In this document: piece by piece, positions 1 to 64,000 of the stretch
Layout: each line of letters opens with the position of its first letter
Position numbering within the stretch: the first letter of the stretch is position 1
Notes under the pieces: generated by a model
Databases searched by the model: none
Told to the model about the DNA's origin: nothing
What the model saw: only the letters and a program-made list of their open reading frames with translations
DNA from: Gemmatimonadaceae bacterium
GTDB taxonomy: Bacteria; Gemmatimonadota; Gemmatimonadetes; Gemmatimonadales; Gemmatimonadaceae
DNA: 64,000 nucleotides
NCBI GenBank assembly: GCA_013813715.1
Contig: JACCRF010000041.1
Location: 62,001 to 126,000 of the forward strand
Reading direction: 5' to 3'
Program-made: the position numbers and the translations under genes

Positions 1-1236
1 TTCCGCCCACGAGCGGCGTCACTTCTTCTCGCCGCACAGATGACACCGGCGGGCGGCCCGATGCGCTTCTTCTGGTGCTACGTCGTCCTCGCAGTGATCG
101 CCTGGAAGTTCGTTCGCGGCGACAGGGTCGGAACCTGGATGTTCGCGATCTGTGGAACAGCGGTCTGGCTCGTGGGGGTGGCATGGTCGGCGGAGAGCGC
201 GATCTACTGTAGCGCAGCGTGGTTCGGCGCCTACGCCGTGTTTCTCATTCAGAACTTCGCACGGCGTGACGACGGAGCGCGGCTGCCCCCGCGGCAGTTG
301 GCGGTTGCCGTGGCGCTCCCCGTTGTTGCGGTAGTGCTCTGGATAACGGCGACGTCTCTGATCTACAGGGTAATGGACGGGCATCCGCCGGACTGGATGA
401 GCTACTACGAGTACGCGCTTCTATTCAGCGGCGGCTACAGTGCACTGGTAATCGATCCCCACGGACCCGTCTGGTATCTCGTCGCGCTTTTCGCTCTCGT
501 CTCCACCGCCGGCATCTACTTTCTGCGTTCGACGCCGCTGCATCCGCGCGTGCTCGTCGCGGCAGGAGCGTGGGGAACGGTGTGGTCAGTCAGCAGCTAT
601 TTCGTCTCGCGAAGCCACCCGGTGAACCTTTTGAGTCTGGTACCACTCCTCGTGTTCTCCGCCGCACTCGTAGTGCACGCGGCCCGCGGGCTGAGCGACA
701 GCAGGTGGAAGACTCTCGCGCATCTCGTGTTCGTTCCGCTGCTCATCGTGCCTCCGGCGCTCACGCTGGCGCACCGGGATATTATTCGCGAGCTGAGACG
801 GCCACAGCTCGCTCCGCGCGCGATAGCCTCGCAGATTCCGCCGATGGACTCCTCACTTGCGTCGCTTGCGGTGGCGGCGGGAATGACGCCGGCCGATCCC
901 GTTTTTCTTGTGAGCGACGGCAAGTGGATTATGCCGCCGTGGCCGGCGGTGGCTGGCGGCGAAGGCGTGCGCACCAGCGAGACGAGCTGGATGCCAAAGC
1001 CGTACGAAATGATCAGCACCCTGCCGCCGGGTCGGCGGAACGCGTATATGAGTCGTTTCACGGACAGAATGCGCACCGGCGGATGGCTCGTGCAGAAGAA
1101 GAGCGAGCTCAGCCCTGCGTTCGAGGAGCTGCTCCTGCAGCTTGGGCTGACGCACTCGAGAACCAAAGCATACGAGAATGAGAAATGGATCATCCAGCAT
1201 CACGTGCCGCGGCGTAAAGTTTCCAATCAACCCTGA
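1..1236 (+). CDS. multi-pass membrane protein, 5'-truncated by window
   Basis: The reading frame is open from base 1 with no stop, so the gene almost certainly begins upstream; the first ATGs inside are at 40 and 61. About six to seven hydrophobic segments follow (starting near RFFWCYVV, then GTAVWLVGVAW, VALPVVAVVLW, WYLVALFALV, LLSLVPLLVFSAAL and LVFVPLLIVPPAL), then a soluble C-terminal region of about 130 residues. This layout of many membrane helices plus a periplasmic tail is common to GT-C glycosyltransferases and related cell-envelope proteins, and the next gene, 6 bp downstream, is a GtrB-like GT2. I do not recognise a family-defining motif, so a GT-C role is inference from layout and context only. 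Confidence 0.6.
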   Translation, partial: FRPRAASLLLAAQMTPAGGPMRFFWCYVVLAVIAWKFVRGDRVGTWMFAICGTAVWLVGVAWSAESAIYCSAAWFGAYAVFLIQNFARRDDGARLPPRQLAVAVALPVVAVVLWITATSLIYRVMDGHPPDWMSYYEYALLFSGGYSALVIDPHGPVWYLVALFALVSTAGIYFLRSTPLHPRVLVAAGAWGTVWSVSSYFVSRSHPVNLLSLVPLLVFSAALVVHAARGLSDSRWKTLAHLVFVPLLIVPPALTLAHRDIIRELRRPQLAPRAIASQIPPMDSSLASLAVAAGMTPADPVFLVSDGKWIMPPWPAVAGGEGVRTSETSWMPKPYEMISTLPPGRRNAYMSRFTDRMRTGGWLVQKKSELSPAFEELLLQLGLTHSRTKAYENEKWIIQHHVPRRKVSNQP

Positions 1237-1242
1237 CGCGTA

Positions 1243-2220
1243 ATGCCGCTCAGAGAGGAATCCACGCGCGCCGTGGAGCGGGTGGAAAGGCCGACGCTGT
1301 CGGTTGTCGTGCCCATCTACAACGAGGAGGAAGTCATCGAGATTCTGCACTCGAGGCTCCTCCAGGTTCTGTCGCCTTCGGTCGCCGCCTTCGAGATCAT
1401 CTTTGTCAACGACGGCAGCAGTGACCGGTCGGCGGAGCTGCTGGACGCGATCTGCCTGTCCGACGTACGGTTCAGGGCCCTCCATTTCTCGCGCAACTTC
1501 GGGCATCAGGCCGCAGTCACCGCAGGCTTGCACGCCGTACGAGGAGATTGTGCCGTTGTCATCGACGCCGACCTCCAGGATCCGCCCGAGCTCGTGCTTG
1601 TCATGCTCGAGAAATGGCGCGAGGGGTACGAGGTGGTCTACGCTCAGCGCGTCGCGCGGCAGGGCGAAGGCATCTTCAAGCGGGGGGCGGCCTCCCTCTT
1701 CTACACGCTGCTGGGCTCGGTGAGTGAAATAGACATCCCGCGCGACACCGGCGACTTCTGCCTGATGGATCGGCGCGTTGTCGACCTGCTCAACGCACTT
1801 CCCGAGCGCAACCGATTTCTTCGCGGGCTCAGGGCTTGGCTTGGCTTCAAACAGATCGCGGTGCCGTTCGAGCGGCCGCCGCGGTTTGCGGGGCAGACGA
1901 AGTATCCGCTCACGCGGATGATCGCCCTTGCCACTGACGCAGTGTTCGCGCTGTCGAAGGCGCCGCTCCGAATCGCCACCTACCTCGGCCTCGCGACCTC
2001 TCTCGTGAGCTTCATACTCGGCGTTGTCTTCATCATCGAGCGGCTGACGCGAGACTCGGGGATTGCCCGTGGGTGGGCATCCACGATCGTCATAGTGCTG
2101 TTCCTCGGCGGCATCCAGCTCATCTGCATCGGCGTGATCGGTGAGTTCATCGGGCGGATTTACGACGAGGTGAAGGGTCGGCCGTTGTACATCGTCGCCA
2201 GGTCAACCGGTCTCGAATAG
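1243..2220 (+). CDS. GT2 polyprenyl-phosphate sugar transferase (GtrB/DPM1-like)
   Basis: Likely transfers a sugar from a nucleotide donor onto undecaprenyl phosphate on the cytoplasmic face, making a lipid-linked donor for periplasmic GT-C enzymes. The 325-residue protein has a GT-A domain starting LSVVVPIYNEEE (about residues 20-31), VNDGSSDRS, the metal-binding DADLQDPPE and RDTGDFCLMDR, then two C-terminal membrane helices (about 240-265 and 275-305) and a short tail GRIYDEVKGRP. This length and the two-helix tail are typical of the GtrB/YfdH/ArnC-like branch of GT2. It sits between two large membrane proteins, which fits a donor-maker paired with GT-C acceptor enzymes. The sugar is not predictable from sequence. 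Confidence 0.9.
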   Translation: MPLREESTRAVERVERPTLSVVVPIYNEEEVIEILHSRLLQVLSPSVAAFEIIFVNDGSSDRSAELLDAICLSDVRFRALHFSRNFGHQAAVTAGLHAVRGDCAVVIDADLQDPPELVLVMLEKWREGYEVVYAQRVARQGEGIFKRGAASLFYTLLGSVSEIDIPRDTGDFCLMDRRVVDLLNALPERNRFLRGLRAWLGFKQIAVPFERPPRFAGQTKYPLTRMIALATDAVFALSKAPLRIATYLGLATSLVSFILGVVFIIERLTRDSGIARGWASTIVIVLFLGGIQLICIGVIGEFIGRIYDEVKGRPLYIVARSTGLE

Positions 2221-2227
2221 CTCGGCA

Positions 2228-4534
2228 TTGAGGACTCCAATTCCAGAGACGCGGGCAGCCGAGCCGCACCGGGCGTTCGCCACCGTCGCTGTATTCACCT
2301 CGTTCTCGGCGATTGCGATCGCCGCGGTCTACTGGATTTCCCGCATCGGCTTCGCCAATCCGGCGGCTCCGGTGGTCAGGTCGGCGATGCTGGCCGTTTT
2401 TCTCGCGACTGCACCTTATGCAGCGCGGTCTGCGCTGCGCCGTCGCCACCCGTCTGCCGGTCGATCGTTAGCCGGCACCAAACAAGGGGACGCGGGCAAT
2501 GGCCAGGGGGAACCGGCCAAGGTGGACCGGGCAACGGGTAGCGAGCACCGGGTGTCGGGCGCTGGGCAACGGAACAGCTACGGCTGGGCGACGTCGTACT
2601 CCTTTCTCTGGCTCCTGACGCTTGCGGTCACGGCGGTCGCCGGCCGTGCGGTTCTACTGTTTGGCGTCAATCTCTTCCCACTCCTCGGCACTGTCGGCGT
2701 CGTGTCCCTGGTCGTGATCGTCGCGCGCTGGATGATGCGAGGCCCGAAGCTGGCGAGCTTCGCGGTAATCGCAACGAGCATCGGCTTCGGCGCCTGGGCC
2801 GCTGGCGTCGTGTGGGGACGCATCTACAAGAGTCCGCTGTTCGCGGAGATGATGGCGCTCGACGGCATCGTCCATCACGACGCCATCGGCCTCGCCGCCC
2901 TCGGCAACATGCTCCGCACGTACGGGGTGGCGAGCGTCGGATTGGACGGCCTTCCCTACATGCCGTACCATTGGGGCTCATCGTGGCTCTTCGCGCAGAT
3001 GGCGAACCTGCTGGACATGAGCGTGCTCGATTTCTACCAGCTGGGTTATCCGGTCACGATGATTCCGTTTTTTCTGGGCGGCGTTCTCGGATTCGCGACC
3101 GAGGTTCGGGGGCTGACGCGTGAGCACGACGTCCGGTTGCAAGACCTGAGGAGCGACTTCGTTGCATGGGTCCTGCTTCTCGTTGCGACGATCGGTGTCG
3201 TTCCGATGGCCGCAATGGACGCGCTTGGAGTGTGGACATCGAACCTGGTGATCTCGGAGTCCTATGCCGTCGCGATCCCGTGCGCGCTGCTGCTGCTTGG
3301 CACGACGATGGTGTACTGGAAGGACTTCGGACCCGACCCGCTCGCGGCACAGAATCGGATTTCGGCTCTGCTGTTGCCCTGTCTGGTACTTCCGACGGGG
3401 ATCATTCTGCTGGGGTATCTCAAGATATCGCTGATGATTCTGGGCTTCGTCGTCGCCGGGTACGCGGCACTTCGGGTGGGTTTGCTCCGCCGCGGCGCCT
3501 TTTTGCTCCTGACGGTTGTTGTCGCGGTCGCGTTTGCACTTACGTCTCGCGAAGTCTCGCTTCCGGCGCACAGAGAGGGCCTCGCTCCGCTCGATTTCCT
3601 GAGGAGCTTTGTTCCCCCGGCCTGGTGGCCCTTGTTCCCGCTGGTGCACCTCTTCTGGTCTTTCCTCTACGTCGGACTGCGGATGAGAGCGACGGGGATT
3701 TCCACCATCGGCGGGCTTCGCGTCGCCGTGCGCGAAGGTCGGATTCTCGATGCGGAAGTGGTGACGGTGCTCGCGCTCGTCGGGCTGGCTCCCGGTTTGC
3801 TGCTTCACATCGATGGCGGGTCGGCCTTCTACTTTTCGGACGTGCAGCGGTGGCTGTCCGTTGGACTGCTGCTTGCAGGTGGCAGCGCGCTGATGTTTCA
3901 CGCACCTACGCCGCGTCAGGACTTTCCCCTGCGGAGGGCAGCGCTCGCGATGCTCGCGATCCCGCTCGCGATTTCCATGGCCATGAACGCGACGTTCTGG
4001 ATGCGGCAAATGCTGCGCGCGAATGCGGCGACGCGAAATGCCCTTTATTCAGCAAGCGCGAGTACCACATCGGGGTCCACTATTCGCGACCTTCCGTCGC
4101 TCGGCGACGGCACGCTGCTGCGAGCCGGCCTTCAGTCGGCGCGAAATCAGAACGCACTCTCCGAGCTTCGCCAGCTCGCCGATCTGCCTCGCGCGGATCG
4201 GCGCAGGACTGCTCTCTTCATTCCCCAGGACGAATCCGCCTATTGGGGAATTCTCGCGCGCCCCGGCGCCTGCACTTTTGCTGGCCACGTCGCCCCTGCA
4301 CTCGCGGCGATGGCGATGATAGACGGCATGCCTGCCGTGGGCTGCAAGCTGAGCCGCTATTACGGACTGAGTGGATACTCCCCGCGCTTACGCCCGCAGA
4401 CATTGCAGGACATGATGCCTTCCGTGCTCTGCGCGAAAGCGCGCCGGTATGGACTCGACCGCGTGCTCACTCTGCGGTTCGATGTGAAGGGCCGCGCTAC
4501 ACGCGAGTCCATACAGTGCAGCGGGATGTCATAA
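2228..4534 (+). CDS. large GT-C-like multi-pass membrane protein
   Basis: A 768-residue protein starting at TTG 2228, 7 bp after the GT2 gene. It has many membrane helices, a periplasmic-type loop with HHDAIGLAALGN and YMPYHWGSSW (about residues 217-258), and a soluble C-terminal domain of about 150 residues. The overall plan resembles the split pair at 5450 and 6435 (compare FGDLNIHLGMARS and YHFMFYF there), so both probably belong to one GT-C-like glycosyltransferase family using polyprenyl-linked sugars. Residues about 88-115 are a hydrophilic, low-complexity stretch (GDAGNGQGEPAKVDRATG) encoded by a GGGCAACGGG-type repeat at 2491-2573, so it looks like repeat DNA absorbed into the frame. 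Function is inferred; I recognise no single catalytic signature. Confidence 0.7.
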   Translation: MRTPIPETRAAEPHRAFATVAVFTSFSAIAIAAVYWISRIGFANPAAPVVRSAMLAVFLATAPYAARSALRRRHPSAGRSLAGTKQGDAGNGQGEPAKVDRATGSEHRVSGAGQRNSYGWATSYSFLWLLTLAVTAVAGRAVLLFGVNLFPLLGTVGVVSLVVIVARWMMRGPKLASFAVIATSIGFGAWAAGVVWGRIYKSPLFAEMMALDGIVHHDAIGLAALGNMLRTYGVASVGLDGLPYMPYHWGSSWLFAQMANLLDMSVLDFYQLGYPVTMIPFFLGGVLGFATEVRGLTREHDVRLQDLRSDFVAWVLLLVATIGVVPMAAMDALGVWTSNLVISESYAVAIPCALLLLGTTMVYWKDFGPDPLAAQNRISALLLPCLVLPTGIILLGYLKISLMILGFVVAGYAALRVGLLRRGAFLLLTVVVAVAFALTSREVSLPAHREGLAPLDFLRSFVPPAWWPLFPLVHLFWSFLYVGLRMRATGISTIGGLRVAVREGRILDAEVVTVLALVGLAPGLLLHIDGGSAFYFSDVQRWLSVGLLLAGGSALMFHAPTPRQDFPLRRAALAMLAIPLAISMAMNATFWMRQMLRANAATRNALYSASASTTSGSTIRDLPSLGDGTLLRAGLQSARNQNALSELRQLADLPRADRRRTALFIPQDESAYWGILARPGACTFAGHVAPALAAMAMIDGMPAVGCKLSRYYGLSGYSPRLRPQTLQDMMPSVLCAKARRYGLDRVLTLRFDVKGRATRESIQCSGMS
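2491..2573 (+). repeat. GGGCAACGGG-type dispersed repeat inside a coding region
   Basis: The stretch contains variants of CGGGCAACGGGTA and CACCGGGT, a theme shared with the near-identical 26 bp copies at 29656-29681 and 32182-32207. It is read in frame and encodes a hydrophilic insert between membrane segments of the GT-C-like protein. Confidence 0.5.
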
Positions 4535-4567
4535 CAGCGCTGAGTGGTCTCCGTTGCCGTCGATCGC

Positions 4568-5374
4568 CTAGCTCGCGGCCCCTCTCAAGCGGGCAGCTCC
4601 GGGCTCCACCTTGTCAGATTGTCTTGCGCGCGTAACTGCCGCGCTCCGATAGTCCCCACGCATCGCGCGCCGCCGAATCGTCACGAGGTCCTGAAACATC
4701 GTCATCGAATCGCGCAGCAGCCGCACCGTTGACACGTCCCCATTCACGAGCTGAACCGGAATTGGCCGGCCGTCGAGCCCGTTGTCCAGCGCGCAACGGA
4801 ATATCTCGACGTCGAAAGCGAAGTGATCCGTCTGAAGAAGCGGCGCCAGCGCATCGGCGACGGCGCCGTCGAAGCCCTTCAGGCCGCACTGAGTGTCGGT
4901 CGGCCGCAGCCCGGCAATCGTCGACACCGCTGACCGGAACACCACGCTGCTCAGGCGCCGCCGCCACGACGGGCGCGCTACGAGCGTCGACGCGGGCAGC
5001 GAACGGTCACCGTACACGAAGTCCGCGCCCCCGCGTATCGTTTCATAGCAGGTCACGAGAGAGTTCAGTCCGTACGGCAGATCGACGTCCGTGAAGATCC
5101 GGCATCGCCCCCGCGCGTCGAGCAAGCCGGTCCGTACCGCGGAGCCTTTGCCGCGATTCACCGGCAGCTGCACCAGCCGCGCCTCCGCTGGCAGCCGTCG
5201 TGGATCGGGCCGGCTCTCCGGATCGCTGCCGTCATCCACAAGTATCACCTCGAACGTCAGGCCGAGGCCGCCGAGGAAGTCGTGAAGTATCGCTGCGCTG
5301 CGGTGCGCGAGTGCCTTCGCCTGGTATGTCGGAACGATGATCGACAGATCGACCACCTGATGCGGTTTGGGCAA
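4568..5374 (-). CDS. GT2 dolichyl-phosphate-glucosyltransferase-like
   Basis: Probable polyprenyl-phosphate sugar transferase of the Alg5/DPG-synthase branch of GT2. The GT-A domain shows LSIIVPTYQAK, LVDDGSDPES, PVNRGKGSAVRTG (the flexible loop typical of this branch), the metal-binding FTDVDLPYG and DTQCGLKGF. It is 268 residues and lacks a clear membrane tail. The start is uncertain: TTG 5374 is the first start in frame, and a GTG lies about 18 bp further in. The gene lies convergent to the GT-C-like gene ending at 4534. A probable inversion breakpoint lies directly upstream at 5375-5450, so its original leader and its link to the minus-strand genes beyond 6435 may have been lost. Confidence 0.88.
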   Translation of the reverse strand: MPKPHQVVDLSIIVPTYQAKALAHRSAAILHDFLGGLGLTFEVILVDDGSDPESRPDPRRLPAEARLVQLPVNRGKGSAVRTGLLDARGRCRIFTDVDLPYGLNSLVTCYETIRGGADFVYGDRSLPASTLVARPSWRRRLSSVVFRSAVSTIAGLRPTDTQCGLKGFDGAVADALAPLLQTDHFAFDVEIFRCALDNGLDGRPIPVQLVNGDVSTVRLLRDSMTMFQDLVTIRRRAMRGDYRSAAVTRARQSDKVEPGAARLRGAAS

Positions 5375-5449
5375 TTGAATCTGTATCGGGATTTGGTGAG
5401 TCCTTCCTGGTTGCGACCCGCAGCCTTGAGGAGAATAAACTGTCCGTCC

Positions 5450-6499
5450 ATGTTATGCTGGCTGGCTGCGAATATTTTGGGGGCGAGGAATATGGTGCTG
5501 AACTGGGCAAAAGTGAGCGCGAGCTTTCGGCCCGACGATCTGAAGGGCGCCGTTTTCATCGGCGTAATCCTCGGACTCGGCGCGTTCTGGAACGGGGCCT
5601 TGATCATCGCCGCGCTGCTGATCCTGGGCGCGGCGGTCGTTTGGGCCCCACGCCGGATGGACCTCATTGTGTGCTGTGCGGTCGCAACCGTTCTCGCAAT
5701 TCTCGAGGCCCGCTTTTTCGTCAGAACGGGGCCCGCCATTGCACCCACGCCCTACATTGGGTTCCTCGCCGAGCCACCGACACTGAGGGGAATCGCGACG
5801 TATTACCTGAAGCTCCTCGGGCTGTTCGTGCCTCTCCTCACCATTGCCCTCTGGAAGCTGCGGCCGCAGGGCCGGCTGTTCCTCGCCTCGTTGCTAGTGC
5901 CGATTGGTTTCGCGACGACCTTCACGTTCACGCCTGACGTGTCGGTCAATCACAAGTTCGTCAACGCCGGCGTCAGGATCGCAGCGATATTCGTCGCAAT
6001 GCTGGTGGTGCGGATGTTCGACAGCGGCCGAATCGCGCGCGTGGCGGCGATTGCACTCTGTCTCGCGCTCACGGCCACGGGTGTGGTCGATCTCATCGCT
6101 GTCTGGAACTTCAACACCGAAAAACGGACTCACAATCTCGCCGATCCTCTGCTGCTGTGGGCATTGCGCGAGACAGACCCGCGAGCGGTGTTCGCAGCGC
6201 CCTCCGTGTATCATCACCTCGTCTACTTTACCGGAAGGCGGTCGTATCTGGGACTACCGTATTGGGCGGAATCGGCGGGCTACGATGTCGCGCCGAGGAA
6301 GGCGGTGCTCCAGCGAATCTACGAGGGCAATGACGCCGGGGAAATCGCACGCCTCGCCGCCTCCGAGGGAATTTCCTACGTCATCGTGGATGACATCGCG
6401 AGAGGCCACTACCCCGGGCTACGCGACGACGCTCTCAGGAAGCGGTTTCGCCTGGCGTTCGATCAGGGCTCGACGCAGGTGTACGCGCTTCACCCCTGA
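5450..6499 (+). CDS. C-terminal half of a GT-C-like membrane protein (inverted fragment)
   Basis: A protein of about 350 residues starting at ATG 5450, or at ATG 5492 which follows GGGGGCGAGGA. It has roughly eight hydrophobic segments (GVILGLGAFWNGALIIAALL, AVATVLAILEARFF, LLGLFVPLLTIALW and others) and a soluble tail of about 110 residues (SYVIVDDIARGHYPG). It lacks the first membrane segments and the luminal loop expected of a GT-C-like protein. Those parts are present in the convergent minus-strand gene 6435-7571, which in turn lacks this C-terminal part. The two overlap tail to tail by 65 bp, and their sum (about 728 residues) matches the intact 768-residue relative at 2228. I read it as the 3' half of one gene flipped by an inversion; whether it is expressed is unknown. 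Confidence 0.6.
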   Translation: MLCWLAANILGARNMVLNWAKVSASFRPDDLKGAVFIGVILGLGAFWNGALIIAALLILGAAVVWAPRRMDLIVCCAVATVLAILEARFFVRTGPAIAPTPYIGFLAEPPTLRGIATYYLKLLGLFVPLLTIALWKLRPQGRLFLASLLVPIGFATTFTFTPDVSVNHKFVNAGVRIAAIFVAMLVVRMFDSGRIARVAAIALCLALTATGVVDLIAVWNFNTEKRTHNLADPLLLWALRETDPRAVFAAPSVYHHLVYFTGRRSYLGLPYWAESAGYDVAPRKAVLQRIYEGNDAGEIARLAASEGISYVIVDDIARGHYPGLRDDALRKRFRLAFDQGSTQVYALHP

Positions 6500-7571
6500 G
6501 ACGTCGCAGCAAGGGCGGACCCGCGTCCAGCCCCGTCGTCCGGACCAGATACAGAATTCCGATCAACACCAGCCCGAACGCGAACGCGAAGTGCCGCTCG
6601 ACGACGTACACGTTGAGATTCCAGATCCCCCATTCCTCGTGGCCGGTGAGCCCGATGAACCGGTTGGTGCGAAGCACTTCGGCGATTCGACCCACAAATC
6701 CCGCCGGCTCGAGCTGCGCGAAATAGAAGAACGCGGCGGGGGAGCTCCTCAGCAGAAAGAAGAGCACCGCCAGCGCACCGACCCGCGCATCGCGGCCAAT
6801 GACGCTGCCTGCGGCGTGCAGCAGCAGCAGAACGGATGCGAACGATAGGATCGACGGGAGATTGAGCGCCCAGTCGATCGGCAGGCCCAGGTACTCGAGG
6901 TTGCCAACGAGAAAGTAGAACATGAAGTGGTAGCGGACGTCCGTACCCGCGTAGGCGACGTATCCGGTCGGAAAGTTGTTGCCGGCTGAAAACGACCGCG
7001 CCATGCCGAGATGGATGTTGAGATCGCCGAAGGCGGTACGCCCGAGTATGAGCGTGTCGCCATCGAGACGGGCCGTGTGGAACATCAGCACGGTGCCGAG
7101 CACCAATCCGGTAGCCGCGACGCCGATGTCGACCCAGGGACGCCGCGGCCGTTTCGCCGTTCCGTCATCCCGTCGTTCAATTCTTGAAGGCGTTTCCTCC
7201 GCGGTCTCTGTGGTCTCGGTGTCTAAATCATTTCCTTTGGGCGCGGCGCGGGATCGACCATTACTCTGTCGCCGGATGCGGATCACCCCGAGGGCAACCA
7301 GCGCGACGCTGATGACAACTGCGTTCGCCGTGGCCATGGGCGCCGCGGTGTCCTTTGCGAACCAGGCGATGATGTAGGCGACCCACGTCATCAGCAGCGT
7401 TCCGGACAGAAACGCCGCCGGAATCGAGATGACCCAGGGGGCCACTACCTGCCGCTCCACTGGCAGCCGCGCGCCGTCCAGGCCGGGAACAAGCGCGCGA
7501 CACAGGCGATGGCCGACGTACGTCGCGATTGCCAGAAAGACGAGTGCGAGTAGCGGCCGTACGAAGTTCAT
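6435..7571 (-). CDS. N-terminal half of a GT-C-like membrane protein
   Basis: A 378-residue protein with an N-terminal helix (RPLLALVFLAIATYVGH), further membrane segments, the luminal-type motifs FGDLNIHLGMARS, DVRYHFMFYF and HEEWGIWNLNVYVVERHF, and then an abrupt hydrophilic end (LRGEARTPASSPDRTPGE). That end is simply the antisense of the last codons of the plus-strand gene at 5450-6499. The family layout demands more membrane helices and a soluble tail after the HEEWGIWN region, and these sit on the opposite strand next door. Residues about 105-130 are a hydrophilic insert (TETTETAEE) encoded by repeat-like DNA at 7186-7250. It lies 15 bp downstream of the gene 7587-9218 on the same strand, as in an operon. 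Confidence 0.65.
   Translation of the reverse strand: MNFVRPLLALVFLAIATYVGHRLCRALVPGLDGARLPVERQVVAPWVISIPAAFLSGTLLMTWVAYIIAWFAKDTAAPMATANAVVISVALVALGVIRIRRQSNGRSRAAPKGNDLDTETTETAEETPSRIERRDDGTAKRPRRPWVDIGVAATGLVLGTVLMFHTARLDGDTLILGRTAFGDLNIHLGMARSFSAGNNFPTGYVAYAGTDVRYHFMFYFLVGNLEYLGLPIDWALNLPSILSFASVLLLLHAAGSVIGRDARVGALAVLFFLLRSSPAAFFYFAQLEPAGFVGRIAEVLRTNRFIGLTGHEEWGIWNLNVYVVERHFAFAFGLVLIGILYLVRTTGLDAGPPLLRRLRGEARTPASSPDRTPGETAS
7186..7250 (+). repeat. CTCTGTGGTCTC-type low-complexity repeat inside a coding region
   Basis: The plus strand reads TCCTCCGCGGTCTCTGTGG and TCTCGGTGTC here. The theme recurs in intergenic DNA at 18650-18682 and more weakly at 24868-24912. In the minus-strand gene it is translated as an acidic Thr/Glu-rich insert between membrane segments. 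Confidence 0.4.
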
Positions 7572-7586
7572 CTCCGGCGAAACCGC

Positions 7587-9218
7587 TCAGTATGTCTGGA
7601 AATACAGCTTCCGATCCTGAAACGCCACGCTGTCGACCTGTGAGAGGCCCGAAAGCCTGGTGGGTGATACGAAGAGGAATTTACCCGGCTGCTGTCGCAG
7701 AGACGCAACTGTGGCGGGCATCGTTGATTCAACAACGAAGTAGTACGAGCCGAGCCTGGTAAAGGAATCCATTCCGTCGGAATACAGCTGCTTCGGAACG
7801 CGGTGAAACTCGCGCGGGGGGATCGGCGTAAACGCCGCAACGTAAATGTACGCGAGGGAGACGTAACGCTCGATGATGATCGCGTCGTATCGATTCTGGT
7901 GACCACTGAGTGCGCGTCCCATGTCCACGCCAATCTTCTGAAAAGAAAGTTCCCGAAAGTACGGGCTCGTCGCGTACTGCCAGGTCATGGCCGCGAATGA
8001 AAGGACGATCCCCGCAAGCGCTACAGGATAGAAGATTCTGCGGCGTAGTGACTTCCTGCGCACGAGGTTCCCGAGGACGATCAATCCGGCGGCTGAAAAC
8101 AGCGGTGTCAGCACTGCAATTGCGGAGGCCCGCATGGTAGCGGGATTGCCGGTCGTCAACGCCGCGGGCAGGATCGCGACCGCCATCGCGATGTAGGCGT
8201 ACTTCTGGCCGCGGGAGCCCGCGCGCACCGCAAGCAGCGCAAGGCCAATCAACCCGGCGTAGAAGAATGCGATCTCGAAAGGAAGGAGTCTGGCCACCGT
8301 GAGACCTCGCAGCGTCCTCGGGACGAAGAGATAATACGGCTCGAGGTTGAGCCAGTAGTTGTTCAGAAGGATCGCCGCAAAGTGGACCGGATTGTCCGCC
8401 GAAATCGTTAACACGCGAGCGCGCGCGAAGAATCGCTCACCTTGATCGAGCAGGAACAGCATCTGAGGGAGTGCTCCGATAAATGCGCCCGCACCCAGAA
8501 GCAGAATGGGTCGCACCCGGTGCGCGGCGTGGCGCGCGATGTCGATCGCGATCACCAGAATGAGCAGGGGAGCGGTAAGCCGCGTGGATTGATACGAGTT
8601 CGTTGAAAGGCCGGTCAGCAGGCCAAGCAAAAGGACGTGACCGCCCGGAAAATTCGCGAGTGCTGCCCGCTGCCAGAGCCACAGAATCAGAATAAGGAAG
8701 AATCCGGGGAGAATGCCCCCTTCGTGGGCCACTCTCGAAAACTGGATGTGAAGGGGCGATAGAGCCGCAAAGAGCAGCGCCAGGACCGCATAGTCGTCGC
8801 CGCGCATGCCGCGAGCGAATGCGTAGATCAGAAGCAGCGACGCGATTCCGAGAACGGCCGCCGGAAGTCTCCCGGCGACCACGGAAAAGCCGGTAAATCG
8901 CTGCGGGATGGCCGCCAGCCAGGCGTAAAGGGCAGGCCGGTAGTCGCGTTCCCCAAAAGCCCGCACGACGGCCGGAAATCTGTCTCCGAACCTGTCGGCA
9001 CCAGTCTCCGCGAGTGACCAGCCGTCATAGATATTTGACAGCTCGTCCTGGTGCACCCCCAATGGGTACTGGTCGAGCTGATAGAGGCGCACGAAGGCAC
9101 CCAGGACGAGAAGCGCCATTACGGCGAGGCGGCGGATCTGCTTGCGCTCGAAGGTGATCATTGGTCTGGTTGCGGGCGCGACACGAGCCGGGACGCGGGG
9201 TCGCCATACTTGGCTCAT
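7587..9218 (-). CDS. GT39/PMT-like GT-C glycosyltransferase
   Basis: A 543-residue membrane protein of the ArnT/PMT type (GT-C fold, using polyprenyl-phosphate-linked sugars on the periplasmic side). After the first helix (MALLVLGAFVRLYQL) comes the acidic motif HQDELSNIYDGW, the usual site of the catalytic Asp in this fold. About ten more helices follow and a soluble tail of about 130 residues. The start is ATG 9218; an ATG 57 bp further in (MITFERKQ) would also precede the first helix. It is the first gene of a minus-strand operon (15 bp gap to the next gene) and is divergent from another GT39-like gene at 9363 across a 144 bp region that probably holds both promoters. Sugar and acceptor are unknown. 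Confidence 0.8.
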   Translation of the reverse strand: MSQVWRPRVPARVAPATRPMITFERKQIRRLAVMALLVLGAFVRLYQLDQYPLGVHQDELSNIYDGWSLAETGADRFGDRFPAVVRAFGERDYRPALYAWLAAIPQRFTGFSVVAGRLPAAVLGIASLLLIYAFARGMRGDDYAVLALLFAALSPLHIQFSRVAHEGGILPGFFLILILWLWQRAALANFPGGHVLLLGLLTGLSTNSYQSTRLTAPLLILVIAIDIARHAAHRVRPILLLGAGAFIGALPQMLFLLDQGERFFARARVLTISADNPVHFAAILLNNYWLNLEPYYLFVPRTLRGLTVARLLPFEIAFFYAGLIGLALLAVRAGSRGQKYAYIAMAVAILPAALTTGNPATMRASAIAVLTPLFSAAGLIVLGNLVRRKSLRRRIFYPVALAGIVLSFAAMTWQYATSPYFRELSFQKIGVDMGRALSGHQNRYDAIIIERYVSLAYIYVAAFTPIPPREFHRVPKQLYSDGMDSFTRLGSYYFVVESTMPATVASLRQQPGKFLFVSPTRLSGLSQVDSVAFQDRKLYFQTY

Positions 9219-9362
9219 GCCAATGTATTTTCAGACGCTGGTCACCGAAACCTCTCCTGCCCTTTCTCATCACAGGTGGATGCACAGCTCTTCGTCGCTC
9301 GCGCGCGCACGCCGTCCCACACGCGTTGATCGGAGTCCGGTCTCCCTTCGCTGCACAATTCG

Positions 9363-10985
9363 GTGAGCCGGCGTCCTGAGTACGACAGGTGGGCGCTGGC
9401 AACGGCGATACTTCTCGCAATCGTGGCCGCGCTGATCGGCGTCACCTTTCGGGACTACGGCGTAACCGTGGACGAGCTGCATGGCAGGGCCAACGGCAGG
9501 CTCTTTCTGAACTGGTACGCCTCGGGCTTCTCCGACAATACCATCAACACAGAGGGCAACCACTACCTTTACGGCAGCTTCGTTAACGCGGTCTTTGCGT
9601 TCGCGGCTCAGCGTTCCCCTTTCGGACCATACGAGACCGGTCACCTCCTTATCGCGCTGACGGGTCTGCTCGGCATCGTCTTCGCCTGGCGGATCGGAAA
9701 CCTGCTCGCCGGCCCGCTGGCGGGTTTTCTCTCCGCGGCGATCCTGACTCTCACGCCCACCTATTACGGGCACATGTTCATGAACGCGAAGGACATTCCC
9801 TTCGCGGCTTTGTTCCTCGTCACCGTTTATTACCTGCTACGCGCGTACGCTCAGCTGCCGAGGCTTCCCTTGCAATCGGTGGCCGTGCTCGGCGTCATCA
9901 TCGGGCTGACGCTCGGCATCCGGATCGGCGCCATCATGCTGTTTGGGTATTGCGTTGTCCTCACGCTGCTCTGGATCCTCGCGCGCTTCAGGAAAAGCAG
10001 ATCGTACCGTGGGCGCGAGATCTTTTCGGACCTGAGAGCCGCGGCAGTAACACTGCTCAAGGTCGGCGGGATCGCGTGGGCGGTGATGCTCCTGTGGTGG
10101 CCCTATGCACAGCTCAGCCCCATTCTGAATCCGCTCCGTGCCTTCAGACGTGCCGCGAATTTCACGGACTTCCCGGCCACGGTTCTTTTTGAAGGCCGGT
10201 TCATCGCGGCGAATGCATTGCCATGGCACTACCTGCCAGCATCCTTTCTGATCACGCTCCCGGAGTTTTACCTGATCGCGCTGGTGGGGGGTATCACGAG
10301 CCTGGTCGTCCGTGGACTCGCGCGTCGCGGATCGGGCGCCGGCACCGACGCCGATCGAGAAAGCAAGCTGCTGTTTCTGATATTCGTCACACTCTTTCCG
10401 CTGGTGACGGCGATCATCATGCGGCCAATTCTGTACGACTCGAACAGACATTTCCTGTTCGTCATTCCACCGTTGGCGGTTCTTGCGGGCATTGCGCTCG
10501 CCTCGCTGTTGACATCGACTGTGAGGCTGCCGGTCAAAGCTGCGTTCACGTTCATTGTCATGCTTGCAGCCGGTGCGACCGTGGTCAACATGGTCCGGTT
10601 GCATCCGTATCAGTACCTCTTTTACAACAGCGCCTTCGGCGGGCTCCACGCCGCACTCGGACGATTCGAGACCGACTACTGGGGCCAGTCTCACAAGGAG
10701 GGAATCGAATGGCTCATCCGCCACTATCGGCCCGGAGCGCCGCCGGCGTCGATTCGTGTGGCGAATACGGCCGTTGAATTTCAGACGTCGTATTACCTCG
10801 AGCGCAGTGGGGCAGCGGGGGCTCGGTTCGCTTCTGTGAGCAAGCATCAGAGGCCCCACATACTGCTTTCCATAACGCGGTGGAACGCTCACCTGAAGCA
10901 CCCGGGCCGCGTTCTCCATGTGGTCGAGCGGGTCGGGGTACCACTGCTCTACGTGATCGAGCTCGCCGACCCGGCGTTTCCGTAA
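9363..10985 (+). CDS. GT39-like GT-C glycosyltransferase
   Basis: A 540-residue membrane glycosyltransferase. Starting at GTG 9363, the first helix (LATAILLAIVAALIGV) is followed by the acidic motif YGVTVDELHGRANGR, where the GT-C catalytic Asp is expected, then TPTYYGHMFMNAKDIPFAA and about ten helices. The C-terminal part has YDSNRHFLFVIPPLAVLAG and the soluble-tail motifs HPYQYLFYNSAFGG and DYWGQSHKEG, which recur in bacterial phospholipid-carrier-dependent glycosyltransferases of this type. No close operon partner lies downstream. The sugar cannot be read from sequence. Call based on motif layout and length, which are normal for the family. Confidence 0.8.
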   Translation: MSRRPEYDRWALATAILLAIVAALIGVTFRDYGVTVDELHGRANGRLFLNWYASGFSDNTINTEGNHYLYGSFVNAVFAFAAQRSPFGPYETGHLLIALTGLLGIVFAWRIGNLLAGPLAGFLSAAILTLTPTYYGHMFMNAKDIPFAALFLVTVYYLLRAYAQLPRLPLQSVAVLGVIIGLTLGIRIGAIMLFGYCVVLTLLWILARFRKSRSYRGREIFSDLRAAAVTLLKVGGIAWAVMLLWWPYAQLSPILNPLRAFRRAANFTDFPATVLFEGRFIAANALPWHYLPASFLITLPEFYLIALVGGITSLVVRGLARRGSGAGTDADRESKLLFLIFVTLFPLVTAIIMRPILYDSNRHFLFVIPPLAVLAGIALASLLTSTVRLPVKAAFTFIVMLAAGATVVNMVRLHPYQYLFYNSAFGGLHAALGRFETDYWGQSHKEGIEWLIRHYRPGAPPASIRVANTAVEFQTSYYLERSGAAGARFASVSKHQRPHILLSITRWNAHLKHPGRVLHVVERVGVPLLYVIELADPAFP

Positions 10986-10993
10986 TCGTCGTA

Positions 10994-11031
10994 TGAAATC
11001 GTTGTAAGAAGGTGAAATCGTTGTAAGAAGG
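10994..11031 (+). repeat. two perfect tandem copies of a 19 bp unit
   Basis: The unit TGAAATCGTTGTAAGAAGG occurs at 10994-11012 and again at 11013-11031 with no mismatch. It is in the 173 bp between a GT39-like gene and the Ig/SGNH gene, immediately followed by a GC-rich GGGGCCCCACCC stretch. It could be a regulator-binding region or simple slippage. Confidence 0.9.
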
Positions 11032-11158
11032 GGCCCCACCCGTTAAAATGCGCGTGGATCTCCATCGTGAGTTTCCTCCGCGTCGCACCCTGTAAGCTGG
11101 CGCTTGCAGCCGCTAAAGCTTCGCTACCGTCTTCCCCTCGCTCTTGCGAAATCTTGAC

Positions 11159-14100
11159 ATGGAGTTCCATCAACAGAGAGCGGCAATTGCCCGGCGCGCG
11201 ACACTTGTGTCGATTGCCGGGGGCCTTCTCGCGTTCGGATGGGGATGCGGCGAACCGACGGCTCCACCTGCTCCAGTTGCTACGGTCGGCATCGCGCCGT
11301 CGACTGTAATTAGAGTCGTGCCCGGCGGGAGTGAGTCTCTGTCGGCGGTGCCGAAAGATGCCGCGGGAAACACGCTGACCAACCGCACCGCGACGTGGGC
11401 CAGTTCCGACCCTTCGAAGGTGACTGTGGCCGGCGGTCTCGTAACGGGCGTGGCGAAGGGCAGCGCCACTGTCACAGTGACGGTGGAAGGTCGCACGGCG
11501 ACCGCCGAAGTAGAGGTGAGAGACGGCGCGGTCGTGACACCGAGTGGAGCATCGTTCTCGGCATTCGACGGAGCAATCGCTGTCGCGGTTCCGCCCGGGG
11601 CATTCACCCAGACCCGAAACGTGACGCTCGCCCCGGCGTCGGCGCCGCCGCCCAACAGCCGATTGGTCGCCGGAACGGCGTTCGAAATAGGACCGGCAGG
11701 CATGACCGCAGCCGCTCCAGTCGGGATCACGATCGCGTACGATCCGGCAAAAGTGGACTCGGACAGCCCGCAGAGTGGGCTACAGCTCTACGAAGTCGTC
11801 GGCGGCAACTGGAGCCTCGTTGCCAACAGTACCGTCGATGTCACGGCTCGGAAAGTCTCGGGGAATGTCACGCAGTTCGGCACCTACGCCATACTGATGC
11901 AGCCGCGCGTTGACACGGTGACGGTTAACGGCCCGCCCGCGTCGCTCGCATCGCAGGCTACTTTCCAGTTCACCGCGACGCTGAAGGACAACACTGGTCT
12001 GGTTCTGAACCGCACGGCGACCTGGACCAGTTCGAATCCTGCAGTGCTGCGAATCGATGCGACGACCGGCCTCGCTACTGCGCTCGTGCCTGGCACGGTT
12101 ACGGTGACCGCGATCTCGGAAAAGAAAACGGGAACCGCAACCGTTACCGTGGTGCCAGGCCCGCCGGCCCGCCTTATTCGGGTTGCGGGAGACGGCCAGA
12201 CCGCCGCGGCCGGAATCGCCGTGCCGATTCCGCCGTCGGTCAAGGTCACCGACCAGTTCGGGAACGCTATTCCCGGATTCGCGATTGTCTTCGCGGTGAC
12301 GGGCGGCGGCGGTCAGATTACGGGCGGCTCCGCGGCAACGAACGCGGAAGGCGTAGCCACCGTTGGAAGCTGGGTCCTCGGAACGGTCGCCGGACAGAAT
12401 AGAATAACTGCCAGTGGAGCCGGGCTTCCCGAGAGCCCGCTCACCTTCACGGCATCGGGTGTCGCCGGCGGGGCGGCAATAATCGCGGCCGCATCGGCGA
12501 CCGCCCTCACGGGAACCGCTGGAGGGCTCGTCGGCACACTGCCATCGGTGAAGGTGACCGACGCCAACGGCAACGCGGTCGGCGGCGTTACAGTCACTTT
12601 CTCGCCGTCGGGCGGGGGCAGCGTAGAGGGTGGAAGCGCGACCACCAACAGTTCGGGCCTCGCGACCGTTGCAAGCTGGAGACTTGGGACGACGGCGGGC
12701 TCCCAGACGCTTCTGGCGACCGCGCCGGGCCTCACGGGAAGCCCAATTACGTTCACGGTCGCCGCGGCGGCTCCGGTGCCATCGACGATCGCCGCCAACG
12801 CCGGTAATGGGCAGACCGCCGTGATACTGGGGGCGGTGGCGATTCCCCCGTCGGTGCGCATCACGGATCCTGCCGGAATCCCGGTGCCGGGAGTCCAGGT
12901 TACGTTCGCCGTCACCGGCGGCGGGGGCAGCATCTCGGGAGCCAGCCCCGTCACCGACGCAAACGGCGTCGCGGCGGTAGGAGGCTGGGTGCTGGGCCCG
13001 ACCGTCGGCCAGAACACATTGACGGCCACCTCGGGGACGCTGTCCGGCAGCCCAGTGACTTTCACCGCGACAGCTTTTGCGCCGGTGCCGGTCGCGATCA
13101 CCATAGTCGCGGGCGACAACCAGACGGTCAACGCGGGCCAGCCGGTGCCTGTGGCGCCCGCCGTCAAGGTCACCGACGCAGACGGTCGCGGCGTGCCCGG
13201 CGTCGCGGTCAGCTTTACGATCAGAAGCGGCGCCGGATCGGTGACCGGAGGAGAGACGACGACCAACTCGTCCGGCATCGCGACCGTCGGTAGCTGGGTA
13301 CTCGGCCTCGATGGCAACTCGCTCCTCGCCACGTCCGTCGGACTAACCGGCAGCCCGCTCGTTTTCGTCGCTACTGGGATGCCATTCATTCAGATTGTGA
13401 CGTTCGGCGACTCGAATACCGATCTTGGGACTCGTGGCACCGAACCGCTTATCCAGGCGACTTCCTATGTCTCCAACGCGCCGTCGCCTCCAACGGCCGT
13501 CCGTCTAGGGCCGAACGATCCGAACAACCCGTTCCAGCTCGCCGGCAAGATCGAGGCGCGCTGGCGTGCCAGCCGGAGCGAGATAATCCGCGCTATAAAC
13601 CACGGCATTTCGGGAACGGGAACGGGAACGGGTCGAAACTCACTCACGAGCCCCAACGCTTTCGAGGTGTGGCAGGGCGTGAGCCGGTTCGAGGCGGAGG
13701 TTCTTGGCATAGGTTATCTATGGTACGGCGGAGAGCTGACGAGTCCGACCTTCCCCAACGGTCCGGTGCCGCGGCTGCGCGCGTTCACTCCCAGGGCCGC
13801 CGATTTCGCCTACGTGTCGCTAGGCACCAATGACGTTGTCGCTGGGATGACCCCCGAGGCGACGATCGCCAACCTCGCCCGGATGGCGGACATGTGGATT
13901 GCCGCGGGACTTCCGGCGAGCCACTTCATCATCACGACGCTGCCGCCGCGCGAGCCGCAGTACAGCGCTACCCTGCCCACGATCAACGCCGGCATCCGCG
14001 GGTTGCGCGACACGCGCGGCATCCGTCTCATCGACATCGCCGCGTTCACTTCGGCGGATAATGGATTGACCTGGCTCCGTGCGAGCCTCCACGTGGACAA

Positions 14101-14176
14101 CGATCCACTTCACGTTGCCGAGGAGGTGCGGACCTGGATCGCAGAGCGCGTTTTCGAGATCATCAACGCGCCCTGA
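11159..14176 (+). CDS. secreted Ig-repeat protein with C-terminal SGNH/GDSL hydrolase
   Basis: Probable cell-surface esterase or deacylase on a long Ig stalk. From ATG 11159 (1005 residues): an export signal (ARRATLVSIAGGLLAFGWGC, with Cys 30 in a poor lipobox), a Big_2-like domain (about 38-120), a ZU5-like domain (about 125-250), a second Big_2-like domain (about 255-335), four Big_1-like repeats of about 100 residues (about 336-740), and an SGNH hydrolase (about 742-1005). The hydrolase shows the catalytic Ser block TFGDSNTDLG, the Asn block SLGTNDVV and the Asp/His block DNDPLHVA, so all catalytic positions appear present. SGNH enzymes often remove or add acyl groups on polysaccharides, and the surrounding locus suggests such a substrate, but that is inference. 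A TTG 15 bp upstream is an alternative start. Confidence 0.85.
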   Translation: MEFHQQRAAIARRATLVSIAGGLLAFGWGCGEPTAPPAPVATVGIAPSTVIRVVPGGSESLSAVPKDAAGNTLTNRTATWASSDPSKVTVAGGLVTGVAKGSATVTVTVEGRTATAEVEVRDGAVVTPSGASFSAFDGAIAVAVPPGAFTQTRNVTLAPASAPPPNSRLVAGTAFEIGPAGMTAAAPVGITIAYDPAKVDSDSPQSGLQLYEVVGGNWSLVANSTVDVTARKVSGNVTQFGTYAILMQPRVDTVTVNGPPASLASQATFQFTATLKDNTGLVLNRTATWTSSNPAVLRIDATTGLATALVPGTVTVTAISEKKTGTATVTVVPGPPARLIRVAGDGQTAAAGIAVPIPPSVKVTDQFGNAIPGFAIVFAVTGGGGQITGGSAATNAEGVATVGSWVLGTVAGQNRITASGAGLPESPLTFTASGVAGGAAIIAAASATALTGTAGGLVGTLPSVKVTDANGNAVGGVTVTFSPSGGGSVEGGSATTNSSGLATVASWRLGTTAGSQTLLATAPGLTGSPITFTVAAAAPVPSTIAANAGNGQTAVILGAVAIPPSVRITDPAGIPVPGVQVTFAVTGGGGSISGASPVTDANGVAAVGGWVLGPTVGQNTLTATSGTLSGSPVTFTATAFAPVPVAITIVAGDNQTVNAGQPVPVAPAVKVTDADGRGVPGVAVSFTIRSGAGSVTGGETTTNSSGIATVGSWVLGLDGNSLLATSVGLTGSPLVFVATGMPFIQIVTFGDSNTDLGTRGTEPLIQATSYVSNAPSPPTAVRLGPNDPNNPFQLAGKIEARWRASRSEIIRAINHGISGTGTGTGRNSLTSPNAFEVWQGVSRFEAEVLGIGYLWYGGELTSPTFPNGPVPRLRAFTPRAADFAYVSLGTNDVVAGMTPEATIANLARMADMWIAAGLPASHFIITTLPPREPQYSATLPTINAGIRGLRDTRGIRLIDIAAFTSADNGLTWLRASLHVDNDPLHVAEEVRTWIAERVFEIINAP
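12166..13380 (+). repeat. four tandem Ig-like (Big_1-type) coding repeats
   Basis: Four units of about 300 bp encode diverged copies of a domain with the pattern PPSVKVTD, then VTFAVTGGGG, then a block like GVATVGSWVLGT, then SPLTFTA. The copies keep the SWVLG core while the rest varies, so they are old duplications rather than recent slippage. Confidence 0.8.
13617..13634 (+). repeat. GGAACG hexamer microsatellite in the SGNH domain
   Basis: Three consecutive GGAACG units are read in frame as alternating Gly-Thr (GTGTGTG) between the Ser and Asn blocks of the hydrolase. Changes in copy number would keep the frame. Confidence 0.7.
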
Positions 14177-14242
14177 CAGAGGGGCCTGCCGTTTCTCTCG
14201 GATCAAGTCCCGCGCGAGGCGCGAGCCGTTATCTTCCGGCCG

Positions 14243-14674
14243 ATGATTGAAACCCTCAAGTCCGGCGACCAGCTGCTCGCGGTCATCATCTCGCGCGACT
14301 TTCACGAGCCCGGCATTCACTTCTTCACGCCGAACGACCTGTCGCAGCAGCTCGCCTACATGCGGCATCCTGCCGGAAAAGTCATTGATCCTCACGTCCA
14401 TAATCCCGTCAGTCGCACGGTTCAGTACACGCAGGAGGTGCTTTTCATCAAGCGAGGGAAGCTCCGCGTAGATTTCTACGATAACTCGCAGGTCTACCTC
14501 GAGAGCCGCATACTCAACGGCGGCGACGTGATCCTGCTGGCAACCGGCGGCCATGGCTTCGAGGTACTCGAGGAAATCGAAATGATCGAGGTGAAACAGG
14601 GGCCATACGCTGGCGACCAGGACAAGACTCGTTTCGCGGGAGTTCCCGCTGCGAGCGTGCTCGTCAGGGGATAG
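14243..14674 (+). CDS. cupin-fold protein, probable nucleotide-sugar modification
   Basis: A 143-residue single-domain cupin with metal-type ligands spaced as usual: DPHVHNP (about residues 50-56), QEVLFIKRG and ATGGHGFEVL. Small cupins lying next to DegT aminotransferases in polysaccharide loci include sugar 3,4-ketoisomerases (FdtA/QdtA) and epimerase-like proteins. The sequence does not look close enough to FdtA for me to assign that activity. It is the first gene of a tight three-gene set: the aminotransferase starts 3 bp after its stop and a methyltransferase overlaps that gene. Together they could make an N- or O-methylated amino sugar. The start ATG 14243 is the only plausible one. Confidence 0.7.
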   Translation: MIETLKSGDQLLAVIISRDFHEPGIHFFTPNDLSQQLAYMRHPAGKVIDPHVHNPVSRTVQYTQEVLFIKRGKLRVDFYDNSQVYLESRILNGGDVILLATGGHGFEVLEEIEMIEVKQGPYAGDQDKTRFAGVPAASVLVRG

Positions 14675-14677
14675 CTC

Positions 14678-15796
14678 TTGACCGGTTTTATCCCCGTAAA
14701 CGAGCCGGTCCTCGACGGAAACGAACGCAAATACCTGAACGAGTGCATCGACACTGGCTGGATCTCGTCCGAGGGCCCTTTCATTCGTGAGTTCGAGAAC
14801 CGTTTCGCCGACCGCGTGGGGCGCAAACACGGCGTTGCGGTATGCAACGGCTCGGCCGCGCTCGACGCAGCCGCGGCCGCGCTCCGAATCACGTCCGGCG
14901 ACGAGGTGATCCTCCCGACGTTCACGATCATCTCGTGCGCGTCTGCAATCTCGCGGCTTGGCGCAACGCCGGTAGTCGTGGACTGCGACCAGGCAACGTG
15001 GAACATGGACGTCTCGAAGATCGAGTCTCGCATTACGCCGCGCACGCGGGCGATCATGGTGGTTCACATCTACGGTCTGCCTGTCGATATGGATCCGGTT
15101 CTCGAGCTTGCGGCCCGCTACGGTCTCTCGCTAATCGAGGATGCGGCGGAGATGCTCGGGCAGACCTACCGCGGGAGGCCGTGCGGGTCGTTCGGCGACA
15201 TTTCGACGTTCAGCTTCTATCCAAACAAGCACGTCACGACAGGCGAGGGCGGAATGATCGTCACCGACGATGAAGCACTGGCCGAGCGTTGCCGGAGCCT
15301 CCGCAATCTTGCGTTCCAGCCGGCGCGCAGATTCGTGCACGAGGAGTTGGGCTGGAATTTCAGGATGACGAATCTCCAGGCGGCGGTCGGGCTCGCGCAG
15401 CTCGAGCGCCTCGACGAGTTCGTGGCGCGCAAGCGCGCGATCTTCGATGCGTACACACGCCTGCTCTCGGGAGCGTCCGGAATCCAGCTTCCCGTCGCAT
15501 CGACGGATTACGCGACGAACGCGAATTGGGTGTACGGCCTCGTCCTCACCGATGCGGTGCCTTTCGACGCCGGGGAAGCGATACGCCGGATGGCTGATCG
15601 CGGCGTCGGATGCCGGCCTTTCTTCTGGCCGATGCATGAGCAGCCCGCCTACCTGAAGGATGGTTTGTTCGCCGGGGAACGCCATCCCTGCGCGGAGCGG
15701 ATTGCACGCCGCGGGTTCTACATTCCAAGTGGTCTTGCTCTCACCGAGGAACAGATCGCTCGCGTTGCCGCCGCGGTGCGCGAGATGCTCGCTTGA
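14678..15796 (+). CDS. DegT/DnrJ/EryC1 aminotransferase
   Basis: PLP-dependent sugar aminotransferase, 372 residues, starting at TTG 14678 just after the cupin stop. Diagnostic parts: the N-terminal EPVLDGNERKYLNECIDTGW, the substrate-loop region VAVCNGSAALDAAAAAL, LIEDAAEMLGQTYRG and the Schiff-base lysine in SFYPNKHVTTGEGG. The family converts a keto-sugar nucleotide to an amino sugar using glutamate. With the cupin before it and the methyltransferase after it, a 3- or 4-amino-deoxy-hexose is the likely product type. Its position far from the rfb genes means the keto-sugar substrate could be supplied by the dTDP pathway at 50466-53822 or by another dehydratase. Confidence 0.9.
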   Translation: MTGFIPVNEPVLDGNERKYLNECIDTGWISSEGPFIREFENRFADRVGRKHGVAVCNGSAALDAAAAALRITSGDEVILPTFTIISCASAISRLGATPVVVDCDQATWNMDVSKIESRITPRTRAIMVVHIYGLPVDMDPVLELAARYGLSLIEDAAEMLGQTYRGRPCGSFGDISTFSFYPNKHVTTGEGGMIVTDDEALAERCRSLRNLAFQPARRFVHEELGWNFRMTNLQAAVGLAQLERLDEFVARKRAIFDAYTRLLSGASGIQLPVASTDYATNANWVYGLVLTDAVPFDAGEAIRRMADRGVGCRPFFWPMHEQPAYLKDGLFAGERHPCAERIARRGFYIPSGLALTEEQIARVAAAVREMLA

Positions 15797-16575
15797 CTGT
15801 CTTCGCTGAATACTCACGGTACTACGACCTTCTCTACCGCGATAAGGACTACGCCGCCGAATCGCGGTACGTAGCCGAACTCATCGAGCGGTATGCTCCC
15901 GCGGCCGCACGAGTGATGGAGATCGGCTGTGGCACGGGCAACCACGCAGTCGAGCTCGCGCGCGCGGGATACGACATGACGGGCGTCGACATGAGCGGTG
16001 GAATGCTGGCTGCCGCCGTCGCGCGCAGGGAATCGGAACCGCGCGACATTGCCGGCCGGGTGCGCTTTGTGAAAGGCGACGCGCGAACGGTTCGCCTCGG
16101 CGAAAAATTCGACGCTGTCATCTCACTCTTTCACGTGATGAGTTATCAGCTCACGAACGACGATCTCGCGGGCGCCTTTGCCACTGTGCGTGAGCATCTC
16201 GAGCCAGGCGGCGCCTTCATATTCGATTGCTGGTACGGGCCGGCCGTACTCACACAGCGGCCCGCCGTCACCGTGAAGCACTTCGCGGATGACGTGATCG
16301 AGGTGGAGCGAACCGCGACGCCGGTAATGCATGCGAACCGGAACGTCGTGGATGTCAACTACACGGTCGTGATGACGGAGCGGGGTACCGGGCGGCGCGA
16401 GACGCTCGAGGAGACCCACAGCATGCGCTATCTGTTCGCGCCGGAGGTGGAGCTGATGCTTCGCGCTGCAGGAATCGAGCTCCGGGCAAGCCATGCGTGG
16501 ATGAGCAATGCTGACCCGGGCGTCGCAACCTGGGCGGCCTGTTTCATTGGGACGGCGCTGCCGGCGGGTCGCTGA
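15793..16575 (+). CDS. class I SAM methyltransferase, amino-sugar N-methyltransferase-like
   Basis: A 260-residue Rossmann-fold methyltransferase starting at TTG 15793, overlapping the aminotransferase stop by 4 bp. The SAM site is MEIGCGTGNHAVELA (about residues 37-51) with the acidic GVDMSGGML after strand 2. Its N-terminus YYDLLYRDKDYAAES and the later HLEPGGAFIFDCWY resemble, from memory, the DesVI/TylM1 family that N-methylates amino sugars made by a neighbouring DegT enzyme. The gene order here (aminotransferase then methyltransferase) matches that logic. N-methylation is therefore a reasonable inference but not proven; O-methylation is possible. The 3' end overlaps the convergent gene 16544-17305 by 32 bp. 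Confidence 0.8.
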   Translation: MTVFAEYSRYYDLLYRDKDYAAESRYVAELIERYAPAAARVMEIGCGTGNHAVELARAGYDMTGVDMSGGMLAAAVARRESEPRDIAGRVRFVKGDARTVRLGEKFDAVISLFHVMSYQLTNDDLAGAFATVREHLEPGGAFIFDCWYGPAVLTQRPAVTVKHFADDVIEVERTATPVMHANRNVVDVNYTVVMTERGTGRRETLEETHSMRYLFAPEVELMLRAAGIELRASHAWMSNADPGVATWAACFIGTALPAGR

Positions 16576-17305
16576 CAGGTACGAGCCACTGACGGTCGAA
16601 CTGGTTCGTGGCGGTGGACGTTCGGAAGCCCCACGTCCAACCCGCTTTCATGCTCGCCAGGAATATGCGCCGATTGTTGCGGTCGAACTGAAGGACAAAG
16701 GATTGCGACCGATCGAACACGCCGTCATAGTCCTGCGACAGCGACGGAGTGCCCTGCGAGTCGAACCCCCAGATAGTCCGCGGTTTGTCCGGTTCCTGCC
16801 ACAGTCCTCCTGTCGGCAGGTGCCTGTAGTTGTGGATCATGCGGAATCCGCCGTCGCCCGCGAGCGATATCATGCTCGCGTGAGTCGGGCCCCCTTGTGA
16901 GTCCCGGCCACCCATGTTCGAGAGGAAGAGCACTTCCGCGTCTCGTCGCGCCAGAATCTGGATCTGCTCGTTTCCTGCGCCGCACGGCCCACCGATGCAG
17001 AGCCGGCCGTCCGGAATTACGAGGTCGCCGGCCACCTCCAACGTTCGCGCTGCCGACGCGAGGCTTGTCGAGGGACGCGCATTCGCCTGCGCCACCTTGG
17101 CGTAGAGATCAGCGATCAAGAGGCGTATCTCGCCGTCGCGCGCCTTGTATTTGGCGAGCTCGATCCTGACGCTGTCGAGCTGCCGGGTGAGCCGATTGAT
17201 TTCGGCCTGAGGCTGCGCGGCCGCTGTCTGCGCGGCGATGACACGCAGGGGAAGCAGGGCGATGCCGACGATTGCGATGGCGCGATACAAAGAGGGATTC
17301 ATCAT
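16544..17305 (-). CDS. secreted coiled-coil protein of unknown function
   Basis: I do not recognise a family. From ATG 17305 (a second ATG follows immediately at 17302, and GGAAGGAAG lies upstream at good spacing) the protein has a signal peptide (AIAIVGIALLPLRVIAAQ), a heptad-like segment of about 55 residues (EINRLTRQLDSVRIELAKYK) and a C-terminal part of about 160 residues, with LCIGGPCGAGNEQIQILARR, SLAGDGGFRMIHNYRH and KAGWTWGFRTST. The C-terminal half resembles shaft or tail-type beta-rich proteins in feel, with many Gly and aromatic residues, but this is weak. Expected location is the periplasm or cell surface. It is transcribed toward the methyltransferase gene and away from the GT4 gene at 17453. 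Confidence 0.7.
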   Translation of the reverse strand: MMNPSLYRAIAIVGIALLPLRVIAAQTAAAQPQAEINRLTRQLDSVRIELAKYKARDGEIRLLIADLYAKVAQANARPSTSLASAARTLEVAGDLVIPDGRLCIGGPCGAGNEQIQILARRDAEVLFLSNMGGRDSQGGPTHASMISLAGDGGFRMIHNYRHLPTGGLWQEPDKPRTIWGFDSQGTPSLSQDYDGVFDRSQSFVLQFDRNNRRIFLASMKAGWTWGFRTSTATNQFDRQWLVPVSDPPAAPSQ

Positions 17306-17452
17306 TTGATCTTCCTTCCCAAGAGGGGGATTTCGCATTGTAAACTGCGGAACAGCCCCGCGGCCGGCCGCCGGCAGCGGGTAGTTCCGTCCTTCGCTCG
17401 AGCCGCAGGCGATGCGAGTCCTGAAATTCCCTTACAACCGTATTTTAGCGAG
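17306..17452. promoter_or_regulatory. divergent intergenic region
   Basis: The 147 bp between two divergently transcribed genes must carry both promoters. It includes a GC-rich self-complementary stretch (GCGGCCGGCCGCCGGC, about 17361-17376). No clear -35/-10 pair was identified. Confidence 0.4.
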
Positions 17453-18628
17453 ATGAAGAAAATCGGCGTGCTCCTCACCGCCCGCCCCGGAGGCGGCTCT
17501 TACCAGTACACCCAATCCATTCTCGACGCCGTGCTCGGCTTGCCCCGCAACCAGTACTCGCTCGTCTTCGCCTATCTGGATCCGCTCTGGCTCGCCGCTA
17601 CAGGCGGTGTGGGTCGCGCAATTCACCTGCGAACCACGCTATGGAGCCGTTTTCTCAACCGGGTGTGGCACGAAGCGGGACTTCCCATTGCGGCGTGGCG
17701 GAGAACCGCGGCACACCTCGACGGACGGATGCGTGCGCTCGCCGCGGAAAAATGCGATCTCTGGATATGCCCGGATCAGGACAGCTACGCTTTCAGAGCA
17801 AACGTGCGTACCGTTGCAACGGTCCATGATCTAATGCACCGATACGAGCCCTCGTTCGCCGAGGTTTCCGACGGCGGCGAGTACGCCGCTCGCGAGTTTC
17901 ATTTCAGGGAGACATGCCGATGGTCCCAGGGCGTCCTCGTCGACTCCAGCGTGGGTCGGCAGCAGCTGGTGGACGCTTATGGGGTGAGCCCCGACAAGGT
18001 CTTCGTGCTCCCGTACATCGCGCCGCGATACATCTACAATCACGACCTTGCCGCAGAGGGAGATCTCAAGAAAAGGCACTCGCTTCCAGACAAGTATTTC
18101 TTCTATCCTGCGCAATTCTACGCGCACAAAAATCACGTGGCGCTGATCGGCGCCCTGGCTCGCATGAGCATTGCTCATCCCGACGTGCGTCTCGTGCTCG
18201 TGGGGTCGCTTCAGCGGAACAACTACGCGAGAGTCCGCGAGCTCATTGACACGAACGGACTTGCCGATCGGGTCGTCGTGCTCGGCTACGTTCCCCAGGC
18301 CGACATGGCCGGCTTGTACCGGGGCGCCCGGGCACTTGTGATGCCGACTTTTTTCGGCCCCACGAACATCCCCCAGCTCGAGGCGTTCGCGCTGGGATGC
18401 CCGGTGGCGACGTCGCGCATCTATGGCATTCCCGAACAGGTCGGCGACGCGGCGCTACTCTTCGACCCCGCGTCGGTAGGCGAGATTCACGACTGCCTCG
18501 TCCGACTGTGGACCGACGATGCGCTCTGCGCCGACCTTGCGGCGAAGGGACGCGCGCGCTCGCGCGTCTGGGGCCCGCCGCAGTTCCGCGACAGGCTGCG
18601 CGAGATCATCGATGCTTTGACCGGCTGA
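17453..18628 (+). CDS. GT4-family glycosyltransferase
   Basis: GT-B retaining glycosyltransferase of about 391 residues. Start ATG 17453 (KKIGVLLTARPGGGSYQYTQ) places the Gly-rich acceptor loop at the N-terminus as usual; longer in-frame starts upstream add only unlikely sequence. C-terminal donor-binding domain: FYPAQFYAHKNHVALIGAL, LVLVGSLQRNN, RALVMPTFFGPTNIPQLEAF (the position of the E-x7-E motif) and CPVATSRIYGIPEQ. It extends a lipid-linked oligosaccharide in the cytoplasm. It is the first of a long run of same-strand glycosyltransferase genes ending near 27246. Donor and linkage are unknown. Confidence 0.88.
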   Translation: MKKIGVLLTARPGGGSYQYTQSILDAVLGLPRNQYSLVFAYLDPLWLAATGGVGRAIHLRTTLWSRFLNRVWHEAGLPIAAWRRTAAHLDGRMRALAAEKCDLWICPDQDSYAFRANVRTVATVHDLMHRYEPSFAEVSDGGEYAAREFHFRETCRWSQGVLVDSSVGRQQLVDAYGVSPDKVFVLPYIAPRYIYNHDLAAEGDLKKRHSLPDKYFFYPAQFYAHKNHVALIGALARMSIAHPDVRLVLVGSLQRNNYARVRELIDTNGLADRVVVLGYVPQADMAGLYRGARALVMPTFFGPTNIPQLEAFALGCPVATSRIYGIPEQVGDAALLFDPASVGEIHDCLVRLWTDDALCADLAAKGRARSRVWGPPQFRDRLREIIDALTG

Positions 18629-18649
18629 AAGCTAAGGACAAAAACTTCG

Positions 18650-18682
18650 ATCTCTGTGCTCCCCTGTGTTCTCTGCGGTAAG
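18650..18682 (+). repeat. CTCTGTG-type intergenic repeat
   Basis: Reads CTCTGTGCTCCCCTGTGTT and then CTCTGCGGTAAGG. The same style of CTCTGTG/CTCTGCG words occurs inside the gene at 7186-7250 and before the gene at 24917. It lies in the 89 bp between two glycosyltransferase genes. Confidence 0.5.
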
Positions 18683-18717
18683 GCTGTTTGTCCCGCAGCT
18701 TTGTAGATTTCACAGAA

Positions 18718-19761
18718 ATGCATCACGTCATCGTCGCCTGGGCAAACTCGAACGCCGCCGAATTTGAAGCGCAGGTGCCATTGGAGTTCATCGCCCGGCG
18801 GTACCGCCGCCTTGGCTACGAAGCTCGCTTCCAAATCGTCGTGCTCCAGGGTTATGAGAGGCTCGAGACGGACTACCGGAGCCGGCTGGCTGAGCTGGGG
18901 TTCGAACTGCACGACGCAGGTGCCATGTTCGACGAGATGCACCGCCAGTACCTGGGCCTCGACCGGTTCGGAAGGTACGAGGTCAGTTGCTTTCTCCGCT
19001 GGCCCGTGCTGCACCGCATTTTCGGAGACGATGCCTTCGTTCATTACGACGGCGACGTCGTGCTGAATGTGCCGGCCGAAGAAGTGGCGAGGAGGTTCGC
19101 GGGCACGAGCTTCGTACTTCAAGGCTGCCCCGCCTTCACCGTCGTCTCAGACTCCACCTGGTACGATCAATACGAGCACGAGCTGGCGGAATTCTCAGCG
19201 GACACCGACGGCTACTCGGCGCGGGCCTGGCGCGAACGGGCCGGCTGGGAGGAATCAGCCGAGCAGAAGTGGGCGGGGTCGAGGTTTCGCGAAACGATCT
19301 CGAGCGATCAGGATTTCATTTCGCACCTCATTCATACCGGCCGCCTGTTGCAGGCTCGGAAAGAGTGCGTGCTGGAACGACTGGGGGATTGGATGGCGAT
19401 CGAGAACCCGCTCTATCCCGACGCGTACTATCCGGCGGACAGGCTCGCGTACTCACGATCGAACAGCATCGACCGGTTTAATGGCCGGCCGGTGATGATG
19501 TGGCACATGCAGACGTCATTCTATGTGTACCTCGCCCGCCACATCATTCAGTCATCCTATTCGCCGCTTGCCTCGCGCAGACGGCTGCCGCTCCACCTTG
19601 CGGGGCTCGAGTACCTGGGCTACCGCGCCCTCGCCGGGATGACAAGGAACAGTCCGACGAAGCGGCGCGCGATCTACGAGGCATATTTCGACCGAATGGA
19701 TTTCTCCCCCGTCTTCAACGACCGCCGCTGGTGGAAGCCCGGCGTCTTCGGCACGAACTGA
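18718..19761 (+). CDS. GT-A-like putative glycosyltransferase, family not recognised
   Basis: A protein of about 347 residues starting at ATG 18718 (MHHVIVAWANSN); a longer start at 18688 is possible. I do not recognise the family. It carries a DxD-type motif in VHYDGDVVLNVPAEE (about residue 105) after a conserved-looking stretch EVSCFLRWPVLHRIF, the arrangement seen in GT-A enzymes that bind a metal and nucleotide sugar. Later motifs include SSDQDFISHLIHTG and NPLYPDAYYPADRLAY. No membrane helix is evident. It ends 1 bp before the next GT2 gene, inside a glycosyltransferase operon, which supports a glycosyltransferase role, but that remains inference. Confidence 0.6.
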   Translation: MHHVIVAWANSNAAEFEAQVPLEFIARRYRRLGYEARFQIVVLQGYERLETDYRSRLAELGFELHDAGAMFDEMHRQYLGLDRFGRYEVSCFLRWPVLHRIFGDDAFVHYDGDVVLNVPAEEVARRFAGTSFVLQGCPAFTVVSDSTWYDQYEHELAEFSADTDGYSARAWRERAGWEESAEQKWAGSRFRETISSDQDFISHLIHTGRLLQARKECVLERLGDWMAIENPLYPDAYYPADRLAYSRSNSIDRFNGRPVMMWHMQTSFYVYLARHIIQSSYSPLASRRRLPLHLAGLEYLGYRALAGMTRNSPTKRRAIYEAYFDRMDFSPVFNDRRWWKPGVFGTN

Positions 19762-20802
19762 ATGGCCGCCGATCGCGATGAGGCACCTTTCGTCTCGGTC
19801 ATCATACCGACCTGGAATCGCTCGTTTCGGCTCCGTGCGGTGGTCGAGAGCTTCGTCGCCCAGTCGTATGCCGCGAACCGGTATGAGATCATCCTCGCGG
19901 ACAACGGCTCCACCGACGATACCCGTGCAATGATCGCCGCGCTCGCCCTCGAGTACGGCACGGTGACCGGGATGGACGAGCCGCGCAAAGGCGCGCACTT
20001 CGCGCGGAACAGTGCCGCCAGGATCGCGCGCGGTGAAATCCTCTACTTCACCGATGACGACATGATCGCGACGCCCGGTCTGCTCGAAGCGATAGTGTCC
20101 GGATTCCGTCTCCCGGGAAATGTTGGCGTCGTTACGGGAAGGGTCGTCCCGCGATGGGAGACCGAGCCGCCGCGCTGGGTTCTCGAGCACTGCCAGAATG
20201 CGCTGCTCAGCCTCAACGACCGGGGGGCAGTAACCATCGTCTCCGACTCCGACCCCGGCGTTTTCAGTTGTCACGAGGGCATCCTGCGGGAGGCGTTCTT
20301 TCGGGCGGGCGGTTTCAACCCCGACACCAACGCTGGCGAGTTCACAGGTGACAACGAAACCGGGCTCAACATCAAGGTGAAGTCGCTTGGCTATCGTTTT
20401 GCTTACGTTGGCGCCGCCACGATTCATCACGTCATTCCCGCGTCGCGGATGACGCAGCAATATCTCAACAGCCGGTTAGCCGACCAGGGATTCTGCGACA
20501 GCTACACGGCGTACAGGGCGCGACCGATGGGAGTTCCGCGGCTGATGAGACGCATTGCAGGCCACGGGATTCTCGCTGCGGCTTCCTCGGCGAAGGCGCT
20601 CGCGAGGCGGGCGACTGGTAACTCGAGATGGCGGATCCATCTGGCCCGCGTGTTCTACTACCGCAACCGGGCCCGCTACGACGCGCGGCTCGTCCGCTAC
20701 AGCGAGTGGCGGAAGTTCGTGATGCGCTCCGACTGGCTCAGCGACGACGCAGGTACTGGGAACGCGCTGCCGGCGGCTGCGGGCAAGGGCGCAATCCGGT
20801 GA
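19762..20802 (+). CDS. GT2 glycosyltransferase
   Basis: Inverting GT-A glycosyltransferase of 346 residues. Motifs: VSVIIPTWNRSFRLRAVVES at the N-terminus, ILADNGSTDDT, FTDDDMIATPG (metal-binding DDD, about residue 95) and the GDNETGLNIKVKSLGYRF region that usually holds the catalytic base (about 195). The C-terminal 90 residues are basic and amphipathic (RRIAGHGILAAASSAKALARR), which could associate with the inner face of the membrane. It starts directly after the gene ending at 19761, and its stop overlaps the next start by GTGA. Probably adds one sugar to the lipid-linked repeat unit. Confidence 0.9.
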   Translation: MAADRDEAPFVSVIIPTWNRSFRLRAVVESFVAQSYAANRYEIILADNGSTDDTRAMIAALALEYGTVTGMDEPRKGAHFARNSAARIARGEILYFTDDDMIATPGLLEAIVSGFRLPGNVGVVTGRVVPRWETEPPRWVLEHCQNALLSLNDRGAVTIVSDSDPGVFSCHEGILREAFFRAGGFNPDTNAGEFTGDNETGLNIKVKSLGYRFAYVGAATIHHVIPASRMTQQYLNSRLADQGFCDSYTAYRARPMGVPRLMRRIAGHGILAAASSAKALARRATGNSRWRIHLARVFYYRNRARYDARLVRYSEWRKFVMRSDWLSDDAGTGNALPAAAGKGAIR

Positions 20803-21689
20803 CCGTCCGTCCCGGCACAGTGACCCGCGCCGATGGCGGACGCCGCACGAGAGGAGTTCGCCGCGCGGGCAGCGAATCGCGACCACTCGTGTCCATCGTA
20901 ACCGTAGTGTTGAACCGAGTGTCACATATCGAAGAGACGATCCTCGCCATCCTGGGCCAGTCGTATCGGAACCTCGAGTACATCGTCGTGGATGGCGGCT
21001 CCACCGACGGGACGGTGGATATCCTTCGCAGGTACGATGACCGGATAGACTACTGGGTCAGCGAGCCGGACACCGGTATCTACGAAGCGATGAACAAGGG
21101 AATCGATCTGGTAACTGACCGCGAGTCGTACGTCATGTTCGCCAACTCCGACGATCGCCTGTTCTCGCCGCAAGTGGTGGAGAGAATCGTGGGGCGAGGG
21201 AGGGGCGCCGATCTGGTCTACGGCAAGATGCAGGTCACCGATGGAGGCGCATCGCGCATCACCGGCCGTGAAGTGGCCTTCAACGATCTCGCCGGCGAAA
21301 CGCTGAACCATCCTGCGACGTTCACCCGGCGCCGCGTTTTCGACCTGGTCGGAAAGTTCGACACCAGCTACAGGATTGCGGCCGACTACGATCAGATCGT
21401 TCGCTGCTTCGCTCATCCCGTGACGACACAGTTCGTGGATGAGATCGTGTCGCGGATGAGCATGCACGGCACGAGCGAGGCGCAGTTCCGGCTCTCCTGC
21501 CGCGAGCGGAAGCGAGTTGTGCGCGAGCACTATCGCGCCGTAACTCGACTCTCGGGCATCCTGAGCGTTAACTTGTACGCTCTCCCCCGGAGCTCAGCGC
21601 GGTACTGGCTCGCCCGGACTGGCCTCCTCGACCGCTGGCGCGCGCTCAAGGGGTTTTCTTCTGGATTATGGCATTGGATCTCTCCGTAA
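20799..21689 (+). CDS. GT2 glycosyltransferase, WcaA-like
   Basis: GT-A enzyme of about 296 residues. I chose GTG 20799, which overlaps the preceding TGA as GTGA; an in-frame start at 20628 would run through the previous gene. Motifs: LVSIVTVVLNRVSHIEETI, YIVVDGGSTDGTVDIL, SEPDTGIYEAMNKGI (typical of colanic-acid-type WcaA/WcaE-like GT2 proteins), FANSDDRLFSP (DD at the metal site) and HPATFTRRRVF. No membrane tail. The 3' end overlaps the next gene by 22 bp in another frame, so the genes are co-transcribed. Confidence 0.88.
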   Translation: MTVRPGTVTRADGGRRTRGVRRAGSESRPLVSIVTVVLNRVSHIEETILAILGQSYRNLEYIVVDGGSTDGTVDILRRYDDRIDYWVSEPDTGIYEAMNKGIDLVTDRESYVMFANSDDRLFSPQVVERIVGRGRGADLVYGKMQVTDGGASRITGREVAFNDLAGETLNHPATFTRRRVFDLVGKFDTSYRIAADYDQIVRCFAHPVTTQFVDEIVSRMSMHGTSEAQFRLSCRERKRVVREHYRAVTRLSGILSVNLYALPRSSARYWLARTGLLDRWRALKGFSSGLWHWISP

Positions 21690-22606
21690 TCGTCGTCTCG
21701 CATCGCCGGGGCGACGAACTTGTATTCTGCCTCGATGATCTCGCTGCGCAGGTGACCGAAGATCCGTTCGAGGTCGTTCTGGTCCTGCAGGAGTATCCTG
21801 CCGGAGCTGCGGCTTCGCTACGAGATCGGTTCGGCCGCCGGCTCGAGCTGAGGATCGTGGAGTATCCCCGCGGCCTCGGCATGCCGCGCGCGCGCAACGA
21901 GGGGCTCCGCGTCGCCCGCGGCGAGATCGTCGCATTCCTGGACGACGACGTTCGCCTTCCGTCGCATTGGGCAGCAGCTATGCTGGCACTGTATCGCAAC
22001 AGCAAAGTCGGTGCGGTGGGCGGCTACGTGGATCATCCGGTGCAGTACACGCCCGTCCGTAAGACAATGTATCGCATGCTCGGCCTGACGTCCGACCGGT
22101 TCACGATCGATTGGGGCGGATTCAACCGTGGCCCTTCCAACCACCTTCCCGGTGAGCAGCCGGCCCAGTGGCTCACGGGCTGCAACATGTCGTTCCGGCG
22201 CTCGGCGCTCGACCAGATTGGCCGGTTTGACGAGGGCCTCGGCACTTTCTGGCACGAGGACGTGGACGCGACTCACAGGGTGGCCCGCGCCGGCTGGAGT
22301 GTTGTCTCGTCGGGGAGGATGGCTGTGCAGCACTACCCGAGCACGATCAACCGGCCGCCACTGCACACACAGATGCGCGAGCGCGAACGGCTTCGCGTTT
22401 TGTTCGTCTGGAAAGTGATCGGCGACAAGCCGATGTGGCGCGCGCGTTATGCGGCCCGCCTGCTTCTCCAGGCGGCGGCGATGGCCGTTGTAGGCGCGGC
22501 GAAACTCGATCTTCGCATTCCGCTCAACGTCATTCGTGGCGGGTGGGAAGGATACCGCGGCCTGGCGGCGGCCCGAGCGGCGAGCGGCGCGGAGAAGATC
22601 GGGTGA
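21668..22606 (+). CDS. GT2 glycosyltransferase
   Basis: GT-A enzyme of 312 residues. N-terminus LDLSVIVVSHRRGDEL, then GMPRARNEGLRVARGEIVAF, FLDDDVRLPSHW (metal-binding DDD, about residue 98), LTGCNMSFRRSALDQIG and FWHEDVDATHRVARAGW, where the Glu-Asp pair is the usual catalytic-base region. After the catalytic domain is a basic segment with weak hydrophobic patches (ARLLLQAAAMAVVGAAKL). ATG 21668 lies inside the end of the previous gene, and its stop overlaps the next gene's GTG by 4 bp, so it belongs to the same operon. The donor sugar cannot be predicted. Confidence 0.9.
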   Translation: MALDLSVIVVSHRRGDELVFCLDDLAAQVTEDPFEVVLVLQEYPAGAAASLRDRFGRRLELRIVEYPRGLGMPRARNEGLRVARGEIVAFLDDDVRLPSHWAAAMLALYRNSKVGAVGGYVDHPVQYTPVRKTMYRMLGLTSDRFTIDWGGFNRGPSNHLPGEQPAQWLTGCNMSFRRSALDQIGRFDEGLGTFWHEDVDATHRVARAGWSVVSSGRMAVQHYPSTINRPPLHTQMRERERLRVLFVWKVIGDKPMWRARYAARLLLQAAAMAVVGAAKLDLRIPLNVIRGGWEGYRGLAAARAASGAEKIG

Positions 22607-23499
22607 GCGCAATCACAGTCATCATCCCCACGCATAATCGAATTCGAGCGCTGACTGCGGTGTGGCCGTCGTATCTGGCGCACCCTGATGTCGCGCAGAT
22701 CGTGGTCGTGGATGATGGCTCTACCGATGGGACGGCGGAGATCGTCGAGGGATGGGCAGCCGCCGCGCCGGTTCCGGTGATTGTCATCCGCCACCGTGAG
22801 CAGCGGGGACAGCCAGCTTCGCGCAAGACGGGAATCGCTGCCGCGAGCACCGAGTGGGTGCTTTTCGGCGAGGATGATGTCTGGCTTTCCGTCGACTACT
22901 GCTCGACGCTGCTTCGCGAGGCCCGCGAGCTCGGCGCGTCGGTCATCGCTGGTCGAATCGTCACGGCGCGTGTGCCGGGTGAGTTCTCGGAGGAAAATCT
23001 CGTCGATCCAGTGACCCCTGCGAAGCCTGACGACGCGGTATTCGACCTCGGTGCGATGGACGCGGATTTCTCCGTGCGAACCGCCGGCCCGGTTCCCGCA
23101 CCCTTCATTCACTCGATCGCGCTGATCGCGCGGAGCCTGTTCGACGACCTCTCGTTCGACGAATGGTACGCGGGAAATGCGTGGCGTGAAGAAACCGATT
23201 TCTATCTCGCTGCCAACGCCGCGGGTGCGCGCGTCTACTTCACGCCGAACGCCGTCTGCTACCATCTGCGCGGTCCGATGAACGCCACGGGTGGGCAGCG
23301 AGTGAACCGCCTTCGACTCGAATATTTCGCGTGGCGCAATACCCGCTACCTGGTATCGAAGCATTGGACATACCTCAGCGCTCGGCACGGCTTCCGCGGC
23401 AACGCTGATTCGTGGATGGTGAAGTACTTCGTCAGGCGGCAAATCGACCAGATCATGCGTGCGATTGGCTCCGGCATGAGATCCACCTACCGTGAGTAG
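22603..23499 (+). CDS. GT2 glycosyltransferase
   Basis: GT-A enzyme of about 298 residues. GTG 22603 overlaps the previous TGA as GTGA and places the sheet-forming motif ITVIIPTHNRIRALTAVW at the N-terminus; an in-frame start at 22435 would lie inside the previous gene and is rejected. Other motifs: VVVDDGSTDGTAEIVEGW, ASRKTGIAAA and FGEDDVWLSVDY, an EDD variant at the metal site. Next are a region with DEWYAGNAWREETDFYL, equivalent to the ED catalytic area, and the late HLRGPMNATGGQRVNRLR. The downstream polymerase gene starts within its last codons. Confidence 0.9.
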   Translation: MSAITVIIPTHNRIRALTAVWPSYLAHPDVAQIVVVDDGSTDGTAEIVEGWAAAAPVPVIVIRHREQRGQPASRKTGIAAASTEWVLFGEDDVWLSVDYCSTLLREARELGASVIAGRIVTARVPGEFSEENLVDPVTPAKPDDAVFDLGAMDADFSVRTAGPVPAPFIHSIALIARSLFDDLSFDEWYAGNAWREETDFYLAANAAGARVYFTPNAVCYHLRGPMNATGGQRVNRLRLEYFAWRNTRYLVSKHWTYLSARHGFRGNADSWMVKYFVRRQIDQIMRAIGSGMRSTYRE

Positions 23500-24865
23500 C
23501 GTGCCCGTTCAGGGCGCGCTCGTCGAAGGGCGGCGCCGATTTCCGGAGTCGGTCGGCATGCTCCTCGGGCTGTCGCTCTGCCTGCATCTGGCGGCGGTCA
23601 TCCAGGCGCCGCTCGGAAAGCCGGCGGTCGGCGCGACTTGCTTTCTCATGGGGCAGTGCGCCCTTTCGCTCGGGCTTCTTCGACTGCTGAACGGCAAATG
23701 GGTGTTCCAGGACATCCGCATGATCTTCGCGCTGTTCTTTTTCCTGTATGGCGCGACTTTCCCGATGATCGTCTCGTGGCAGGGAGGAAGCGCTCCCGGT
23801 CTCCCCGGCGCGACGTTCCTGTACGGAACGGGCCTGCTCGGGTTCAACCTTGTGCAGTGGTGGCACCGGCAGCCGTGGCACGATGTGCGTCCCGAGACCT
23901 TTTCGCGAATTCGTCCGACCCTCTCGAACGCGGTTGTGATATTCCTCACGTTTGCCGTGATCCTCGGCTACGCCGCGGCCATGGGTGTCGAGTTCAGCCT
24001 CTCGATCGACAGAACGAAAACGGGCCGCATCGGAGGCCAGCTCTGGGTAGTGTTGATGTTCGTCGTGAACGGGATGGGAATGTTCATGTTCGGCGGATGG
24101 CCCCAACTGAGCCGCCGGGCGCGCATCATTCTCGTTGTTTCGGCGACGGCTTTCGTGCTGTTCCATATCTCGATGGGCAACCGCCGCGATTTTCTGCCGA
24201 TGTTCATCTTCGTCGCGGCGGTCATCGCGACGCGCCGCCAATCGGTGATTCGCCTCGGGACGCTCGCACTGGGATTCATCGCTTTCGCGTTGCTTAGCAT
24301 TCTCGGTGTGGCACGCCAGATAATTCTCGACCCGCGCCTTCTCGCGAAAACCCCGGTCGACCTGTTCCTCGGCAACAACGAGTTCGTCACTCCGATTCAG
24401 ACAATCATGCACTACGTCACCGTCAACAGGCCGCTGCGGCTCGGGTGGACGTACATCTCCGCGCCGTCGTTGTTCATACCGCGTGCCTTCTGGCCGGAGA
24501 AGCCGGAGAGCCTTTCCATCGCATTCCTTCTCGATGCGTTTGGCTCCATCGGAGTTCAGGGCTTCGCCTACACGCCTGTCACGGAGGCGTTCCTTAATTT
24601 TGGATGGGTGGGGCCGTTCGTAGTGATCTCGGCGGTATCGCTCGCGATGGTCTATCTCGTTCGCAACGCGGATGCCCACCCGGGGCTCTATTTCGTCAGC
24701 TTCGCGATGGTGCTCGACTTCAACCGGGGCGACTTCGGCGGCACGTTCTACTCCCTGATCTGCGTCGGAACCGGTTACGTCACGATGCTTTTTGTGTCAC
24801 GTCTGCGGTGGGTCCCCAGCCGGTGGCGTACTACGTGGCCGGCCCTGCCGCTTCCCAATCCCTGA
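23492..24865 (+). CDS. Wzy-like O-antigen/EPS polymerase
   Basis: A membrane protein of 457 residues with about 11-12 helices, starting at GTG 23492 inside the end of the preceding GT2 gene. It resembles oligosaccharide repeat-unit polymerases: hydrophobic throughout, with a large periplasmic loop containing SMGNRRDFLPMFIFV, NNEFVTPIQTIMHYV, WTYISAPSLFIPRAFWPEKP and an EAFLNFGWVGPFVV helix. The FIPRxFWPxKP pattern is one I associate with this polymerase group. It would join repeat units on the periplasmic side after flipping. It is the only polymerase candidate in cluster A; no flippase lies beside it, so flipping may depend on the genes at 39237 or 62858. Confidence 0.8.
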   Translation: MSSVPVQGALVEGRRRFPESVGMLLGLSLCLHLAAVIQAPLGKPAVGATCFLMGQCALSLGLLRLLNGKWVFQDIRMIFALFFFLYGATFPMIVSWQGGSAPGLPGATFLYGTGLLGFNLVQWWHRQPWHDVRPETFSRIRPTLSNAVVIFLTFAVILGYAAAMGVEFSLSIDRTKTGRIGGQLWVVLMFVVNGMGMFMFGGWPQLSRRARIILVVSATAFVLFHISMGNRRDFLPMFIFVAAVIATRRQSVIRLGTLALGFIAFALLSILGVARQIILDPRLLAKTPVDLFLGNNEFVTPIQTIMHYVTVNRPLRLGWTYISAPSLFIPRAFWPEKPESLSIAFLLDAFGSIGVQGFAYTPVTEAFLNFGWVGPFVVISAVSLAMVYLVRNADAHPGLYFVSFAMVLDFNRGDFGGTFYSLICVGTGYVTMLFVSRLRWVPSRWRTTWPALPLPNP

Positions 24866-24867
24866 CT

Positions 24868-24912
24868 CGCTTTGCAGCTCCTGCGCTGTGTGCGCCAGTC
24901 TCTGCGCCCCTA
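24868..24912 (+). repeat. degenerate CTGTGTGCGCC/CTCTGCGCC repeat
   Basis: The short gap between the polymerase and the next GT4 gene contains TGCGCTGTGTGCGCC and AGTCTCTGCGCCCC, similar in style to the CTCTGTG-type elements at 7186 and 18650. The relation is weak. Confidence 0.3.
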
Positions 24913-24916
24913 GTTC

Positions 24917-26035
24917 ATGCTGATCGCGCTCAACCTGCTGTACCTGATTCCTGGCGTCGTCGGAGGAACCGAGACGTACGCCAAATCGCTGATTCGCGCA
25001 CTCGCCGAGTGCGACACGGAGAACGAGTATCTGGTTTTCGTCAATCAGGACTCCGCCGAGCTTGACGTCACTCCTGCTCCTAATTTCCGGCGGGTCATTT
25101 GTCCGTTTGGTGCGGTTCGCCGCTCGGTTCGTTACGCGTGGGAGCAGGGTGTGCTGCCGATACAGCTTCATCGCGCGAAGCCCGACCTCCTCCACTCACT
25201 GGGGTACGTCGTGCCGCTCGCCGCGCGAGTGCCTCAGGTGGTCACCGTGCACGACCTCAACTTCCTGGGCCACCGGGGCCGCCACAGCGCGGCCGGCAGG
25301 CGCGCCTTCGGATTCTTTGTCGAACGCAGCGTGAAACGATCGGATCACGTAATCGCGGTATCCGAGTTCTCGCGGAGCGAAATCGTCAAGCGCCTTGGCG
25401 TGCCCGCGAGCAAGGTGAGCGTCGTCCACGCGGCGGGCAGACGCCGGGAGGAATTCGAGGCGGCCGCCACCATGCCGCCGAGCCCGCTCGTTCGGAGCGT
25501 GGCCCGGCCTTACATTCTCGCGTTCAGCGCGCTCAGCGCGCACAAGAACGTAAATCGCCTGCTTGAGGCGTTCGCGCTCATGAAGGACTCGGTGCCGCAC
25601 TCTCTCGTGCTCGTCGGTCACCTGCCAGACAAGGTTCACTCGGTTCGTCACGAGATCCAGAGCGCGAGCGCCGAGCGGGTGCATTTCACCGGCTACATTT
25701 CAGAAGCCGACGTGCGGGCGCTGATGCGCGGCGCCTCGCTCTTTGCGTATCCGTCGCTGTACGAAGGGTTCGGCCTGCTAGCGCTCGACGCCCAGAATGC
25801 CGGCATTCCGGTGGCCTGCTCGAACGGTTCGAGTCTTCCCGAGGTGGCGGGAGAAGGCGCTTTCATGTTCGATCCTCTATCTGTGGACGACATTGCAGCC
25901 GCGCTCCGCAAATGCCTGCTCGACATGACCCTGCGGGCGTCGCTTGTAGAGGCGGGCCGCAGGAACGCGCGACGCTTCTCCTGGGAGAAGGCCGCGCGTG
26001 AGACACTCGCGATTTACTCGATGGCCGTGTCTTGA
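24917..26035 (+). CDS. GT4-family glycosyltransferase
   Basis: Retaining GT-B enzyme of 372 residues starting at ATG 24917. N-terminal acceptor domain: LYLIPGVVGGTETYAKSLI (Gly-rich loop, about residues 8-26), TVHDLNFLGHRG and VIAVSEFSRSEIVKRLGV. C-terminal donor domain: LAFSALSAHKNVNRLLEAF, LVLVGHLPDK and FAYPSLYEGFGLLALDAQNA, with the E-x7-E-like position changed to E-x7-D, then PVACSNGSSLPEVAGEGAFM. This resembles WbaZ/MtfB-type mannosyl- or rhamnosyltransferases. The next gene's TTG start overlaps its stop (TTGA), so the two GT4 genes are coupled. Confidence 0.9.
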   Translation: MLIALNLLYLIPGVVGGTETYAKSLIRALAECDTENEYLVFVNQDSAELDVTPAPNFRRVICPFGAVRRSVRYAWEQGVLPIQLHRAKPDLLHSLGYVVPLAARVPQVVTVHDLNFLGHRGRHSAAGRRAFGFFVERSVKRSDHVIAVSEFSRSEIVKRLGVPASKVSVVHAAGRRREEFEAAATMPPSPLVRSVARPYILAFSALSAHKNVNRLLEAFALMKDSVPHSLVLVGHLPDKVHSVRHEIQSASAERVHFTGYISEADVRALMRGASLFAYPSLYEGFGLLALDAQNAGIPVACSNGSSLPEVAGEGAFMFDPLSVDDIAAALRKCLLDMTLRASLVEAGRRNARRFSWEKAARETLAIYSMAVS

Positions 26036-27246
26036 GACCGGCACCGCGCACCTTCCTCTTCCTGTCTCAGGTCTACGTTCCCGATCCGGCGGCCATCGGA
26101 CAGCATCTCGCCGATGCAGCAGAAGAGCTCGCCCGACGCGGTCACAGAGTCATCGTCTACACCGCGGATCACGGTTACGACGATCCTTCGGTCGCTTACC
26201 CGCGACGGGAGGTGGTGGGAGGCGTCGAAGTGAGGCGCGTTCCACTATCGTCGTTCGGCAAGAGCTCGATTCCAGTTCGATTGATCGGGGGAGCTCTCTT
26301 CGTTCTACAGACGGTTCTCCGTGCTGCATTCGTGAAGCGAGTCGATGCTGTCGTAGTCAGCACGTCACCGCCGATGGGAGCCCTCGGAGCGGTCACGCTT
26401 GGTCTGATTCACGGCGCTCCTGTCAAATACTGGGTGATGGACGTCAACCCGGACCAAACGGTGGCGCTCGGGAAGGCGGGGCCTCGATCCTTACCGGTCA
26501 GAGTGTTCGACGTTGTCAACCGCCTGGTGCTCCGTCGTGCGGCAGACGTGATCGTGCTCGACCGGTTCATGGCCGCGCGAATCAACCGGAAGGTGGACGT
26601 GTCGAAAAAGTTGACAGTGATGCCCCCGTGGCCGGCGGAGGATTCAGGAACAGTGGTCGCACACGATGCGAATCCGTTCAGAAAGGAACAACGGCTTGAC
26701 GGAAAGATTGTCATTATGTACAGCGGAAATCACGGGCCGTCCAATCCGCTCGCTACAATCATCGAGGCAGCGCGGCGGGTGGACGACGATCCGCGTCTCG
26801 TGCTCATGTTCGTCGGCGGCGGTATCGGCAAGAAACAGGTCGATGCCGCGGTGAGCGACCGCATCCGATCGCTGCCGTACCAGCCGCGCGAGGCGCTGCG
26901 GCATTCCCTGGCCGCCGCCGACGTTCACCTGGTGACCGTGGGCGATGCAATCCCCGGTATCGTTCATCCAAGCAAGGTTTACGGCGCGATGGCCGTTGCG
27001 CGGCCGATTTTTCTCGTAGGCCCGGCAGAGAACCACGTCGCGGATATTCTCGCTGCGGCCGACATCGGCTGGCACGTCCGGCACGGCGACGTGGACGGCG
27101 CCGTGAGGGTGCTTCGCGAGATTCTCGCGATGGACCCGGCGGAACTCGAGGCAAAGGGTTTGCGGGCTCGCGAGCTTTTATCAAGATCAGGCGGGAAAGC
27201 CGCCTCGTGTGCGCGATTCTGCGATTTGCTCGAGCGAGGTGTTTGA
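26032..27246 (+). CDS. GT4-family glycosyltransferase, WbuB-like
   Basis: GT-B enzyme of 404 residues beginning at TTG 26032, overlapping the previous stop. It shows the layout of the WbuB branch (amino-sugar transferases of O-antigen loci): FLFLSQVYVPDPAAIGQHLA at the N-terminus, STSPPMGALGAVTLGLIHG, VKYWVMDVNPDQTVALGK, then IVIMYSGNHGPSNPLATII, VTVGDAIPGIVHPSKVYGAM and RPIFLVGPAENHVADIL. The VHPSKxYGAMA segment is characteristic of this branch. Its location directly before the gene for the WecA-like initiator suggests it may add an early sugar. Donor not certain. Confidence 0.87.
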   Translation: MRPAPRTFLFLSQVYVPDPAAIGQHLADAAEELARRGHRVIVYTADHGYDDPSVAYPRREVVGGVEVRRVPLSSFGKSSIPVRLIGGALFVLQTVLRAAFVKRVDAVVVSTSPPMGALGAVTLGLIHGAPVKYWVMDVNPDQTVALGKAGPRSLPVRVFDVVNRLVLRRAADVIVLDRFMAARINRKVDVSKKLTVMPPWPAEDSGTVVAHDANPFRKEQRLDGKIVIMYSGNHGPSNPLATIIEAARRVDDDPRLVLMFVGGGIGKKQVDAAVSDRIRSLPYQPREALRHSLAAADVHLVTVGDAIPGIVHPSKVYGAMAVARPIFLVGPAENHVADILAAADIGWHVRHGDVDGAVRVLREILAMDPAELEAKGLRARELLSRSGGKAASCARFCDLLERGV

Positions 27247-27478
27247 GACGGTGTCCAATCACCTGGTCATGGAGGAATACACCGGAGCCTACACTTGCTC
27301 TCGCAAATCGCCCCCCGTCATCTTACCTTGGATTTTCTCTCCGGTAACACGGCTTGCTAACACGTTTCGCAGTTCCCAGGTTGCGGCAGATGATGAGCTC
27401 CGATTCGCCAGACAGGGCGCACCAGGAAAATCCTCTGGACACCGATTGTGGGGTTGACAGGCGGTTGGTGAAGGAGTG
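27247..27478 (+). promoter_or_regulatory. 232 bp leader before the WecA-like gene
   Basis: Non-coding gap in an otherwise tight run, so a promoter for the wecA-wzz genes probably lies here. It contains two direct TAACACG words at 27345-27351 and 27358-27364. TGAAGGAG directly before ATG 27479 is a good ribosome-binding site. No convincing -35/-10 pair was found. Confidence 0.35.
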
Positions 27479-28504
27479 ATGGCGCAGCGACTCGTTTTCA
27501 TAGCGGCTGCCGCGGTCCTCAGTTGGCTCCTCGCCAGCCGGGTAAGGCTCTACGCTCTCGACCGCCTGCTCGACATTCCCAACGAGCGCAGCTCGCATTC
27601 TTCTCCGACCCCACGTGGCGGGGGCCTCGCGATCGCCGTGACCGTCCTCGGCGGCATCATGCTCGCTACGTGGTGGGGGTGGATCGATCGGAACACTGGA
27701 CTCGCCCTCGCCGGTGGCGGCCTGTTGATCGCCCTTGTCGGCTGGGTTGACGACCACCGCGACCTTTCCGCGCTCACGAGATTCGCTGTCCAGTTCATCT
27801 GTGCCTTCTGGGCGATTTACTGGCTGGGCGGCATCCCGGCGCTGAGCATCGGCGCCGCCAGGCTGCAGCTCGGTTTCGTGGGAAGCATTCTCGGCGTGGT
27901 TGGTATCGTCTGGGCGATCAACCTGTACAACTTCGTGGATGGGATAGACGGGCTCGCGGCAGGCGAAGCGATCACGACAGGCACCATTGGCGGGTTGATA
28001 CTCCTTGCAATGGGGCATTCCGGCCTGGCGATGATCTCGTTCCTCATCGCTGCGGCCAATGCGGGATTCCTTCCGCTCAACTGGGCACCGGCCAAGTTGT
28101 TCATGGGGGACGTGGGTAGCGGAATGCTCGGGTATCTCTTTGCGGTACTTGCGATCGCTTCCGAGAACAGTGGCGCGGTTCCGCTGCTTATATGGGTTCT
28201 TCTGCTCGGCGCATTCGTGTTCGACGCTACGGTGACGCTGGGCCGGCGAATGGTGCACGGCGAGCGCTGGTACAGCGCGCATCATAGCCACGCCTACCAG
28301 CGAATGGTACAGGCAGGCCGCAGTCACGCGCAGGTGAGCTCGATGATCCTGCTCATCAACTTCGTGCTCGCGCTGCTCGCGATCGTGGCATGGCTGCGTC
28401 CCGCACTGTTTCTGATCGCCATCGGTGCCGGCGCGATTCTGCTGTGCGTGATCTATCTCTCGGTGGAGCGTATCAAACCCATGCGCGCCCACTCGGGCGG
28501 CTGA
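27479..28504 (+). CDS. undecaprenyl-phosphate HexNAc-1-P transferase (WecA/WbpL-like)
   Basis: Polyprenyl-phosphate N-acetylhexosamine-1-phosphate transferase, the step that starts a lipid-linked repeat unit on the inner membrane. The protein of about 341 residues has about 10 helices and all family motifs: NERSSHSSPTPRGGG (about residues 36-50), LVGWVDDHRD (the DD metal site), NLYNFVDGIDGLAAGE, KLFMGDVGSGMLGY and the cytoplasmic HHSHAYQRM, whose His and Arg are typical of WecA/WbpL relatives rather than MraY. ATG 27479 follows GAAGGAG; GTG 27476 is less likely. The Wzz-like gene begins 4 bp after it. One of three initiating transferases in this window. Confidence 0.93.
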   Translation: MAQRLVFIAAAAVLSWLLASRVRLYALDRLLDIPNERSSHSSPTPRGGGLAIAVTVLGGIMLATWWGWIDRNTGLALAGGGLLIALVGWVDDHRDLSALTRFAVQFICAFWAIYWLGGIPALSIGAARLQLGFVGSILGVVGIVWAINLYNFVDGIDGLAAGEAITTGTIGGLILLAMGHSGLAMISFLIAAANAGFLPLNWAPAKLFMGDVGSGMLGYLFAVLAIASENSGAVPLLIWVLLLGAFVFDATVTLGRRMVHGERWYSAHHSHAYQRMVQAGRSHAQVSSMILLINFVLALLAIVAWLRPALFLIAIGAGAILLCVIYLSVERIKPMRAHSGG

Positions 28505-28508
28505 GCCG

Positions 28509-29648
28509 ATGACTCCCGCCCGCCCGCGCGTGGCGGCACGCACGCCGCCCGGCGCGGCCTCGCCCACGAATGGCACGACCCGGCACGTCGATGGTCCCCG
28601 CGAGGAGACATCGCTGCTCGGCTTCGTGAACGTGCTGCTGAAGTATCGGGCGATGCTGCTTTCGTGCTTGCTCCTCGGCGGACTGATCTTCGGTATCGTC
28701 GTGCTTACGGAGACGCGCCTTTACTTTGCTACGGCGTCCTTCGCCGTCAGCCGTGGCCGCGCTCCGAATGCGATGTCAGATGTCGCCGCTCAGATGGGCC
28801 TCGTCGGCGCCACCGCCGGCGATGCGAGCGAATCGGTGCCTTTTTACCTGGAGCTTATCACCTCTCGAGCCATCCTCGTACCGGTCGCGCGCCGGCCGTA
28901 CACCACTTCTGGGCCCAGCGGCCCTGTGACGATATCGCTGCCCGCAGCGTACGGAATCCGCGACAAGAACCCGCGGGCGGCACTCTCGAGGACTATCGAC
29001 GCCCTGCGTTCCAGCATCTCGACCCAGGCGTCGGGCCGCACCGACATAATCGGGATGTCGATCCGTGCCCACCGGCCCGAGGTGGCCCAGCAGATTCTCC
29101 GGAACATCCTCGATGAGATCGATACATACAACCTCGCCAGGCGTCAGAAGCAGGCCGCTGCCGAGCGGGTATTCGTGGAAAGGCTGGTGGATGACTCACG
29201 GGCGCGCCTGAGACAGGCGGAAGGCCAGCTCAGCTCATTCAGGGAATTCAATCGCGAGTACAGCAGCTCGCCCCAGCTCACCCTCGATGATGACCGCCTG
29301 TGGCGCGAAGTCGAAATGCGCCAGCAGATTTACACGCGCCTGTCGCAGGCGTACGAGCAGGCGAAGATCGAAGAGGTGCGGGACCTGCCGGCGATTACGG
29401 TGCTCGAGCCGCCTGAGGCGCCGATCGTTCCCAGACGTCGCGACGCGTGGCGGAGGACACTGCTCGGTCTCGTTGCCGGCCTGATGGTTGGAATCATCCT
29501 CGCGTTCATCCGCGAGCGGATGGCAGAGAAGCGCCGCGATGCCAGCCCGGTAGTCGCGGACTTCAATGCGCTGAAGACTTTGACGCTCGGAAGCATTGCC
29601 GGGTCGTGGCGACCGCTTGGCGCGCTGCTGCGATGGCAGAAGCCATGA
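28509..29648 (+). CDS. Wzz/GNVR chain-length determinant
   Basis: Polysaccharide co-polymerase of 379 residues that controls polymer length in the inner membrane. First helix MLLSCLLLGGLIFGIVVLTE (about residues 50-69), a periplasmic alpha-rich domain with AAERVFVERLVDDSRARLRQ (coiled-coil), the GNVR-like end VLEPPEAPIVPRRRDAWRR and the second helix LLGLVAGLMVGIILAFIRER (about 323-342). There is no cytoplasmic tyrosine-kinase domain, so it is the Wzz rather than the Wzc type. It follows the WecA-like gene by 4 bp. It is paralogous to the protein at 38182, so each cluster has its own length regulator. Confidence 0.9.
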   Translation: MTPARPRVAARTPPGAASPTNGTTRHVDGPREETSLLGFVNVLLKYRAMLLSCLLLGGLIFGIVVLTETRLYFATASFAVSRGRAPNAMSDVAAQMGLVGATAGDASESVPFYLELITSRAILVPVARRPYTTSGPSGPVTISLPAAYGIRDKNPRAALSRTIDALRSSISTQASGRTDIIGMSIRAHRPEVAQQILRNILDEIDTYNLARRQKQAAAERVFVERLVDDSRARLRQAEGQLSSFREFNREYSSSPQLTLDDDRLWREVEMRQQIYTRLSQAYEQAKIEEVRDLPAITVLEPPEAPIVPRRRDAWRRTLLGLVAGLMVGIILAFIRERMAEKRRDASPVVADFNALKTLTLGSIAGSWRPLGALLRWQKP

Positions 29649-29655
29649 CCAGTGA

Positions 29656-29681
29656 CCGTTACCCGGTGCCCGTTGCCCGCG
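29656..29681 (-). repeat. 26 bp dispersed repeat, copy 1
   Basis: On the minus strand this reads CGCGGGCAACGGGCACCGGG then TAACGG. It matches 32182-32207 on the plus strand at 24 of 26 positions. It lies just after the Wzz stop codon. Confidence 0.8.
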
Positions 29682-29735
29682 CCTTCCGAGCGGAATTAGC
29701 TTGCGAACGAAAAACATGATTCAGGAGTAAGGCGT

Positions 29736-30539
29736 TTGGGTGTGCGTGCGCAGTTCTACGAGAGTGTGGTTTCCAAGTGTATCCCCGATCGAGACGCTTC
29801 GGTTCTCGTGGTCGGGGGGGGCGAGACGGACAGGGGGGTTTTCGACGGCCTTGGCTTCAGGAACGTCGTAATTACGAACCTCGACACCCGTGCGACCGAA
29901 GCCGAGTTCGCGCCTTTTGCCTGGGAGCGGCAGGATGGGGAATGCCTGACCTATCCCGGCGAGAGCTTCGACTTCGTCGTCGCCAATGCCGTCCTGCATC
30001 ACTGTCGGTCACCACACCGGGCGCTGCTCGAGATGTACCGCGTGGCCAGAACCGGAATGGTCGCGATCGAGTCGCGCGACAGCCAACTGATGAAACTGTT
30101 CGAGAAGCTGAATCTGACGCAGGTGTACGAGCCGACAGCTGTTTTCTATAACGACTGCCGGTTCGGCGGGGTATCCAACACGGAGATTCCCAACTTCATC
30201 TATCGGTGGACCGAGAGGGAGGTCGAAAAAACCATTCGGTCATTTGCGCCGGAGGTACAGCCGTCGATCGAGTATTTCTACGGGTCGGACGTGCCCTGCA
30301 CGCCCGGTCTGGAGAAAAAAAGCGGGGGCAGGCAGCGGCTGATCGAGCTTCTGGTGCCGGCTTACAGGCTGTTCGCGATGGTCGCACCGCGACAGCAAAA
30401 TTTGTTCGGCTTCAGCGTTACCAAGCCGTCACCGTCCGAGCGGCTTCAGCCATGGCTCAAATGGGACGAGGACCGGCCCCGTTTCGACTCGGAGTGGGCA
30501 AAGGCAAGGTTCAAGGAAGGCGCCGCGACTCCGCTTTAA
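29736..30539 (+). CDS. class I SAM methyltransferase
   Basis: A methyltransferase of 267 residues of the Methyltransf_11 type, starting at TTG 29736 with CAGGAGTAAGG upstream. SAM-binding region: VLVVGGGETDRGVF (about residues 23-36; GGG replaces the usual GxGxG with an acidic residue next), LDTRATEAEFAPF and FDFVVANAVLHHCRSPHRAL, the common motif-II/III stretch. The C-terminal 120 residues are not recognised. Such enzymes in O-antigen loci often methylate sugars, or the chain end to stop growth; either is possible. Its TAA overlaps the TAA of the convergent Wzi gene in a shared TTAA (30536-30539). Confidence 0.75.
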   Translation: MGVRAQFYESVVSKCIPDRDASVLVVGGGETDRGVFDGLGFRNVVITNLDTRATEAEFAPFAWERQDGECLTYPGESFDFVVANAVLHHCRSPHRALLEMYRVARTGMVAIESRDSQLMKLFEKLNLTQVYEPTAVFYNDCRFGGVSNTEIPNFIYRWTEREVEKTIRSFAPEVQPSIEYFYGSDVPCTPGLEKKSGGRQRLIELLVPAYRLFAMVAPRQQNLFGFSVTKPSPSERLQPWLKWDEDRPRFDSEWAKARFKEGAATPL

Positions 30540-32224
30540 AAGTTTTGTCTCAATCCCAGCACAAAGCTTCCGTTCGTGCGATCGCCGGTGAAATTTCGGT
30601 TCAGCTCAGTCGTCAGGACGATCCGTCCGAGAACGTCTACCGGGCCGATGAAACGCAGGGCCTCGATGCCGACTGAATTCATCACGTCCACAGCGCGGGG
30701 CGTGTCAGGCCCTGACTGATACTGCGTGAGCACTTCTTTCGACACCGCCCGGCTCACGAACGCTGTCATCCGGCCACGTGTCGTGAATCGATCGACGGCG
30801 AAGCTCTGTGCACCGCCGCTTCCCGGCCCGACATCGGCGCCGAGCATCTGGCCCCGAAACGTGTGACCCTGGCGATGTACCCCGTGGAGATAGATCTGCC
30901 CCTCCCCGCGCGTACGTGACCCCGCCGGTGAGCTGTAGTTGAATACCTCGCCGCGCACGGCCGTCAGCTTCTGAGCTGACCCCCACACGCGACGAACTCC
31001 GATGTTCGTGGCCGCCGCATGATCCGGCTCGAGCAGCAGATCCCGCAGATCGCCGCTGTGATCTTCGCGGCCGTACTCACCGTACATCTCGAATCCGCTC
31101 CCGGGCGGGGCCCACCGCAGGAACAGGGATGCGAGCTGGTTCTCCTTCAGTGAGCGGTCCCCTCCCAATACGGGAACTTCGCTCTCCTTCGGCAGCCTGC
31201 TCTTGAAGATGTTCTGAAACGGAAGTCCCAGATTGTGCGACGAGACTCCGTTGCTGTCGCTCGCAGCGTGAAAGAAACGCGAAGCGCCGATCTCGAGTCC
31301 GGACATCCCCCGCGGCTGGAAGATGCCGATAAGTCCCGCCATGAACCGCGTCGTGCCGGCGAGATCGAAACTCTCGAAGTAAGTCGGACCAATAACCGTC
31401 GAGAAAGGCGACTGGTACAGGCGTCCGTACACTACCCGGCCGTGCACTCTGCCGATCCCGACGTTCGCCGGCGTCGATGTACCGACGAACACGTGGGGAA
31501 AGCCGCCCGCATTGTTGCCGAGCACATACGGATATTTGTCGGTCGGGCCCCACCACTGACTGGCGGTCGATACCCCTGCCGCGATACCGGCAACGTCCAC
31601 TCTGAGAGTGCTCTGACCGAAATCCGCGCGACTGTATGGGAGAGCGCCGAACCGTTGCGGCCGGTCGATTGCCCGTGGAAACTGGCCATCGGCATAAACG
31701 AACCGCCCGCTCTCGGTATTCCGGAGAAGCCGAAACGACTGGTTCTCCGCGCGAAACGCTGTCGGGGCGACAACTGCCGAAAACGGACCCCATCGCGCCG
31801 AGACGCCCGTCTGGAAAGCACTGGTGAGGCCCTTGCCCGTCCACGCCGCGCCGTCGTTGCCACCGAACGGATACGACGTGTTGATCGTCATGATCAACGA
31901 CGGCCGAATGTAGTCCCAACTGGAGCCGCGATGAGTGCGGCGACCAAGGTTGTACCGTCTCGCCCATGGGTGGTTGGCATCGGCGGGACCCAGTGCGTCG
32001 AGTTCCACGGGGGAGAATCCTCTGATGCTCCACGGGTAACTCTCCGGTTTCGACATTGTCTGCACGTATCGCAGGTAGCTCTCGAGCTCGCTGCCGGCGA
32101 ATATCTCGCTCCTGCCGCCCGCCGGCGACTGTGCGACCGCAGATCCGGCCGACGCTGCGAGAATGCCAATGAGCATGTAGACGCGGGTAATGGGCACCGG
32201 GTAACGGGTAACGGCTCTACTCAT
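30536..32224 (-). CDS. Wzi-like capsule-assembly outer-membrane protein (type A)
   Basis: Outer-membrane beta-barrel of the capsule-assembly Wzi family, expected to bind or position polysaccharide at the surface. From ATG 32224 a signal peptide (RVYMLIGILAASAGSAVAQ) is followed by a helical plug-like part (SYLRYVQTMSKPESYPWSIR, ELDALGPADANHPW), then alternating beta strands with family-like motifs YPFGGNDGAAWTGKGL, QWWGPTDKYPYVLGNNAGGF, FQPRGMSGLEIGASRFFH and EPDHAAATNIG. The last residue is Phe (LGLRQNF), as in many outer-membrane proteins. ATG 32176 is an alternative start; codons upstream of it come from a 26 bp dispersed repeat. Paralogous to 54271-56022. Divergent from a second Wzi-type gene at 32430. 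Confidence 0.85.
   Translation of the reverse strand: MSRAVTRYPVPITRVYMLIGILAASAGSAVAQSPAGGRSEIFAGSELESYLRYVQTMSKPESYPWSIRGFSPVELDALGPADANHPWARRYNLGRRTHRGSSWDYIRPSLIMTINTSYPFGGNDGAAWTGKGLTSAFQTGVSARWGPFSAVVAPTAFRAENQSFRLLRNTESGRFVYADGQFPRAIDRPQRFGALPYSRADFGQSTLRVDVAGIAAGVSTASQWWGPTDKYPYVLGNNAGGFPHVFVGTSTPANVGIGRVHGRVVYGRLYQSPFSTVIGPTYFESFDLAGTTRFMAGLIGIFQPRGMSGLEIGASRFFHAASDSNGVSSHNLGLPFQNIFKSRLPKESEVPVLGGDRSLKENQLASLFLRWAPPGSGFEMYGEYGREDHSGDLRDLLLEPDHAAATNIGVRRVWGSAQKLTAVRGEVFNYSSPAGSRTRGEGQIYLHGVHRQGHTFRGQMLGADVGPGSGGAQSFAVDRFTTRGRMTAFVSRAVSKEVLTQYQSGPDTPRAVDVMNSVGIEALRFIGPVDVLGRIVLTTELNRNFTGDRTNGSFVLGLRQNF
32182..32207 (+). repeat. 26 bp dispersed repeat, copy 2
   Basis: Reads CGCGGGTAATGGGCACCGGG then TAACGG, 24 of 26 identical to the inverted copy at 29656-29681, with another GGTAACGG unit directly after. 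In the minus-strand Wzi gene it is translated as the positively charged start of the signal peptide (RAVTRYPVPITR). Confidence 0.8.
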
Positions 32225-32429
32225 CAGTCATTCTCGATAAACAAGGTTTGCAGGGCCATGGCGTCGCCGCTAACTTATCATGGGGGTCGCCGTCATGCGG
32301 ACGACCACTATACTTACTTTCATGTCCGGCGCGCAGCAAGCTCGCACGTGCCAAGGACGCGTGTGCCAGGCTGGCACCGATTTCACTCCGACTTGCGCCG
32401 GACAGCAATTTACCATTCTTCATTCAATA
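32225..32429. promoter_or_regulatory. divergent intergenic region of Wzi pair 1
   Basis: About 205 bp separate the two divergent Wzi-like genes and must hold their promoters. In-frame starts for the plus gene exist at 32280 and 32295 but lack a signal peptide directly after them. No clear promoter was recognised. Confidence 0.35.
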
Positions 32430-34094
32430 ATGCGTCCTTCCCAACGCTTACGGCACCTCATGGTCGCGGCCGTCGTCCTCACGCCCTTAGAGCAGTCGTT
32501 GGCGCAGTTCAGGCCGACGCCGGTGCCGCTGCGGGAGCCACTGACGCAGGGCGTGGTCACTGTGAGCGGGGACTCGGTCGACCGGCTGCGCCTGGCCGAG
32601 CTCGGCGGTAGTGCGCGCGTTGACGGGCTCATGTTGCGGTCGACATCGACGCTCACTGATCCGCGCCGGTCGGAATATGCGGCCCGTAGCTTCACGCTCG
32701 TATTTCCCCTCGTTCATTTCGTCTCGAACAGCGAGTTGCCCTTCGGCCAGAATGACGGCGCGCTCTGGGCGGGAAAGGGCGCGAACGTTCGCGTGCTGGG
32801 CGGATTCACGGCGTCTTTCGGTCCGGTGCGGCTGGTCGCGATTCCGGAATTTGTCTATTCGGCGAATAACCGCCTTTCCATTGACCCCACGGACGAGCGT
32901 CTCACGATGCCCGTCCCGCCGTCGCGCAGCAGATTTTCGTCTCCCTTCAACGTCTTTCCGTACTCGCTCGACCTGCCGTGGCGCTTCGGCACCAAGTCGC
33001 TCAGCCGGCTTTACGGTGGACAGTCGTCCCTTACGGTGACGGCGGGTCCGATACAGGTCGGCGCCGCGTCCGAGAACGAATGGTGGGGGCCGGCGATCCG
33101 GAATCCCATCGTGATGAGCGATAACGCGCCTGGCTTTCCTCATGCATTCCTGCGCACCAGCGCCCCGGTCAACACGATACTCGGCCGCCTCGACGCCCGC
33201 TTCATCGTGGGTGGAGTGCACGAGTCCGATTTCTTCAACGACTCTGTTGCCGACGATGTGCGGTCGCTCAGCGCGATCGCGCTGACGTGGAAGCAGAGTG
33301 CCGCATCCGGCCTGACGCTTGGGTTCACGCGGTCGGTGTTCGCGCCGGTCGACGGGTACAGCGAGGTCGCGGGCAGCGCGTTCGATGCGTTTCGCGGGGT
33401 CGGCCATCCGAACGCCATGTCGCTCACCGACTCCACGATGGAGCCGGGGCCCGATCAGATCGTCTCCCTGTTCGCGCGGTGGGCGCTGCCGCGCCATGGG
33501 CTCGAGAGTTATGTGGAGTGGGGGAGAGCTGACTTCCCGGTGTCGCCGCGCGATTTCCTCGAGCAGCCGAATCACTCTCGCGGCTACACGGCAGGATTCC
33601 AGTGGGTTCGCGCGTTCTCGGCAGGTTCGTCGCGTGTGCGCCTCCAGGGTGAGCTGACGAGTGTCGAGCAGAGCACAACTTATCGTTTCCGTCCCGTCGG
33701 ATCGTTTTACACGAGCCGCGCCGTACTGCAGGGCTACACAAACGAAGGACAGCTTATTGGCGCAGGGCTCGGCCCCGGATCTTCAGGCGGTTGGCTGGCG
33801 GGGGATTATTTCCGCGGCGGCTGGCAGTTCGGCCTCTCGATCGGGCGGACGCGCTTCAACAACGACGCGTTCTTCCTTCAGCGGTACGCCAGCCGTTGCG
33901 GTCACGACGTGACGATCTATCCCGGGCTTCGTGCGAGCTACTCGAACCGCTATCTCCGTCTCGGAGCCGAGTTCGCGGCAGTGGACAGATACAACACGTT
34001 CTTTCAGAACAACGCGAGCTGCGACGCTGGCGGAGCGGGAACTGACAGGTCGAACAAGAATCTGTGGGTGACTCTGGCGACGTTCGGCTGGTAA
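32430..34094 (+). CDS. Wzi-like outer-membrane protein (type B)
   Basis: A second, distinct Wzi-like barrel, about 554 residues from ATG 32430, which puts a signal peptide first (RHLMVAAVVLTPLEQSLAQ). An N-terminal domain (DSVDRLRLAELGG) is followed by beta-strand-rich sequence with LPFGQNDGALWAGKGANVRV, ASENEWWGPAIRNPIVMSDN, PGFPHAFLRTSAPVNTILGR, ESYVEWGRADFPVSPRDFLE and AGLGPGSSGGWLAGDYF. The order NDGxxWxGKG, then EWWGP, then N(A/N)PGFPH, is shared with the minus-strand neighbour and with 54271 and 56174. It is closest in layout to 56174-57871. Two Cys near the C-terminus (SRCGHDV, NASCDAGG) could form a disulphide. Expected in the outer membrane. Confidence 0.85.
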   Translation: MRPSQRLRHLMVAAVVLTPLEQSLAQFRPTPVPLREPLTQGVVTVSGDSVDRLRLAELGGSARVDGLMLRSTSTLTDPRRSEYAARSFTLVFPLVHFVSNSELPFGQNDGALWAGKGANVRVLGGFTASFGPVRLVAIPEFVYSANNRLSIDPTDERLTMPVPPSRSRFSSPFNVFPYSLDLPWRFGTKSLSRLYGGQSSLTVTAGPIQVGAASENEWWGPAIRNPIVMSDNAPGFPHAFLRTSAPVNTILGRLDARFIVGGVHESDFFNDSVADDVRSLSAIALTWKQSAASGLTLGFTRSVFAPVDGYSEVAGSAFDAFRGVGHPNAMSLTDSTMEPGPDQIVSLFARWALPRHGLESYVEWGRADFPVSPRDFLEQPNHSRGYTAGFQWVRAFSAGSSRVRLQGELTSVEQSTTYRFRPVGSFYTSRAVLQGYTNEGQLIGAGLGPGSSGGWLAGDYFRGGWQFGLSIGRTRFNNDAFFLQRYASRCGHDVTIYPGLRASYSNRYLRLGAEFAAVDRYNTFFQNNASCDAGGAGTDRSNKNLWVTLATFGW

Positions 34095-34113
34095 GCGCTG
34101 GTTGCGGCGCGAG

Positions 34114-35097
34114 TCACCGACCCGCTGAACCACCAGCACTTACTCGCAGCCTGGGCCGTGGCGAGCGAGGGCTGCCCGCGGACAGCAGTTCGGCAACCGC
34201 TTTGGCGATCGCGACTGCATCCATACCGTACTCGCGGCGAAGGTGCTCCTGCGATCCTACCACGGATGAGAAACCGGCCCGCAACCCGATCCTTCTGAAC
34301 AAGGCGGGCTTGACGCCCTCATCCAGACAGGTCTCGGCGACGAGGCTCCCAAGACCGCCGTGGATCGTGTGTTCTTCGACGGTCACGATTCCGCCAGTCT
34401 CCCGGCATGCGCTGAGAATGGACTCGGTATCGAATGGCTTGATGGTGTGAATACTCAGAACACGGCACGCGATGCCTTGTTCGACGAGGCTGTCAGCAGC
34501 CTCGAGGGCCGCACCAAGAATCCCGCCGGTGGCGGCGAGCGTGATGTCCGAACCCTGCCGGACTGTGCGGGCTTTTCCGAGAGTGAAGACTTCGCCTGAG
34601 CGGGCGGTCGCCGGTGCCGCCGACTTATCGAGTCGCAGGTAGCACGCCCCGGGTGTGGCGAACAACGCCTTGGTGGCTTCGCGGGATTCCCACTGGTCTC
34701 CCGGAGCAACAACGGTCATATCGGGAAGGGATCGCATGATCGCCAGATCCTCAGTGGCATGGTGCGAGATCCCGAGAACGCCGTAACTGAAGCCGCCGCC
34801 CACGGCAACGACCTTCACGTTGGCGCCGTGATAGCACGCGTCGTTTCTGATCTGTTCGAGGCAGCGCAGCGTCGAAAAATTCCCGATAGAGTAGGTGAAC
34901 ACGATTCGCCCCTCCAGCGCGAGCCCCGTCGCGATGCCGATCATGTTTTGTTCAGCGATACCCACGTTCAGGAATTTGCGCGGAAACTCGGTCGCGAAAT
35001 CGTCGAGAACGCGAAACCCAAGATCGGCTGTCATGAGAAACAGCCGCCGATCGGTCCGGGCGATCTCCGACAACTGCCGAACGAAATTGTCTCTCAC
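34114..35097 (-). CDS. transketolase-like, C-terminal (Pyr and C) subunit
   Basis: Second half of a split, thiamine-diphosphate-dependent transketolase, 327 residues. GTG 35097 overlaps the stop of the N-terminal subunit as GTGA; a longer in-frame start at 35223 would lie inside that gene. The pyrimidine domain has FLNVGIAEQNMIGIATGLAL, with the Glu that activates the cofactor, and SHHATEDLAIMRSLP; the C-terminal domain has VLSIHTIKPFDTESIL and TVEEHTIHGGLGSL. Split transketolases of this kind occur beside secondary-metabolite and surface-sugar genes, where they make branched or unusual-length sugars rather than serving central metabolism. Coupling to a DegT aminotransferase and a TylF-like methyltransferase here favours that role, by inference. 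Confidence 0.9.
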   Translation of the reverse strand: MRDNFVRQLSEIARTDRRLFLMTADLGFRVLDDFATEFPRKFLNVGIAEQNMIGIATGLALEGRIVFTYSIGNFSTLRCLEQIRNDACYHGANVKVVAVGGGFSYGVLGISHHATEDLAIMRSLPDMTVVAPGDQWESREATKALFATPGACYLRLDKSAAPATARSGEVFTLGKARTVRQGSDITLAATGGILGAALEAADSLVEQGIACRVLSIHTIKPFDTESILSACRETGGIVTVEEHTIHGGLGSLVAETCLDEGVKPALFRRIGLRAGFSSVVGSQEHLRREYGMDAVAIAKAVAELLSAGSPRSPRPRLRVSAGGSAGR

Positions 35098-35948
35098 TCG
35101 TCGCCCACGAGCTCGTTGAGAGCCCCGTCGTATTCTGAGCCACGCGGTGTCCGGTAATGCCACAGAACGCTGTGCTCCATGAACGACACACCCTTGCCTT
35201 TCGTCGTGTGGGCGAGGACGCAAAATGGCTTGCCGTCAGGTCTGGGATGACTCGACAAGTGCCTGTTGAGGGCACCATGATCGTGGCCGTCGACCTCGAC
35301 GACTGACCAGCCGAAAGCATTCCATTTGTCGGCAAATGGCTCGAGGCCGAGCGTATCTTTCACGGAGGCAAGGCTCTGGATCTTGTTGTAGTCGACTATG
35401 GCAACCAGGTTATCCAACTTGTGGTGGCCGGCAAACAATGCCGCCTCCCACGTCGAACCCTCGTCGCACTCACCGTCGCTGAGCAGCACGAATGCTCGAT
35501 GGGTATGACCGTCGAGTTTTGCGCCGTAGGCCATCCCGGCAGCCACTGACAGGCCATGGCCGAGCGAGCCCGTTGACAACTCGACACCCGGAACCCCCTT
35601 ATGGGAGACATGCCCGCTCAGCACGGAGCCGTCTCCGCAGTGATTGTCGAGCCACTCGATGGGGAAAAAACCCGATTCCGCAAGCGCAGCATAGATTCCG
35701 GCTCCAGCGTGACCCTTGCTCAGGATGAACCGGTCGCGATCTGCGCGCTTCGGATTGGTGGGATCGATTCGCATCACGGCGCCGTAAAGAACCGCGACAA
35801 TGTCGGCCATCGAGAGAACCGACCCGACATGAGAGCTTCCACCGAGGTTGGTCATGCGAACGGCATGGCGCCGGATTCGCCGCGCAAGGTCACTGGTGGC
35901 TGCCACATGGGCACTACGCTTCGCGGCCTGCGGTGCTGGCTGTTCCAT
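35094..35948 (-). CDS. transketolase-like, N-terminal (TPP-binding) subunit
   Basis: First half of the split transketolase, 284 residues from ATG 35948. Markers: GGSSHVGSVLSMADIVAVLY, DRFILSKGHAGAGIYAALAE, GSLGHGLSVAAGMAYGAKL and the cofactor/metal motif SDGECDEGSTWEA followed by VAIVDYNKIQS, the GDGxxxEG...N signature of ThDP enzymes. Length is normal for the N-subunit of two-gene transketolases. It overlaps the aminotransferase stop by one base (TAATG) and the C-subunit start by four, so stoichiometric production from one message is likely. Substrates are unknown; a sugar-nucleotide or free sugar phosphate acceptor are both possible. Confidence 0.9.
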   Translation of the reverse strand: MEQPAPQAAKRSAHVAATSDLARRIRRHAVRMTNLGGSSHVGSVLSMADIVAVLYGAVMRIDPTNPKRADRDRFILSKGHAGAGIYAALAESGFFPIEWLDNHCGDGSVLSGHVSHKGVPGVELSTGSLGHGLSVAAGMAYGAKLDGHTHRAFVLLSDGECDEGSTWEAALFAGHHKLDNLVAIVDYNKIQSLASVKDTLGLEPFADKWNAFGWSVVEVDGHDHGALNRHLSSHPRPDGKPFCVLAHTTKGKGVSFMEHSVLWHYRTPRGSEYDGALNELVGDE

Positions 35949-37120
35949 TAGTCTCGGGCCCGGTAGAATTCGCGAATCAGGGCTGCAACGCGTCGCACCT
36001 CATCATCTTTGAGCATCATGTTCAGCGGAAGCATGAGGCAACGCTCAAACACCCGCTCGGTCTCGGGCAGCAGGACGTCAAAACCAAGTCGCTTGAACTT
36101 GTGAACCGGTGTTCCGCCCCACTGAACGATCGTGCCGACACCTTTGCTTGAAAGGAACGAGCGCAATTCTTCGCGCCAGTCGGCCTCGATCTCGTAATTC
36201 TGGAATACGTCGAAATGGTCGTGATCGGAGTCGGGGCCTGGCGGCAGAGAGACCTGCGGTACGTCGGAAAGTAGCTCATCATATAATCGGGCGATACTCC
36301 GCCGCCGCGATACGATATCCTCATAGTTGCGGAACTGTGCGTGCAAAATTGCGGCCTGCATGTTGTCGAGCCGTGAATTGAATCCCCAGAATTCCACCTC
36401 TCCGTGCTCATTGCGGCCGTGATCCCGAAGAAGACTCACACGGCGCGCGATTTCGTCGTCGTTCGTAACGACCGCTCCTCCGTCGCCGAAGCATCCCAGT
36501 ATCTTGGCCGGGTAGAAGCTGAACGCGGCCGCCACGCCAAACGTTCCGGCATACCTTCCCCTGAACTTCGAGCCGAGTGCCTGAGCCGCATCCTCGATGA
36601 TCAGGAGGTTGTGGCGTTCGGCGATCTCGCCCAAAGCGTCCATGTCGCAGGTCCGCCCATTGAGCTGCACTGGCATGATCGCACGCGTTCGCTCCGTGAC
36701 CGCTGCGGCGACAGCTGAAGGGTCGAGCAGGTGATCGGGGCCGCAGTCCACAGGAATCGGGACACCGCCAACGTGAGCCACTGCAGCGGGAGAGGCGACC
36801 ATGGTGTGAGACGGAAATATCACTTCGTCGCCCGCCGCGAGACCCGCGGCCTTGAACGAGATTATCAGCCCGTCAGTCGCGTTCCCCACGCCGAACGCGT
36901 ATTTGACCCCAAGAAAACGCGCGAACGCCTCTTCGAACTCGGCGAGATCGCTCTGCTGTATGAAAGCGCCGCGCCTGAGGACGTCGCGTATGATCGCGAT
37001 GAATTCCTCCTCTCGCGCGGCGAACGCGCCGCGGTAATTGAAGAAGGGAATCGCAGGCGCAGCGACCGCGCGGCCGGAAGCCTCAAGGGGTGTGGTCACC
37101 GACGGATCCGCGAGAGTCAT
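35948..37120 (-). CDS. DegT/DnrJ/EryC1 aminotransferase
   Basis: PLP-dependent sugar aminotransferase, about 390 residues. ATG 37120 overlaps the preceding methyltransferase stop as ATGA, so it is preferred to 37153. Motifs: IPFFNYRGAFAAREEEFIAI, GVGNATDGLIISFKAAGLAA, IIEDAAQALGSKFRGRYAG and the Schiff-base lysine in AFSFYPAKILGCFGDGGA. It sits between the TylF-like methyltransferase and the transketolase halves in a fully overlapping minus-strand operon, so it probably acts on the same sugar. It differs clearly from the DegT protein at 14678 (for instance YPAKILG against YPNKHVT), so the window can make at least two amino sugars. Confidence 0.9.
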   Translation of the reverse strand: MTLADPSVTTPLEASGRAVAAPAIPFFNYRGAFAAREEEFIAIIRDVLRRGAFIQQSDLAEFEEAFARFLGVKYAFGVGNATDGLIISFKAAGLAAGDEVIFPSHTMVASPAAVAHVGGVPIPVDCGPDHLLDPSAVAAAVTERTRAIMPVQLNGRTCDMDALGEIAERHNLLIIEDAAQALGSKFRGRYAGTFGVAAAFSFYPAKILGCFGDGGAVVTNDDEIARRVSLLRDHGRNEHGEVEFWGFNSRLDNMQAAILHAQFRNYEDIVSRRRSIARLYDELLSDVPQVSLPPGPDSDHDHFDVFQNYEIEADWREELRSFLSSKGVGTIVQWGGTPVHKFKRLGFDVLLPETERVFERCLMLPLNMMLKDDEVRRVAALIREFYRARD

Positions 37121-37929
37121 TCGATGACGGCGTAGGAAATATACGGATCCCATTCGTGTCTGCGCAGCCGAAGCGACTTGAGGAGACCCCCGTGGAGCGC
37201 GGCAAGCGTCTCACCCGGCCACAATGGATTGTCGAGCTCATCGAAGGCCACGACCGCACCCTTCGGCATGCGCGGCAGAAATGCCTCCAGGGCGGCCTTG
37301 GTTGGCTCGTACAGATCGCAGTCGATGAACAGCAGGCTTACGACCAGATGCGGGTGCGACTCGATGAAGGCGGGAGCCGAGATTGTAATGTCGCCGGGAA
37401 CGAGCTCAACCTTTCCGATGTGCCCGAGAAACCGGTCGCGGTCGTATTCCGCTATCAGTTGCAGAAGCTCGGCATGCGATGATGAACGCAAATCTCCGAC
37501 CGCGGGGTCCGCAAATTGACTGCGGTCACGACTCCCGACCGTCGGAAATCCTTCGAAGGTGTCGAACCCGTAGATCCGCCGTGTCAGATTCTCAGGCTCG
37601 AGCATCGCGCTGAGCTTGGCCCAAGTCATCAAACCGAAGCCGCGGAAAACTCCGCATTCGACCACCGACCCCTTCACCTGCATGACGAGCTTGAAGAGCT
37701 CGTACATGGACAGGAACCGCTTCAAATGGTTCCGCCGCACGTACTTGGGAAAGTTCTGGAGCTTGATCTCCACCGAATCGGAGCAAGCGCTGAAGATCCG
37801 CTCGATGCTGGGTCCGACCTGGTTCTCGGCGTCAGTGCGTAGGTTTTTCACTGCCTCTGAAAATAGTGCCCAGCGTCTGAGCGATGATAGCAAGATCACC
37901 CGAGAATGAGCGTGATCTGACGCAATCAA
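37117..37929 (-). CDS. TylF/MycF-like O-methyltransferase
   Basis: SAM-dependent methyltransferase of the macrocin-O-methyltransferase (TylF) type, about 270 residues. SAM site VVECGVFRGFGLMTWAKL (about residues 88-105), YGFDTFEGFP, and the metal-binding segment LLFIDCDLYEPTKAALEAF, where the Asp-x-Asp is typical of TylF/MycF sugar-hydroxyl methyltransferases that need Mg2+. TylF-like enzymes in polysaccharide loci O-methylate deoxysugars. TTG 37929 overlaps the stop of a small upstream frame as TTGA; no ATG fits before the conserved part. First well-supported gene of the transketolase operon. Confidence 0.85.
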   Translation of the reverse strand: MIASDHAHSRVILLSSLRRWALFSEAVKNLRTDAENQVGPSIERIFSACSDSVEIKLQNFPKYVRRNHLKRFLSMYELFKLVMQVKGSVVECGVFRGFGLMTWAKLSAMLEPENLTRRIYGFDTFEGFPTVGSRDRSQFADPAVGDLRSSSHAELLQLIAEYDRDRFLGHIGKVELVPGDITISAPAFIESHPHLVVSLLFIDCDLYEPTKAALEAFLPRMPKGAVVAFDELDNPLWPGETLAALHGGLLKSLRLRRHEWDPYISYAVIE

Positions 37930-38141
37930 GGCTCAGCCGCACTTTTTCCCGGGTGAATCTTCTCAATATAGCCCTTAACGGCGTTCTTGCTTCCTTTGAG
38001 CATCCGCCGCCCCTGGATCAGCAGACTCATGTTTCCCACGAGAACATTCCAATCGGGCCCCTCGACCTCAGAGCGTTGAGCGGCTAAGCTTGACCCGAGA
38101 CTTATCATGAGCGAAAGGTCCACGCGCTGATACGGTATCAA
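37926..38141 (-). CDS. possible small coupled ORF or gene remnant
   Basis: A 71-codon frame whose stop overlaps the TylF-like start by TTGA, the same junction used elsewhere in this locus. The product (ends NAVKGYIEKIHPGKSAAEP) is basic, has no membrane helix, and resembles nothing I recognise. It may be a small leader protein, the 3' remnant of a longer gene lost when the clusters were joined, or chance. The 252 bp between the TylF-like gene and the Wzz gene at 38182 must also hold two divergent promoters, which argues against it being a full gene. Confidence 0.25.
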   Translation of the reverse strand: MIPYQRVDLSLMISLGSSLAAQRSEVEGPDWNVLVGNMSLLIQGRRMLKGSKNAVKGYIEKIHPGKSAAEP

Positions 38142-38181
38142 TGAGACTTTTCAGGGGCATTCGCAACTTGAGGACGCTGGT

Positions 38182-39240
38182 GTGACGGCTGGCGATCGGC
38201 GCGAAGAAGACGTATCGCTTTTCGCGGTGGGAACTATGCTGCTGCGAAACCGCTGGCGGATCTTCCGCTGGATGCTATTCGGTGGTGCGCTAGCGGCTTT
38301 GCTCGTAATATTCAAACCACCGCAGTACGTTGCATCGGCATCGTTCATCCCTCAAGGAACCGATCCGAGCCGTTCGGGCCTCGCCGGCTTGGCCGGGCAG
38401 CTTGGTTTGTCGCTGCCGACAAGCGGCCAGACGCTATCCCCCGATTTCTACGCCCAGGTGCTTAGATCGCGGATGCTGCTTCGCGCGATATCGCGCCAGA
38501 CGTTCACTGTCCCCGAAATGGGAGGTCGAAAGCGTTCCATTCAGGACTTATTCGACATCAAGGGCGGCTCTGCGGGGGAACGCGAGGAGCGCGCCGTCCG
38601 ACAGCTCATGAAAACTGTGTCCACATCCGCCGGGAAAACCACAAGCGTAGTAGAGCTCTCTGTCTCGACCAGATGGCCGAGCGTTTCTCTTGGTATCGCC
38701 GCAGCGTTAGTCGATGCAGTTGGCGAATTCAATCAGATGACCAGGCAGGGTCAGGCCGCGGCCGAGCGCAAGTTTGTTGAGCGTCGGCTGGCAACGGCAG
38801 GTTCCGACCTGCGCGCTGCCGAGGACCGCCTGCAAAACTTTCTTCAGACCAATAGAGAATTCGCACGCTCGTCGGAGCTGAGCTTCCAGCGGGAGAGACT
38901 GCAGCGAGATGTGAACTTGCAGCAGCAGGTCTTCACGTCCCTTACACAATCGCTCGAGGAAGTTCGCATTCGCGAAGTCCGTGATACGCCGGTCATAACG
39001 ATCGTAGAGCCTCCATCCGTCAAGTCGATCCCTGAGTCCCGGCGGCCAGTCCCCTACACAGTGCTTGGTCTTTTCATGGGTGCGTTCGTCGGCGCTCTGC
39101 TGGCGTTCACCTCCGATGCTGTGAATCGACGCAGAAAGGACGGTGATATCGAAGCCGAGGAGTTCGCAGGCACTCTCGGACAGGTGAAAGGCGAGATGCT
39201 AGGGCGTGTTCGGACGCTCAAGGAAAGGGTTCGGCGCTGA
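38182..39240 (+). CDS. Wzz/GNVR chain-length determinant
   Basis: Polysaccharide co-polymerase of 352 residues from GTG 38182. First helix WMLFGGALAALLVIF (about residues 31-45), periplasmic domain with LAGLAGQLGLSLPTSGQTLS and a long coiled-coil (AAERKFVERRLATAGSDLRA), GNVR-like end TIVEPPSVKSIPESRRPVPY, second helix TVLGLFMGAFVGALLAF. No kinase domain. It resembles the protein at 28509 in order and motifs (for example VREVRDTP against EVRDLPAI), so they are paralogs. It begins the operon Wzz, Wzx, Wzy and GT2 in which each junction is an NTGA overlap. Confidence 0.9.
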   Translation: MTAGDRREEDVSLFAVGTMLLRNRWRIFRWMLFGGALAALLVIFKPPQYVASASFIPQGTDPSRSGLAGLAGQLGLSLPTSGQTLSPDFYAQVLRSRMLLRAISRQTFTVPEMGGRKRSIQDLFDIKGGSAGEREERAVRQLMKTVSTSAGKTTSVVELSVSTRWPSVSLGIAAALVDAVGEFNQMTRQGQAAAERKFVERRLATAGSDLRAAEDRLQNFLQTNREFARSSELSFQRERLQRDVNLQQQVFTSLTQSLEEVRIREVRDTPVITIVEPPSVKSIPESRRPVPYTVLGLFMGAFVGALLAFTSDAVNRRRKDGDIEAEEFAGTLGQVKGEMLGRVRTLKERVRR

Positions 39241-40739
39241 CGCAGCGTATAGCAACGAACGCGATCTGGAACCTTGGCGGACAGGTCGCGCAATCAGTTG
39301 TCGCCCTCGCTTGCATCCCATTCCTGGTGAAGTATCTCGGCCTGCCTCGGGTCGGGCTGTTGTCGCTGATCTGGGTAGTGGTCGGTTATTTCTCCATTAT
39401 GGATTTCGGTCTCGGTCAGGCTCTGACCAAAACCGTGGCGGAAGCCATCGCTGCCAGGGATCCGGATAAGGTCGCCCGACTTTACGGGACCGCCACGCGA
39501 ATTCAACTCGTGATGGGTTTGGTGGGAGGTCTGATAATGGCAGCTTCCGCGCGCTACCTGGTCAGCAGCGTGCTGAGAGTGCCAGCGCCGCTGCAGCCTG
39601 AAGCGCAACTGAGCGTTATTCTCTGCGCGATTGCCTTCCCGCTCGTCCTGCTCACCTCGTCGGCGACGGGCATGCTGCAGGCGGCGCAACGCTTCGACCT
39701 TATGAATCTGGTACAAGTACCTCTGGGGATTGGCCAGTTCCTGCTGCCTTTGGTGTGCGCGATCTGGTCAACAAATCTCGCGATTCTGGTAGCGGTATTG
39801 CTTGCCTCTCGAATCATTGCGTTGATCGCCCTGTCGCGCATGGTTCGACGGTTGGTCACGCCGGGCATGACCAGCATGATTTCGGGACAAAACGAACTGC
39901 GATCACTGATTTCGTTCGGCGGATGGGTAACGGTCTCGAACATTGTAAGTCCGTTAATGGTGTTTGCGGATCGTTTTCTGATCGGCGCGCTTCAGACGAT
40001 CTCCTCCGTCGCCTACTATTCGGTCCCGTCCGATGCGACGCTGAGGCTTCTTATCGTGCCGCGAAGTCTTGCGTCTGCCATGTTCCCCGTGATGAGCGCA
40101 ACGGACGACACCGAACGGCTCAGAGAACTCGTCCTACGCTCGGTGCGCTACATCCTGCTCCTGGTTGGAATCCCAAGCCTCCTCCTTCTTGTCGCGGCCC
40201 ACGATGCGATGAGCGTTTGGATGGGCGAGTCCTTCGCTGCACGAAGCGCCGTTGTCCTCCAGATACTCCTGCCTGGAATTGTGGCAAATAGTATCGCGCA
40301 AATTCCCTACGCCATGATACAGGCAACCGGAAGGGCCGACATCACCGCTAAGCTTCACGTCGCCGAATTCCCACTATACGCCGCTCTCAGTTATCTCGCG
40401 ATTCGGGAGTGGGGAATTCAAGGGGCAGCTCTTGCCTGGTCGTTGAGGGTCATAGTTGATACCGGTGTGCTATTCTACCTGGCGCGTCGTCGCATCGGGA
40501 TCTCTCTGCGAGATGTTTCGCTGCAGTTGATCCCGCAGCTAGTTGCAACGCTTGCAGTCACCGGGGTGGCGAGTCTGCTGCTCCACTGGTGGCTGGGTGA
40601 TGCATTCAGAGAATGGCTAGCCGGCGCGTGTCTGGCGGCCATTCTCATCTCAATGAGTTGGGGCTTCTTTCTCACCGAATCGGAACGGAGCCGGGTGTTG
40701 CAAGCATTGCCCGCACGTTCTCTCAGACGTCCAATGTGA
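39237..40739 (+). CDS. Wzx-like polysaccharide flippase, probable CTG start
   Basis: MOP-superfamily flippase of about 500 residues that moves lipid-linked repeat units across the inner membrane. The first ATG/GTG/TTG after the upstream stop in this frame is GTG 39327, yet conserved flippase N-terminal sequence (TNAIWNLGGQVAQSVVALAC) is encoded upstream of it. It aligns with the N-terminus of the paralog at 62858 (NTWLNLAGLG). CTG 39237 overlaps the Wzz stop as CTGA, the junction style used all along this locus, so I take it as the start. Other motifs: YLGLPRVGLLSLIW, DFGLGQALTKTVAE, FGGWVTVSNIVSPLMVFADR and GRADITAKLHVAEFP. About 12-14 helices. Confidence 0.85.
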   Translation: MTQRIATNAIWNLGGQVAQSVVALACIPFLVKYLGLPRVGLLSLIWVVVGYFSIMDFGLGQALTKTVAEAIAARDPDKVARLYGTATRIQLVMGLVGGLIMAASARYLVSSVLRVPAPLQPEAQLSVILCAIAFPLVLLTSSATGMLQAAQRFDLMNLVQVPLGIGQFLLPLVCAIWSTNLAILVAVLLASRIIALIALSRMVRRLVTPGMTSMISGQNELRSLISFGGWVTVSNIVSPLMVFADRFLIGALQTISSVAYYSVPSDATLRLLIVPRSLASAMFPVMSATDDTERLRELVLRSVRYILLLVGIPSLLLLVAAHDAMSVWMGESFAARSAVVLQILLPGIVANSIAQIPYAMIQATGRADITAKLHVAEFPLYAALSYLAIREWGIQGAALAWSLRVIVDTGVLFYLARRRIGISLRDVSLQLIPQLVATLAVTGVASLLLHWWLGDAFREWLAGACLAAILISMSWGFFLTESERSRVLQALPARSLRRPM

Positions 40740-42052
40740 ACGGAATACTTGCCACTCCGGCAGTCGTCGAGCGGTCGTGGCTGCGCGGCCTTACCAGGCT
40801 TGACGCGATACTGCTAGCCATTCTGTTTGGTCCATTTACTGTGCTGCAGATTGCAGGCAGAACGCCAAGTATATATTGGGTTGACGTTGTAATAGGGATA
40901 CTCGCGTTCGTTTCGTTCGCGAAACTTTGCGCCCGCCCTGGCGAATCGAGCTTTCGCGTACCTCGGGTCATCTTGTGGGCCTTCGCTTACACATTAATCG
41001 CTGCGACAAGCCTCCTGTTGACAGAGGATCCGCTCGCCAGCATCGCGACTCTCAAGCTGCGAATAATGCCCATCGGCGTTTTCTTTCTGGCGCGCCGGTA
41101 TGGACGAAGCCTGCCGGCCATCGATGGCTTTTTCAGAAGCGTAATTGCGTTCGGCTGTGCGCTCTCCGCCATCGCACTGTACAACTGGTATGGGTTCAGT
41201 TCGGGAGCGCAACTTCTTGGGGAAGAGCTAGGGCCAAAGGATATGCTGCAATTAAGCTTCGGCCGCAGCAACTACCTCGCGAGTATCCTGGTCCTGATAA
41301 TTCCGACGGCCATCGCTTTCATTCGCAGGCGAAAGAGGCGCCCATTGGGTTTGGCTTATCTGAGTGCGCTTGTCCTCATTTCGATTGCGTTGATCTTTAC
41401 CCAGTCGAGGGGCGCGCTGATCAGCCTGGCGTTTGGCTTTATGGCGTGGGGCTTTTTCGGTTTGGCCAGCGCGTTCAGCGTTCGCATGGTTGTCAGTATG
41501 CTGTTTGCGATCATCGCGACACTGATGGCGGGGCTGTTTTTGTGGTCGAAGATTCCTGAGGAGGTTCGAATCGGTCTCGCGACGGCGTTTGGCCTCCTGT
41601 GGTCCGACGCGAGACTGGGAAACTACGGAGGCGGGCGAACCGAGCTATGGCTGGCCGCGATAAATGGAGCCTGGCAGTCGAATCTTCTCGGAATCGGCCT
41701 CGGCAATCAGAGAGCGTGGTATGCGGGCGCCGGGCTTACGCCGTCCGCGCATAACCTTTATCTCGAAACCCTTCTGGAGACGGGACTTATCGGCCTGATC
41801 GCGCTGCTTGGGATACTGCACGGTTTCGGCGCAACGATCTGGCGTATATGGAAAAATCGTTCTCGGCGCGAGCGTCCTCTCGCCGGGGCGCTGCTGGCTA
41901 CATTTGTAATAGCGTTGGTGAATGCCGCTCAGGAGCCAAGCTTCTGGGGTCCTCAGTACAGCTGCCTTTTCTGGTTGATGATGGGTGTCGCCTATTCATG
42001 GCAAAATGTTCAAACGATTCGTGAGCTACCTCTTTCCGCGGGCAGAAATTGA
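40736..42052 (+). CDS. Wzy/O-antigen ligase-family polymerase
   Basis: A membrane protein of about 438 residues with about 11 helices, starting at GTG 40736 in a GTGA overlap with the flippase stop. The Wzy_C/WaaL-type signature is the periplasmic loop region after IFTQSRGALISLAFGFMAWG, with GGGRTELWLAAINGAWQSNL, LGIGLGNQRAWYAGAGLTPS and SAHNLYLETLLETGLIGLI. This S(A)HNxYLExLxExGLxG pattern defines the family. Given the neighbouring Wzx and Wzz, a polymerase is much more likely than a ligase. An in-frame start at 40613 would run into the flippase gene and is rejected. Confidence 0.9.
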   Translation: MNGILATPAVVERSWLRGLTRLDAILLAILFGPFTVLQIAGRTPSIYWVDVVIGILAFVSFAKLCARPGESSFRVPRVILWAFAYTLIAATSLLLTEDPLASIATLKLRIMPIGVFFLARRYGRSLPAIDGFFRSVIAFGCALSAIALYNWYGFSSGAQLLGEELGPKDMLQLSFGRSNYLASILVLIIPTAIAFIRRRKRRPLGLAYLSALVLISIALIFTQSRGALISLAFGFMAWGFFGLASAFSVRMVVSMLFAIIATLMAGLFLWSKIPEEVRIGLATAFGLLWSDARLGNYGGGRTELWLAAINGAWQSNLLGIGLGNQRAWYAGAGLTPSAHNLYLETLLETGLIGLIALLGILHGFGATIWRIWKNRSRRERPLAGALLATFVIALVNAAQEPSFWGPQYSCLFWLMMGVAYSWQNVQTIRELPLSAGRN

Positions 42053-43014
42053 ATCCCCACCCGCCAGCGAGCGACAACGCTCCGCGCCTGTCTGTAATAG
42101 TTGTCTCCTACAAGTGCCTGGAGGTGCTGCGGGAGTGTCTTGATTCACTTTTTGACACGGGTGAGCAACTACAGATTGTGGTTGTCGATAACGCTTCCGG
42201 CGACGGCACCAGCGAGGCACTGCGGCACGAGTATCCAGAAGTGACGCTGATCGAGAACCGGGAAAATGTAGGTTTCCCCGCCGCGAACAATCAGGGGCTT
42301 GAGATTGTCGAGGCTGATAGCGTTCTACTTCTGAATCCCGATACCATTGTCACAGAGGGCGCTGTTCAAACACTTCTGGCTTTCCTGGAGGGTGACGTGC
42401 GGCCGAAGATCGCTGGTCCAATGATCTTTAACACGGACGGCTCCCTTCAGGACAGCGTGCATCGAACCATACCACGGCCGCTTCGCTTCGTTGGAGAGCA
42501 GATCGGCATTCTAAGGATCGCCTCGTATGCCGAATCAGCGGATCCGAGTGAGCTTCCTGTCGAGAGAGCCCCGGCACTGGTGGGCTGGGTGTCGGGGGCA
42601 GCCCTCGCCTTCAACCGGGATGTTATCGCGCTGATCGGAAACCTGGACGAGCGGATGTTCTGGGCCGAAGACCTTGACTTCTGTTATCGTGCGCAGACGG
42701 CAGGCATCCCCGTGTACTATCTACCAGGCGCAAGAATCATTCACCATTGCGGCGAGAGCGGCAAGAAAAACTATCGTCGAATGATCGGCGCACAGTACTC
42801 CAGTCGAGTACAGTTCGCGAAAAAGCACTTTGGCCGGCTGACGGAGCTAACGCTTCGAGCGGCATTCGGCATAATGCTTCCGGTGAAAATGGGAATTCGC
42901 GTGATCCAGCTCCCGCTAAGCGCATCCCGCGCCGAGAAGCTCGATCGGCTTGCCGGGTACTGGGATGCGTGGATGAGCTGCCTTCCAAGGCGGTTAGCTG
43001 GCAGAAGGGTTTAG
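42049..43014 (+). CDS. GT2 glycosyltransferase, WbbL rhamnosyltransferase-like
   Basis: GT-A enzyme of 321 residues, starting at TTG 42049 in a TTGA overlap. Motifs: RLSVIVVSYKCLEVLRECLD, VVVDNASGDGTSEAL, ENVGFPAANNQGLEIV, LLLNPDTIVTEGAV (D-x-T site), GWVSGAALAFNRDVIALIG, MFWAEDLDFCYRAQTAG (catalytic ED) and HHCGESGKKNYRRM. This set is the usual one for dTDP-L-rhamnose-dependent WbbL-type enzymes, and the window has a full dTDP-rhamnose operon, so a rhamnosyltransferase is the best guess; other deoxyhexoses are possible. The C-terminal 60 residues are hydrophobic-basic and may bind the membrane. Last gene of its operon, convergent with 43075. Confidence 0.87.
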   Translation: MNPHPPASDNAPRLSVIVVSYKCLEVLRECLDSLFDTGEQLQIVVVDNASGDGTSEALRHEYPEVTLIENRENVGFPAANNQGLEIVEADSVLLLNPDTIVTEGAVQTLLAFLEGDVRPKIAGPMIFNTDGSLQDSVHRTIPRPLRFVGEQIGILRIASYAESADPSELPVERAPALVGWVSGAALAFNRDVIALIGNLDERMFWAEDLDFCYRAQTAGIPVYYLPGARIIHHCGESGKKNYRRMIGAQYSSRVQFAKKHFGRLTELTLRAAFGIMLPVKMGIRVIQLPLSASRAEKLDRLAGYWDAWMSCLPRRLAGRRV

Positions 43015-43074
43015 ATCAAAGGCTTGGATTGGCCAACCTGGCGGCAGCAGGCCGCTAATGGCGAGCCTCTCAAG

Positions 43075-44289
43075 CTACATTCTGTCGTCGAGTCTTCGCC
43101 CGGCTTCGAGCGGGTTGAATTCGCTGACTACCTCGCGGATAAGCCTGGCAAGCTCCGGCTTGGTGATGCTGATTGTAGGATCGTCAACCAGGCGCCGTAA
43201 CTCGGAGAGAACATGTTTCAGAGCCGCTGGATCCGCTGCGGCCTGCGAGATACCGAGGAGTGCGGACATTCCGATTTCAACAGGTCTCTCTCCTTCGCCC
43301 ACGAACACCTCGCTTTCCTTCTCGCCGTCCGTATTGCGCGGTGTCAAAAGGAGGGGCCAGCCGCCGCGTGCTGCGTCGGTCTCGACTGCCTCGCGTGCCG
43401 ATGTCTCGTCATCGTAGGGGATCGCCCGGAAACCTGCGGTCCGCAGAAATCCTTCAGCGATCGGGATAAGCTCCCTCAGATCCTCGTCCGCGTGCATACG
43501 CGGGATGGCAACATGCCCGTTCGGGACGGCGGCACAAGCCAGAAGGCAGATGTGGGCTGCCTCTTCTGCACTGACAAAAAAGCGGCGGGTTTCCCGCGGT
43601 ACCGCGACGGGTTGGCGCCGTTGCATGCGTTCCGGAAAGCTCGCAAGCAGGCTTCCAGCGGAAAAGGCGACATTCGCGAATCTCGCAGACGTTCGAACCG
43701 CGCCGTCGAGAGAATCAAGTGATTCGGCAAATATGAGTCGTTCCATCAGTCGCTTGCTTGCCCCCATAAAACTCACGGGATTTGCCGCCTTGTCCGTTGA
43801 CACTGCGAAGTAACGAGACGGCGCCTCACCATCGGCAAGCCAGGCCATCAGGCGCTGCTGCTTGAGGACGTTGGTGTCGAGCATCTGAAGAATCGCAGCG
43901 ACATCCTTTTCCGAGCGTACGTGCTTGAGCGCGGCGAAGTGAAGAACCACATCGTAGCGACCGGTCGAAGCAAGAAAGCGTCGACTAACTGGAGCGCCGA
44001 AATCAAGTGGCATCAATCGTAGATCAAGCTGCTTTTCCACCAAGCCGGATCCTCTAAGGTCCCGGACGAGTTCAGCAAGACCGTTTTCGTTCTGGTCGAT
44101 TACGTGGACCGCGGCCGGATGGTACCGTAGCAGTGCACGGATCGTCGCGGATCCGACACTTCCCGCGCCGCCAACTACGAGTACGCGCCGTTCCAGAAAG
44201 GCCGTTTTGATGTTCTCGGAGTTGCGTGAGATGTCCGCGGAAAACAGAGAGTCCTCACGGCCGGTAGCGATCGTGACCGGATTGATCAT
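43075..44289 (-). CDS. CapD/FlaA1-like extended SDR, nucleotide-sugar dehydratase/epimerase
   Basis: A 404-residue extended SDR of the Polysacc_synt_2 group, soluble (no N-terminal helices). NAD-binding RVLVVGGAGSVGSATIRALL (about residues 35-54), then VVLHFAALKHVRSEKD, FAVSTDKAANPVSFMGASKR (about 165-184; the family puts Met where most SDRs have the catalytic Tyr, followed by the Lys of ASKR) and FANVAFSAGSLLASFPERM. Members are UDP-HexNAc 4,6-dehydratases or 5-epimerases. The C-terminal 120 residues are not recognised. ATG 44289 overlaps the preceding stop by 4 bp; it is the last gene of the minus-strand operon from 47855. Exact reaction unassigned. Confidence 0.8.
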   Translation of the reverse strand: MINPVTIATGREDSLFSADISRNSENIKTAFLERRVLVVGGAGSVGSATIRALLRYHPAAVHVIDQNENGLAELVRDLRGSGLVEKQLDLRLMPLDFGAPVSRRFLASTGRYDVVLHFAALKHVRSEKDVAAILQMLDTNVLKQQRLMAWLADGEAPSRYFAVSTDKAANPVSFMGASKRLMERLIFAESLDSLDGAVRTSARFANVAFSAGSLLASFPERMQRRQPVAVPRETRRFFVSAEEAAHICLLACAAVPNGHVAIPRMHADEDLRELIPIAEGFLRTAGFRAIPYDDETSAREAVETDAARGGWPLLLTPRNTDGEKESEVFVGEGERPVEIGMSALLGISQAAADPAALKHVLSELRRLVDDPTISITKPELARLIREVVSEFNPLEAGRRLDDRM

Positions 44290-45224
44290 ACGATTGAGTT
44301 AGCGAATTCAGACGCGCTGGCCTCCCAGGTTGCGCGCAAACTTACATCGAACTGCACATGAGGCGACCAGTCAAGCTCTAGTTGGGACTTTCGCCAACTA
44401 CCCACGAGCGCGTTCGTCTCCATCTCCCGGACGAGCGAAGGATCGTTTTCAACTTCGATGCCTTCGCGTGTAAGCAAGATCAGTTTAGCCAGAACCTCCG
44501 CCACACTCCTTCCAACTCCCGTGCAGAGGTTGTAGGCTGCTCCCGGCTTCCCACGTTCACCCGCGAGAATCAGGCCCTCAACAACATCTTCGACCGCAAC
44601 GAAATCACGAATCGATGTCGTCTTTCCGATCCGTGCAGATCGCGGCGGCGGGCCCGCAAGAGTGCGCCGCAGCCGATCAACAATGGCACCAACCACGAGT
44701 GAGCTGGGCACGCCCGGTCCAATGATATTGAACGGCCTGGCGACCACGACATGCAGTCCGTCCTCCGCGGCCGCGTGCGAAGCGAGAGCCGAGACAGCGG
44801 CCTTCGCCTTTCCGTAGACTCCCTGCGGATTACCGACAAAGGTCTCTTCGACTGGCTGGCGATCCAATGGAACTTCGCCGTACTCCGCTGCGGACCCGAC
44901 CAATACGATCCTCGTCAATGGTGAGGTTTCGCGGACACATTCGATCAGGTGGCGCGCGGTGTCCAGATTTGAAGCTCGGATCGAATCCTCGAAAGTGTTA
45001 ACAAGGCCCGCCAAATGAAAAACGACGTCAGGAGCAAAGCTTTCAACCACTCGCAACATTTCTGATTTGACGGTAAGGTCAGCCACCTGCGACGCATCGA
45101 ACACGCCTTGCCTCGTGGGGCGAATGTCGGCTCCGAGTATTTTCGTGAAGCCCTTGTTGCGGAGGGCTGGCGCGAGATGCTGAGCGACAAAACCCGCTGC
45201 ACCCGTTACCAGGGCTACGGTCAT
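44286..45224 (-). CDS. extended SDR nucleotide-sugar epimerase/reductase
   Basis: NAD(P)-dependent extended SDR of 312 residues acting on a nucleotide sugar. Motifs: ALVTGAAGFVAQHLAPAL (cofactor loop, residues 4-21), VVFHLAGLVNTFEDS, VLVGSAAEYGEVP (catalytic Ser region), GVYGKAKAAVSAL (YxxxK), RPFNIIGPGVPSSLVVG and SIRDFVAVEDVVEGL. The order is like GDP-6-deoxy-lyxo-hexulose reductase (Rmd) and similar 4-reductases, but family members vary and I would not name the substrate. It overlaps both neighbours by 4 bp (with the nucleotidyltransferase and the CapD-like protein), so the three enzymes probably work on the same nucleotide sugar. Confidence 0.85.
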   Translation of the reverse strand: MTVALVTGAAGFVAQHLAPALRNKGFTKILGADIRPTRQGVFDASQVADLTVKSEMLRVVESFAPDVVFHLAGLVNTFEDSIRASNLDTARHLIECVRETSPLTRIVLVGSAAEYGEVPLDRQPVEETFVGNPQGVYGKAKAAVSALASHAAAEDGLHVVVARPFNIIGPGVPSSLVVGAIVDRLRRTLAGPPPRSARIGKTTSIRDFVAVEDVVEGLILAGERGKPGAAYNLCTGVGRSVAEVLAKLILLTREGIEVENDPSLVREMETNALVGSWRKSQLELDWSPHVQFDVSLRATWEASASEFANSIV

Positions 45225-45946
45225 CCGCGGCCCTGGGAACTCACTCGAAGGAACCGCGCGGAATCCCGGACGAAGTCCTCACTCGCACGCGTATAATCCT
45301 CGAACCGTCCTATGTCCTGCCAGTAGCATTCTGTACGGTGACAGTGAACTTTCGCTCCCGCCCGATGGAGGGCAAGCATAAGCTCAGGCATGTCAAAGCG
45401 TCCCGCGCGAGGGATAAGTTCCAGCACCCGCCTGCTGAGCACGTTGATCCCCATGCTGACGTGATGCGACACCAGTGGCTTTTCCGTGTAGTCTAGAAAC
45501 GATCCATCGTCGGTGAGCTGTATCAAGCCATAGTCGATTCTCTCCTTTCGTTCGATGACCGCCATCGTGGCTGCTGCGCCGACCCGACGATGGGCGTTGA
45601 AGAGATCGCGGTACGAGAGATCCGTGAGAAGATCGCCATTCATCACCAGAAAATCATCCGGCAAGTCTGGCAGGTGACGAAGGGGAGCGGCCGTTCCGAG
45701 TGGATCGAGTTCTCGAACATATACAATTGACAAACCAAACTCGCTGCCATCCCCAAAGTTCGCCTCAAACAGTGGCGACATGTGGCCGATTGTGAGAACC
45801 ACCCTGGTGAAACCGTCAGCCGCGAGCTGTCGCATCACTACCTCGAGGACTGGAACGTCCCCGAGAGGAAGGAGCGGCTTGGGTATCGTCATCGTATAAG
45901 GCCTCAACCGCGTGCCCTTGCCCCCCGCAAGGATTACAGCAAGCAT
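45221..45946 (-). CDS. sugar-phosphate nucleotidyltransferase
   Basis: A 241-residue NTP_transferase that activates a sugar-1-phosphate with a nucleotide. N-terminal signature LAVILAGGKGTRLRPYTMTI with IPKPLLPLGDVPVLE, then FLVMNGDLLTDLSY (metal-binding Asp) and the short C-terminus GRFEDYTRASEDFV. It lacks the left-handed beta-helix of GlmU-like or GDP-mannose pyrophosphorylase-like enzymes, fitting HddC/RmlA-like short forms such as those making NDP-heptose or NDP-hexose. The 13 bp overlap with the GT4 gene upstream and the 4 bp overlap downstream place it in the operon. Substrate unknown. Confidence 0.87.
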   Translation of the reverse strand: MLAVILAGGKGTRLRPYTMTIPKPLLPLGDVPVLEVVMRQLAADGFTRVVLTIGHMSPLFEANFGDGSEFGLSIVYVRELDPLGTAAPLRHLPDLPDDFLVMNGDLLTDLSYRDLFNAHRRVGAAATMAVIERKERIDYGLIQLTDDGSFLDYTEKPLVSHHVSMGINVLSRRVLELIPRAGRFDMPELMLALHRAGAKVHCHRTECYWQDIGRFEDYTRASEDFVRDSARFLRVSSQGRG

Positions 45947-47247
45947 TGGCTGAGAGCCGTCGGCTTTCCGGTGCTGTGTTCAGCGCGTTTACAATGTGTC
46001 CTGAGAATCGCCAGCAGCTTCCTCATGCTCACATTGGCGTCGGCCCGTTCTTCGACGAGCTTTCGATTGGCGAGCCTCGCATTCTCCATCCATGGTTCAT
46101 GTCTGATCGCGCGCCGAATCCTCTCAGCCAATCCGTTGTGATCGCCTGTTGAGAACAGGAGACCATTTTTTTCATGTATGATCCACTCGCGATTTGCGGG
46201 GATGTCAGTGACAATCGGAATCAGCCCGGATGCCATCGCCTCCAGTAAGGACGATGAAGTTCCGTCGGATAGCGAGGCCGACAGATAGAATGACCCTGCC
46301 TTGACGATGTTCCTCAACTGGTCATGAGGCGTTCCGCCTCGAAAAATCACCCTGTCGCGCCAGAAAGGGGAAATCAGATTGTCCGCGAGACGTTCAGTTT
46401 CTGCCAGCAGAGGACCTGAGGAAAGAAATGAAATCGTCAGGTCTGCCGGGACGTCGCGGAGCAGGCTCAGTGCCCGGACTATCGTAGCATTGTCGTACAC
46501 ATCGAGAAATCCACGGGTGCACACAAAGGAGAGACGCTGAGGTTTTTCTCGCGTTGGGGAGTAGTCTGCAAGGTCGACCCCAAGGTAGAGCGGGGCAACG
46601 TTCGCACGCGGGGCGAGGCCGGTGACCCTTCGCGCAAGATGTCGCCCGTTCGCGAGTACAGCGGCCGAACACGTAAGCGTGATTCGAGCGACAAGCTTCT
46701 GCAATGTTGTTGCGAGGAGGACGTCGCTTCCAACGACGTACACGATGTATGGCCTGAAGCGGCTAAGGAATGCGGTCGCCGCCAAACTCCCGCCATAAAG
46801 GGTAAGTATCAGATCAGCATCGCATTCTCGCGCGATGAGTCGGAGCGACCTGACTGACGATGCGAACCGCCGAGGCAACGATCCCGGCGTTCGTACTCGA
46901 TGGATTGATGCCGCGTCCCGGTCCAAACCGTCGGCCTCCGCCGTGCGATCCCCTCGTGCGTAGTCAATGTAGCCCCGCGGCCTGCCTTTCGGTTGGAACT
47001 CAATTACATGGACCGCGACTCCAAGGGCGGACAAATGACGGACGACCTCGCGTGACCACGGACTTGACGCCGACATCAGAATCACCAGGCGTAACGGACT
47101 CGGATCCGACGCGTGAGAAGAACCGGCTTGCGAAGCTTCGATCTGGAGTCTCGCCGCGCTCTCTGTCTCGGTGCGGAAAATTCTCACGGAGCTATGATGA
47201 CCGGTGGGGCGGATCAGGCTCTTGCCGCGGCTGGCGGGAAGCACCAC
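45934..47247 (-). CDS. GT4-family glycosyltransferase
   Basis: GT-B enzyme, up to 437 residues from ATG 47247, but the conserved part starts only around RLVILMSASSPWSREVVRHL (residue 53), so the true start may be 100-150 bp later. N-terminal domain: YIVYVVGSDVLLATTLQKL, LANGRHLARRVTGL. C-terminal domain: APLYLGVDLADYSP, FVCTRGFLDVYDNATIVRAL, LSASLSDGTSSSLLEAMASG (the E of the EA motif) and PIVTDIPANREWIIHEKNGL. It overlaps the initiating sugar transferase by 34 bp. By position it might add the second sugar. The N-terminal part of the Ser/Thr-rich first 50 residues is weakly supported. Confidence 0.82.
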   Translation of the reverse strand: MVLPASRGKSLIRPTGHHSSVRIFRTETESAARLQIEASQAGSSHASDPSPLRLVILMSASSPWSREVVRHLSALGVAVHVIEFQPKGRPRGYIDYARGDRTAEADGLDRDAASIHRVRTPGSLPRRFASSVRSLRLIARECDADLILTLYGGSLAATAFLSRFRPYIVYVVGSDVLLATTLQKLVARITLTCSAAVLANGRHLARRVTGLAPRANVAPLYLGVDLADYSPTREKPQRLSFVCTRGFLDVYDNATIVRALSLLRDVPADLTISFLSSGPLLAETERLADNLISPFWRDRVIFRGGTPHDQLRNIVKAGSFYLSASLSDGTSSSLLEAMASGLIPIVTDIPANREWIIHEKNGLLFSTGDHNGLAERIRRAIRHEPWMENARLANRKLVEERADANVSMRKLLAILRTHCKRAEHSTGKPTALSQCLL

Positions 47248-47855
47248 GAAGGATCAACGCCTGCCAGAGCAAGAAGTGTCGCAGCCAGGATTTTTGCGTC
47301 TACAACGAACGAGCAGTGCCGCACGTAGTAGAGGCCGAGATGAATCTTGTGCGGGGCGATCTTTTCCAGATAATCCCTGTCGGGGTCGGTGCTCCCGCGC
47401 AGAATCTCTGCCTCGTTCCGAAATCGGAGCGACGCGAAGTCTGTGATCCCCGGCCGCACCGACAGCAATCGACGCTCTTCGGCAGTGTAAAGCTTCACTG
47501 CCCATTCTACCTGCGGCCGGGGCCCCACAAAGCTCATATCCCCGCGCAGGACGTTTATCAATTGCGGCAGCTCATCGAGCTTGAATCGTCTGAGAAAACG
47601 ACCGGCGGACGTAAGACGCGCGTCGTCGGCAGTTGTCGAAGATCCCCCAATCCTGTCTGCGTTGGGGACCATGGTGCGCAACTTCAGCATCCGGAATGGT
47701 ACGCCGTCCTTTCCAACTCTCACGCCAGCATAAACGACGGGACCGCGCGAAGAGACTTTGACCCAGATTGCGATCGCAATGAGTAGTGGAGAAAGCAAGA
47801 CAAGCCCAAAAAGGGCGATGAGCAAGTCAAGTGTGCGCTTGAGAAAGGGGTACAT
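47214..47855 (-). CDS. initiating sugar-phosphate transferase (PglC/WbaP C-terminal type)
   Basis: Short monotopic polyprenyl-phosphate sugar-1-phosphate transferase, about 213 residues from ATG 47855. A re-entrant hydrophobic helix (YPFLKRTLDLLIALFGLVLL) is followed by the catalytic core: VSSRGPVVYAGVRVGKDG, MLKLRTMVPNAD (usual KFRTM), LKFDELPQ-like KLDELPQLINVLRGDMSFVG, GPRPQ and VRPGITDFASL. It starts lipid-linked assembly on the inner membrane with a diNAcBac-, GlcNAc- or galactose-type donor; the donor is not predictable. The full-length relative at 57981 carries extra N-terminal helices. It heads the minus-strand operon down to 43075, divergent from 48036. Confidence 0.92.
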   Translation of the reverse strand: MYPFLKRTLDLLIALFGLVLLSPLLIAIAIWVKVSSRGPVVYAGVRVGKDGVPFRMLKLRTMVPNADRIGGSSTTADDARLTSAGRFLRRFKLDELPQLINVLRGDMSFVGPRPQVEWAVKLYTAEERRLLSVRPGITDFASLRFRNEAEILRGSTDPDRDYLEKIAPHKIHLGLYYVRHCSFVVDAKILAATLLALAGVDPSWCFPPAAARA

Positions 47856-48035
47856 CGATAATTCAGGGTTTGCATATACCGCACTGTCACGCTGGCGGCC
47901 ACTGGAATGGCAGCGTACAGCGTGTGCCGAGCGCCCGAACTTACTGGACGCGTCACGAGACATGCAAGGTAATGAGAGGCGGGTATTGTTGCAGGTGCTA
48001 TTTTACGTGTTCAATGTCTCGTTTCGCTTGCATCG

Positions 48036-48884
48036 ATGCCGGTTGATTACGATCTGATTTCAGAAATCGGTGGAACTCCGATCACCAATGAAGCCGCGTC
48101 GATGGTCTACACCAGGTACGCGGTAGCAGCCGAGTTGGCGCGCGGACGTCGTACGCTGGAGATCGGCTGCGCGTCCGGGATTGGCCTGGCTCTCATGTTG
48201 AATGGCGCCAAACTCGTCGTGGGCGGCGACGTCCACCTGCCCATGCTGCAAACGGCGCGGGCGAATTACGGGACGAGAGTGCCCTTCGCCCAGTTTTCAG
48301 CGATCGACATCCCCTTCAGAGAACGCAGTTTCGACTTCGTGCTGTTCATGGAAGCCACCTACTACGTGCGGGACTTCAACAGGGCATTGGACGAGATTGG
48401 ACGAGTCCTCGATTCGGACGGTGTACTCTTGTTCGTGAACGCCAATCCCGAGCGGCCTGACTTCATCCGCAGCCCCCATAGCGAGCATTACCATTCCGCG
48501 CGTGAGTTTCGCGAGTTACTGGAGAACCGCGGCTATCACGTCGAGACAGCGGGCGCCTTTACCGTTACGGCCGGGAGCGAGCCCGGCACGGGGAAGCGGC
48601 TTGTCGGTCGGGCGTTGCTGGTCGCACGTCGTGCAGCGGAGGTGTTGCACCTGGTTCCGGCAACGCTTCGTGGCCGGGCGAGAATCAAGCGACTTCTGTT
48701 CGGGAAGCTGCGAACCCTGCCCCGCCAGTTATCGCATGATTTCGCTCCGCGAGAAGCGCTGACGCACCTTGGAGCGGATCCGGCCAGCAACCAAAAAGTC
48801 ATCTACGTCATCGCGCGTAGCGGAGCAGCCGAGCGACCTGCGCAGCTCACTCTCGACGCCGCCGCCCCCAACCTGGAATCCTGA
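48036..48884 (+). CDS. class I SAM methyltransferase
   Basis: Methyltransferase of 282 residues (Methyltransf_11 type) starting at ATG 48036. SAM site RTLEIGCASGIGLALML (about residues 37-53) with GGDVHLPMLQTAR after strand 2, then FSAIDIPFRERSFDFVLFME and LDEIGRVLDSDGVLLFVNAN. The C-terminal half (LVARRAAEVLHLVPATLRGR, HDFAPREALTHLGADPAS) is basic and unassigned. It probably methylates a sugar or a growing polymer. It is separated by 4 bp from the ExoA-like GT2 gene and is divergent from the initiating transferase at 47855, so the 180 bp between them hold two promoters. Confidence 0.78.
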   Translation: MPVDYDLISEIGGTPITNEAASMVYTRYAVAAELARGRRTLEIGCASGIGLALMLNGAKLVVGGDVHLPMLQTARANYGTRVPFAQFSAIDIPFRERSFDFVLFMEATYYVRDFNRALDEIGRVLDSDGVLLFVNANPERPDFIRSPHSEHYHSAREFRELLENRGYHVETAGAFTVTAGSEPGTGKRLVGRALLVARRAAEVLHLVPATLRGRARIKRLLFGKLRTLPRQLSHDFAPREALTHLGADPASNQKVIYVIARSGAAERPAQLTLDAAAPNLES

Positions 48885-48888
48885 CGCG

Positions 48889-49947
48889 ATGAGCGAGTGT
48901 CAGAGTCTTCCGCTGGTTACCGTGCTCGTACCGTGCCGGAACGAAGTGCGGTTCATTGAGAGCTGTCTCAACTCGATTGTTCACAACGATTATCCGGAAT
49001 CCCGGCTTCACGTTTTGGTGATCGACGGGAATAGTGAGGATGGAACGATCGAAATCGTCGAGCGGTTCCGAAAGGAACATGGGTGCGTGACTCTGATCGA
49101 GAATCCGCGCCAGATTACGCCGACGGCGCTGAATCTCGGGGTGAAGGCAGCTCGGGGCGAGTTTGTCGTCTGGATGAGCGCGCACAATCGGTATGACCGC
49201 GGTTACATCAGGAGCTGCGTGGAATGGGCGCTCCGCTCGGGCGCTGACAACGTGGGAGGGATTATCGCGGCCGAGCCGCGGGAACCTACGTTGTTCGGGC
49301 GCGCTATCGCGATCGCGCTGGCGCATCCGTTTGGCAACGGAGGCTCAAAGTTCAGAACGTCGGTGGCGCAGCCCGAATGGGTGGATACGGTTTTTGGCGG
49401 ATGCTATCGGAGAGATGTCTTTACCAGAGTGGGCCTGTTCAACGAGAATCTCGTCCGCGGTCAGGATTTCGAGTTCAACATGCGGCTCCACCGCGCGGGA
49501 TTGAGAACGCTTCTCGTCCCGACTATTCGCAGTACCTATTACGCTCGGTCAAAGCCTCTGGAGTTTCTCAGGCACAATTGGGCGAATGGCGTGTGGGCGG
49601 TGCTGCCTTTCCGGTACACCGACGTCGTCCCGGTCTCATTCCGTCATCTGGTGCCGATGCTTTTCGTGGGATCGGTGATCGCGAGTGCGCTGGTCGGATT
49701 GCTTTTTCCCGTTCTCAGGATAGTGCCGCTGCTGATTCTCGGCAGCTACATGCTCTGTACCATGTTGACGTCTGCTTCGATCGCGATCCGAGCGCGGGAT
49801 CTACGCCTGCTGTTCGTGATGCCGACGGTGTTCTGGTCACTTCACATCGCTTACGGGCTCGGTTCTCTCTGGGCAGCAGTGCGATCGGCGAGGGCGCTCT
49901 TTTTGCACGCCTTCATGCCGAGCGCCCGGAAGGCCCCGGCTGGCTGA
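48889..49947 (+). CDS. GT2 glycosyltransferase, ExoA-like, with altered metal site
   Basis: A 352-residue GT2 with three C-terminal membrane helices (FRHLVPMLFVGSVIASALVG, RIVPLLILGSYMLCTMLTSA, LLFVMPTVFWSLHIAYGLGS). N-terminus LPLVTVLVPCRNEVRFIESC; VIDGNSEDGTIEIVERF; then VWMSAHNRYDRGYIRSC where ExoA-like enzymes usually carry R-D-A-H, so the acidic residue expected at the metal site is replaced here by Ser in MSAHN. GGCYRRDVFTRVG and NLVRGQDFEFNMRLHRAG supply the ED catalytic area. ATG 48889 is chosen over 48769, which lies inside the previous gene. Activity is probable but the metal-site change should be checked. Confidence 0.85.
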   Translation: MSECQSLPLVTVLVPCRNEVRFIESCLNSIVHNDYPESRLHVLVIDGNSEDGTIEIVERFRKEHGCVTLIENPRQITPTALNLGVKAARGEFVVWMSAHNRYDRGYIRSCVEWALRSGADNVGGIIAAEPREPTLFGRAIAIALAHPFGNGGSKFRTSVAQPEWVDTVFGGCYRRDVFTRVGLFNENLVRGQDFEFNMRLHRAGLRTLLVPTIRSTYYARSKPLEFLRHNWANGVWAVLPFRYTDVVPVSFRHLVPMLFVGSVIASALVGLLFPVLRIVPLLILGSYMLCTMLTSASIAIRARDLRLLFVMPTVFWSLHIAYGLGSLWAAVRSARALFLHAFMPSARKAPAG

Positions 49948-49977
49948 GAGACTTTCCCGGCGTCGTGATCTTGCGCC

Positions 49978-50476
49978 GTGCCTGTCGGGCTGGCTGCCGG
50001 GCGGCAATCCGTCACGACGTTCGCCGTGACCAGTCACAGGGACGATCCATTGCACGTCAGCGACATCGAATTCTCGATCACCAGCGGCCCGAGTGAGGAG
50101 ATGCTCTTCGGATGTCTTAAATCGCTGCATGTCGAGATGAATGCTGCGCCGTACAGCTGGTCGGTGATGATTACCTGCAATGCGCCGGGTGGGGACGCGG
50201 TATCCGCACGCGCACGTTATCGACAATCCTGCCCCGCCGCTTCGCCGACAATCACAGCGCCAGGGTTCTCGTGAACTCTACCTGGAGTACCTGAAGGGCG
50301 CTTTGCATTTCTTTCGGACTGGGCGCCCGACGGCCACCTACGCGCTGCTCTGTGCGACCCTCGTCGCGCTCGCCGGCGCTCGCCTGGCCGTCGGGTGGGC
50401 CAGGCGCGATACGGCGGGCGTGAATGCCGCCCGCCGTGTAGCGCGTGTCGCGTGGAACGGACTGGTCAATCGCTAA
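49978..50476 (+). pseudogene. decayed GT2 glycosyltransferase gene
   Basis: Pieces of one GT2 protein lie in three reading frames. The first frame encodes FSITSGPSEEMLFGCLKSLH and WSVMITCNAPGG (about 50053-50200). A shift gives YPHAHVIDNPAP, a further shift gives RRFADNHSARVL (about 50232-50265), and then the sequence jumps to a C-terminal piece ELYLEYLKGALHFFRTG with a membrane helix LCATLVALAGARLAVGW and the end ARRVARVAWNGL. The catalytic middle (D-x-D, ED) is missing, so this is an internally deleted, frameshifted remnant of about 500 bp. The 3' end overlaps the end of rfbB by 11 bp. Confidence 0.8.
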
Positions 50477-51533
50477 CCGCGATTCCGACCGCGCTTTTGG
50501 TTGCCCGCTCGAGGTGCCCGGGATTCGCCAGATACCATTTGACAGTCTTTCTGATGCCGGTGTCGAACGATTCCGCCGGTTTCCAGCCGAGCTCCGATTC
50601 GATGAGCCCGCTGTCGATCGCGTACCTGAAATCATGCCCGAGCCGATCGGTCACCGACGTAAGCAGGTCGGAGTACACGCCGCTCGCCCTCGGCCGCAGT
50701 TCATCGAGCATGGCACAGATCTGCCGCGCGATGTCGATGTTGCGCCGCTCGCTTCGGCCGCCGATCAGGTACGTATGTCCAGTGCGGCCGCGGCGTAACA
50801 CGGCGTCAATGGCGGTGCAGTGATCCGCCACGTAAAGCCAGTCCCGCACGTTCAGCCCTGCGCCGTAGATCGGGATCGGCTGGTCACCGAGGGCCGATCT
50901 GATCACGGTCGGGATGAACTTCTCGGCATGCTGGTAAGGTCCGTAGTTGTTCGAGCAATTGCTGACCGTCACCGGCAAGCCGTACGTGTGATGGTATGCG
51001 CGGACGAGATGATCCGATCCCGCCTTGCTCGCTGAGTATGGCGAATTGGGAGAGTAGGGAGTCGTTTCCACGAACGGGTGATCAGCGGCATCGAGGCTTC
51101 CGAATACTTCGTCCGTAGAGACGTGATGAAAGCGGGCGTCGCGGGTGCTGGGGGCCGAACACCACGCCGACCGCGCGGCCTCGAGCAGCGTGAAGGTGCC
51201 GACGATGTTGGTGTTGATGAATGCCGCTGGGCCGGTGATCGATCGGTCGACGTGCGACTCCGCCGCGAAGTGCACGACTGTGTCGATCGCGTCTTCATCG
51301 AGCAGGGCTCTGACTAGCGCCGCATCGGTAATGTCGCCCGTCACGAATCGGTGCCGCGGATTGCCATCGAGAGATGACAGATTGTCGAGCGAGCCGGCGT
51401 AGGTCAGCGCGTCGAGCGTCGTGACACGGACAGCAGGATCAGTCGCGATGAGATGCGCGACGAAGTTCGCGCCGATGAACCCCGCCCCTCCGGTGACGAG
51501 CACCGAGCGCGGACTGTGGATTGAGCCCGTCAC
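50466..51533 (-). CDS. rfbB: dTDP-glucose 4,6-dehydratase
   Basis: Converts dTDP-D-glucose to dTDP-4-keto-6-deoxy-glucose, the shared intermediate for rhamnose and several amino sugars. 355 residues, the usual RfbB length. Motifs: VLVTGGAGFIGANFVAHL (NAD loop), TVVHFAAESHVDRSI, HVSTDEVFGSL (the catalytic Thr-Asp-Glu), SPYSASKAGSDHLVRAYHHT (YxxxK) and CSNNYGPYQHAEKFIP. Last gene of the operon rfbA-rfbC-rfbD-rfbB, overlapping rfbD by 4 bp. Its product could also feed the DegT enzymes at 14678 and 35948. Its end meets the GT2 remnant at 49978-50476. Confidence 0.97.
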   Translation of the reverse strand: MTGSIHSPRSVLVTGGAGFIGANFVAHLIATDPAVRVTTLDALTYAGSLDNLSSLDGNPRHRFVTGDITDAALVRALLDEDAIDTVVHFAAESHVDRSITGPAAFINTNIVGTFTLLEAARSAWCSAPSTRDARFHHVSTDEVFGSLDAADHPFVETTPYSPNSPYSASKAGSDHLVRAYHHTYGLPVTVSNCSNNYGPYQHAEKFIPTVIRSALGDQPIPIYGAGLNVRDWLYVADHCTAIDAVLRRGRTGHTYLIGGRSERRNIDIARQICAMLDELRPRASGVYSDLLTSVTDRLGHDFRYAIDSGLIESELGWKPAESFDTGIRKTVKWYLANPGHLERATKSAVGIAVSD

Positions 51534-52390
51534 TGCGGACGCTCCAGCATCGACCGCAACGCTGCGCGCCAGTGGCGCGGCGTCACACCGAAGGCCGCGC
51601 TGAACGCGGACGTGTCCAGCATGGACGACCTCGGCCGGCGCGCGGCAGCCTGAAACTCCGTGGTGCTGACGGGAGTCAGCCTCGGAGTGAGCTTGGTCTC
51701 CTCAAATACTGCCTGCGCAAAGCCGTACCAGGTCGTCGTCCCCGAATTGGCGAAGTGATACGTCCCGGCCAGCGACGGGTCGCGCGAAAGCGCGCCCGCC
51801 GCGTCGAGGAGCGCCGCGGCCAGATCAGCCGCCAATGTGGGGCTGCCATGCTGGTCATTCACGACTCTTATGTCCGACCCAGCCTCGGCCAGGCGAAGCA
51901 TGGTGTGTACGAAGTTGCGGCCCTCATGGCTGTACACCCAAGAGGAGCGCACGATTGCGTGGCGCGGCGCGCACTCGCGCACCGACTCCTCGCCGGCCAG
52001 TTTCGTGGCTCCATATGCACTGATGGGGTTTACCTCACTGTCCGGACGGTATGGTGTCGTCGCGGCGCCGTCGAACACATAGTCGGTAGAGATGTGAACC
52101 AACGCGGCACCGCCATGAGCGGCAGCACGCGCGACATTCGCCGCACCATCGCGATTCACCTTCATCGCCAAGCCGGGCTCCCGCTCCGCTTCGTCCACCG
52201 CTGTGTAGGCCGCAGCGTTTACCACGACATCAGGCGCCGCATCGCGGATGGCCTCCACCACGGCGCTTTCATCGGTGATGTCGAGATCACGCCTCGCGAG
52301 CGCAGTGGTCTCCCATCCGCGCGCCCGCCCCTGTCTCGCCAGCTCGGCCCCGGTCATGCCGGCGGCTCCAGTGATCAGCACACGAGTCAT
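51530..52390 (-). CDS. rfbD: dTDP-4-dehydrorhamnose reductase
   Basis: Final step to dTDP-L-rhamnose, NADPH-dependent 4-keto reduction. About 286 residues. I chose ATG 52390, which overlaps the rfbC stop (ATGA) and puts [20 protein letters not shown] at the N-terminus; the in-frame ATG at 52504 would lie in rfbC. Motifs: ALVHISTDYVFDGAATTPY, ISAYGATKLAGEESVRECA (YxxxK) and ARRPRSSMLDTSAF near the C-terminus. A normal short-chain RmlD. It overlaps rfbB by 4 bp. Confidence 0.96.
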   Translation of the reverse strand: MTRVLITGAAGMTGAELARQGRARGWETTALARRDLDITDESAVVEAIRDAAPDVVVNAAAYTAVDEAEREPGLAMKVNRDGAANVARAAAHGGAALVHISTDYVFDGAATTPYRPDSEVNPISAYGATKLAGEESVRECAPRHAIVRSSWVYSHEGRNFVHTMLRLAEAGSDIRVVNDQHGSPTLAADLAAALLDAAGALSRDPSLAGTYHFANSGTTTWYGFAQAVFEETKLTPRLTPVSTTEFQAAARRPRSSMLDTSAFSAAFGVTPRHWRAALRSMLERPQ

Positions 52391-52938
52391 TCGTATCGAG
52401 GAAGATCCTGCCGCGCGTCGTTGAGCCCGCAATACAGCGCGTCCTTCGGCGAAACGGTCAGCTCGCCGCGAGGCCATGCGATGCCGATTGCCGAATCGTT
52501 CCACGCGACCCCTCGATCGTCCGCCGCGTCATAGAGCGTCGTGCACTTGTAGATCACGTCGGCAATGTCCGATGTCACACAGAAACCGTGAGCGAATCCG
52601 GGCGGTATCCAGAGTGAATACAGATTCGCGTCGCTCAGCTCGACGCCGTGCCACATCCCGAACGTCGGTGAGCCGCGCCGGATGTCCACCGCCACGTCGA
52701 ATATGCTTCCCCTCGCCACATGCACGAGCTTGCCCTGCGGGCTCGCGAGCTGGTAATGCAGTCCGCGAACGACTCCGCGGCCCGATCTGCTGTGATTGTC
52801 CTGGAGGAAAAGTGCCGGCACGCCGGTTCCGGCCAGCTTGCTCGCGTTGAAGGTCTCGAGAAAAAAACCGCGCCCGTCTCCATGCACCGTCGGCTCGATT
52901 AGCAGAACGCCGGGAAGCGCCGTCTCAATAGCTATCAT
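52387..52938 (-). CDS. rfbC: dTDP-4-dehydrorhamnose 3,5-epimerase
   Basis: Epimerises C3 and C5 of dTDP-4-keto-6-deoxy-glucose. 183 residues, normal for RmlC, a small cupin-fold enzyme without cofactor. Motifs: [40 protein letters not shown] (substrate-site Arg and the catalytic His in GLHYQ), [36 protein letters not shown] and the catalytic-Tyr region [10 protein letters not shown]. Overlaps rfbA and rfbD by 4 bp each (ATGA). Confidence 0.97.
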
Positions 52939-53822
52939 CGCGCTGGAGCGACGGAATCGAGCAGCGAGATCAGATACTCGCCGTATCCGCTCGCTCCCAT
53001 CTTTCCGGCGAGTGTTTTGAGCGCTTCAGCATCGATGAAGCTCATCCTGTACGCCGCCTCCTCGGGCGATCCGATCTTGAGCCCCTGTCTCGCTTCGACG
53101 ACGGCGACAAAATTGGCCGCCGCCAGCAGGGCTTCGTGCGTTCCCGTGTCGAGCCACGCTATTCCCCGGCTAAGTATCTCAACGGTGAGCGTCCCGCGCT
53201 CGAGGTAGCACCGGTTGAGATCCGTGATCTCTAGCTCACCCCGAGCCGATGGAGTGAGCGCGCGGGCCGTCTCTACGACTCGGTTGTCATAGAAGTAAAG
53301 TCCCACCACCGCGTACGACGACCGTGGCGATAGGGGCTTCTCCTCGATGCTCCGCGCCTTTCCGGAAGCGTCGAAGTCAACCACGCCATACCGCTCGGGG
53401 TCTTTCACGTGGTACGCGAAAATCGTCGCGCCCTCGATGTCACTTGCTACTCGCTGAAGCTGGTCGGGCAGCCCGTGGCCAAAGAAGATATTGTCTCCGA
53501 GCACCAGGGCCACCGGATTATCCCCGATGAAATCCGCGCCGATGATGAACGCCTGCGCAAGACCGTCGGGTTTTTCCTGCACCGCGTAGTCCAGAGAGAT
53601 GCCGAGCTGTTTTCCATCGCCGAGGAGCTCGCGGAACCGGGGCGTATCGGAGGGCGTGCTGATCACCAGGATTTCGCGGATTCCCGCGAGCATGAGCGTC
53701 GTCAACGGGTAGTAGATCATCGGCTTGTCGTAAACCGGGATCAACTGCTTGCACATCACCCTGGTCGAGGGCCATAGCCGTGTTCCCGAGCCACCGGCGA
53801 GGATGATTCCCTTTCTCTTCAT
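52935..53822 (-). CDS. rfbA: glucose-1-phosphate thymidylyltransferase
   Basis: First step of dTDP-rhamnose synthesis: dTTP plus glucose-1-phosphate to dTDP-glucose. 295 residues, standard for RmlA. Motifs: [74 protein letters not shown] (metal-binding Asp) and [16 protein letters not shown]. It begins the minus-strand operon rfbA, rfbC, rfbD, rfbB with 4 bp overlaps throughout. Directly upstream, 10 bp away, lies the remnant of a flippase gene that would once have been co-transcribed. Confidence 0.97.
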
Positions 53823-53832
53823 GAATTTCCGG

Positions 53833-54274
53833 TCAGGCGGGGATGGTAACAGCGGACGGATGTGAAGGCCCGCGCAGTCTCACCGACGTTGCGCGAATCG
53901 AGAGCGCCGCAAGAGCGACGAGGCTCAGCGACATCGAGATGCTATCCCGGCGAATGAGACAGAGCACGACGAAGATTGCGAGCGACACGATGAGGTTTCG
54001 GCTGTTCACCGCCTTCACGTTTGTCGCGAGCGCGAAATGCCCGGCCGAATAGCCTTCCTGCACACCAGCCCGCGCGATCGCGATGTATCGGGGCGCGGCG
54101 ATTCCCAGTCCCATGACGAGTGGAAGATACAGAAGCCCCGTCGCGGGCGGGAGAGCGCGTACTCCCCGAAGCCCATCGGTCCGAGCATCGAGGCCACGAC
54201 TTTCAGCAGGAAAATCCCGCGGCTATCACGATCAGCTCCGCGAGCGTCGTCCACGCGAGCTGTCCGCGCATCAT
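53833..54274 (-). pseudogene. decayed Wzx-like flippase gene
   Basis: Parts of one flippase appear in three frames on the minus strand. ATG 54274 overlaps the Wzi stop and starts MMRGQLAWTTLAELIVIAAG. A shift continues with IFLLKVVASMLGPMGFGEYA (a typical flippase N-terminus). Another shift gives MGLGIAAPRYIAIARAGVQE and GYSAGHFALAT. That is followed at once by NSRNLIVSLAIFVVLCLIRR, which looks like a late membrane segment, so most of the middle is gone. About 440 bp remain of an expected roughly 1300. It precedes rfbA by 10 bp. Confidence 0.75.
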
Positions 54275-56022
54275 CGCAGGTTGTAGCGCACGCCCAGCAG
54301 TGCGTTGATGTTCCACGCATCAGCGTCAAAATACCGGTTGAATTCGCGCACGAGAGATAGCCCGCCGGTGAGGTCGTATGCGCCAATGAATCGCGACATC
54401 TCGAAGCCGAGCGCATGTGTCACGTTGATCGCCTCCGGCCGCCGCACGCCGAGCACGAGGTAGTCGCCTATCTCCCCCTTGAGGTCGCGCTTCCAGCTCG
54501 CGGTCCAGCGCCCGTGAGGGAAGAAGCGGTCCACCGCCAGCGTAGACCCCGCCGCGGCGCCGGCGCCCACGTCCGCGCCGAGGAGCTGCCCGCGATTCGT
54601 GTGTCCCTGACGAATCAGGCCGTGAATGTAGATCTCGCCTTCCCCGCGGTACCGGCTCAGTTGCGGGAGCTGAAAGTTGATGATCTCCGCGCGCACCGCA
54701 GTGAGTGCTCTTGGAGTGAACGCGACCACCTTTCTCATCCCGATGCCATAGAAGCGCGAGTGGTCGGGCTCCTGAAGGAGATCGCGAAAGTCTACGCTGT
54801 GGTCATCCCGTCCATATTCGCCGAAGAGCTCGAATCCGCTTCGCGGAAGAACCCATCGTGCGAAACCCGAAACGAGCTGATTGTCTGCGACGCCGCGGTC
54901 GTCGACGCCCTCCTGAAAGGGGGAGTCTGGAATCCTGTCCGGCTGCAGGCTCTTCTTGAGGAAGCCCTGAAACGCCTTGGTAGCGTAGCTTCGCGGAATT
55001 CCCGACCGGGGCCAGATCGAGTGAAAGAATCTCGACACTCCGACCTCGAGGCCCGTGATGCCGCGCGGCTGAAACGCCATGACGAATCCGGTGGTGAACC
55101 GCTTCGTGCCCGGCTCGGCGCGGCTGGTGTATTCGGCGGGACCGGTAACCGTCGAGAAGTCCGACTGGGCGAGCGTGCCCCACATTACTTTGCCGTGAAT
55201 CCTGCCGATGAAGATGTTGAGCGGCTCGCTCGATCCGACGAACACGTGCGGAAAGCCCGCCGCGTTGTTGCCCAGTATGAGCGGATATTCGCCGCCGGGT
55301 CCCCATCCCTGGTTCGCCGTCGAGGCCCCGAACGCGAGGAAGGGAAAGTCCACACGCAACGTGCTCTGGCCAGGATCGATCTGCGAGTATGACGAAGCTC
55401 CGAAACGCTGAGGGCGGTCAATGCCTCCCAAACGATCGTCCGCAAACTGCCTGCCGCCCGGGAGCCCGGTTGGGACTGTATTGAAGAACCGGTTCTCGGC
55501 GATGAACGCGCTAGGCGCGAGCGTCAGCGATACGGGCCCCCACCTCACCCATGCCCCGAGCTGCACTGACGACGTGAGACCGCGACCCGCCCACACCGCG
55601 CCGTCGTTGTTCCCGTACGGAGACCCGGTATTGTAGCGAAACGCGGCCGACGGATCGATGATGTCCCAGCGGACGGGACCAATCGATCTGCCGTCGTTGG
55701 CGAGGCGCCGGCGCCACGGATGAGCGCTATCGCGCGGGATGAGCCGATCGAGCTCGCGTGCAGAAAATGCCCGCGTGGACCACGGATAACCCGGCACTCT
55801 GCCCGTCGTCTGGAGATAGCGGAGATAGTTCTCGGGATCGCTGCCGACGAACACCTCTGCTCGCAGGCTCGCCGCCCCGGTCGCCGCGCCGGTCGCTGTC
55901 GCGCTCGCGAACGTCGCGGCGGAATCCTGCGCGACGGCGACGGCGACTGTGGCAATCATCAGCAATGAGATCGTCGATGCCACGCGAATCGCGCGTACTC
56001 CGGCGCTTCTCATCCTATTCAT
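54271..56022 (-). CDS. Wzi-like capsule-assembly outer-membrane protein (type A)
   Basis: Outer-membrane barrel of about 583 residues. From ATG 56022 (MNRMRSAGVRAIRVASTISL) a signal peptide ends near VAVAVAQ; the longer frame to 56256 overlaps the opposite gene. Motifs match the other type A gene at 30536: DPENYLRYLQTTGRVPGYPW, YGNNDGAVWAGRGLTSSVQL, STANQGWGPGGEYPLILGNN, AGFPHVFVGSSEPLNIFIGR, FQPRGITGLEVGVSRFFHSI and EPDHSRFYGIGMRKVV. Expected role is surface attachment or secretion of polysaccharide, known for the Wzi family. The flippase remnant starts inside its stop codon, suggesting they were once co-transcribed. Divergent from the type B gene at 56174. Confidence 0.87.
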   Translation of the reverse strand: MNRMRSAGVRAIRVASTISLLMIATVAVAVAQDSAATFASATATGAATGAASLRAEVFVGSDPENYLRYLQTTGRVPGYPWSTRAFSARELDRLIPRDSAHPWRRRLANDGRSIGPVRWDIIDPSAAFRYNTGSPYGNNDGAVWAGRGLTSSVQLGAWVRWGPVSLTLAPSAFIAENRFFNTVPTGLPGGRQFADDRLGGIDRPQRFGASSYSQIDPGQSTLRVDFPFLAFGASTANQGWGPGGEYPLILGNNAAGFPHVFVGSSEPLNIFIGRIHGKVMWGTLAQSDFSTVTGPAEYTSRAEPGTKRFTTGFVMAFQPRGITGLEVGVSRFFHSIWPRSGIPRSYATKAFQGFLKKSLQPDRIPDSPFQEGVDDRGVADNQLVSGFARWVLPRSGFELFGEYGRDDHSVDFRDLLQEPDHSRFYGIGMRKVVAFTPRALTAVRAEIINFQLPQLSRYRGEGEIYIHGLIRQGHTNRGQLLGADVGAGAAAGSTLAVDRFFPHGRWTASWKRDLKGEIGDYLVLGVRRPEAINVTHALGFEMSRFIGAYDLTGGLSLVREFNRYFDADAWNINALLGVRYNLR

Positions 56023-56173
56023 TGACGGCGTCAAATGGTAACTTTGTCCCCTGAAATTCAGACTTGTTGGAGCCCAGTTAGCGGACCGGAAATCGTTGCT
56101 CTCAAGCGCCACACAATCTAAGACAAGCCATCGGCAGCCGCTCGTGCCATGCAGCGTCCGCCGCGCGAAGCAG
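56023..56173. promoter_or_regulatory. divergent intergenic region of Wzi pair 2
   Basis: 151 bp separating the two divergent Wzi-like genes, so promoters for both must be here or within the 5' ends. No clear box pair was recognised. Confidence 0.35.
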
Positions 56174-57871
56174 ATGGCTTTTCTCGAACTTGCCGCGTCA
56201 ATGCTTGCCGCATCCATGTTCGGCGGCGGATCGATGCTCGCACAGCAGCCGGCCATCGCCGCGGCAGGCGACAGCGCTGGCGTGCTGTCGTATGTCGTGC
56301 CGCTGATCCTCGTCGGCGGTCAGCCCGCCGACCGCCTCCGGCTCGAGCAGATGAGGGGCAACGCGAGTCTCAGCGGCTACATGATTCGCTCGCCGTCGTC
56401 GCTGACGCCATGGCCCGCGAGCTCGAGATGGTGGAGCGCGTCGCTCATCGCGCCCGAGCTTTACGCTGCCCACAACACGGCGATCCCTTTCTCGATCAAC
56501 GACGGTCCAGTCTGGGCCGGCGTCGGCGCGAGCACGCGAGTGATTTCAGGCGTGCGACTCTCTGCGGGACCGCTGCGAATCACTCTCGCGCCAGAGCTGG
56601 TACAGGCCGAGAACGCATTTTTCCGGCTCCGGGACACGGTGCGCTTCTACGCGCCGCCGGTGCCCGTCGAGCGGAGCGGCGGAGGTTTCGTCTTTCCCTG
56701 GTATGTGAAGCCTTACTCGATCGACCTGCCGATGCGTTTCGGCCGCGAATCGATCCAGCGGGTTGACGCCGGGCAGTCGACCGTCTCGGTCGGATTTCGC
56801 GGCGCCGAGGCGGGCGTCTCCAACGAGAACCATTGGTGGGGACCGGGCGTGCGCAACGCACTCGTCCTCAGCAACAACGCACCCGGTTTCCCTCACCTGT
56901 TCGCAAGAACGGGGCGGCCGTGGCGCAACCGCTTCGGCGAGCTCGAGGCGCGTCTCATCGTTGGCGGTCTCACCGAATCGAAGTACTTCGACACCACTTC
57001 CACAAACAATCTCAGGTCTCTGAGCGCGTTCGCGGTGACCTTTAACCCCCGGTTTCAGCAGAACCTCGTCATCGGGGCGTCGCGCTCCGTATTCGCGACT
57101 TCCAAAGGCTGGAAACGAATTCCGGGACGGTTCCTCGACGCGTTCGCGGCCACTGGCCGTCCGAACAATCGTCCCCTTGCCGATTCGTCGCTCTATCCCG
57201 GCGGCCGCGACCAGATCTACTCGCTGTTCGGCCGGTGGGTCTTCCCGGACGACGGATTCGAGGCGTATGCCGAATGGGCGCGCACCGAATTTCCCATTTC
57301 GCTGCGCGATCTGCTCGTCGCCCCCAACCACACTCAGGGCTACACGCTAGGTCTGGGCTGGACACGCCAGGCGTTCAGAGAGGAGGGGCGGGTTCGGCTT
57401 CAGGCAGAGGTCACGAGCGTCGAGCAGAGCGCGACGTTTCGCGACCGGCCGCAAGGAAGCTACTACACGAGCCGTCGTGTCATTCAGGGATACACTCAGA
57501 TGGGCCAGCCGCTGGCGGCAGCGATCGGCCCCGGTGCATCGGGACAGTGGCTCGCTGCCGATTACATCGAGGCGGCGTGGAGCTTCGGGGTCTTCGCGGG
57601 CCGCATCCGCTGGAACGAGGATATCCACAGCACCTTCGGATTCCCCCTTTACCAAGGTTACTGCATCCACGATGTGAGCGTCTTCCCTGGAGCTAAAGCG
57701 TCCGCCGGCGGCCGTTTCGGCTATATTTCCGCCGACTTGTCGTTCGGTAACCGCTTGAACGCTTTTTTCCAGGAGCAGTCGGGATGCCCAAAGGGCAATT
57801 CGGTGCTGGACATCCGGAACCGGACGATGACTGTGACTGTGGGCACGTTCACGCCCGGCTGGGGCCGATGA
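56174..57871 (+). CDS. Wzi-like outer-membrane protein (type B)
   Basis: About 565 residues from ATG 56174, where a signal peptide follows (MAFLELAASMLAASMFGGGS, cleaved near MLAQQ); 56096 is a longer in-frame start without merit. The motif order matches 32430-34094: DRLRLEQMRGNASLSGYMIR, IPFSINDGPVWAGVGASTRV, VSNENHWWGPGVRNALVLSN, NAPGFPHLFARTGRPWRNRF, EAYAEWARTEFPISLRDLLV and AIGPGASGQWLAADYIEAAW. It keeps the same two late Cys regions (GYCIHDV, QSGCPKG). This gene and 54271 repeat the divergent pair at 30536/32430, pointing to duplication of a two-gene module. Expected in the outer membrane. Confidence 0.87.
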   Translation: MAFLELAASMLAASMFGGGSMLAQQPAIAAAGDSAGVLSYVVPLILVGGQPADRLRLEQMRGNASLSGYMIRSPSSLTPWPASSRWWSASLIAPELYAAHNTAIPFSINDGPVWAGVGASTRVISGVRLSAGPLRITLAPELVQAENAFFRLRDTVRFYAPPVPVERSGGGFVFPWYVKPYSIDLPMRFGRESIQRVDAGQSTVSVGFRGAEAGVSNENHWWGPGVRNALVLSNNAPGFPHLFARTGRPWRNRFGELEARLIVGGLTESKYFDTTSTNNLRSLSAFAVTFNPRFQQNLVIGASRSVFATSKGWKRIPGRFLDAFAATGRPNNRPLADSSLYPGGRDQIYSLFGRWVFPDDGFEAYAEWARTEFPISLRDLLVAPNHTQGYTLGLGWTRQAFREEGRVRLQAEVTSVEQSATFRDRPQGSYYTSRRVIQGYTQMGQPLAAAIGPGASGQWLAADYIEAAWSFGVFAGRIRWNEDIHSTFGFPLYQGYCIHDVSVFPGAKASAGGRFGYISADLSFGNRLNAFFQEQSGCPKGNSVLDIRNRTMTVTVGTFTPGWGR

Positions 57872-57980
57872 CTCAAAGGTCTAAGCCGCTGATGGCCAAA
57901 GACTTGCCTACGGTGTTCCGGGGGCGTAAGACCGCCCGTCAGGCGTGCGCGGCACTCTTCCTTCCGTCACAAACTGGTTG

Positions 57981-59525
57981 ATGGCAAAACGGTCGTCAGT
58001 GGCAGCCCACCATCACCTTCGTCTGACCTCGCCGCCGGGCAACCGCGGGCCCTCGGCTTATGGCGCGTCGCCCCTCAACGTCCGGACCCGGCTTCGCGAG
58101 CGGCGGCCGGTGTCGGTCAGGCGCCATACCGCGCGCATTGCCACCCGCCTCGCCGTGCTCCTGATCGGTGATGTCGCGGGCGTCATGCTTTGTCAATTCG
58201 CAGCGGCCGTGACAGCCAGCGACGGCATACTCGGCGAGACGATGGCCGCGCAGTTCAACGCGGCACTCCATGCAGGCTATGGGACCGGCGTGAACTTCGC
58301 CGTCGCCGTGATCGCGAGCCTCGTGATAACCGGGAACTACAGCCGGCATCGCCGCCTCAACGGTCGCCTTCGTCTGCTGGCTGCATCAGCGCTTGCCTCC
58401 GCCCTCGTTCCGTGGGCCCTCATCTCTTCGGGCGACATGCTTGGCGCGATCACGGTCTACCTTGCCGCAACCGCCCTGACCTGGTGGGTTCTGCTGAGCG
58501 AGCGCTTCTTCACGGAGAGGTTCCTGAGCCGGGTATGGCCTGGCGCCAGGGGAGCGGCGCCCGCTGTTCTGATAACCGACAGGAAGGAGAGCAGTCTTCA
58601 CTTGGAGCATGCCGTCATCGGGGCGGGCGGAGATTATTCTCTGGCCGGATACGTTCCCGTCGGCCGCGCGACCTTCGACGGCGCGCTCGGCACGATTCGC
58701 AGTCTTCCGGAGATAATCGACGCCTACGAGGTCGAGGCGGTTGTCGTCTGCCAGCACCTCAACGATCAGCAGATAATGAACGTGCGCGAAGCCAGTCTCG
58801 CCGCCGGATGTCAGTTGCTGTATCCCGCGCGCGCCGTGAAGATCGCGGGCGTTCGTCCCGCGCTCGTTTGGCACCAGGACCAGCCGTTCTTCGAGCTTGG
58901 CGCGCCGGTTCTCAAGGCGTCCGCCGTCATCACCAAACGGGTTGTGGACATCGTCGGCGCGACGCTCGGCCTGATCCTGCTCTCGCCGGTGTTTGGCCTC
59001 ATCGCGTTGGCGGTCAAGCTGGATTCGCCGGGGCACGTGTTCTTTTCGCAGGATCGTGCGGGGCTTGGTGGGCGCCGTTTCAGGATGCTCAAGTTCCGGA
59101 CGATGCGCGTCGGCGCGGATGCCGAAAAGCATTCGCTCTCGCATCTCAACCATTCGGGCGACTCGCGTCTCTTCAAGATTCCCGAGGATCCGCGAGTTAC
59201 GCGGCTCGGCGCGATGCTCCGCCGCTGGAGTCTAGACGAGCTGCCGCAGTGCTGGAACGTGCTCCAGGGCGACATGTCGCTCGTCGGCCCTCGTCCGTTC
59301 TTCGAAGCGGACTTCGCGAGCTACCAGGACCATCACTTCCGCCGTCTCGACGCCAAGCCGGGAATCACCGGACTCTGGCAGGTCAGCGGGCGGAGCGCGG
59401 TGGTGGATTTCGAGGACGTCGTGTACCTCGACAGGCAGTACATCGAGCAATGGTCGTTCTGGCTCGACGTCAGCATCATGTTCCGCACGCTCCCCGCGGT
59501 CGTTCGTCGCACCGGCGCATACTGA
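57981..59525 (+). CDS. undecaprenyl-phosphate sugar phosphotransferase (WcaJ/WbaP-like)
   Basis: Full-length polyisoprenyl-phosphate hexose-1-phosphate transferase, about 514 residues from ATG 57981 (GTG 57945 is longer). N-terminal four or so helices (LAVLLIGDVAGVMLCQFAAA, FAVAVIASLVITGNY, ALVPWALISSGDMLGAITVY), then a Rossmann-like middle domain (AVLITDRKESS, GYVPVGRATFDGALG), then the catalytic domain: KRVVDIVGATLGLILLSPVF, GHVFFSQDRAGLGGRRFRML, KFRTMRVGADAEKHSL, SLDELPQCWNVLQGDMSLVG, GPRPFFEADF and KPGITGLWQVSGRSA. It starts assembly in cluster B; glucose or galactose is the usual sugar of the group. Confidence 0.95.
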   Translation: MAKRSSVAAHHHLRLTSPPGNRGPSAYGASPLNVRTRLRERRPVSVRRHTARIATRLAVLLIGDVAGVMLCQFAAAVTASDGILGETMAAQFNAALHAGYGTGVNFAVAVIASLVITGNYSRHRRLNGRLRLLAASALASALVPWALISSGDMLGAITVYLAATALTWWVLLSERFFTERFLSRVWPGARGAAPAVLITDRKESSLHLEHAVIGAGGDYSLAGYVPVGRATFDGALGTIRSLPEIIDAYEVEAVVVCQHLNDQQIMNVREASLAAGCQLLYPARAVKIAGVRPALVWHQDQPFFELGAPVLKASAVITKRVVDIVGATLGLILLSPVFGLIALAVKLDSPGHVFFSQDRAGLGGRRFRMLKFRTMRVGADAEKHSLSHLNHSGDSRLFKIPEDPRVTRLGAMLRRWSLDELPQCWNVLQGDMSLVGPRPFFEADFASYQDHHFRRLDAKPGITGLWQVSGRSAVVDFEDVVYLDRQYIEQWSFWLDVSIMFRTLPAVVRRTGAY

Positions 59526-59583
59526 GACCGCGCCGCGAGCCGGCGATTGATTCGCGCGTCGCTACATGCGAGATTTCACTCGA

Positions 59584-59613
59584 TGCTCGCGCCTCCTGCG
59601 CGGGCTTTCGTTT
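59584..59613 (+). terminator. weak intrinsic terminator candidate
   Basis: A 5 bp stem CGCGC / GCGCG around a CTCCT loop (59588-59602) followed by GGGCTTTCGTTT. Short stem and mixed tail make this only a candidate. It sits in the 139 bp between the initiating transferase and the epimerase gene. Confidence 0.2.
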
Positions 59614-59664
59614 AGTCCATGATCGCGCTTGTCGAGCGCTGATTCGTACTGCCTGGAGGCAGGA

Positions 59665-60666
59665 GTGAAATTTTTCGTCACCGGGGCCGCTGGGTTCCTC
59701 GGAAGCCATCTCGCAGACGCGTTCATTGCCGGGAACCACCAGGTCGTCGGCTGTGACAACATGATCGGCGGGGATCTCCAGAACCTGCCCGAAGGCATCG
59801 AGTTCGAGCAGGCCGACTGCGGGGACCTGGCGGCCATGAAGCGGCTTACGAAGGATGTCGACGTGGTGTTCCATTGCGCCGCCATCGCGACTGAAGGGCT
59901 CAGCGTGTTTTCGCCCGCTCTCATCGGCCAGCACGTGTACCACAACACGGCGAGCGTCCTTGCAGCCGCGGCCACCAACAATGTGAAGCGCTTCGTTCAC
60001 TGCTCGAGCATGGCCAGGTATGGCAACGGGCCGGTGCCGTTCGTGGAGGATCAGCCGCTCGAGCCGGTTGATCCGTACGGCATCGCCAAGTACGCGAGCG
60101 AGCTGCTCGTGCGCAACGTGTGCGAGACGCACGGCGTTGAATACGTCATCGCCGTGCCGCACAACATCATTGGCCCCAAGCAGAAGTACGACGATCCGTA
60201 CCGCAACGTTGCGAGCATCATGATCAACAGGATGCTTCAGGGAAAGCAGCCGGTCATCTACGGCGACGGCGGGCAGAAGCGGTGCTTCTCGTTCGTGCAG
60301 GACTGCGTGAACCCGCTCATCAAAATGGGGACGTTGCCGCATGTCGCTGGGGAGACCATCAACATCGGGCCAGACGAGGAGTATATCTCGATTCTGGAGC
60401 TTGCCAGCGTGATCGCGGAGTTGCTCAGCTTCAGCCTCGATCCGATCATGGTTCCCGACCGGCCGCGCGAGGTGCGCTACGCGACGTGTTCGGCGGACAA
60501 AGCGCGCAGGCTGCTCGATTACGAGACGACGGTCTCATTGCGCGAGGGGCTTCAGAGCATCGTCGACTGGATTTCCGCGCACGGCACGAAGCCGTTCGCG
60601 TATCATCTTCCGATCGAGATCGAGTCACCGCTCGTGCCGGAGACATGGACCGCCCGCCTGATCTGA
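59665..60666 (+). CDS. extended SDR nucleotide-sugar epimerase
   Basis: About 333 residues from GTG 59665, preceded by GGAGGCAGGA; a start at 59629 is possible but weaker. Motifs: KFFVTGAAGFLGSHLADAFI (NAD loop), VVFHCAAIATEGLSVFSPAL, FVHCSSMARYGNGPVPF (catalytic Ser region), PVDPYGIAKYASELLVRNVC (YxxxK), VIAVPHNIIGPKQKYDDPYR and QKRCFSFVQDCVNPL. The order fits UDP-glucose 4-epimerase-like or UDP-glucuronate-processing enzymes, but ligands differ and I would not name the sugar. It lies between the initiating transferase and a WecG-type gene, so it may supply a nucleotide sugar for cluster B. Confidence 0.88.
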   Translation: MKFFVTGAAGFLGSHLADAFIAGNHQVVGCDNMIGGDLQNLPEGIEFEQADCGDLAAMKRLTKDVDVVFHCAAIATEGLSVFSPALIGQHVYHNTASVLAAAATNNVKRFVHCSSMARYGNGPVPFVEDQPLEPVDPYGIAKYASELLVRNVCETHGVEYVIAVPHNIIGPKQKYDDPYRNVASIMINRMLQGKQPVIYGDGGQKRCFSFVQDCVNPLIKMGTLPHVAGETINIGPDEEYISILELASVIAELLSFSLDPIMVPDRPREVRYATCSADKARRLLDYETTVSLREGLQSIVDWISAHGTKPFAYHLPIEIESPLVPETWTARLI

Positions 60667-60833
60667 GGCGCCGGCAAGCGACTCGTCGAGGGGCGCGACA
60701 TCAGTGAAAGGAAGTTTCGCGCCCGGCAGGCCACTCCGCATCGGCATGCTCGGACGCCGATTCCCTGCGTTTTGATCGGTGGACTGCGCACGAACTTTTT
60801 TTGGGGCACGAACGTAGAGGAACTGTTCGACGG

Positions 60834-61706
60834 GTGACAAGGGTGAAAAGTGTTTTGCGTTGCGAAAACGAATTAGCGATTTCTGTGGCCGATGAAAGTC
60901 GCGCAGGGATCAAATCAGGAACAGAACGATTATCCGCGCTTCATGTCCTCGGCACGCCGCTGGAACTGACGACTTACGCGGACCTTATCTCCCGTTGTCA
61001 GAATCTTGTTTCGCAGCCGGGAACTTACGCGGTTGATTTTTCCAACACGCAAATCGTCGCAATGCGCCGCCACGACCCACGCTTTCGCGAGTTGACCGAT
61101 TGCTTCGATGTTTTTGTTCCCGACGGAATGCCGTTGATCTGGTGCCTGAACTCACGCGGCGCTAATCTGAAGAACCGCGTCTACGGCCCGACTTTTATGC
61201 GATACTGCATTTCGGCCAGCCCAGCGACGATAAGACACTATTTGCTCGGCGGCTCCGAGGAATGCGGCGAAAAGTTGCGGAAGGCCATTTACGACTGGAA
61301 TCCAGACGCAAGAATTGTCGGCTCATTTCACGGCAAATGCGAATTGAATGGCCGGCTCGAAGGAAAGTTTGAAGAAAGTGTCGTTCGCGAAATCAACGAA
61401 CGCTCGCCCGATTTCATTTGGATTGGCTTCGGAACACCCAAGCAACAGGCGTGGATAAATAGACACAAAGCGTTGATTCGCCGTGGAATTTTATTTTCGG
61501 TCGGGTTCGCCTTCGACGTGAATGCCGGGACAAAAAAAGATGCGCCGCTCTGGATGCAACGCATCGGCATGACCTGGTTCCATCGCATGCTCAGCGAACC
61601 GCGCCGATTGGTCACTCGATATCTGCGCTACAACAGTCTGTTTCTGTTTTATCTTATGCGCGGTGGCTTAACCCGCTTGCGGAAAGTCAGCGGTCGCGGG
61701 CGATAG
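60834..61706 (+). CDS. WecG/TagA/CpsF-family glycosyltransferase, AT-rich
   Basis: Transfers a HexNAc or ManNAcA-type sugar to a lipid-linked intermediate (GT26 fold). Motifs of the family: LHVLGTPLELTTYADLISRC, VDFSNTQIVAMRRHDPRFRE, DVFVPDGMPLIWCLNSRG (the catalytic-loop VPDG), YGPTFMRYCI, FIWIGFGTPKQQAWIN, FSVGFAFDVNAGTKKDAPLW and MQRIGMTWFHRMLSEPRRL. Starts at GTG 60834 or 60843; a 5' extension to 60801 is possible. Counted samples are 43-47% GC (61321-61380, 61441-61500), whereas 62041-62100 in the next gene is 70%. Codon choice (ATT, GAA, AAA) also differs, so it was probably acquired from a lower-GC source. Confidence 0.9.
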   Translation: MTRVKSVLRCENELAISVADESRAGIKSGTERLSALHVLGTPLELTTYADLISRCQNLVSQPGTYAVDFSNTQIVAMRRHDPRFRELTDCFDVFVPDGMPLIWCLNSRGANLKNRVYGPTFMRYCISASPATIRHYLLGGSEECGEKLRKAIYDWNPDARIVGSFHGKCELNGRLEGKFEESVVREINERSPDFIWIGFGTPKQQAWINRHKALIRRGILFSVGFAFDVNAGTKKDAPLWMQRIGMTWFHRMLSEPRRLVTRYLRYNSLFLFYLMRGGLTRLRKVSGRGR

Positions 61707-61712
61707 CGCGCT

Positions 61713-62861
61713 ATGGCGCGAACATGGCCGATCACGCGTCCGAAGCGTATTGTGCTCGCCGCCATCGATGCGATCGGCGGGGCAGTCACCTCGCTCGCCC
61801 GGCGCGGAAAGAGCCTGACGCCCGGTCCGCTCGAACGAATTCTCGTCGTGGAGCTGTGGCACATCGGCGACGTCGTCCTTGTTACACCACTTCTCAGACG
61901 ACTCCGCCAGCTCTTCCCGACGGCTCACGTGACCCTTCTGGCAAAGCCACAGGCCGAGGAAGTACTTCGTCACAGCGGTCTGGTGGATGAGCTCGTTCCG
62001 TTCGATTTTCCGTGGACCGCGACCCGCGGCAAATACGATCTTGCGCGCTACGACCGGCCCGAGTTTTCAGGGCTCATGTCCCGCCTCCGTGCGGCGCGCT
62101 TCGACCTGTCTATTGACTGCAGAATGGACCTGAGAAGTAATATCCTGACGCGCGCGGCAGGAGCGCGGCGTCGCATCGGCTATGATTTCGGCGGGGGCGG
62201 GTTTCTCCTCACCGACGCAGTGCCGGCCGCGCCCGACTCGCGCCACAAGGTGGAGGACTGGCTCGAGCTGCTCTCCCCTCTTGGTGTGCGCGTCGATAGC
62301 GAGTCGCCCCCGAACCCCGAGCTGGTGGTTACGCCGGAAGAGCGCGACGAAGCCACACGGCTGATGCGGGCGTATGGGTTCTCCGAGGAGGATCTTGTGG
62401 TCGCGGTCCACCCCGGCGGGAGCAGTGCGACGAAGCGCTGGGCCGCGGAGAATTTCTCTGTCGTAGCGGCTGAGCTTGTGGACAGGCACGATGCGAAGCT
62501 GCTGGTGCTCGTTAACCCCGACGGCTGCGGCGCCGACATGCGGCTCCCGGCGGAAACGGCGTTCGTCCGGACCTCGATCCGCGAGATGATGGCGCTGCTC
62601 GAGCAGTCCGACATGCTGCTCTGCAACGATAGCGGCCCCATGCATATCGCCACCGCGCTCGGCGTTCCCGTCGTTGCCGTGTTCCGAACCGGTAATCCGG
62701 GGTGGTATGGGCCGCGCGGCATCGGACACATCGTGGTCGGCAAGGGCGCCGAGTGGGGCAACGTCACTGAGGTAACGATTGAGGATGTGATGGATGCGGC
62801 CGACACGCAGCTCCGCCGCGTGGCAGCGACGCAGCGGGCTTCGCGAAGAGTCGCGACGTGA
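61713..62861 (+). CDS. GT9 heptosyltransferase-like glycosyltransferase
   Basis: GT-B enzyme of 382 residues from ATG 61713. Motifs typical of GT9: ILVVELWHIGDVVLVTPLLR (about residues 43-62, the conserved D), ARFDLSIDCRMDLRSNILTR, VVAVHPGGSSATKRWAAENF (nucleotide-binding HPGxS...KRW), LLCNDSGPMHIATALGVPVV and AVFRTGNPGWYGPRG. Members move heptose or other sugars onto LPS or lipid-linked chains. It is 6 bp after the WecG-like gene but returns to the high GC of the rest of the locus. The flippase gene starts within its stop codon. Heptose use is uncertain. Confidence 0.9.
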   Translation: MARTWPITRPKRIVLAAIDAIGGAVTSLARRGKSLTPGPLERILVVELWHIGDVVLVTPLLRRLRQLFPTAHVTLLAKPQAEEVLRHSGLVDELVPFDFPWTATRGKYDLARYDRPEFSGLMSRLRAARFDLSIDCRMDLRSNILTRAAGARRRIGYDFGGGGFLLTDAVPAAPDSRHKVEDWLELLSPLGVRVDSESPPNPELVVTPEERDEATRLMRAYGFSEEDLVVAVHPGGSSATKRWAAENFSVVAAELVDRHDAKLLVLVNPDGCGADMRLPAETAFVRTSIREMMALLEQSDMLLCNDSGPMHIATALGVPVVAVFRTGNPGWYGPRGIGHIVVGKGAEWGNVTEVTIEDVMDAADTQLRRVAATQRASRRVAT

Positions 62862-64000
62862 TCCTTTCCGGGTTCGGCGCGCGGAGGTCGAACACACGCA
62901 ACACATGGCTCAACCTCGCGGGGCTCGGCTTTCCGCTGATGATCGGCGTGGCGGTGATGCCGGTCATCACCCATAATCTGGGGCCGACCCGCCTCGGACT
63001 CCTCGGCCTTACGCTGGCGCTGCTGGAGTACTCGGGTCTGTTCGACCTCGGGCTGGGTCGGGCGACGACGAAGCACGTCGCGGAGAGACTGGCCAGAGGC
63101 GACAGCGAGGTGTCGCACCTCGTCGTTGGATCGGTGCTGAGCCAGACCGTATTCGGATCGCTCGGCGGATTCCTGTTCGCGTTGTCGGCGCCATTCCTCA
63201 CCAGCAGTGTCTTCATGATTCCGGAGGCTATGCGGTGGGAAGCGATCGCTGTGTTCCAGGTTCTCGGAGCGATGATCCCCGCGACGCTGCTGATGCTGAG
63301 CCTTCGCGGGGTTCTCGAGGCGGCGCACAGGTTCGACCTCAGCAACGCCATCAGGATTCCGGGCAGTCTAGCGTCATTTCTCGTTCCCGCCGTCGCCGCG
63401 TCACGCGGAGACTCGCTGCCGGCGATCATGATGATGCTGCTGATCACGCGACTTCTCGTGTGCTGCGTGATGGTCGTCGCGGTGAAGCGAGCGATTCCCA
63501 CGCTCCGCTGGCGGTTCCCCGACGACTGGTCGATGCTGAAGCCGCTGCTGGCTTTCGGCGGCTGGATGTCGATCTCGAATGTCGTGAGCCCGCTGCTCAT
63601 CTACCTCGACCGGTTCATGCTGGGTGCGTTCGTCGGCCTCGCCGCGGTGGGCTTCTATACGGCGCCGTTCGACGGCGTGATCCGGATGCTGATTGTTCCC
63701 GGGAGTCTGGTGAACGCGCTGTTTCCGTCGATCAGCGGCATGCACGCGACGGACGACCGCATCGCCCTCAACCGCCTGTTCTCGAAGGCGGTGCGCAACA
63801 TGTCGCTGGTACTCGCTGGGCCCGCGCTAGTCCTGATGCTGTTCGGCCCCACGCTGCTGCGCATCTGGCTCGGCGAGACGTTCGCGCAGCAGGGAGGACT
63901 CGCCCTGCGAATTCTCGCTTTCGGAGTATTTCTTAATTCACTGGCGCACGTGCCTTCAAGCTTCGTCGCCGCTCTGGGGCGTCCGGACATCAGCGCCAAG
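62858..64000 (+). CDS. Wzx-like polysaccharide flippase, 3'-truncated by window
   Basis: An open frame from GTG 62858 (overlapping the GT9 stop as GTGA) to the last base, with no stop, so about 381 residues are visible. MOP-type flippase with about 10 helices so far: NTWLNLAGLGFPLMIGVAVM, FDLGLGRATTKHVAERL, SLRGVLEAAHRFDLSNAIRI, FGGWMSISNVVSPLLIYLDR, FDGVIRMLIVPGSLVNALFP and GRPDISAK at the window end. It aligns along its length with the flippase at 39237 (for example FGGWVTVSNIVSPLMVFADR, GRADITAK), so the two are paralogs. It flips the repeat unit of cluster B. Adding the GT9, epimerase and WecG-like genes, it is the export step of this cluster. Confidence 0.88.
   Translation, partial: MILSGFGARRSNTRNTWLNLAGLGFPLMIGVAVMPVITHNLGPTRLGLLGLTLALLEYSGLFDLGLGRATTKHVAERLARGDSEVSHLVVGSVLSQTVFGSLGGFLFALSAPFLTSSVFMIPEAMRWEAIAVFQVLGAMIPATLLMLSLRGVLEAAHRFDLSNAIRIPGSLASFLVPAVAASRGDSLPAIMMMLLITRLLVCCVMVVAVKRAIPTLRWRFPDDWSMLKPLLAFGGWMSISNVVSPLLIYLDRFMLGAFVGLAAVGFYTAPFDGVIRMLIVPGSLVNALFPSISGMHATDDRIALNRLFSKAVRNMSLVLAGPALVLMLFGPTLLRIWLGETFAQQGGLALRILAFGVFLNSLAHVPSSFVAALGRPDISAK

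Follow-up and report, generated by a model that had tools for sequence, protein, structure and literature searches.

The locus and its surroundings

The window, meaning the whole stretch of 64,000 nucleotides analysed here, covers positions 62001-126000 of its contig in the draft genome of an uncultured bacterium (3.73 Mb, 183 contigs, 96.6% complete). By its predicted gene content, the region is a surface-polysaccharide locus, because many glycosyltransferase, Wzi, Wzz, flippase and sugar-aminotransferase genes are found in it. Three Wzi-like capsule assembly genes (PF14052) lie at 30536-32224, 32280-34094 and 54271-56256, two of them as divergent neighbours. The features discussed below are as follows.

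4568-5374, minus strand: family 2 glycosyltransferase (GT2) gene (PF00535, E 5e-12), adjoining the left border
5360-5491, no strand: non-coding spacer that separates the C-terminal half (C-half) from the divergent GT2 gene; GC 51%, negative codon score
5490-6510, no strand: inferred inverted segment of about 1.0 kb, placed by the ends of homology and the change points of the codon score
5492-6499, plus strand: C-terminal half of the GT-C gene, inverted; profile positions 348-692 of 694, codon score positive from 5489-5492
6435-7571, minus strand: N-terminal half (N-half) of the same GT-C glycosyltransferase gene; profile positions 8-328 of 694, with its own codons reaching from 7571 to about 6500-6530
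7587-9218, minus strand: PMT_2-type GT-C glycosyltransferase gene (PF13231, E 6.8e-11), upstream of the N-half on the same strand with a gap of 15 bp

Two halves of one gene

The N-half ORF was confirmed in the sequence and encodes 378 amino acids, of which the tail, about 20 codons, runs antisense through the end of the C-half up to a stop. The C-half frame is open up to its stop at 6497-6499. Upstream, the same plus-strand frame stays open for about 145 further codons (4938-5374) antisense to the GT2 gene, so simple ORF callers start the C-half at GTG 5282. Neither half has a match in Pfam. Against a profile of full-length relatives, the two halves tile the family in order and without overlap, with i-Evalues of 2e-91 for the N-half and 1.5e-78 for the C-half, and a second profile built from 12 members (684 positions) is matched at the same two places (6-325 and 353-681). 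The original prediction, that the two frames are the halves of one GT-C-like gene separated by an inversion of about 1 kb, agrees with these results. When the segment 5375-6500 is flipped in silico, as had been suggested, a single minus-strand frame of 731 amino acids is obtained, and the rebuilt protein aligns end to end with full-length homologues. Judged by this sequence evidence, both ORFs are halves of one GT-C-fold membrane glycosyltransferase.

As coding sequence, each half still looks intact. Internal stops are absent, codon usage is of the kind normal in the window (0.295 bits per codon in one half and 0.325 in the other), and of 56 columns without variation among twelve relatives, 49 are conserved across the two halves. 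The losses include the adjacent N309 and Q310 of the family, which are V and E here, and five more.

Homologues and the apparent uniqueness of the split

A search with just the N-half as the query over about 85,000 species genomes gave 24 loci, all in Clostridia-type genomes, with identities of 27-43% to the N-half. Two of these, in which the ORF runs to the end of the locus DNA, were left out of the complete set. In all the remaining 22 the homologue is a single protein of 674-834 amino acids, matched by both halves in order. A search of 391 genomes of the same class as these relatives gave about 50 family members, all but one of which consist of one uninterrupted frame, 632-1008 codons long, and none of which has its halves on opposite strands. 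The exception (G584:C5:3346-5036, in a Clostridia genome) is broken by a stop within the gene and by a shift of frame, both on a single strand, and a full-length copy is present in the same genome. Naturally half-size genes, which would have spoken against the original prediction, are ruled out, as the homologues are full length. From the single-gene homologues and the unsplit members, therefore, the split is read as a derived state that is peculiar to the source genome as far as sampled.

No intact gene was found in 18 other genomes of the genus, and the 12-member profile searched over 395 genomes of the phylum matched nothing beyond the two halves in the window. No homologue turned up elsewhere in the genus or in the order, and no near relative with an unsplit gene was found in the genus, family or order. 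No plasmid match was found for the C-half. The gene was probably acquired horizontally.

Fold and presumed activity of the family

The fold was compared on an unsplit relative (locus L012), not on the window protein. Its AlphaFold model (pLDDT 83, pTM 0.87) has a multi-helix GT-C membrane fold and a C-terminal soluble domain, and the top 44 VIA rows for it are GT-C enzymes or soluble domains of oligosaccharyltransferases. Stt3 (8agc_A; Z 16.5, rmsd 6.0, 448 aligned), ArnT (5f15; Z 14.2, rmsd 6.0, 438 aligned) and Dpy19 (7zlh_A; Z 13.5, rmsd 5.9, 466 aligned) were matched, and Foldseek E-values reached down to 2.4e-8. No sequence relative in the PDB was found at a meaningful E-value. With the Pfam Dpy19 family (PF10034), one of 12 relatives scored just over the cut-off (27.9 vs 27.2 bits). 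On its modelled structure, this relative belongs with the GT-C enzymes and resembles Stt3, PglB, ArnT, AftA and Dpy19 closely in fold, and the product of the window gene would probably be a membrane enzyme attaching sugars. In several Clostridia loci the GT-C gene directly follows a GtrB-like GT2 gene, and because of this arrangement a polyprenyl-phosphate sugar is a putative donor.

A pairing like that of GT2 and GT-C genes in these Clostridia loci is seen elsewhere in the window, where a GtrB-like GT2 gene at 1243-2220 is followed, 7 bp on, by a gene for a 768-codon membrane protein without a Pfam match (to 4534). This gene, at 2228-4534, had been taken as an intact relative of the split gene. 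No homology between them was detectable in a comparison of a profile with a single sequence, which is not very sensitive, and a remote relation is possible.

Borders of the inferred inverted segment

A codon-usage score trained on the window genes was used to locate the borders. In the C-half frame the score is negative from about 5399 and turns positive at 5489-5492; over the interval 5378-5493 it averages -0.39, vs about +0.3 in genes, and the GC content there is 51% vs 62% in the window. In the N-half, read downward, the score climbs as far as about 6524, levels off until 6500 and declines after that. The left border thus falls within about 5480-5500 and the right within about 6497-6530, so that both are located to within about 30 bases. 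The left border had been placed at 5375, immediately next to the GT2 gene, and the codon signal moves it to about 5490. In the GT2 gene itself, the codon signal suggests a start near 5356. The spacer probably represents what used to lie upstream of the GT2 gene, and because it is read in this way, a tightly packed operon of the PMT gene, the GT-C gene and the GT2 gene, which the flip was expected to restore, is disfavoured. The case for such an operon is weakened by the roughly 130 bp of non-coding sequence before the GT2 gene. Within the protein, the break falls in a loop that varies in length among relatives and is poorly ordered in the L012 model, where residues 353-355 and 358-376 have pLDDT < 50.

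The original prediction also pointed to a short word, CTGTATC, present at both borders in opposite orientation. Its full extent is TCTGTATC, 8 bp, at 5380-5387 and 6548-6555. This is the longest inverted match between the border regions, and border regions of equal size, once shuffled, mostly reach 7 to 9 bp; the words as recombination sites are therefore ruled out, being within chance. Both copies lie outside the refined border intervals. Flips that take TCTGTATC as the borders give an in-frame protein of 711 amino acids, but they lie outside the change points of the codon signal. Imperfect inverted repeats in 4500-7650 are at most 28 nt long, the longest about 75% complementary, and none of them pairs the two borders. 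Microhomology at the refined borders amounts to 4-5 bp, as expected by chance.

These results bear on two readings that had been offered for the locus. One is a reversible DNA switch (inverton), in which site-specific recombination would turn the enzyme on and off. The position in a cell-surface polysaccharide region would suit it, and the genome has ten tyrosine recombinase hits and one resolvase hit. However, because no border repeat goes beyond chance and no recombinase match (PF00239, PF00589) is found on the contig of the window, such a switch of surface glycosylation is unsupported, and we regard it as very unlikely. The locus looks like a one-off rearrangement and not an on/off switch. 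The other reading is an assembly error, in which a gene that is continuous in the genome has been given a false inversion in the draft. The many contigs of the draft, the full-length frame given by the flip and the undamaged state of both halves are what would be expected of it, and amplification chimaeras could still produce a false inversion. On the other hand, with no inverted repeat over 8 bp at the borders there is nothing for an assembler to confuse, so that a repeat-driven error is unlikely, and both borders are far from the ends of their contig, which measures at least 126 kb. An error of the assembly is thus considered improbable, although less so than the switch.

Origin of the rearrangement and fate of the halves

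The reading that we favour, as reasonably probable, is that a single recent inversion split the GT-C gene and that its original function was most likely lost or impaired. The DNA between about 5490 and about 6510 would have been inverted once, in the cell and not in the assembly; the likeliest route, taken as the default, is illegitimate recombination or template switching during replication, with no long repeats involved. Of the two ends, one would have lain within the large gene for the GT-C glycosyltransferase, at codons that specify a flexible loop, and the other just downstream of this gene, before the GT2 gene. A full-length protein would no longer be made in one piece, and the event would have been recent enough for no stops or frameshifts to gather in either half. 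Of the outcomes originally listed, a fixed disruption thus becomes, in its recent form, the most likely, and the assembly-error option is left with no repeat to cause it.

Three observations stand against a plain disruption. One is again the 183-contig state of the draft, and another is that the genus, family and order have yielded no near relative with the unsplit gene. The third is that an ATG with a strong ribosome-binding site lies exactly at the coding start of the C-half, which is more than a simple break needs. This best start, ATG 5492, stands behind GGGGGCGAGGA, and its computed ribosome-binding energy (-8.4) is stronger than those of all 22 window genes tested; among random sites it would rank between the top 1% and the top 5%. 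It is suggestive of separate expression of the C-half, and could also be luck. An alternative is that both halves are expressed after the inversion and that the two polypeptides assemble in the membrane as a working two-piece GT-C enzyme. The intact frames with normal codon usage and mostly conserved invariant residues, the own start of the C-half behind about 130 bp of non-coding sequence, and the position of the break in a variable loop with pLDDT under 50 would all agree with this. However, intact frames are equally expected after a recent break, invariant residues including N309 and Q310 are replaced, the N-half runs into its antisense codons, no promoter-like site was found at the borders, and no second split member was found among the family members of the same class. 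A two-piece enzyme is hence possible but rather unlikely. A polytopic GT-C glycosyltransferase encoded as two opposite-strand polypeptides, produced by fission through inversion and fixed with a new start for the C-half, is accordingly put forward as a tentative and somewhat doubtful proposal.

The locus offers a clean natural example in which a small inversion has cut a membrane-enzyme gene at a loop and left the two halves undamaged. Should both be expressed, it would illustrate how a two-part enzyme can arise through an inversion. If they are not, it would be a recent gene loss of an ordinary kind within a polysaccharide locus, and a warning that gene callers would list two unrelated short genes here.

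Comparison with known systems

The Clostridial family (about 700-850 amino acids, loci L010-L032) is homologous to both window halves over its whole length, although it is a single uninterrupted gene in every complete case, whereas the window has two ORFs on opposite strands. The GT-C enzymes of known structure (the Stt3/PglB oligosaccharyltransferases, Dpy19, ArnT and AftA) are matched by the L012 model over most of its length, while sequence identity is about 10-15% and the window gene is in two opposite-strand pieces. Invertons are located by their inverted repeats (PMC11892184). The window segment is like them in being an inverted stretch of about 1 kb in a surface-polysaccharide region, and unlike them in having neither inverted repeats at its ends nor a recombinase nearby. 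Split mitochondrial cox2 genes are likewise a membrane-protein gene in two complementary pieces, whose products are proposed to act as complexes in place of the undivided protein (PMC5374615, PMC9895450), whereas the window halves lie on opposite strands.

Follow-up and report, generated by a model that had tools for sequence, protein, structure and literature searches.

A putative Ig-stalked SGNH esterase of Gemmatimonadaceae and its possible role in editing envelope glycan acylation

A 64,000-nucleotide stretch of a Gemmatimonadaceae contig (JACCRF010000041.1), referred to here as the window, encodes a protein in which an SGNH hydrolase domain is carried at the end of a series of Ig-like domains, and the locus raises the question of what such an enzyme might act on. 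Each part of the protein is known, and the combination, together with its pairing with AT3 or MBOAT acyltransferases in related genomes, was not met in the literature matches listed; likewise, no paper on a comparable Ig-stalked SGNH enzyme was found among the open-licence PMC matches listed. A preliminary description of this DNA had suggested a surface-tethered esterase that trims acyl groups from a polysaccharide made by the surrounding genes. Here we consider the architecture of the protein, its relatives and their genomic surroundings.

The gene lies on the plus strand at 11159-14176 and encodes 1005 amino acids counted from ATG 11159, with TTG 11144 as the other possible start in the same open frame, which ends at 14176. 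The features of the gene product are collected in Table 1 in their order along the protein.

Table 1. Features of the stalked SGNH protein, given in window positions
Feature	Positions	Strand	Basis
Signal peptide, residues 1-29	11159..11245	+	basic n-region and hydrophobic core, inferred by reading the sequence
Cys30, putative lipidated Cys (AFGWGC-GE)	11246..11248	+	sequence reading and homologues
Big_2 domain 1	11279..11518	+	Pfam, full-length model
ZU5-like domain	11522..11896	+	weak Pfam match under cut-off; beta domain in model
Big_2 domain 2	11915..12154	+	Pfam, full-length model
Big_1 domain 1	12164..12463	+	Pfam, full-length model
Big_1 domain 2	12479..12769	+	Pfam, full-length model
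Big_1 domain 3	12785..13078	+	Pfam, full-length model
Big_1 domain 4	13094..13381	+	Pfam, full-length model
SGNH head, 265 aa	13379..14173	+	homologue alignment, model, fold matches
Block I Ser752 (GDSN), candidate nucleophile	13412..13414	+	head alignment
Block II Gly819; residue varies across 12 heads (G in 8, S in 2, N in 1 and A in 1)	13613..13615	+	head alignment
Block III Asn891 (GTND)	13829..13831	+	head alignment
Block V Asp982-Pro-Leu-His985	14102..14113	+	head alignment

Two Big_2, one ZU5-like and four Big_1 domains ahead of a C-terminal SGNH domain had been proposed beforehand, and both Pfam (with ZU5 under its cut-off) and the structural model agree with this layout. The Big_1 model scores 109.6 bits over four stretches and the Big_2 model 40.9 bits over two, both above the Pfam cut-offs, while ZU5 matches only weakly, at 15.9 bits and E 0.016 where the cut-off is 21, and appears only when the segment of about residues 122-246 is scanned alone; a similarly weak ZU5 match (17.3 bits) is present in one ortholog (L024). 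The full-length model has a pTM of 0.32 and a poor head, and it was taken for local beta-domain boundaries only and not for the shape of the stalk. It contains successive beta domains, seven by reading, between residues 41 and 741, with ten-residue mean pLDDT values of 64-89. The stalk may thus consist of approximately seven Ig-like domains and could reach roughly 25-28 nm, assuming about 4 nm per domain.

The N-terminus suggests how this stalk might be attached to the cell. By eye, all nine homologues whose N-terminus can be read have a Cys at the equivalent place, and its setting in some of them is of a more usual kind (LGGC, LVGC, LAGC). The lipobox-like stretch of the window protein, GWGC, is atypical, since Trp is unusual at position -2 of a lipobox. 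On the basis of its sequence, the protein is probably exported and would be lipid-anchored at the putative Cys30, so that the head may lie either in the periplasm or at the cell surface; for the tethering that had been proposed, the presence of the Cys is favourable and its setting is not.

The identity of the C-terminal head is supported by several lines of evidence. In the Pfam scan the window protein falls slightly under the cut-offs of both Lipase_GDSL_2 (PF13472; 30.5 vs 32.9 bits) and Lipase_GDSL (20.0 vs 23.6 bits), but in the six-frame genome search the same head reaches 34.7 bits, above the Lipase_GDSL_2 cut-off, so that a domain search gives a divided answer for this single protein. 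Seven of eight homologues with the head are above the Lipase_GDSL_2 cut-off and all eight are above that of Lipase_GDSL. Furthermore, all 12 aligned heads retain the GDSN, GTND and DxxH motifs, and an alignment of nine heads has 59 columns without variation, which indicates that the SGNH resemblance is not due to chance. The Ser, Asn and Asp-x-x-His positions had been described as intact, and this holds for Ser752, Asn891 and Asp982-x-x-His985. Together with the fold and the block II Gly, these are features of the SGNH superfamily (CL0264), the catalysis of which is described as relying on Ser-His-Asp and an oxyanion hole (PMC9487903).

Fold prediction likewise yields an SGNH core, as had been anticipated. 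The isolated head, modelled from nine homologues, has a pLDDT of 85.9 and a pTM of 0.88, and the 50 matches listed, mostly SGNH/GDSL enzymes, have Z scores of 16.6-20.2 over 168-195 residues. Among the closest of these, Z is 20.2 for an acylhydrolase from E. faecalis, 20.1 for polyvinyl alcohol esterase, 19.1 for a carbohydrate acetylesterase from S. meliloti and 18.9 for PbeAcXE, and the head is 22-25% identical to PbeAcXE and polyvinyl alcohol esterase over the aligned parts. AlgX, PatB and OatA structures do not occur among the best 50 fold matches listed, which is no proof of their absence, and neither the ALGX nor the PatB (DUF459) Pfam model matches the window protein at E up to 1. Modular SGNH esterases, including combinations of a CBM with an SGNH domain such as CE2, PbeAcXE and polyvinyl alcohol esterase, also place a C-terminal SGNH domain behind N-terminal domains; the window protein differs from them in its Big_2-ZU5-Big_2-Big_1 stalk, and no CBM domain matches it at E up to 1 in Pfam, the Ig-like domains standing in that place.

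Inverse autotransporters (intimin/invasin) also expose a run of Ig-like domains bearing a tip domain, as described in PMC6555100, and by analogy the head could lack catalytic activity and serve as an adhesin tip or surface ligand at the end of its Ig stalk. However, the window protein combines an enzyme head with a lipobox-like Cys, no outer-membrane barrel was seen in its Pfam or model results, and the intimin model scores only 17.7 bits, where its cut-off is 1400. As the catalytic Ser, Asn, Asp and His are retained in all 12 heads, we regard an adhesin tip as very improbable.

The head family is narrow within Gemmatimonadota. A nine-row profile finds ten copies above 350 bits in eight of 395 sampled genomes; 38 genomes matched at E up to 1e-4, and the other 30 were set aside as generic SGNH proteins, with at most 38.2 bits over about 83-105 of 260 positions. 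Within the genus, seven of 19 genomes carry the head family, adding G397 and G398 and bringing the total to ten genomes, hence the combination is not unique to the genome of the window. In a pattern-limited scan of genome contigs, one of 27 candidate stretches proved to be a relative, from a Gemmatimonadaceae MAG, and a plasmid collection gave no match to the head family. PHROGs matches of the window protein are confined to the stalk. In a ten-head tree with midpoint root, the window protein groups with those of four genus mates (support 99/99).

The stalk differs among the relatives. According to Pfam, genus members have four to six Big_1 stretches, and Big_2 is present in most of them and was not seen in L023; for ZU5, the genus yields only a weak match in L024 and another in the window protein when that segment is scanned by itself. 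Both copies in G207 possess an FN3 stalk, Pfam recognises no stalk domain in the G032 homologue, and in G245 only about 20 residues separate the Cys from the head (by eye; the Pfam scan covered its head). A stalk that can be Big_1-rich, of FN3 type, without a recognised domain or about 20 residues long appears interchangeable, which fits a spacer and not a substrate-specific part. One phylum offers an enzyme head borne on Ig domains, on FN3 domains or on no stalk.

As had been noted, the window gene has a polysaccharide locus as its setting. The glycan-biosynthesis genes in its neighbourhood code for a WbuC-like cupin (28.6 bits, cut-off 42), a LegC-like aminotransferase (337 bits, cut-off 420), PMT_2-type, Wzy/Wzx-type and Wzi-like proteins and many glycosyltransferases. 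Upstream there are a Wzt-type ABC exporter, a cytidylyltransferase, two synthases of the NeuB type and a single MBOAT. The relatives point elsewhere. In five genus mates (G127, G016, G276, G397 and G398) the gene adjoins PxpC, following PxpA and PxpB, 5-oxoprolinase-type neighbours that were Pfam-checked in G016 only and that we take to be such from matches to LamB_YcsF, CT_C_D and CT_A_B. Moreover, when seven ortholog loci were compared with window ORFs of at least 90 amino acids (Blast, E 1e-8; up to about 10 kb on each side, two loci being short contigs and one being cut on one side), no flanking gene was common to both, and the only shared matches were to the stalked protein and to ORFs that overlap it in other frames. 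The genome of the window has the same Pxp block on contig C47, where PxpC is followed after 122 bp by MscL and a PALP gene; this leaves no room for a 3-kb gene, and the usual genus site is thus empty there. Because the gene occupies a different site in this genome and shares no flanking gene with the seven ortholog loci compared, its location is no guide to the substrate, and we rejected linkage to the polysaccharide locus as functional evidence.

A different association emerges when the distinct sites of the family are compared. A membrane O-acyltransferase is adjacent or one gene away at three of seven sites (the G306 copy on the 3.3-kb contig C310, which could not be placed, was left out). 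This link was noticed post hoc, though acyl chemistry had been proposed beforehand. At a second site in G306 and G397, an AT3-only gene (PF01757, 104-108 bits) lies upstream of the stalked SGNH paralog on the same strand, at distances of 61 and 130 bp in the two genomes; the G397 copy is seemingly split over two contigs, with outer genes that match those of G306. Random placement would give such pairs with probabilities of about 0.004 and 0.006, and both share one site. In G207 (91% complete, 450 contigs) only two MBOAT genes were found, and each is convergent with a stalked SGNH copy, one at 80 bp and the other at 947 bp with a small SGNH-like ORF in between; under random placement, such closeness has a probability of about 0.003 for a single copy and of about 1e-5 for the two together, provided that they are independent. 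The two MBOATs are 42% identical, and their cassettes may represent one duplicated event. Both MBOATs end in FLYFQF, which fits the FXYXXF motif described in PMC12148441.

At the other four sites, namely the PxpC site of five genomes, G032, G245 and the window, no acyltransferase is close, and genome-wide AT3 and MBOAT matches are on other contigs or far off. The MBOAT in the genome of the window is 45 kb away from the gene, a weak association expected in about 2.5% of cases by chance, and a 387-aa ORF beside this MBOAT is SGNH-like by eye alone, with no Pfam match. No AT3 was found in the genome of the window, while the same model matches in ten of 14 control genomes.

These sites also bear on whether the protein is a scavenging or lipolytic enzyme, anchored to the cell, with lipids, esters or polymers from outside as its substrates and unconnected with the acylation of the cell's own glycan, in which case its acyltransferase neighbours would be incidental. 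The adjacency to 5-oxoprolinase-type genes at the main genus site, the lack of close acyltransferases in G245 and G032, and the polyvinyl alcohol esterase and carbohydrate esterases among the top fold matches listed speak for such a role. Nevertheless, both G207 MBOATs lie within 1 kb of the two stalked copies and an AT3 pairing exists at a separate site, and we consider scavenging unlikely.

The reading that we tentatively prefer, and to which we assign slightly less than an even chance, is that of an anchored SGNH O-acyl esterase that edits the acylation of an envelope glycan in a manner comparable with Ape1. An exported, probably lipid-anchored esterase would be held off the membrane by its Ig-like stalk, a Ser752-His985-Asp982 triad would act on an ester-linked acyl group, most likely acetyl, of a glycan in the bacterial envelope, with water then freeing the acyl group. 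The stalked esterase would thereby partner the MBOAT or AT3 membrane O-acyltransferases as a trimming enzyme, in the way that Ape1 does with PatA/PatB. The domain layout, the fold, the conserved catalytic positions, the exchangeable stalks and the closeness of acyltransferases at three of seven sites form the observed basis of this proposal, while export and anchoring, the esterase direction, the glycan substrate and acetyl as the group would follow by inference. The acyl trimming that had been suggested is thus plausible, for a reason other than the one originally given: proximity to acyltransferases speaks for it, whereas the polysaccharide locus does not.

In Neisseria, ape1 belongs to a single operon with patA and patB, and its product is described as removing what PatA/PatB add (PMC6174289, PMC12148441). 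Ape1, an O-acetylpeptidoglycan esterase, is likewise an SGNH enzyme with an N-terminal accessory part, according to the same sources, and its gene has those of an MBOAT and a further SGNH protein as neighbours, an arrangement that the G207 cassettes resemble and that is seen there twice. The accessory domain described for Ape1 is CBM35-like, whereas the stalked proteins discussed here have an Ig or FN3 stalk. An Ape1-type cluster is absent at the window gene, the product of which is a putative counterpart of Ape1.

The opposite direction of acyl transfer has to be considered too. In that case a membrane protein of the AT3 or MBOAT type would supply the acyl group, and the stalked protein, as an SGNH O-acyltransferase, would place it on a glycan, with the stalk allowing the head to reach its partner or the polymer. 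The same-strand AT3-only genes immediately ahead of the SGNH gene in G306 and G397 fit this scheme, and an AT3-only protein can pass acetyl to a soluble SGNH protein, as described for WecH with PatB (PMC9558356); by themselves, the AT3 pairs fit hydrolysis as well as transfer. In the AT3-SGNH acyltransferases OatA and OafA/OafB, as presented in PMC9558356, AT3 and SGNH occur together, as they do at one site in two genomes here; the two are however coded by separate genes in our case, with the SGNH domain on an Ig stalk, and the genome of the window yielded no AT3, which counts against a transferase. In addition, each G207 MBOAT already has another SGNH-like protein alongside, one with an ALGX match (50.1 bits) and the other being the intervening ORF, with GDS and DxxH recognised by eye and GDSL at 20.2 bits, under the cut-off. 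The stalked protein would therefore be a third party there.

Block II offers evidence on both sides. In PatB, Ser or Asn replaces the block II Gly, a replacement that together with a hydrophobic wall has been proposed as a transferase mark (PMC12148441). The window protein differs from PatB in keeping this Gly, as does the AT3-linked G306 head, which favours hydrolysis. On the other hand, Ser, Asn or Ala occupies the position in four of 12 heads, among them both MBOAT-linked G207 heads (Ser and Ala), and this counts against a simple esterase there. For this reason, and because the SGNH-like neighbour of the MBOAT in the genome of the window was judged by eye, we lower the probability of an esterase slightly and raise that of a transferase. 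The lack of an ALGX or DUF459 match in the window protein argues in the other direction, and a transferase is, on balance, possible but rather unlikely; the anchored esterase is favoured over it.

PMC9558356 raises the question of how AT3-only proteins complete acyl transfer and whether an SGNH partner is required for it, a question for which the AT3 and stalked SGNH pairs of G306 and G397 and the MBOAT, SGNH and stalked SGNH cassettes of G207 are natural sets. More speculatively, and with a low probability in our estimation, AT3-only acyltransferases of Gemmatimonadota, and some of the MBOAT type, could have their missing extracytoplasmic partner in the stalked, separately coded SGNH protein, with the rod bringing the acyl-handling head to a glycan at a distance from the inner membrane. 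If true, the export of acyl groups and their placement or removal would be kept spatially apart by an Ig or FN3 rod.

Two further sequence features of the head were observed. A family-specific stretch, RFxxEVLG...WSGGE in the head consensus, is located between blocks II and III. A search of solved structures with the head profile gave no strong match, the best being sialidases (E 0.0086) through an Asp-box-like motif; such a motif, SxDxGxTW, lies ahead of block V in nine of 12 heads, or in ten when Asn is allowed for Asp.

The run of glycan genes extends beyond the window on its upstream side, where two NeuB-type synthases are accompanied by a cytidylyltransferase, a Wzt-type exporter and an MBOAT acyltransferase, the only MBOAT found in this genome, and this gene set suggests a nonulosonic-acid glycan. 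Wzi-like capsule assembly proteins are encoded at two places in the window, each time as a divergent pair (see table).

In two other Gemmatimonadota genomes, G306 and G397, the gene directly upstream of a stalked SGNH gene encodes an AT3-only acyltransferase. A frame break near 3093 interrupts the copy in G306, and the one in G397 extends past the end of its contig. In a third genome, G207, FN3-stalk SGNH proteins are found in two cassettes that have diverged from each other, in both of which the MBOAT ends in the motif FLYFQF and the block II Gly of the stalked head is replaced by Ser or Ala.

Locations of the features (L, extracted loci)
Feature	Location
Asp-box-like SxDxGxTW	head residues 225-232 (window about 14051-14074)
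NeuB-type synthases (two), cytidylyltransferase, Wzt-type exporter, MBOAT	G000:C77:24000-62900 (L076, L077)
Wzi-like divergent pair	window 30539-34091
Wzi-like divergent pair, second	window 54274-57868
AT3-only gene, stalked SGNH gene	L094:1537-5523 (G306:C461)
AT3-only gene, stalked SGNH gene	L092:6308-10082 (G397:C314)
FN3-stalk SGNH, MBOAT, another SGNH-like protein	L026:5168-9450 (G207)
FN3-stalk SGNH, MBOAT, another SGNH-like protein	L029:302-4902 (G207)
PxpC-MscL site	G000:C47:8000-20000 (L089)

The Asp-box-like motif precedes block V in 9 of the 12 family heads, and because of it sialidases were the top matches when solved-structure sequences were searched with the head. Elsewhere in the window's genome (L005, G000:C134), a single frame encodes a protein that appears multi-pass by eye and has an SGNH domain at its C-terminus; genome searches gave it no match to MBOAT or AT3 models.

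The stalked SGNH gene adjoins the 5-oxoprolinase-type gene PxpC in five genus mates, and the equivalent PxpC-MscL site of the window's genome lacks it. In the genome search, the PALP gene at this site shows a single in-frame TAG.
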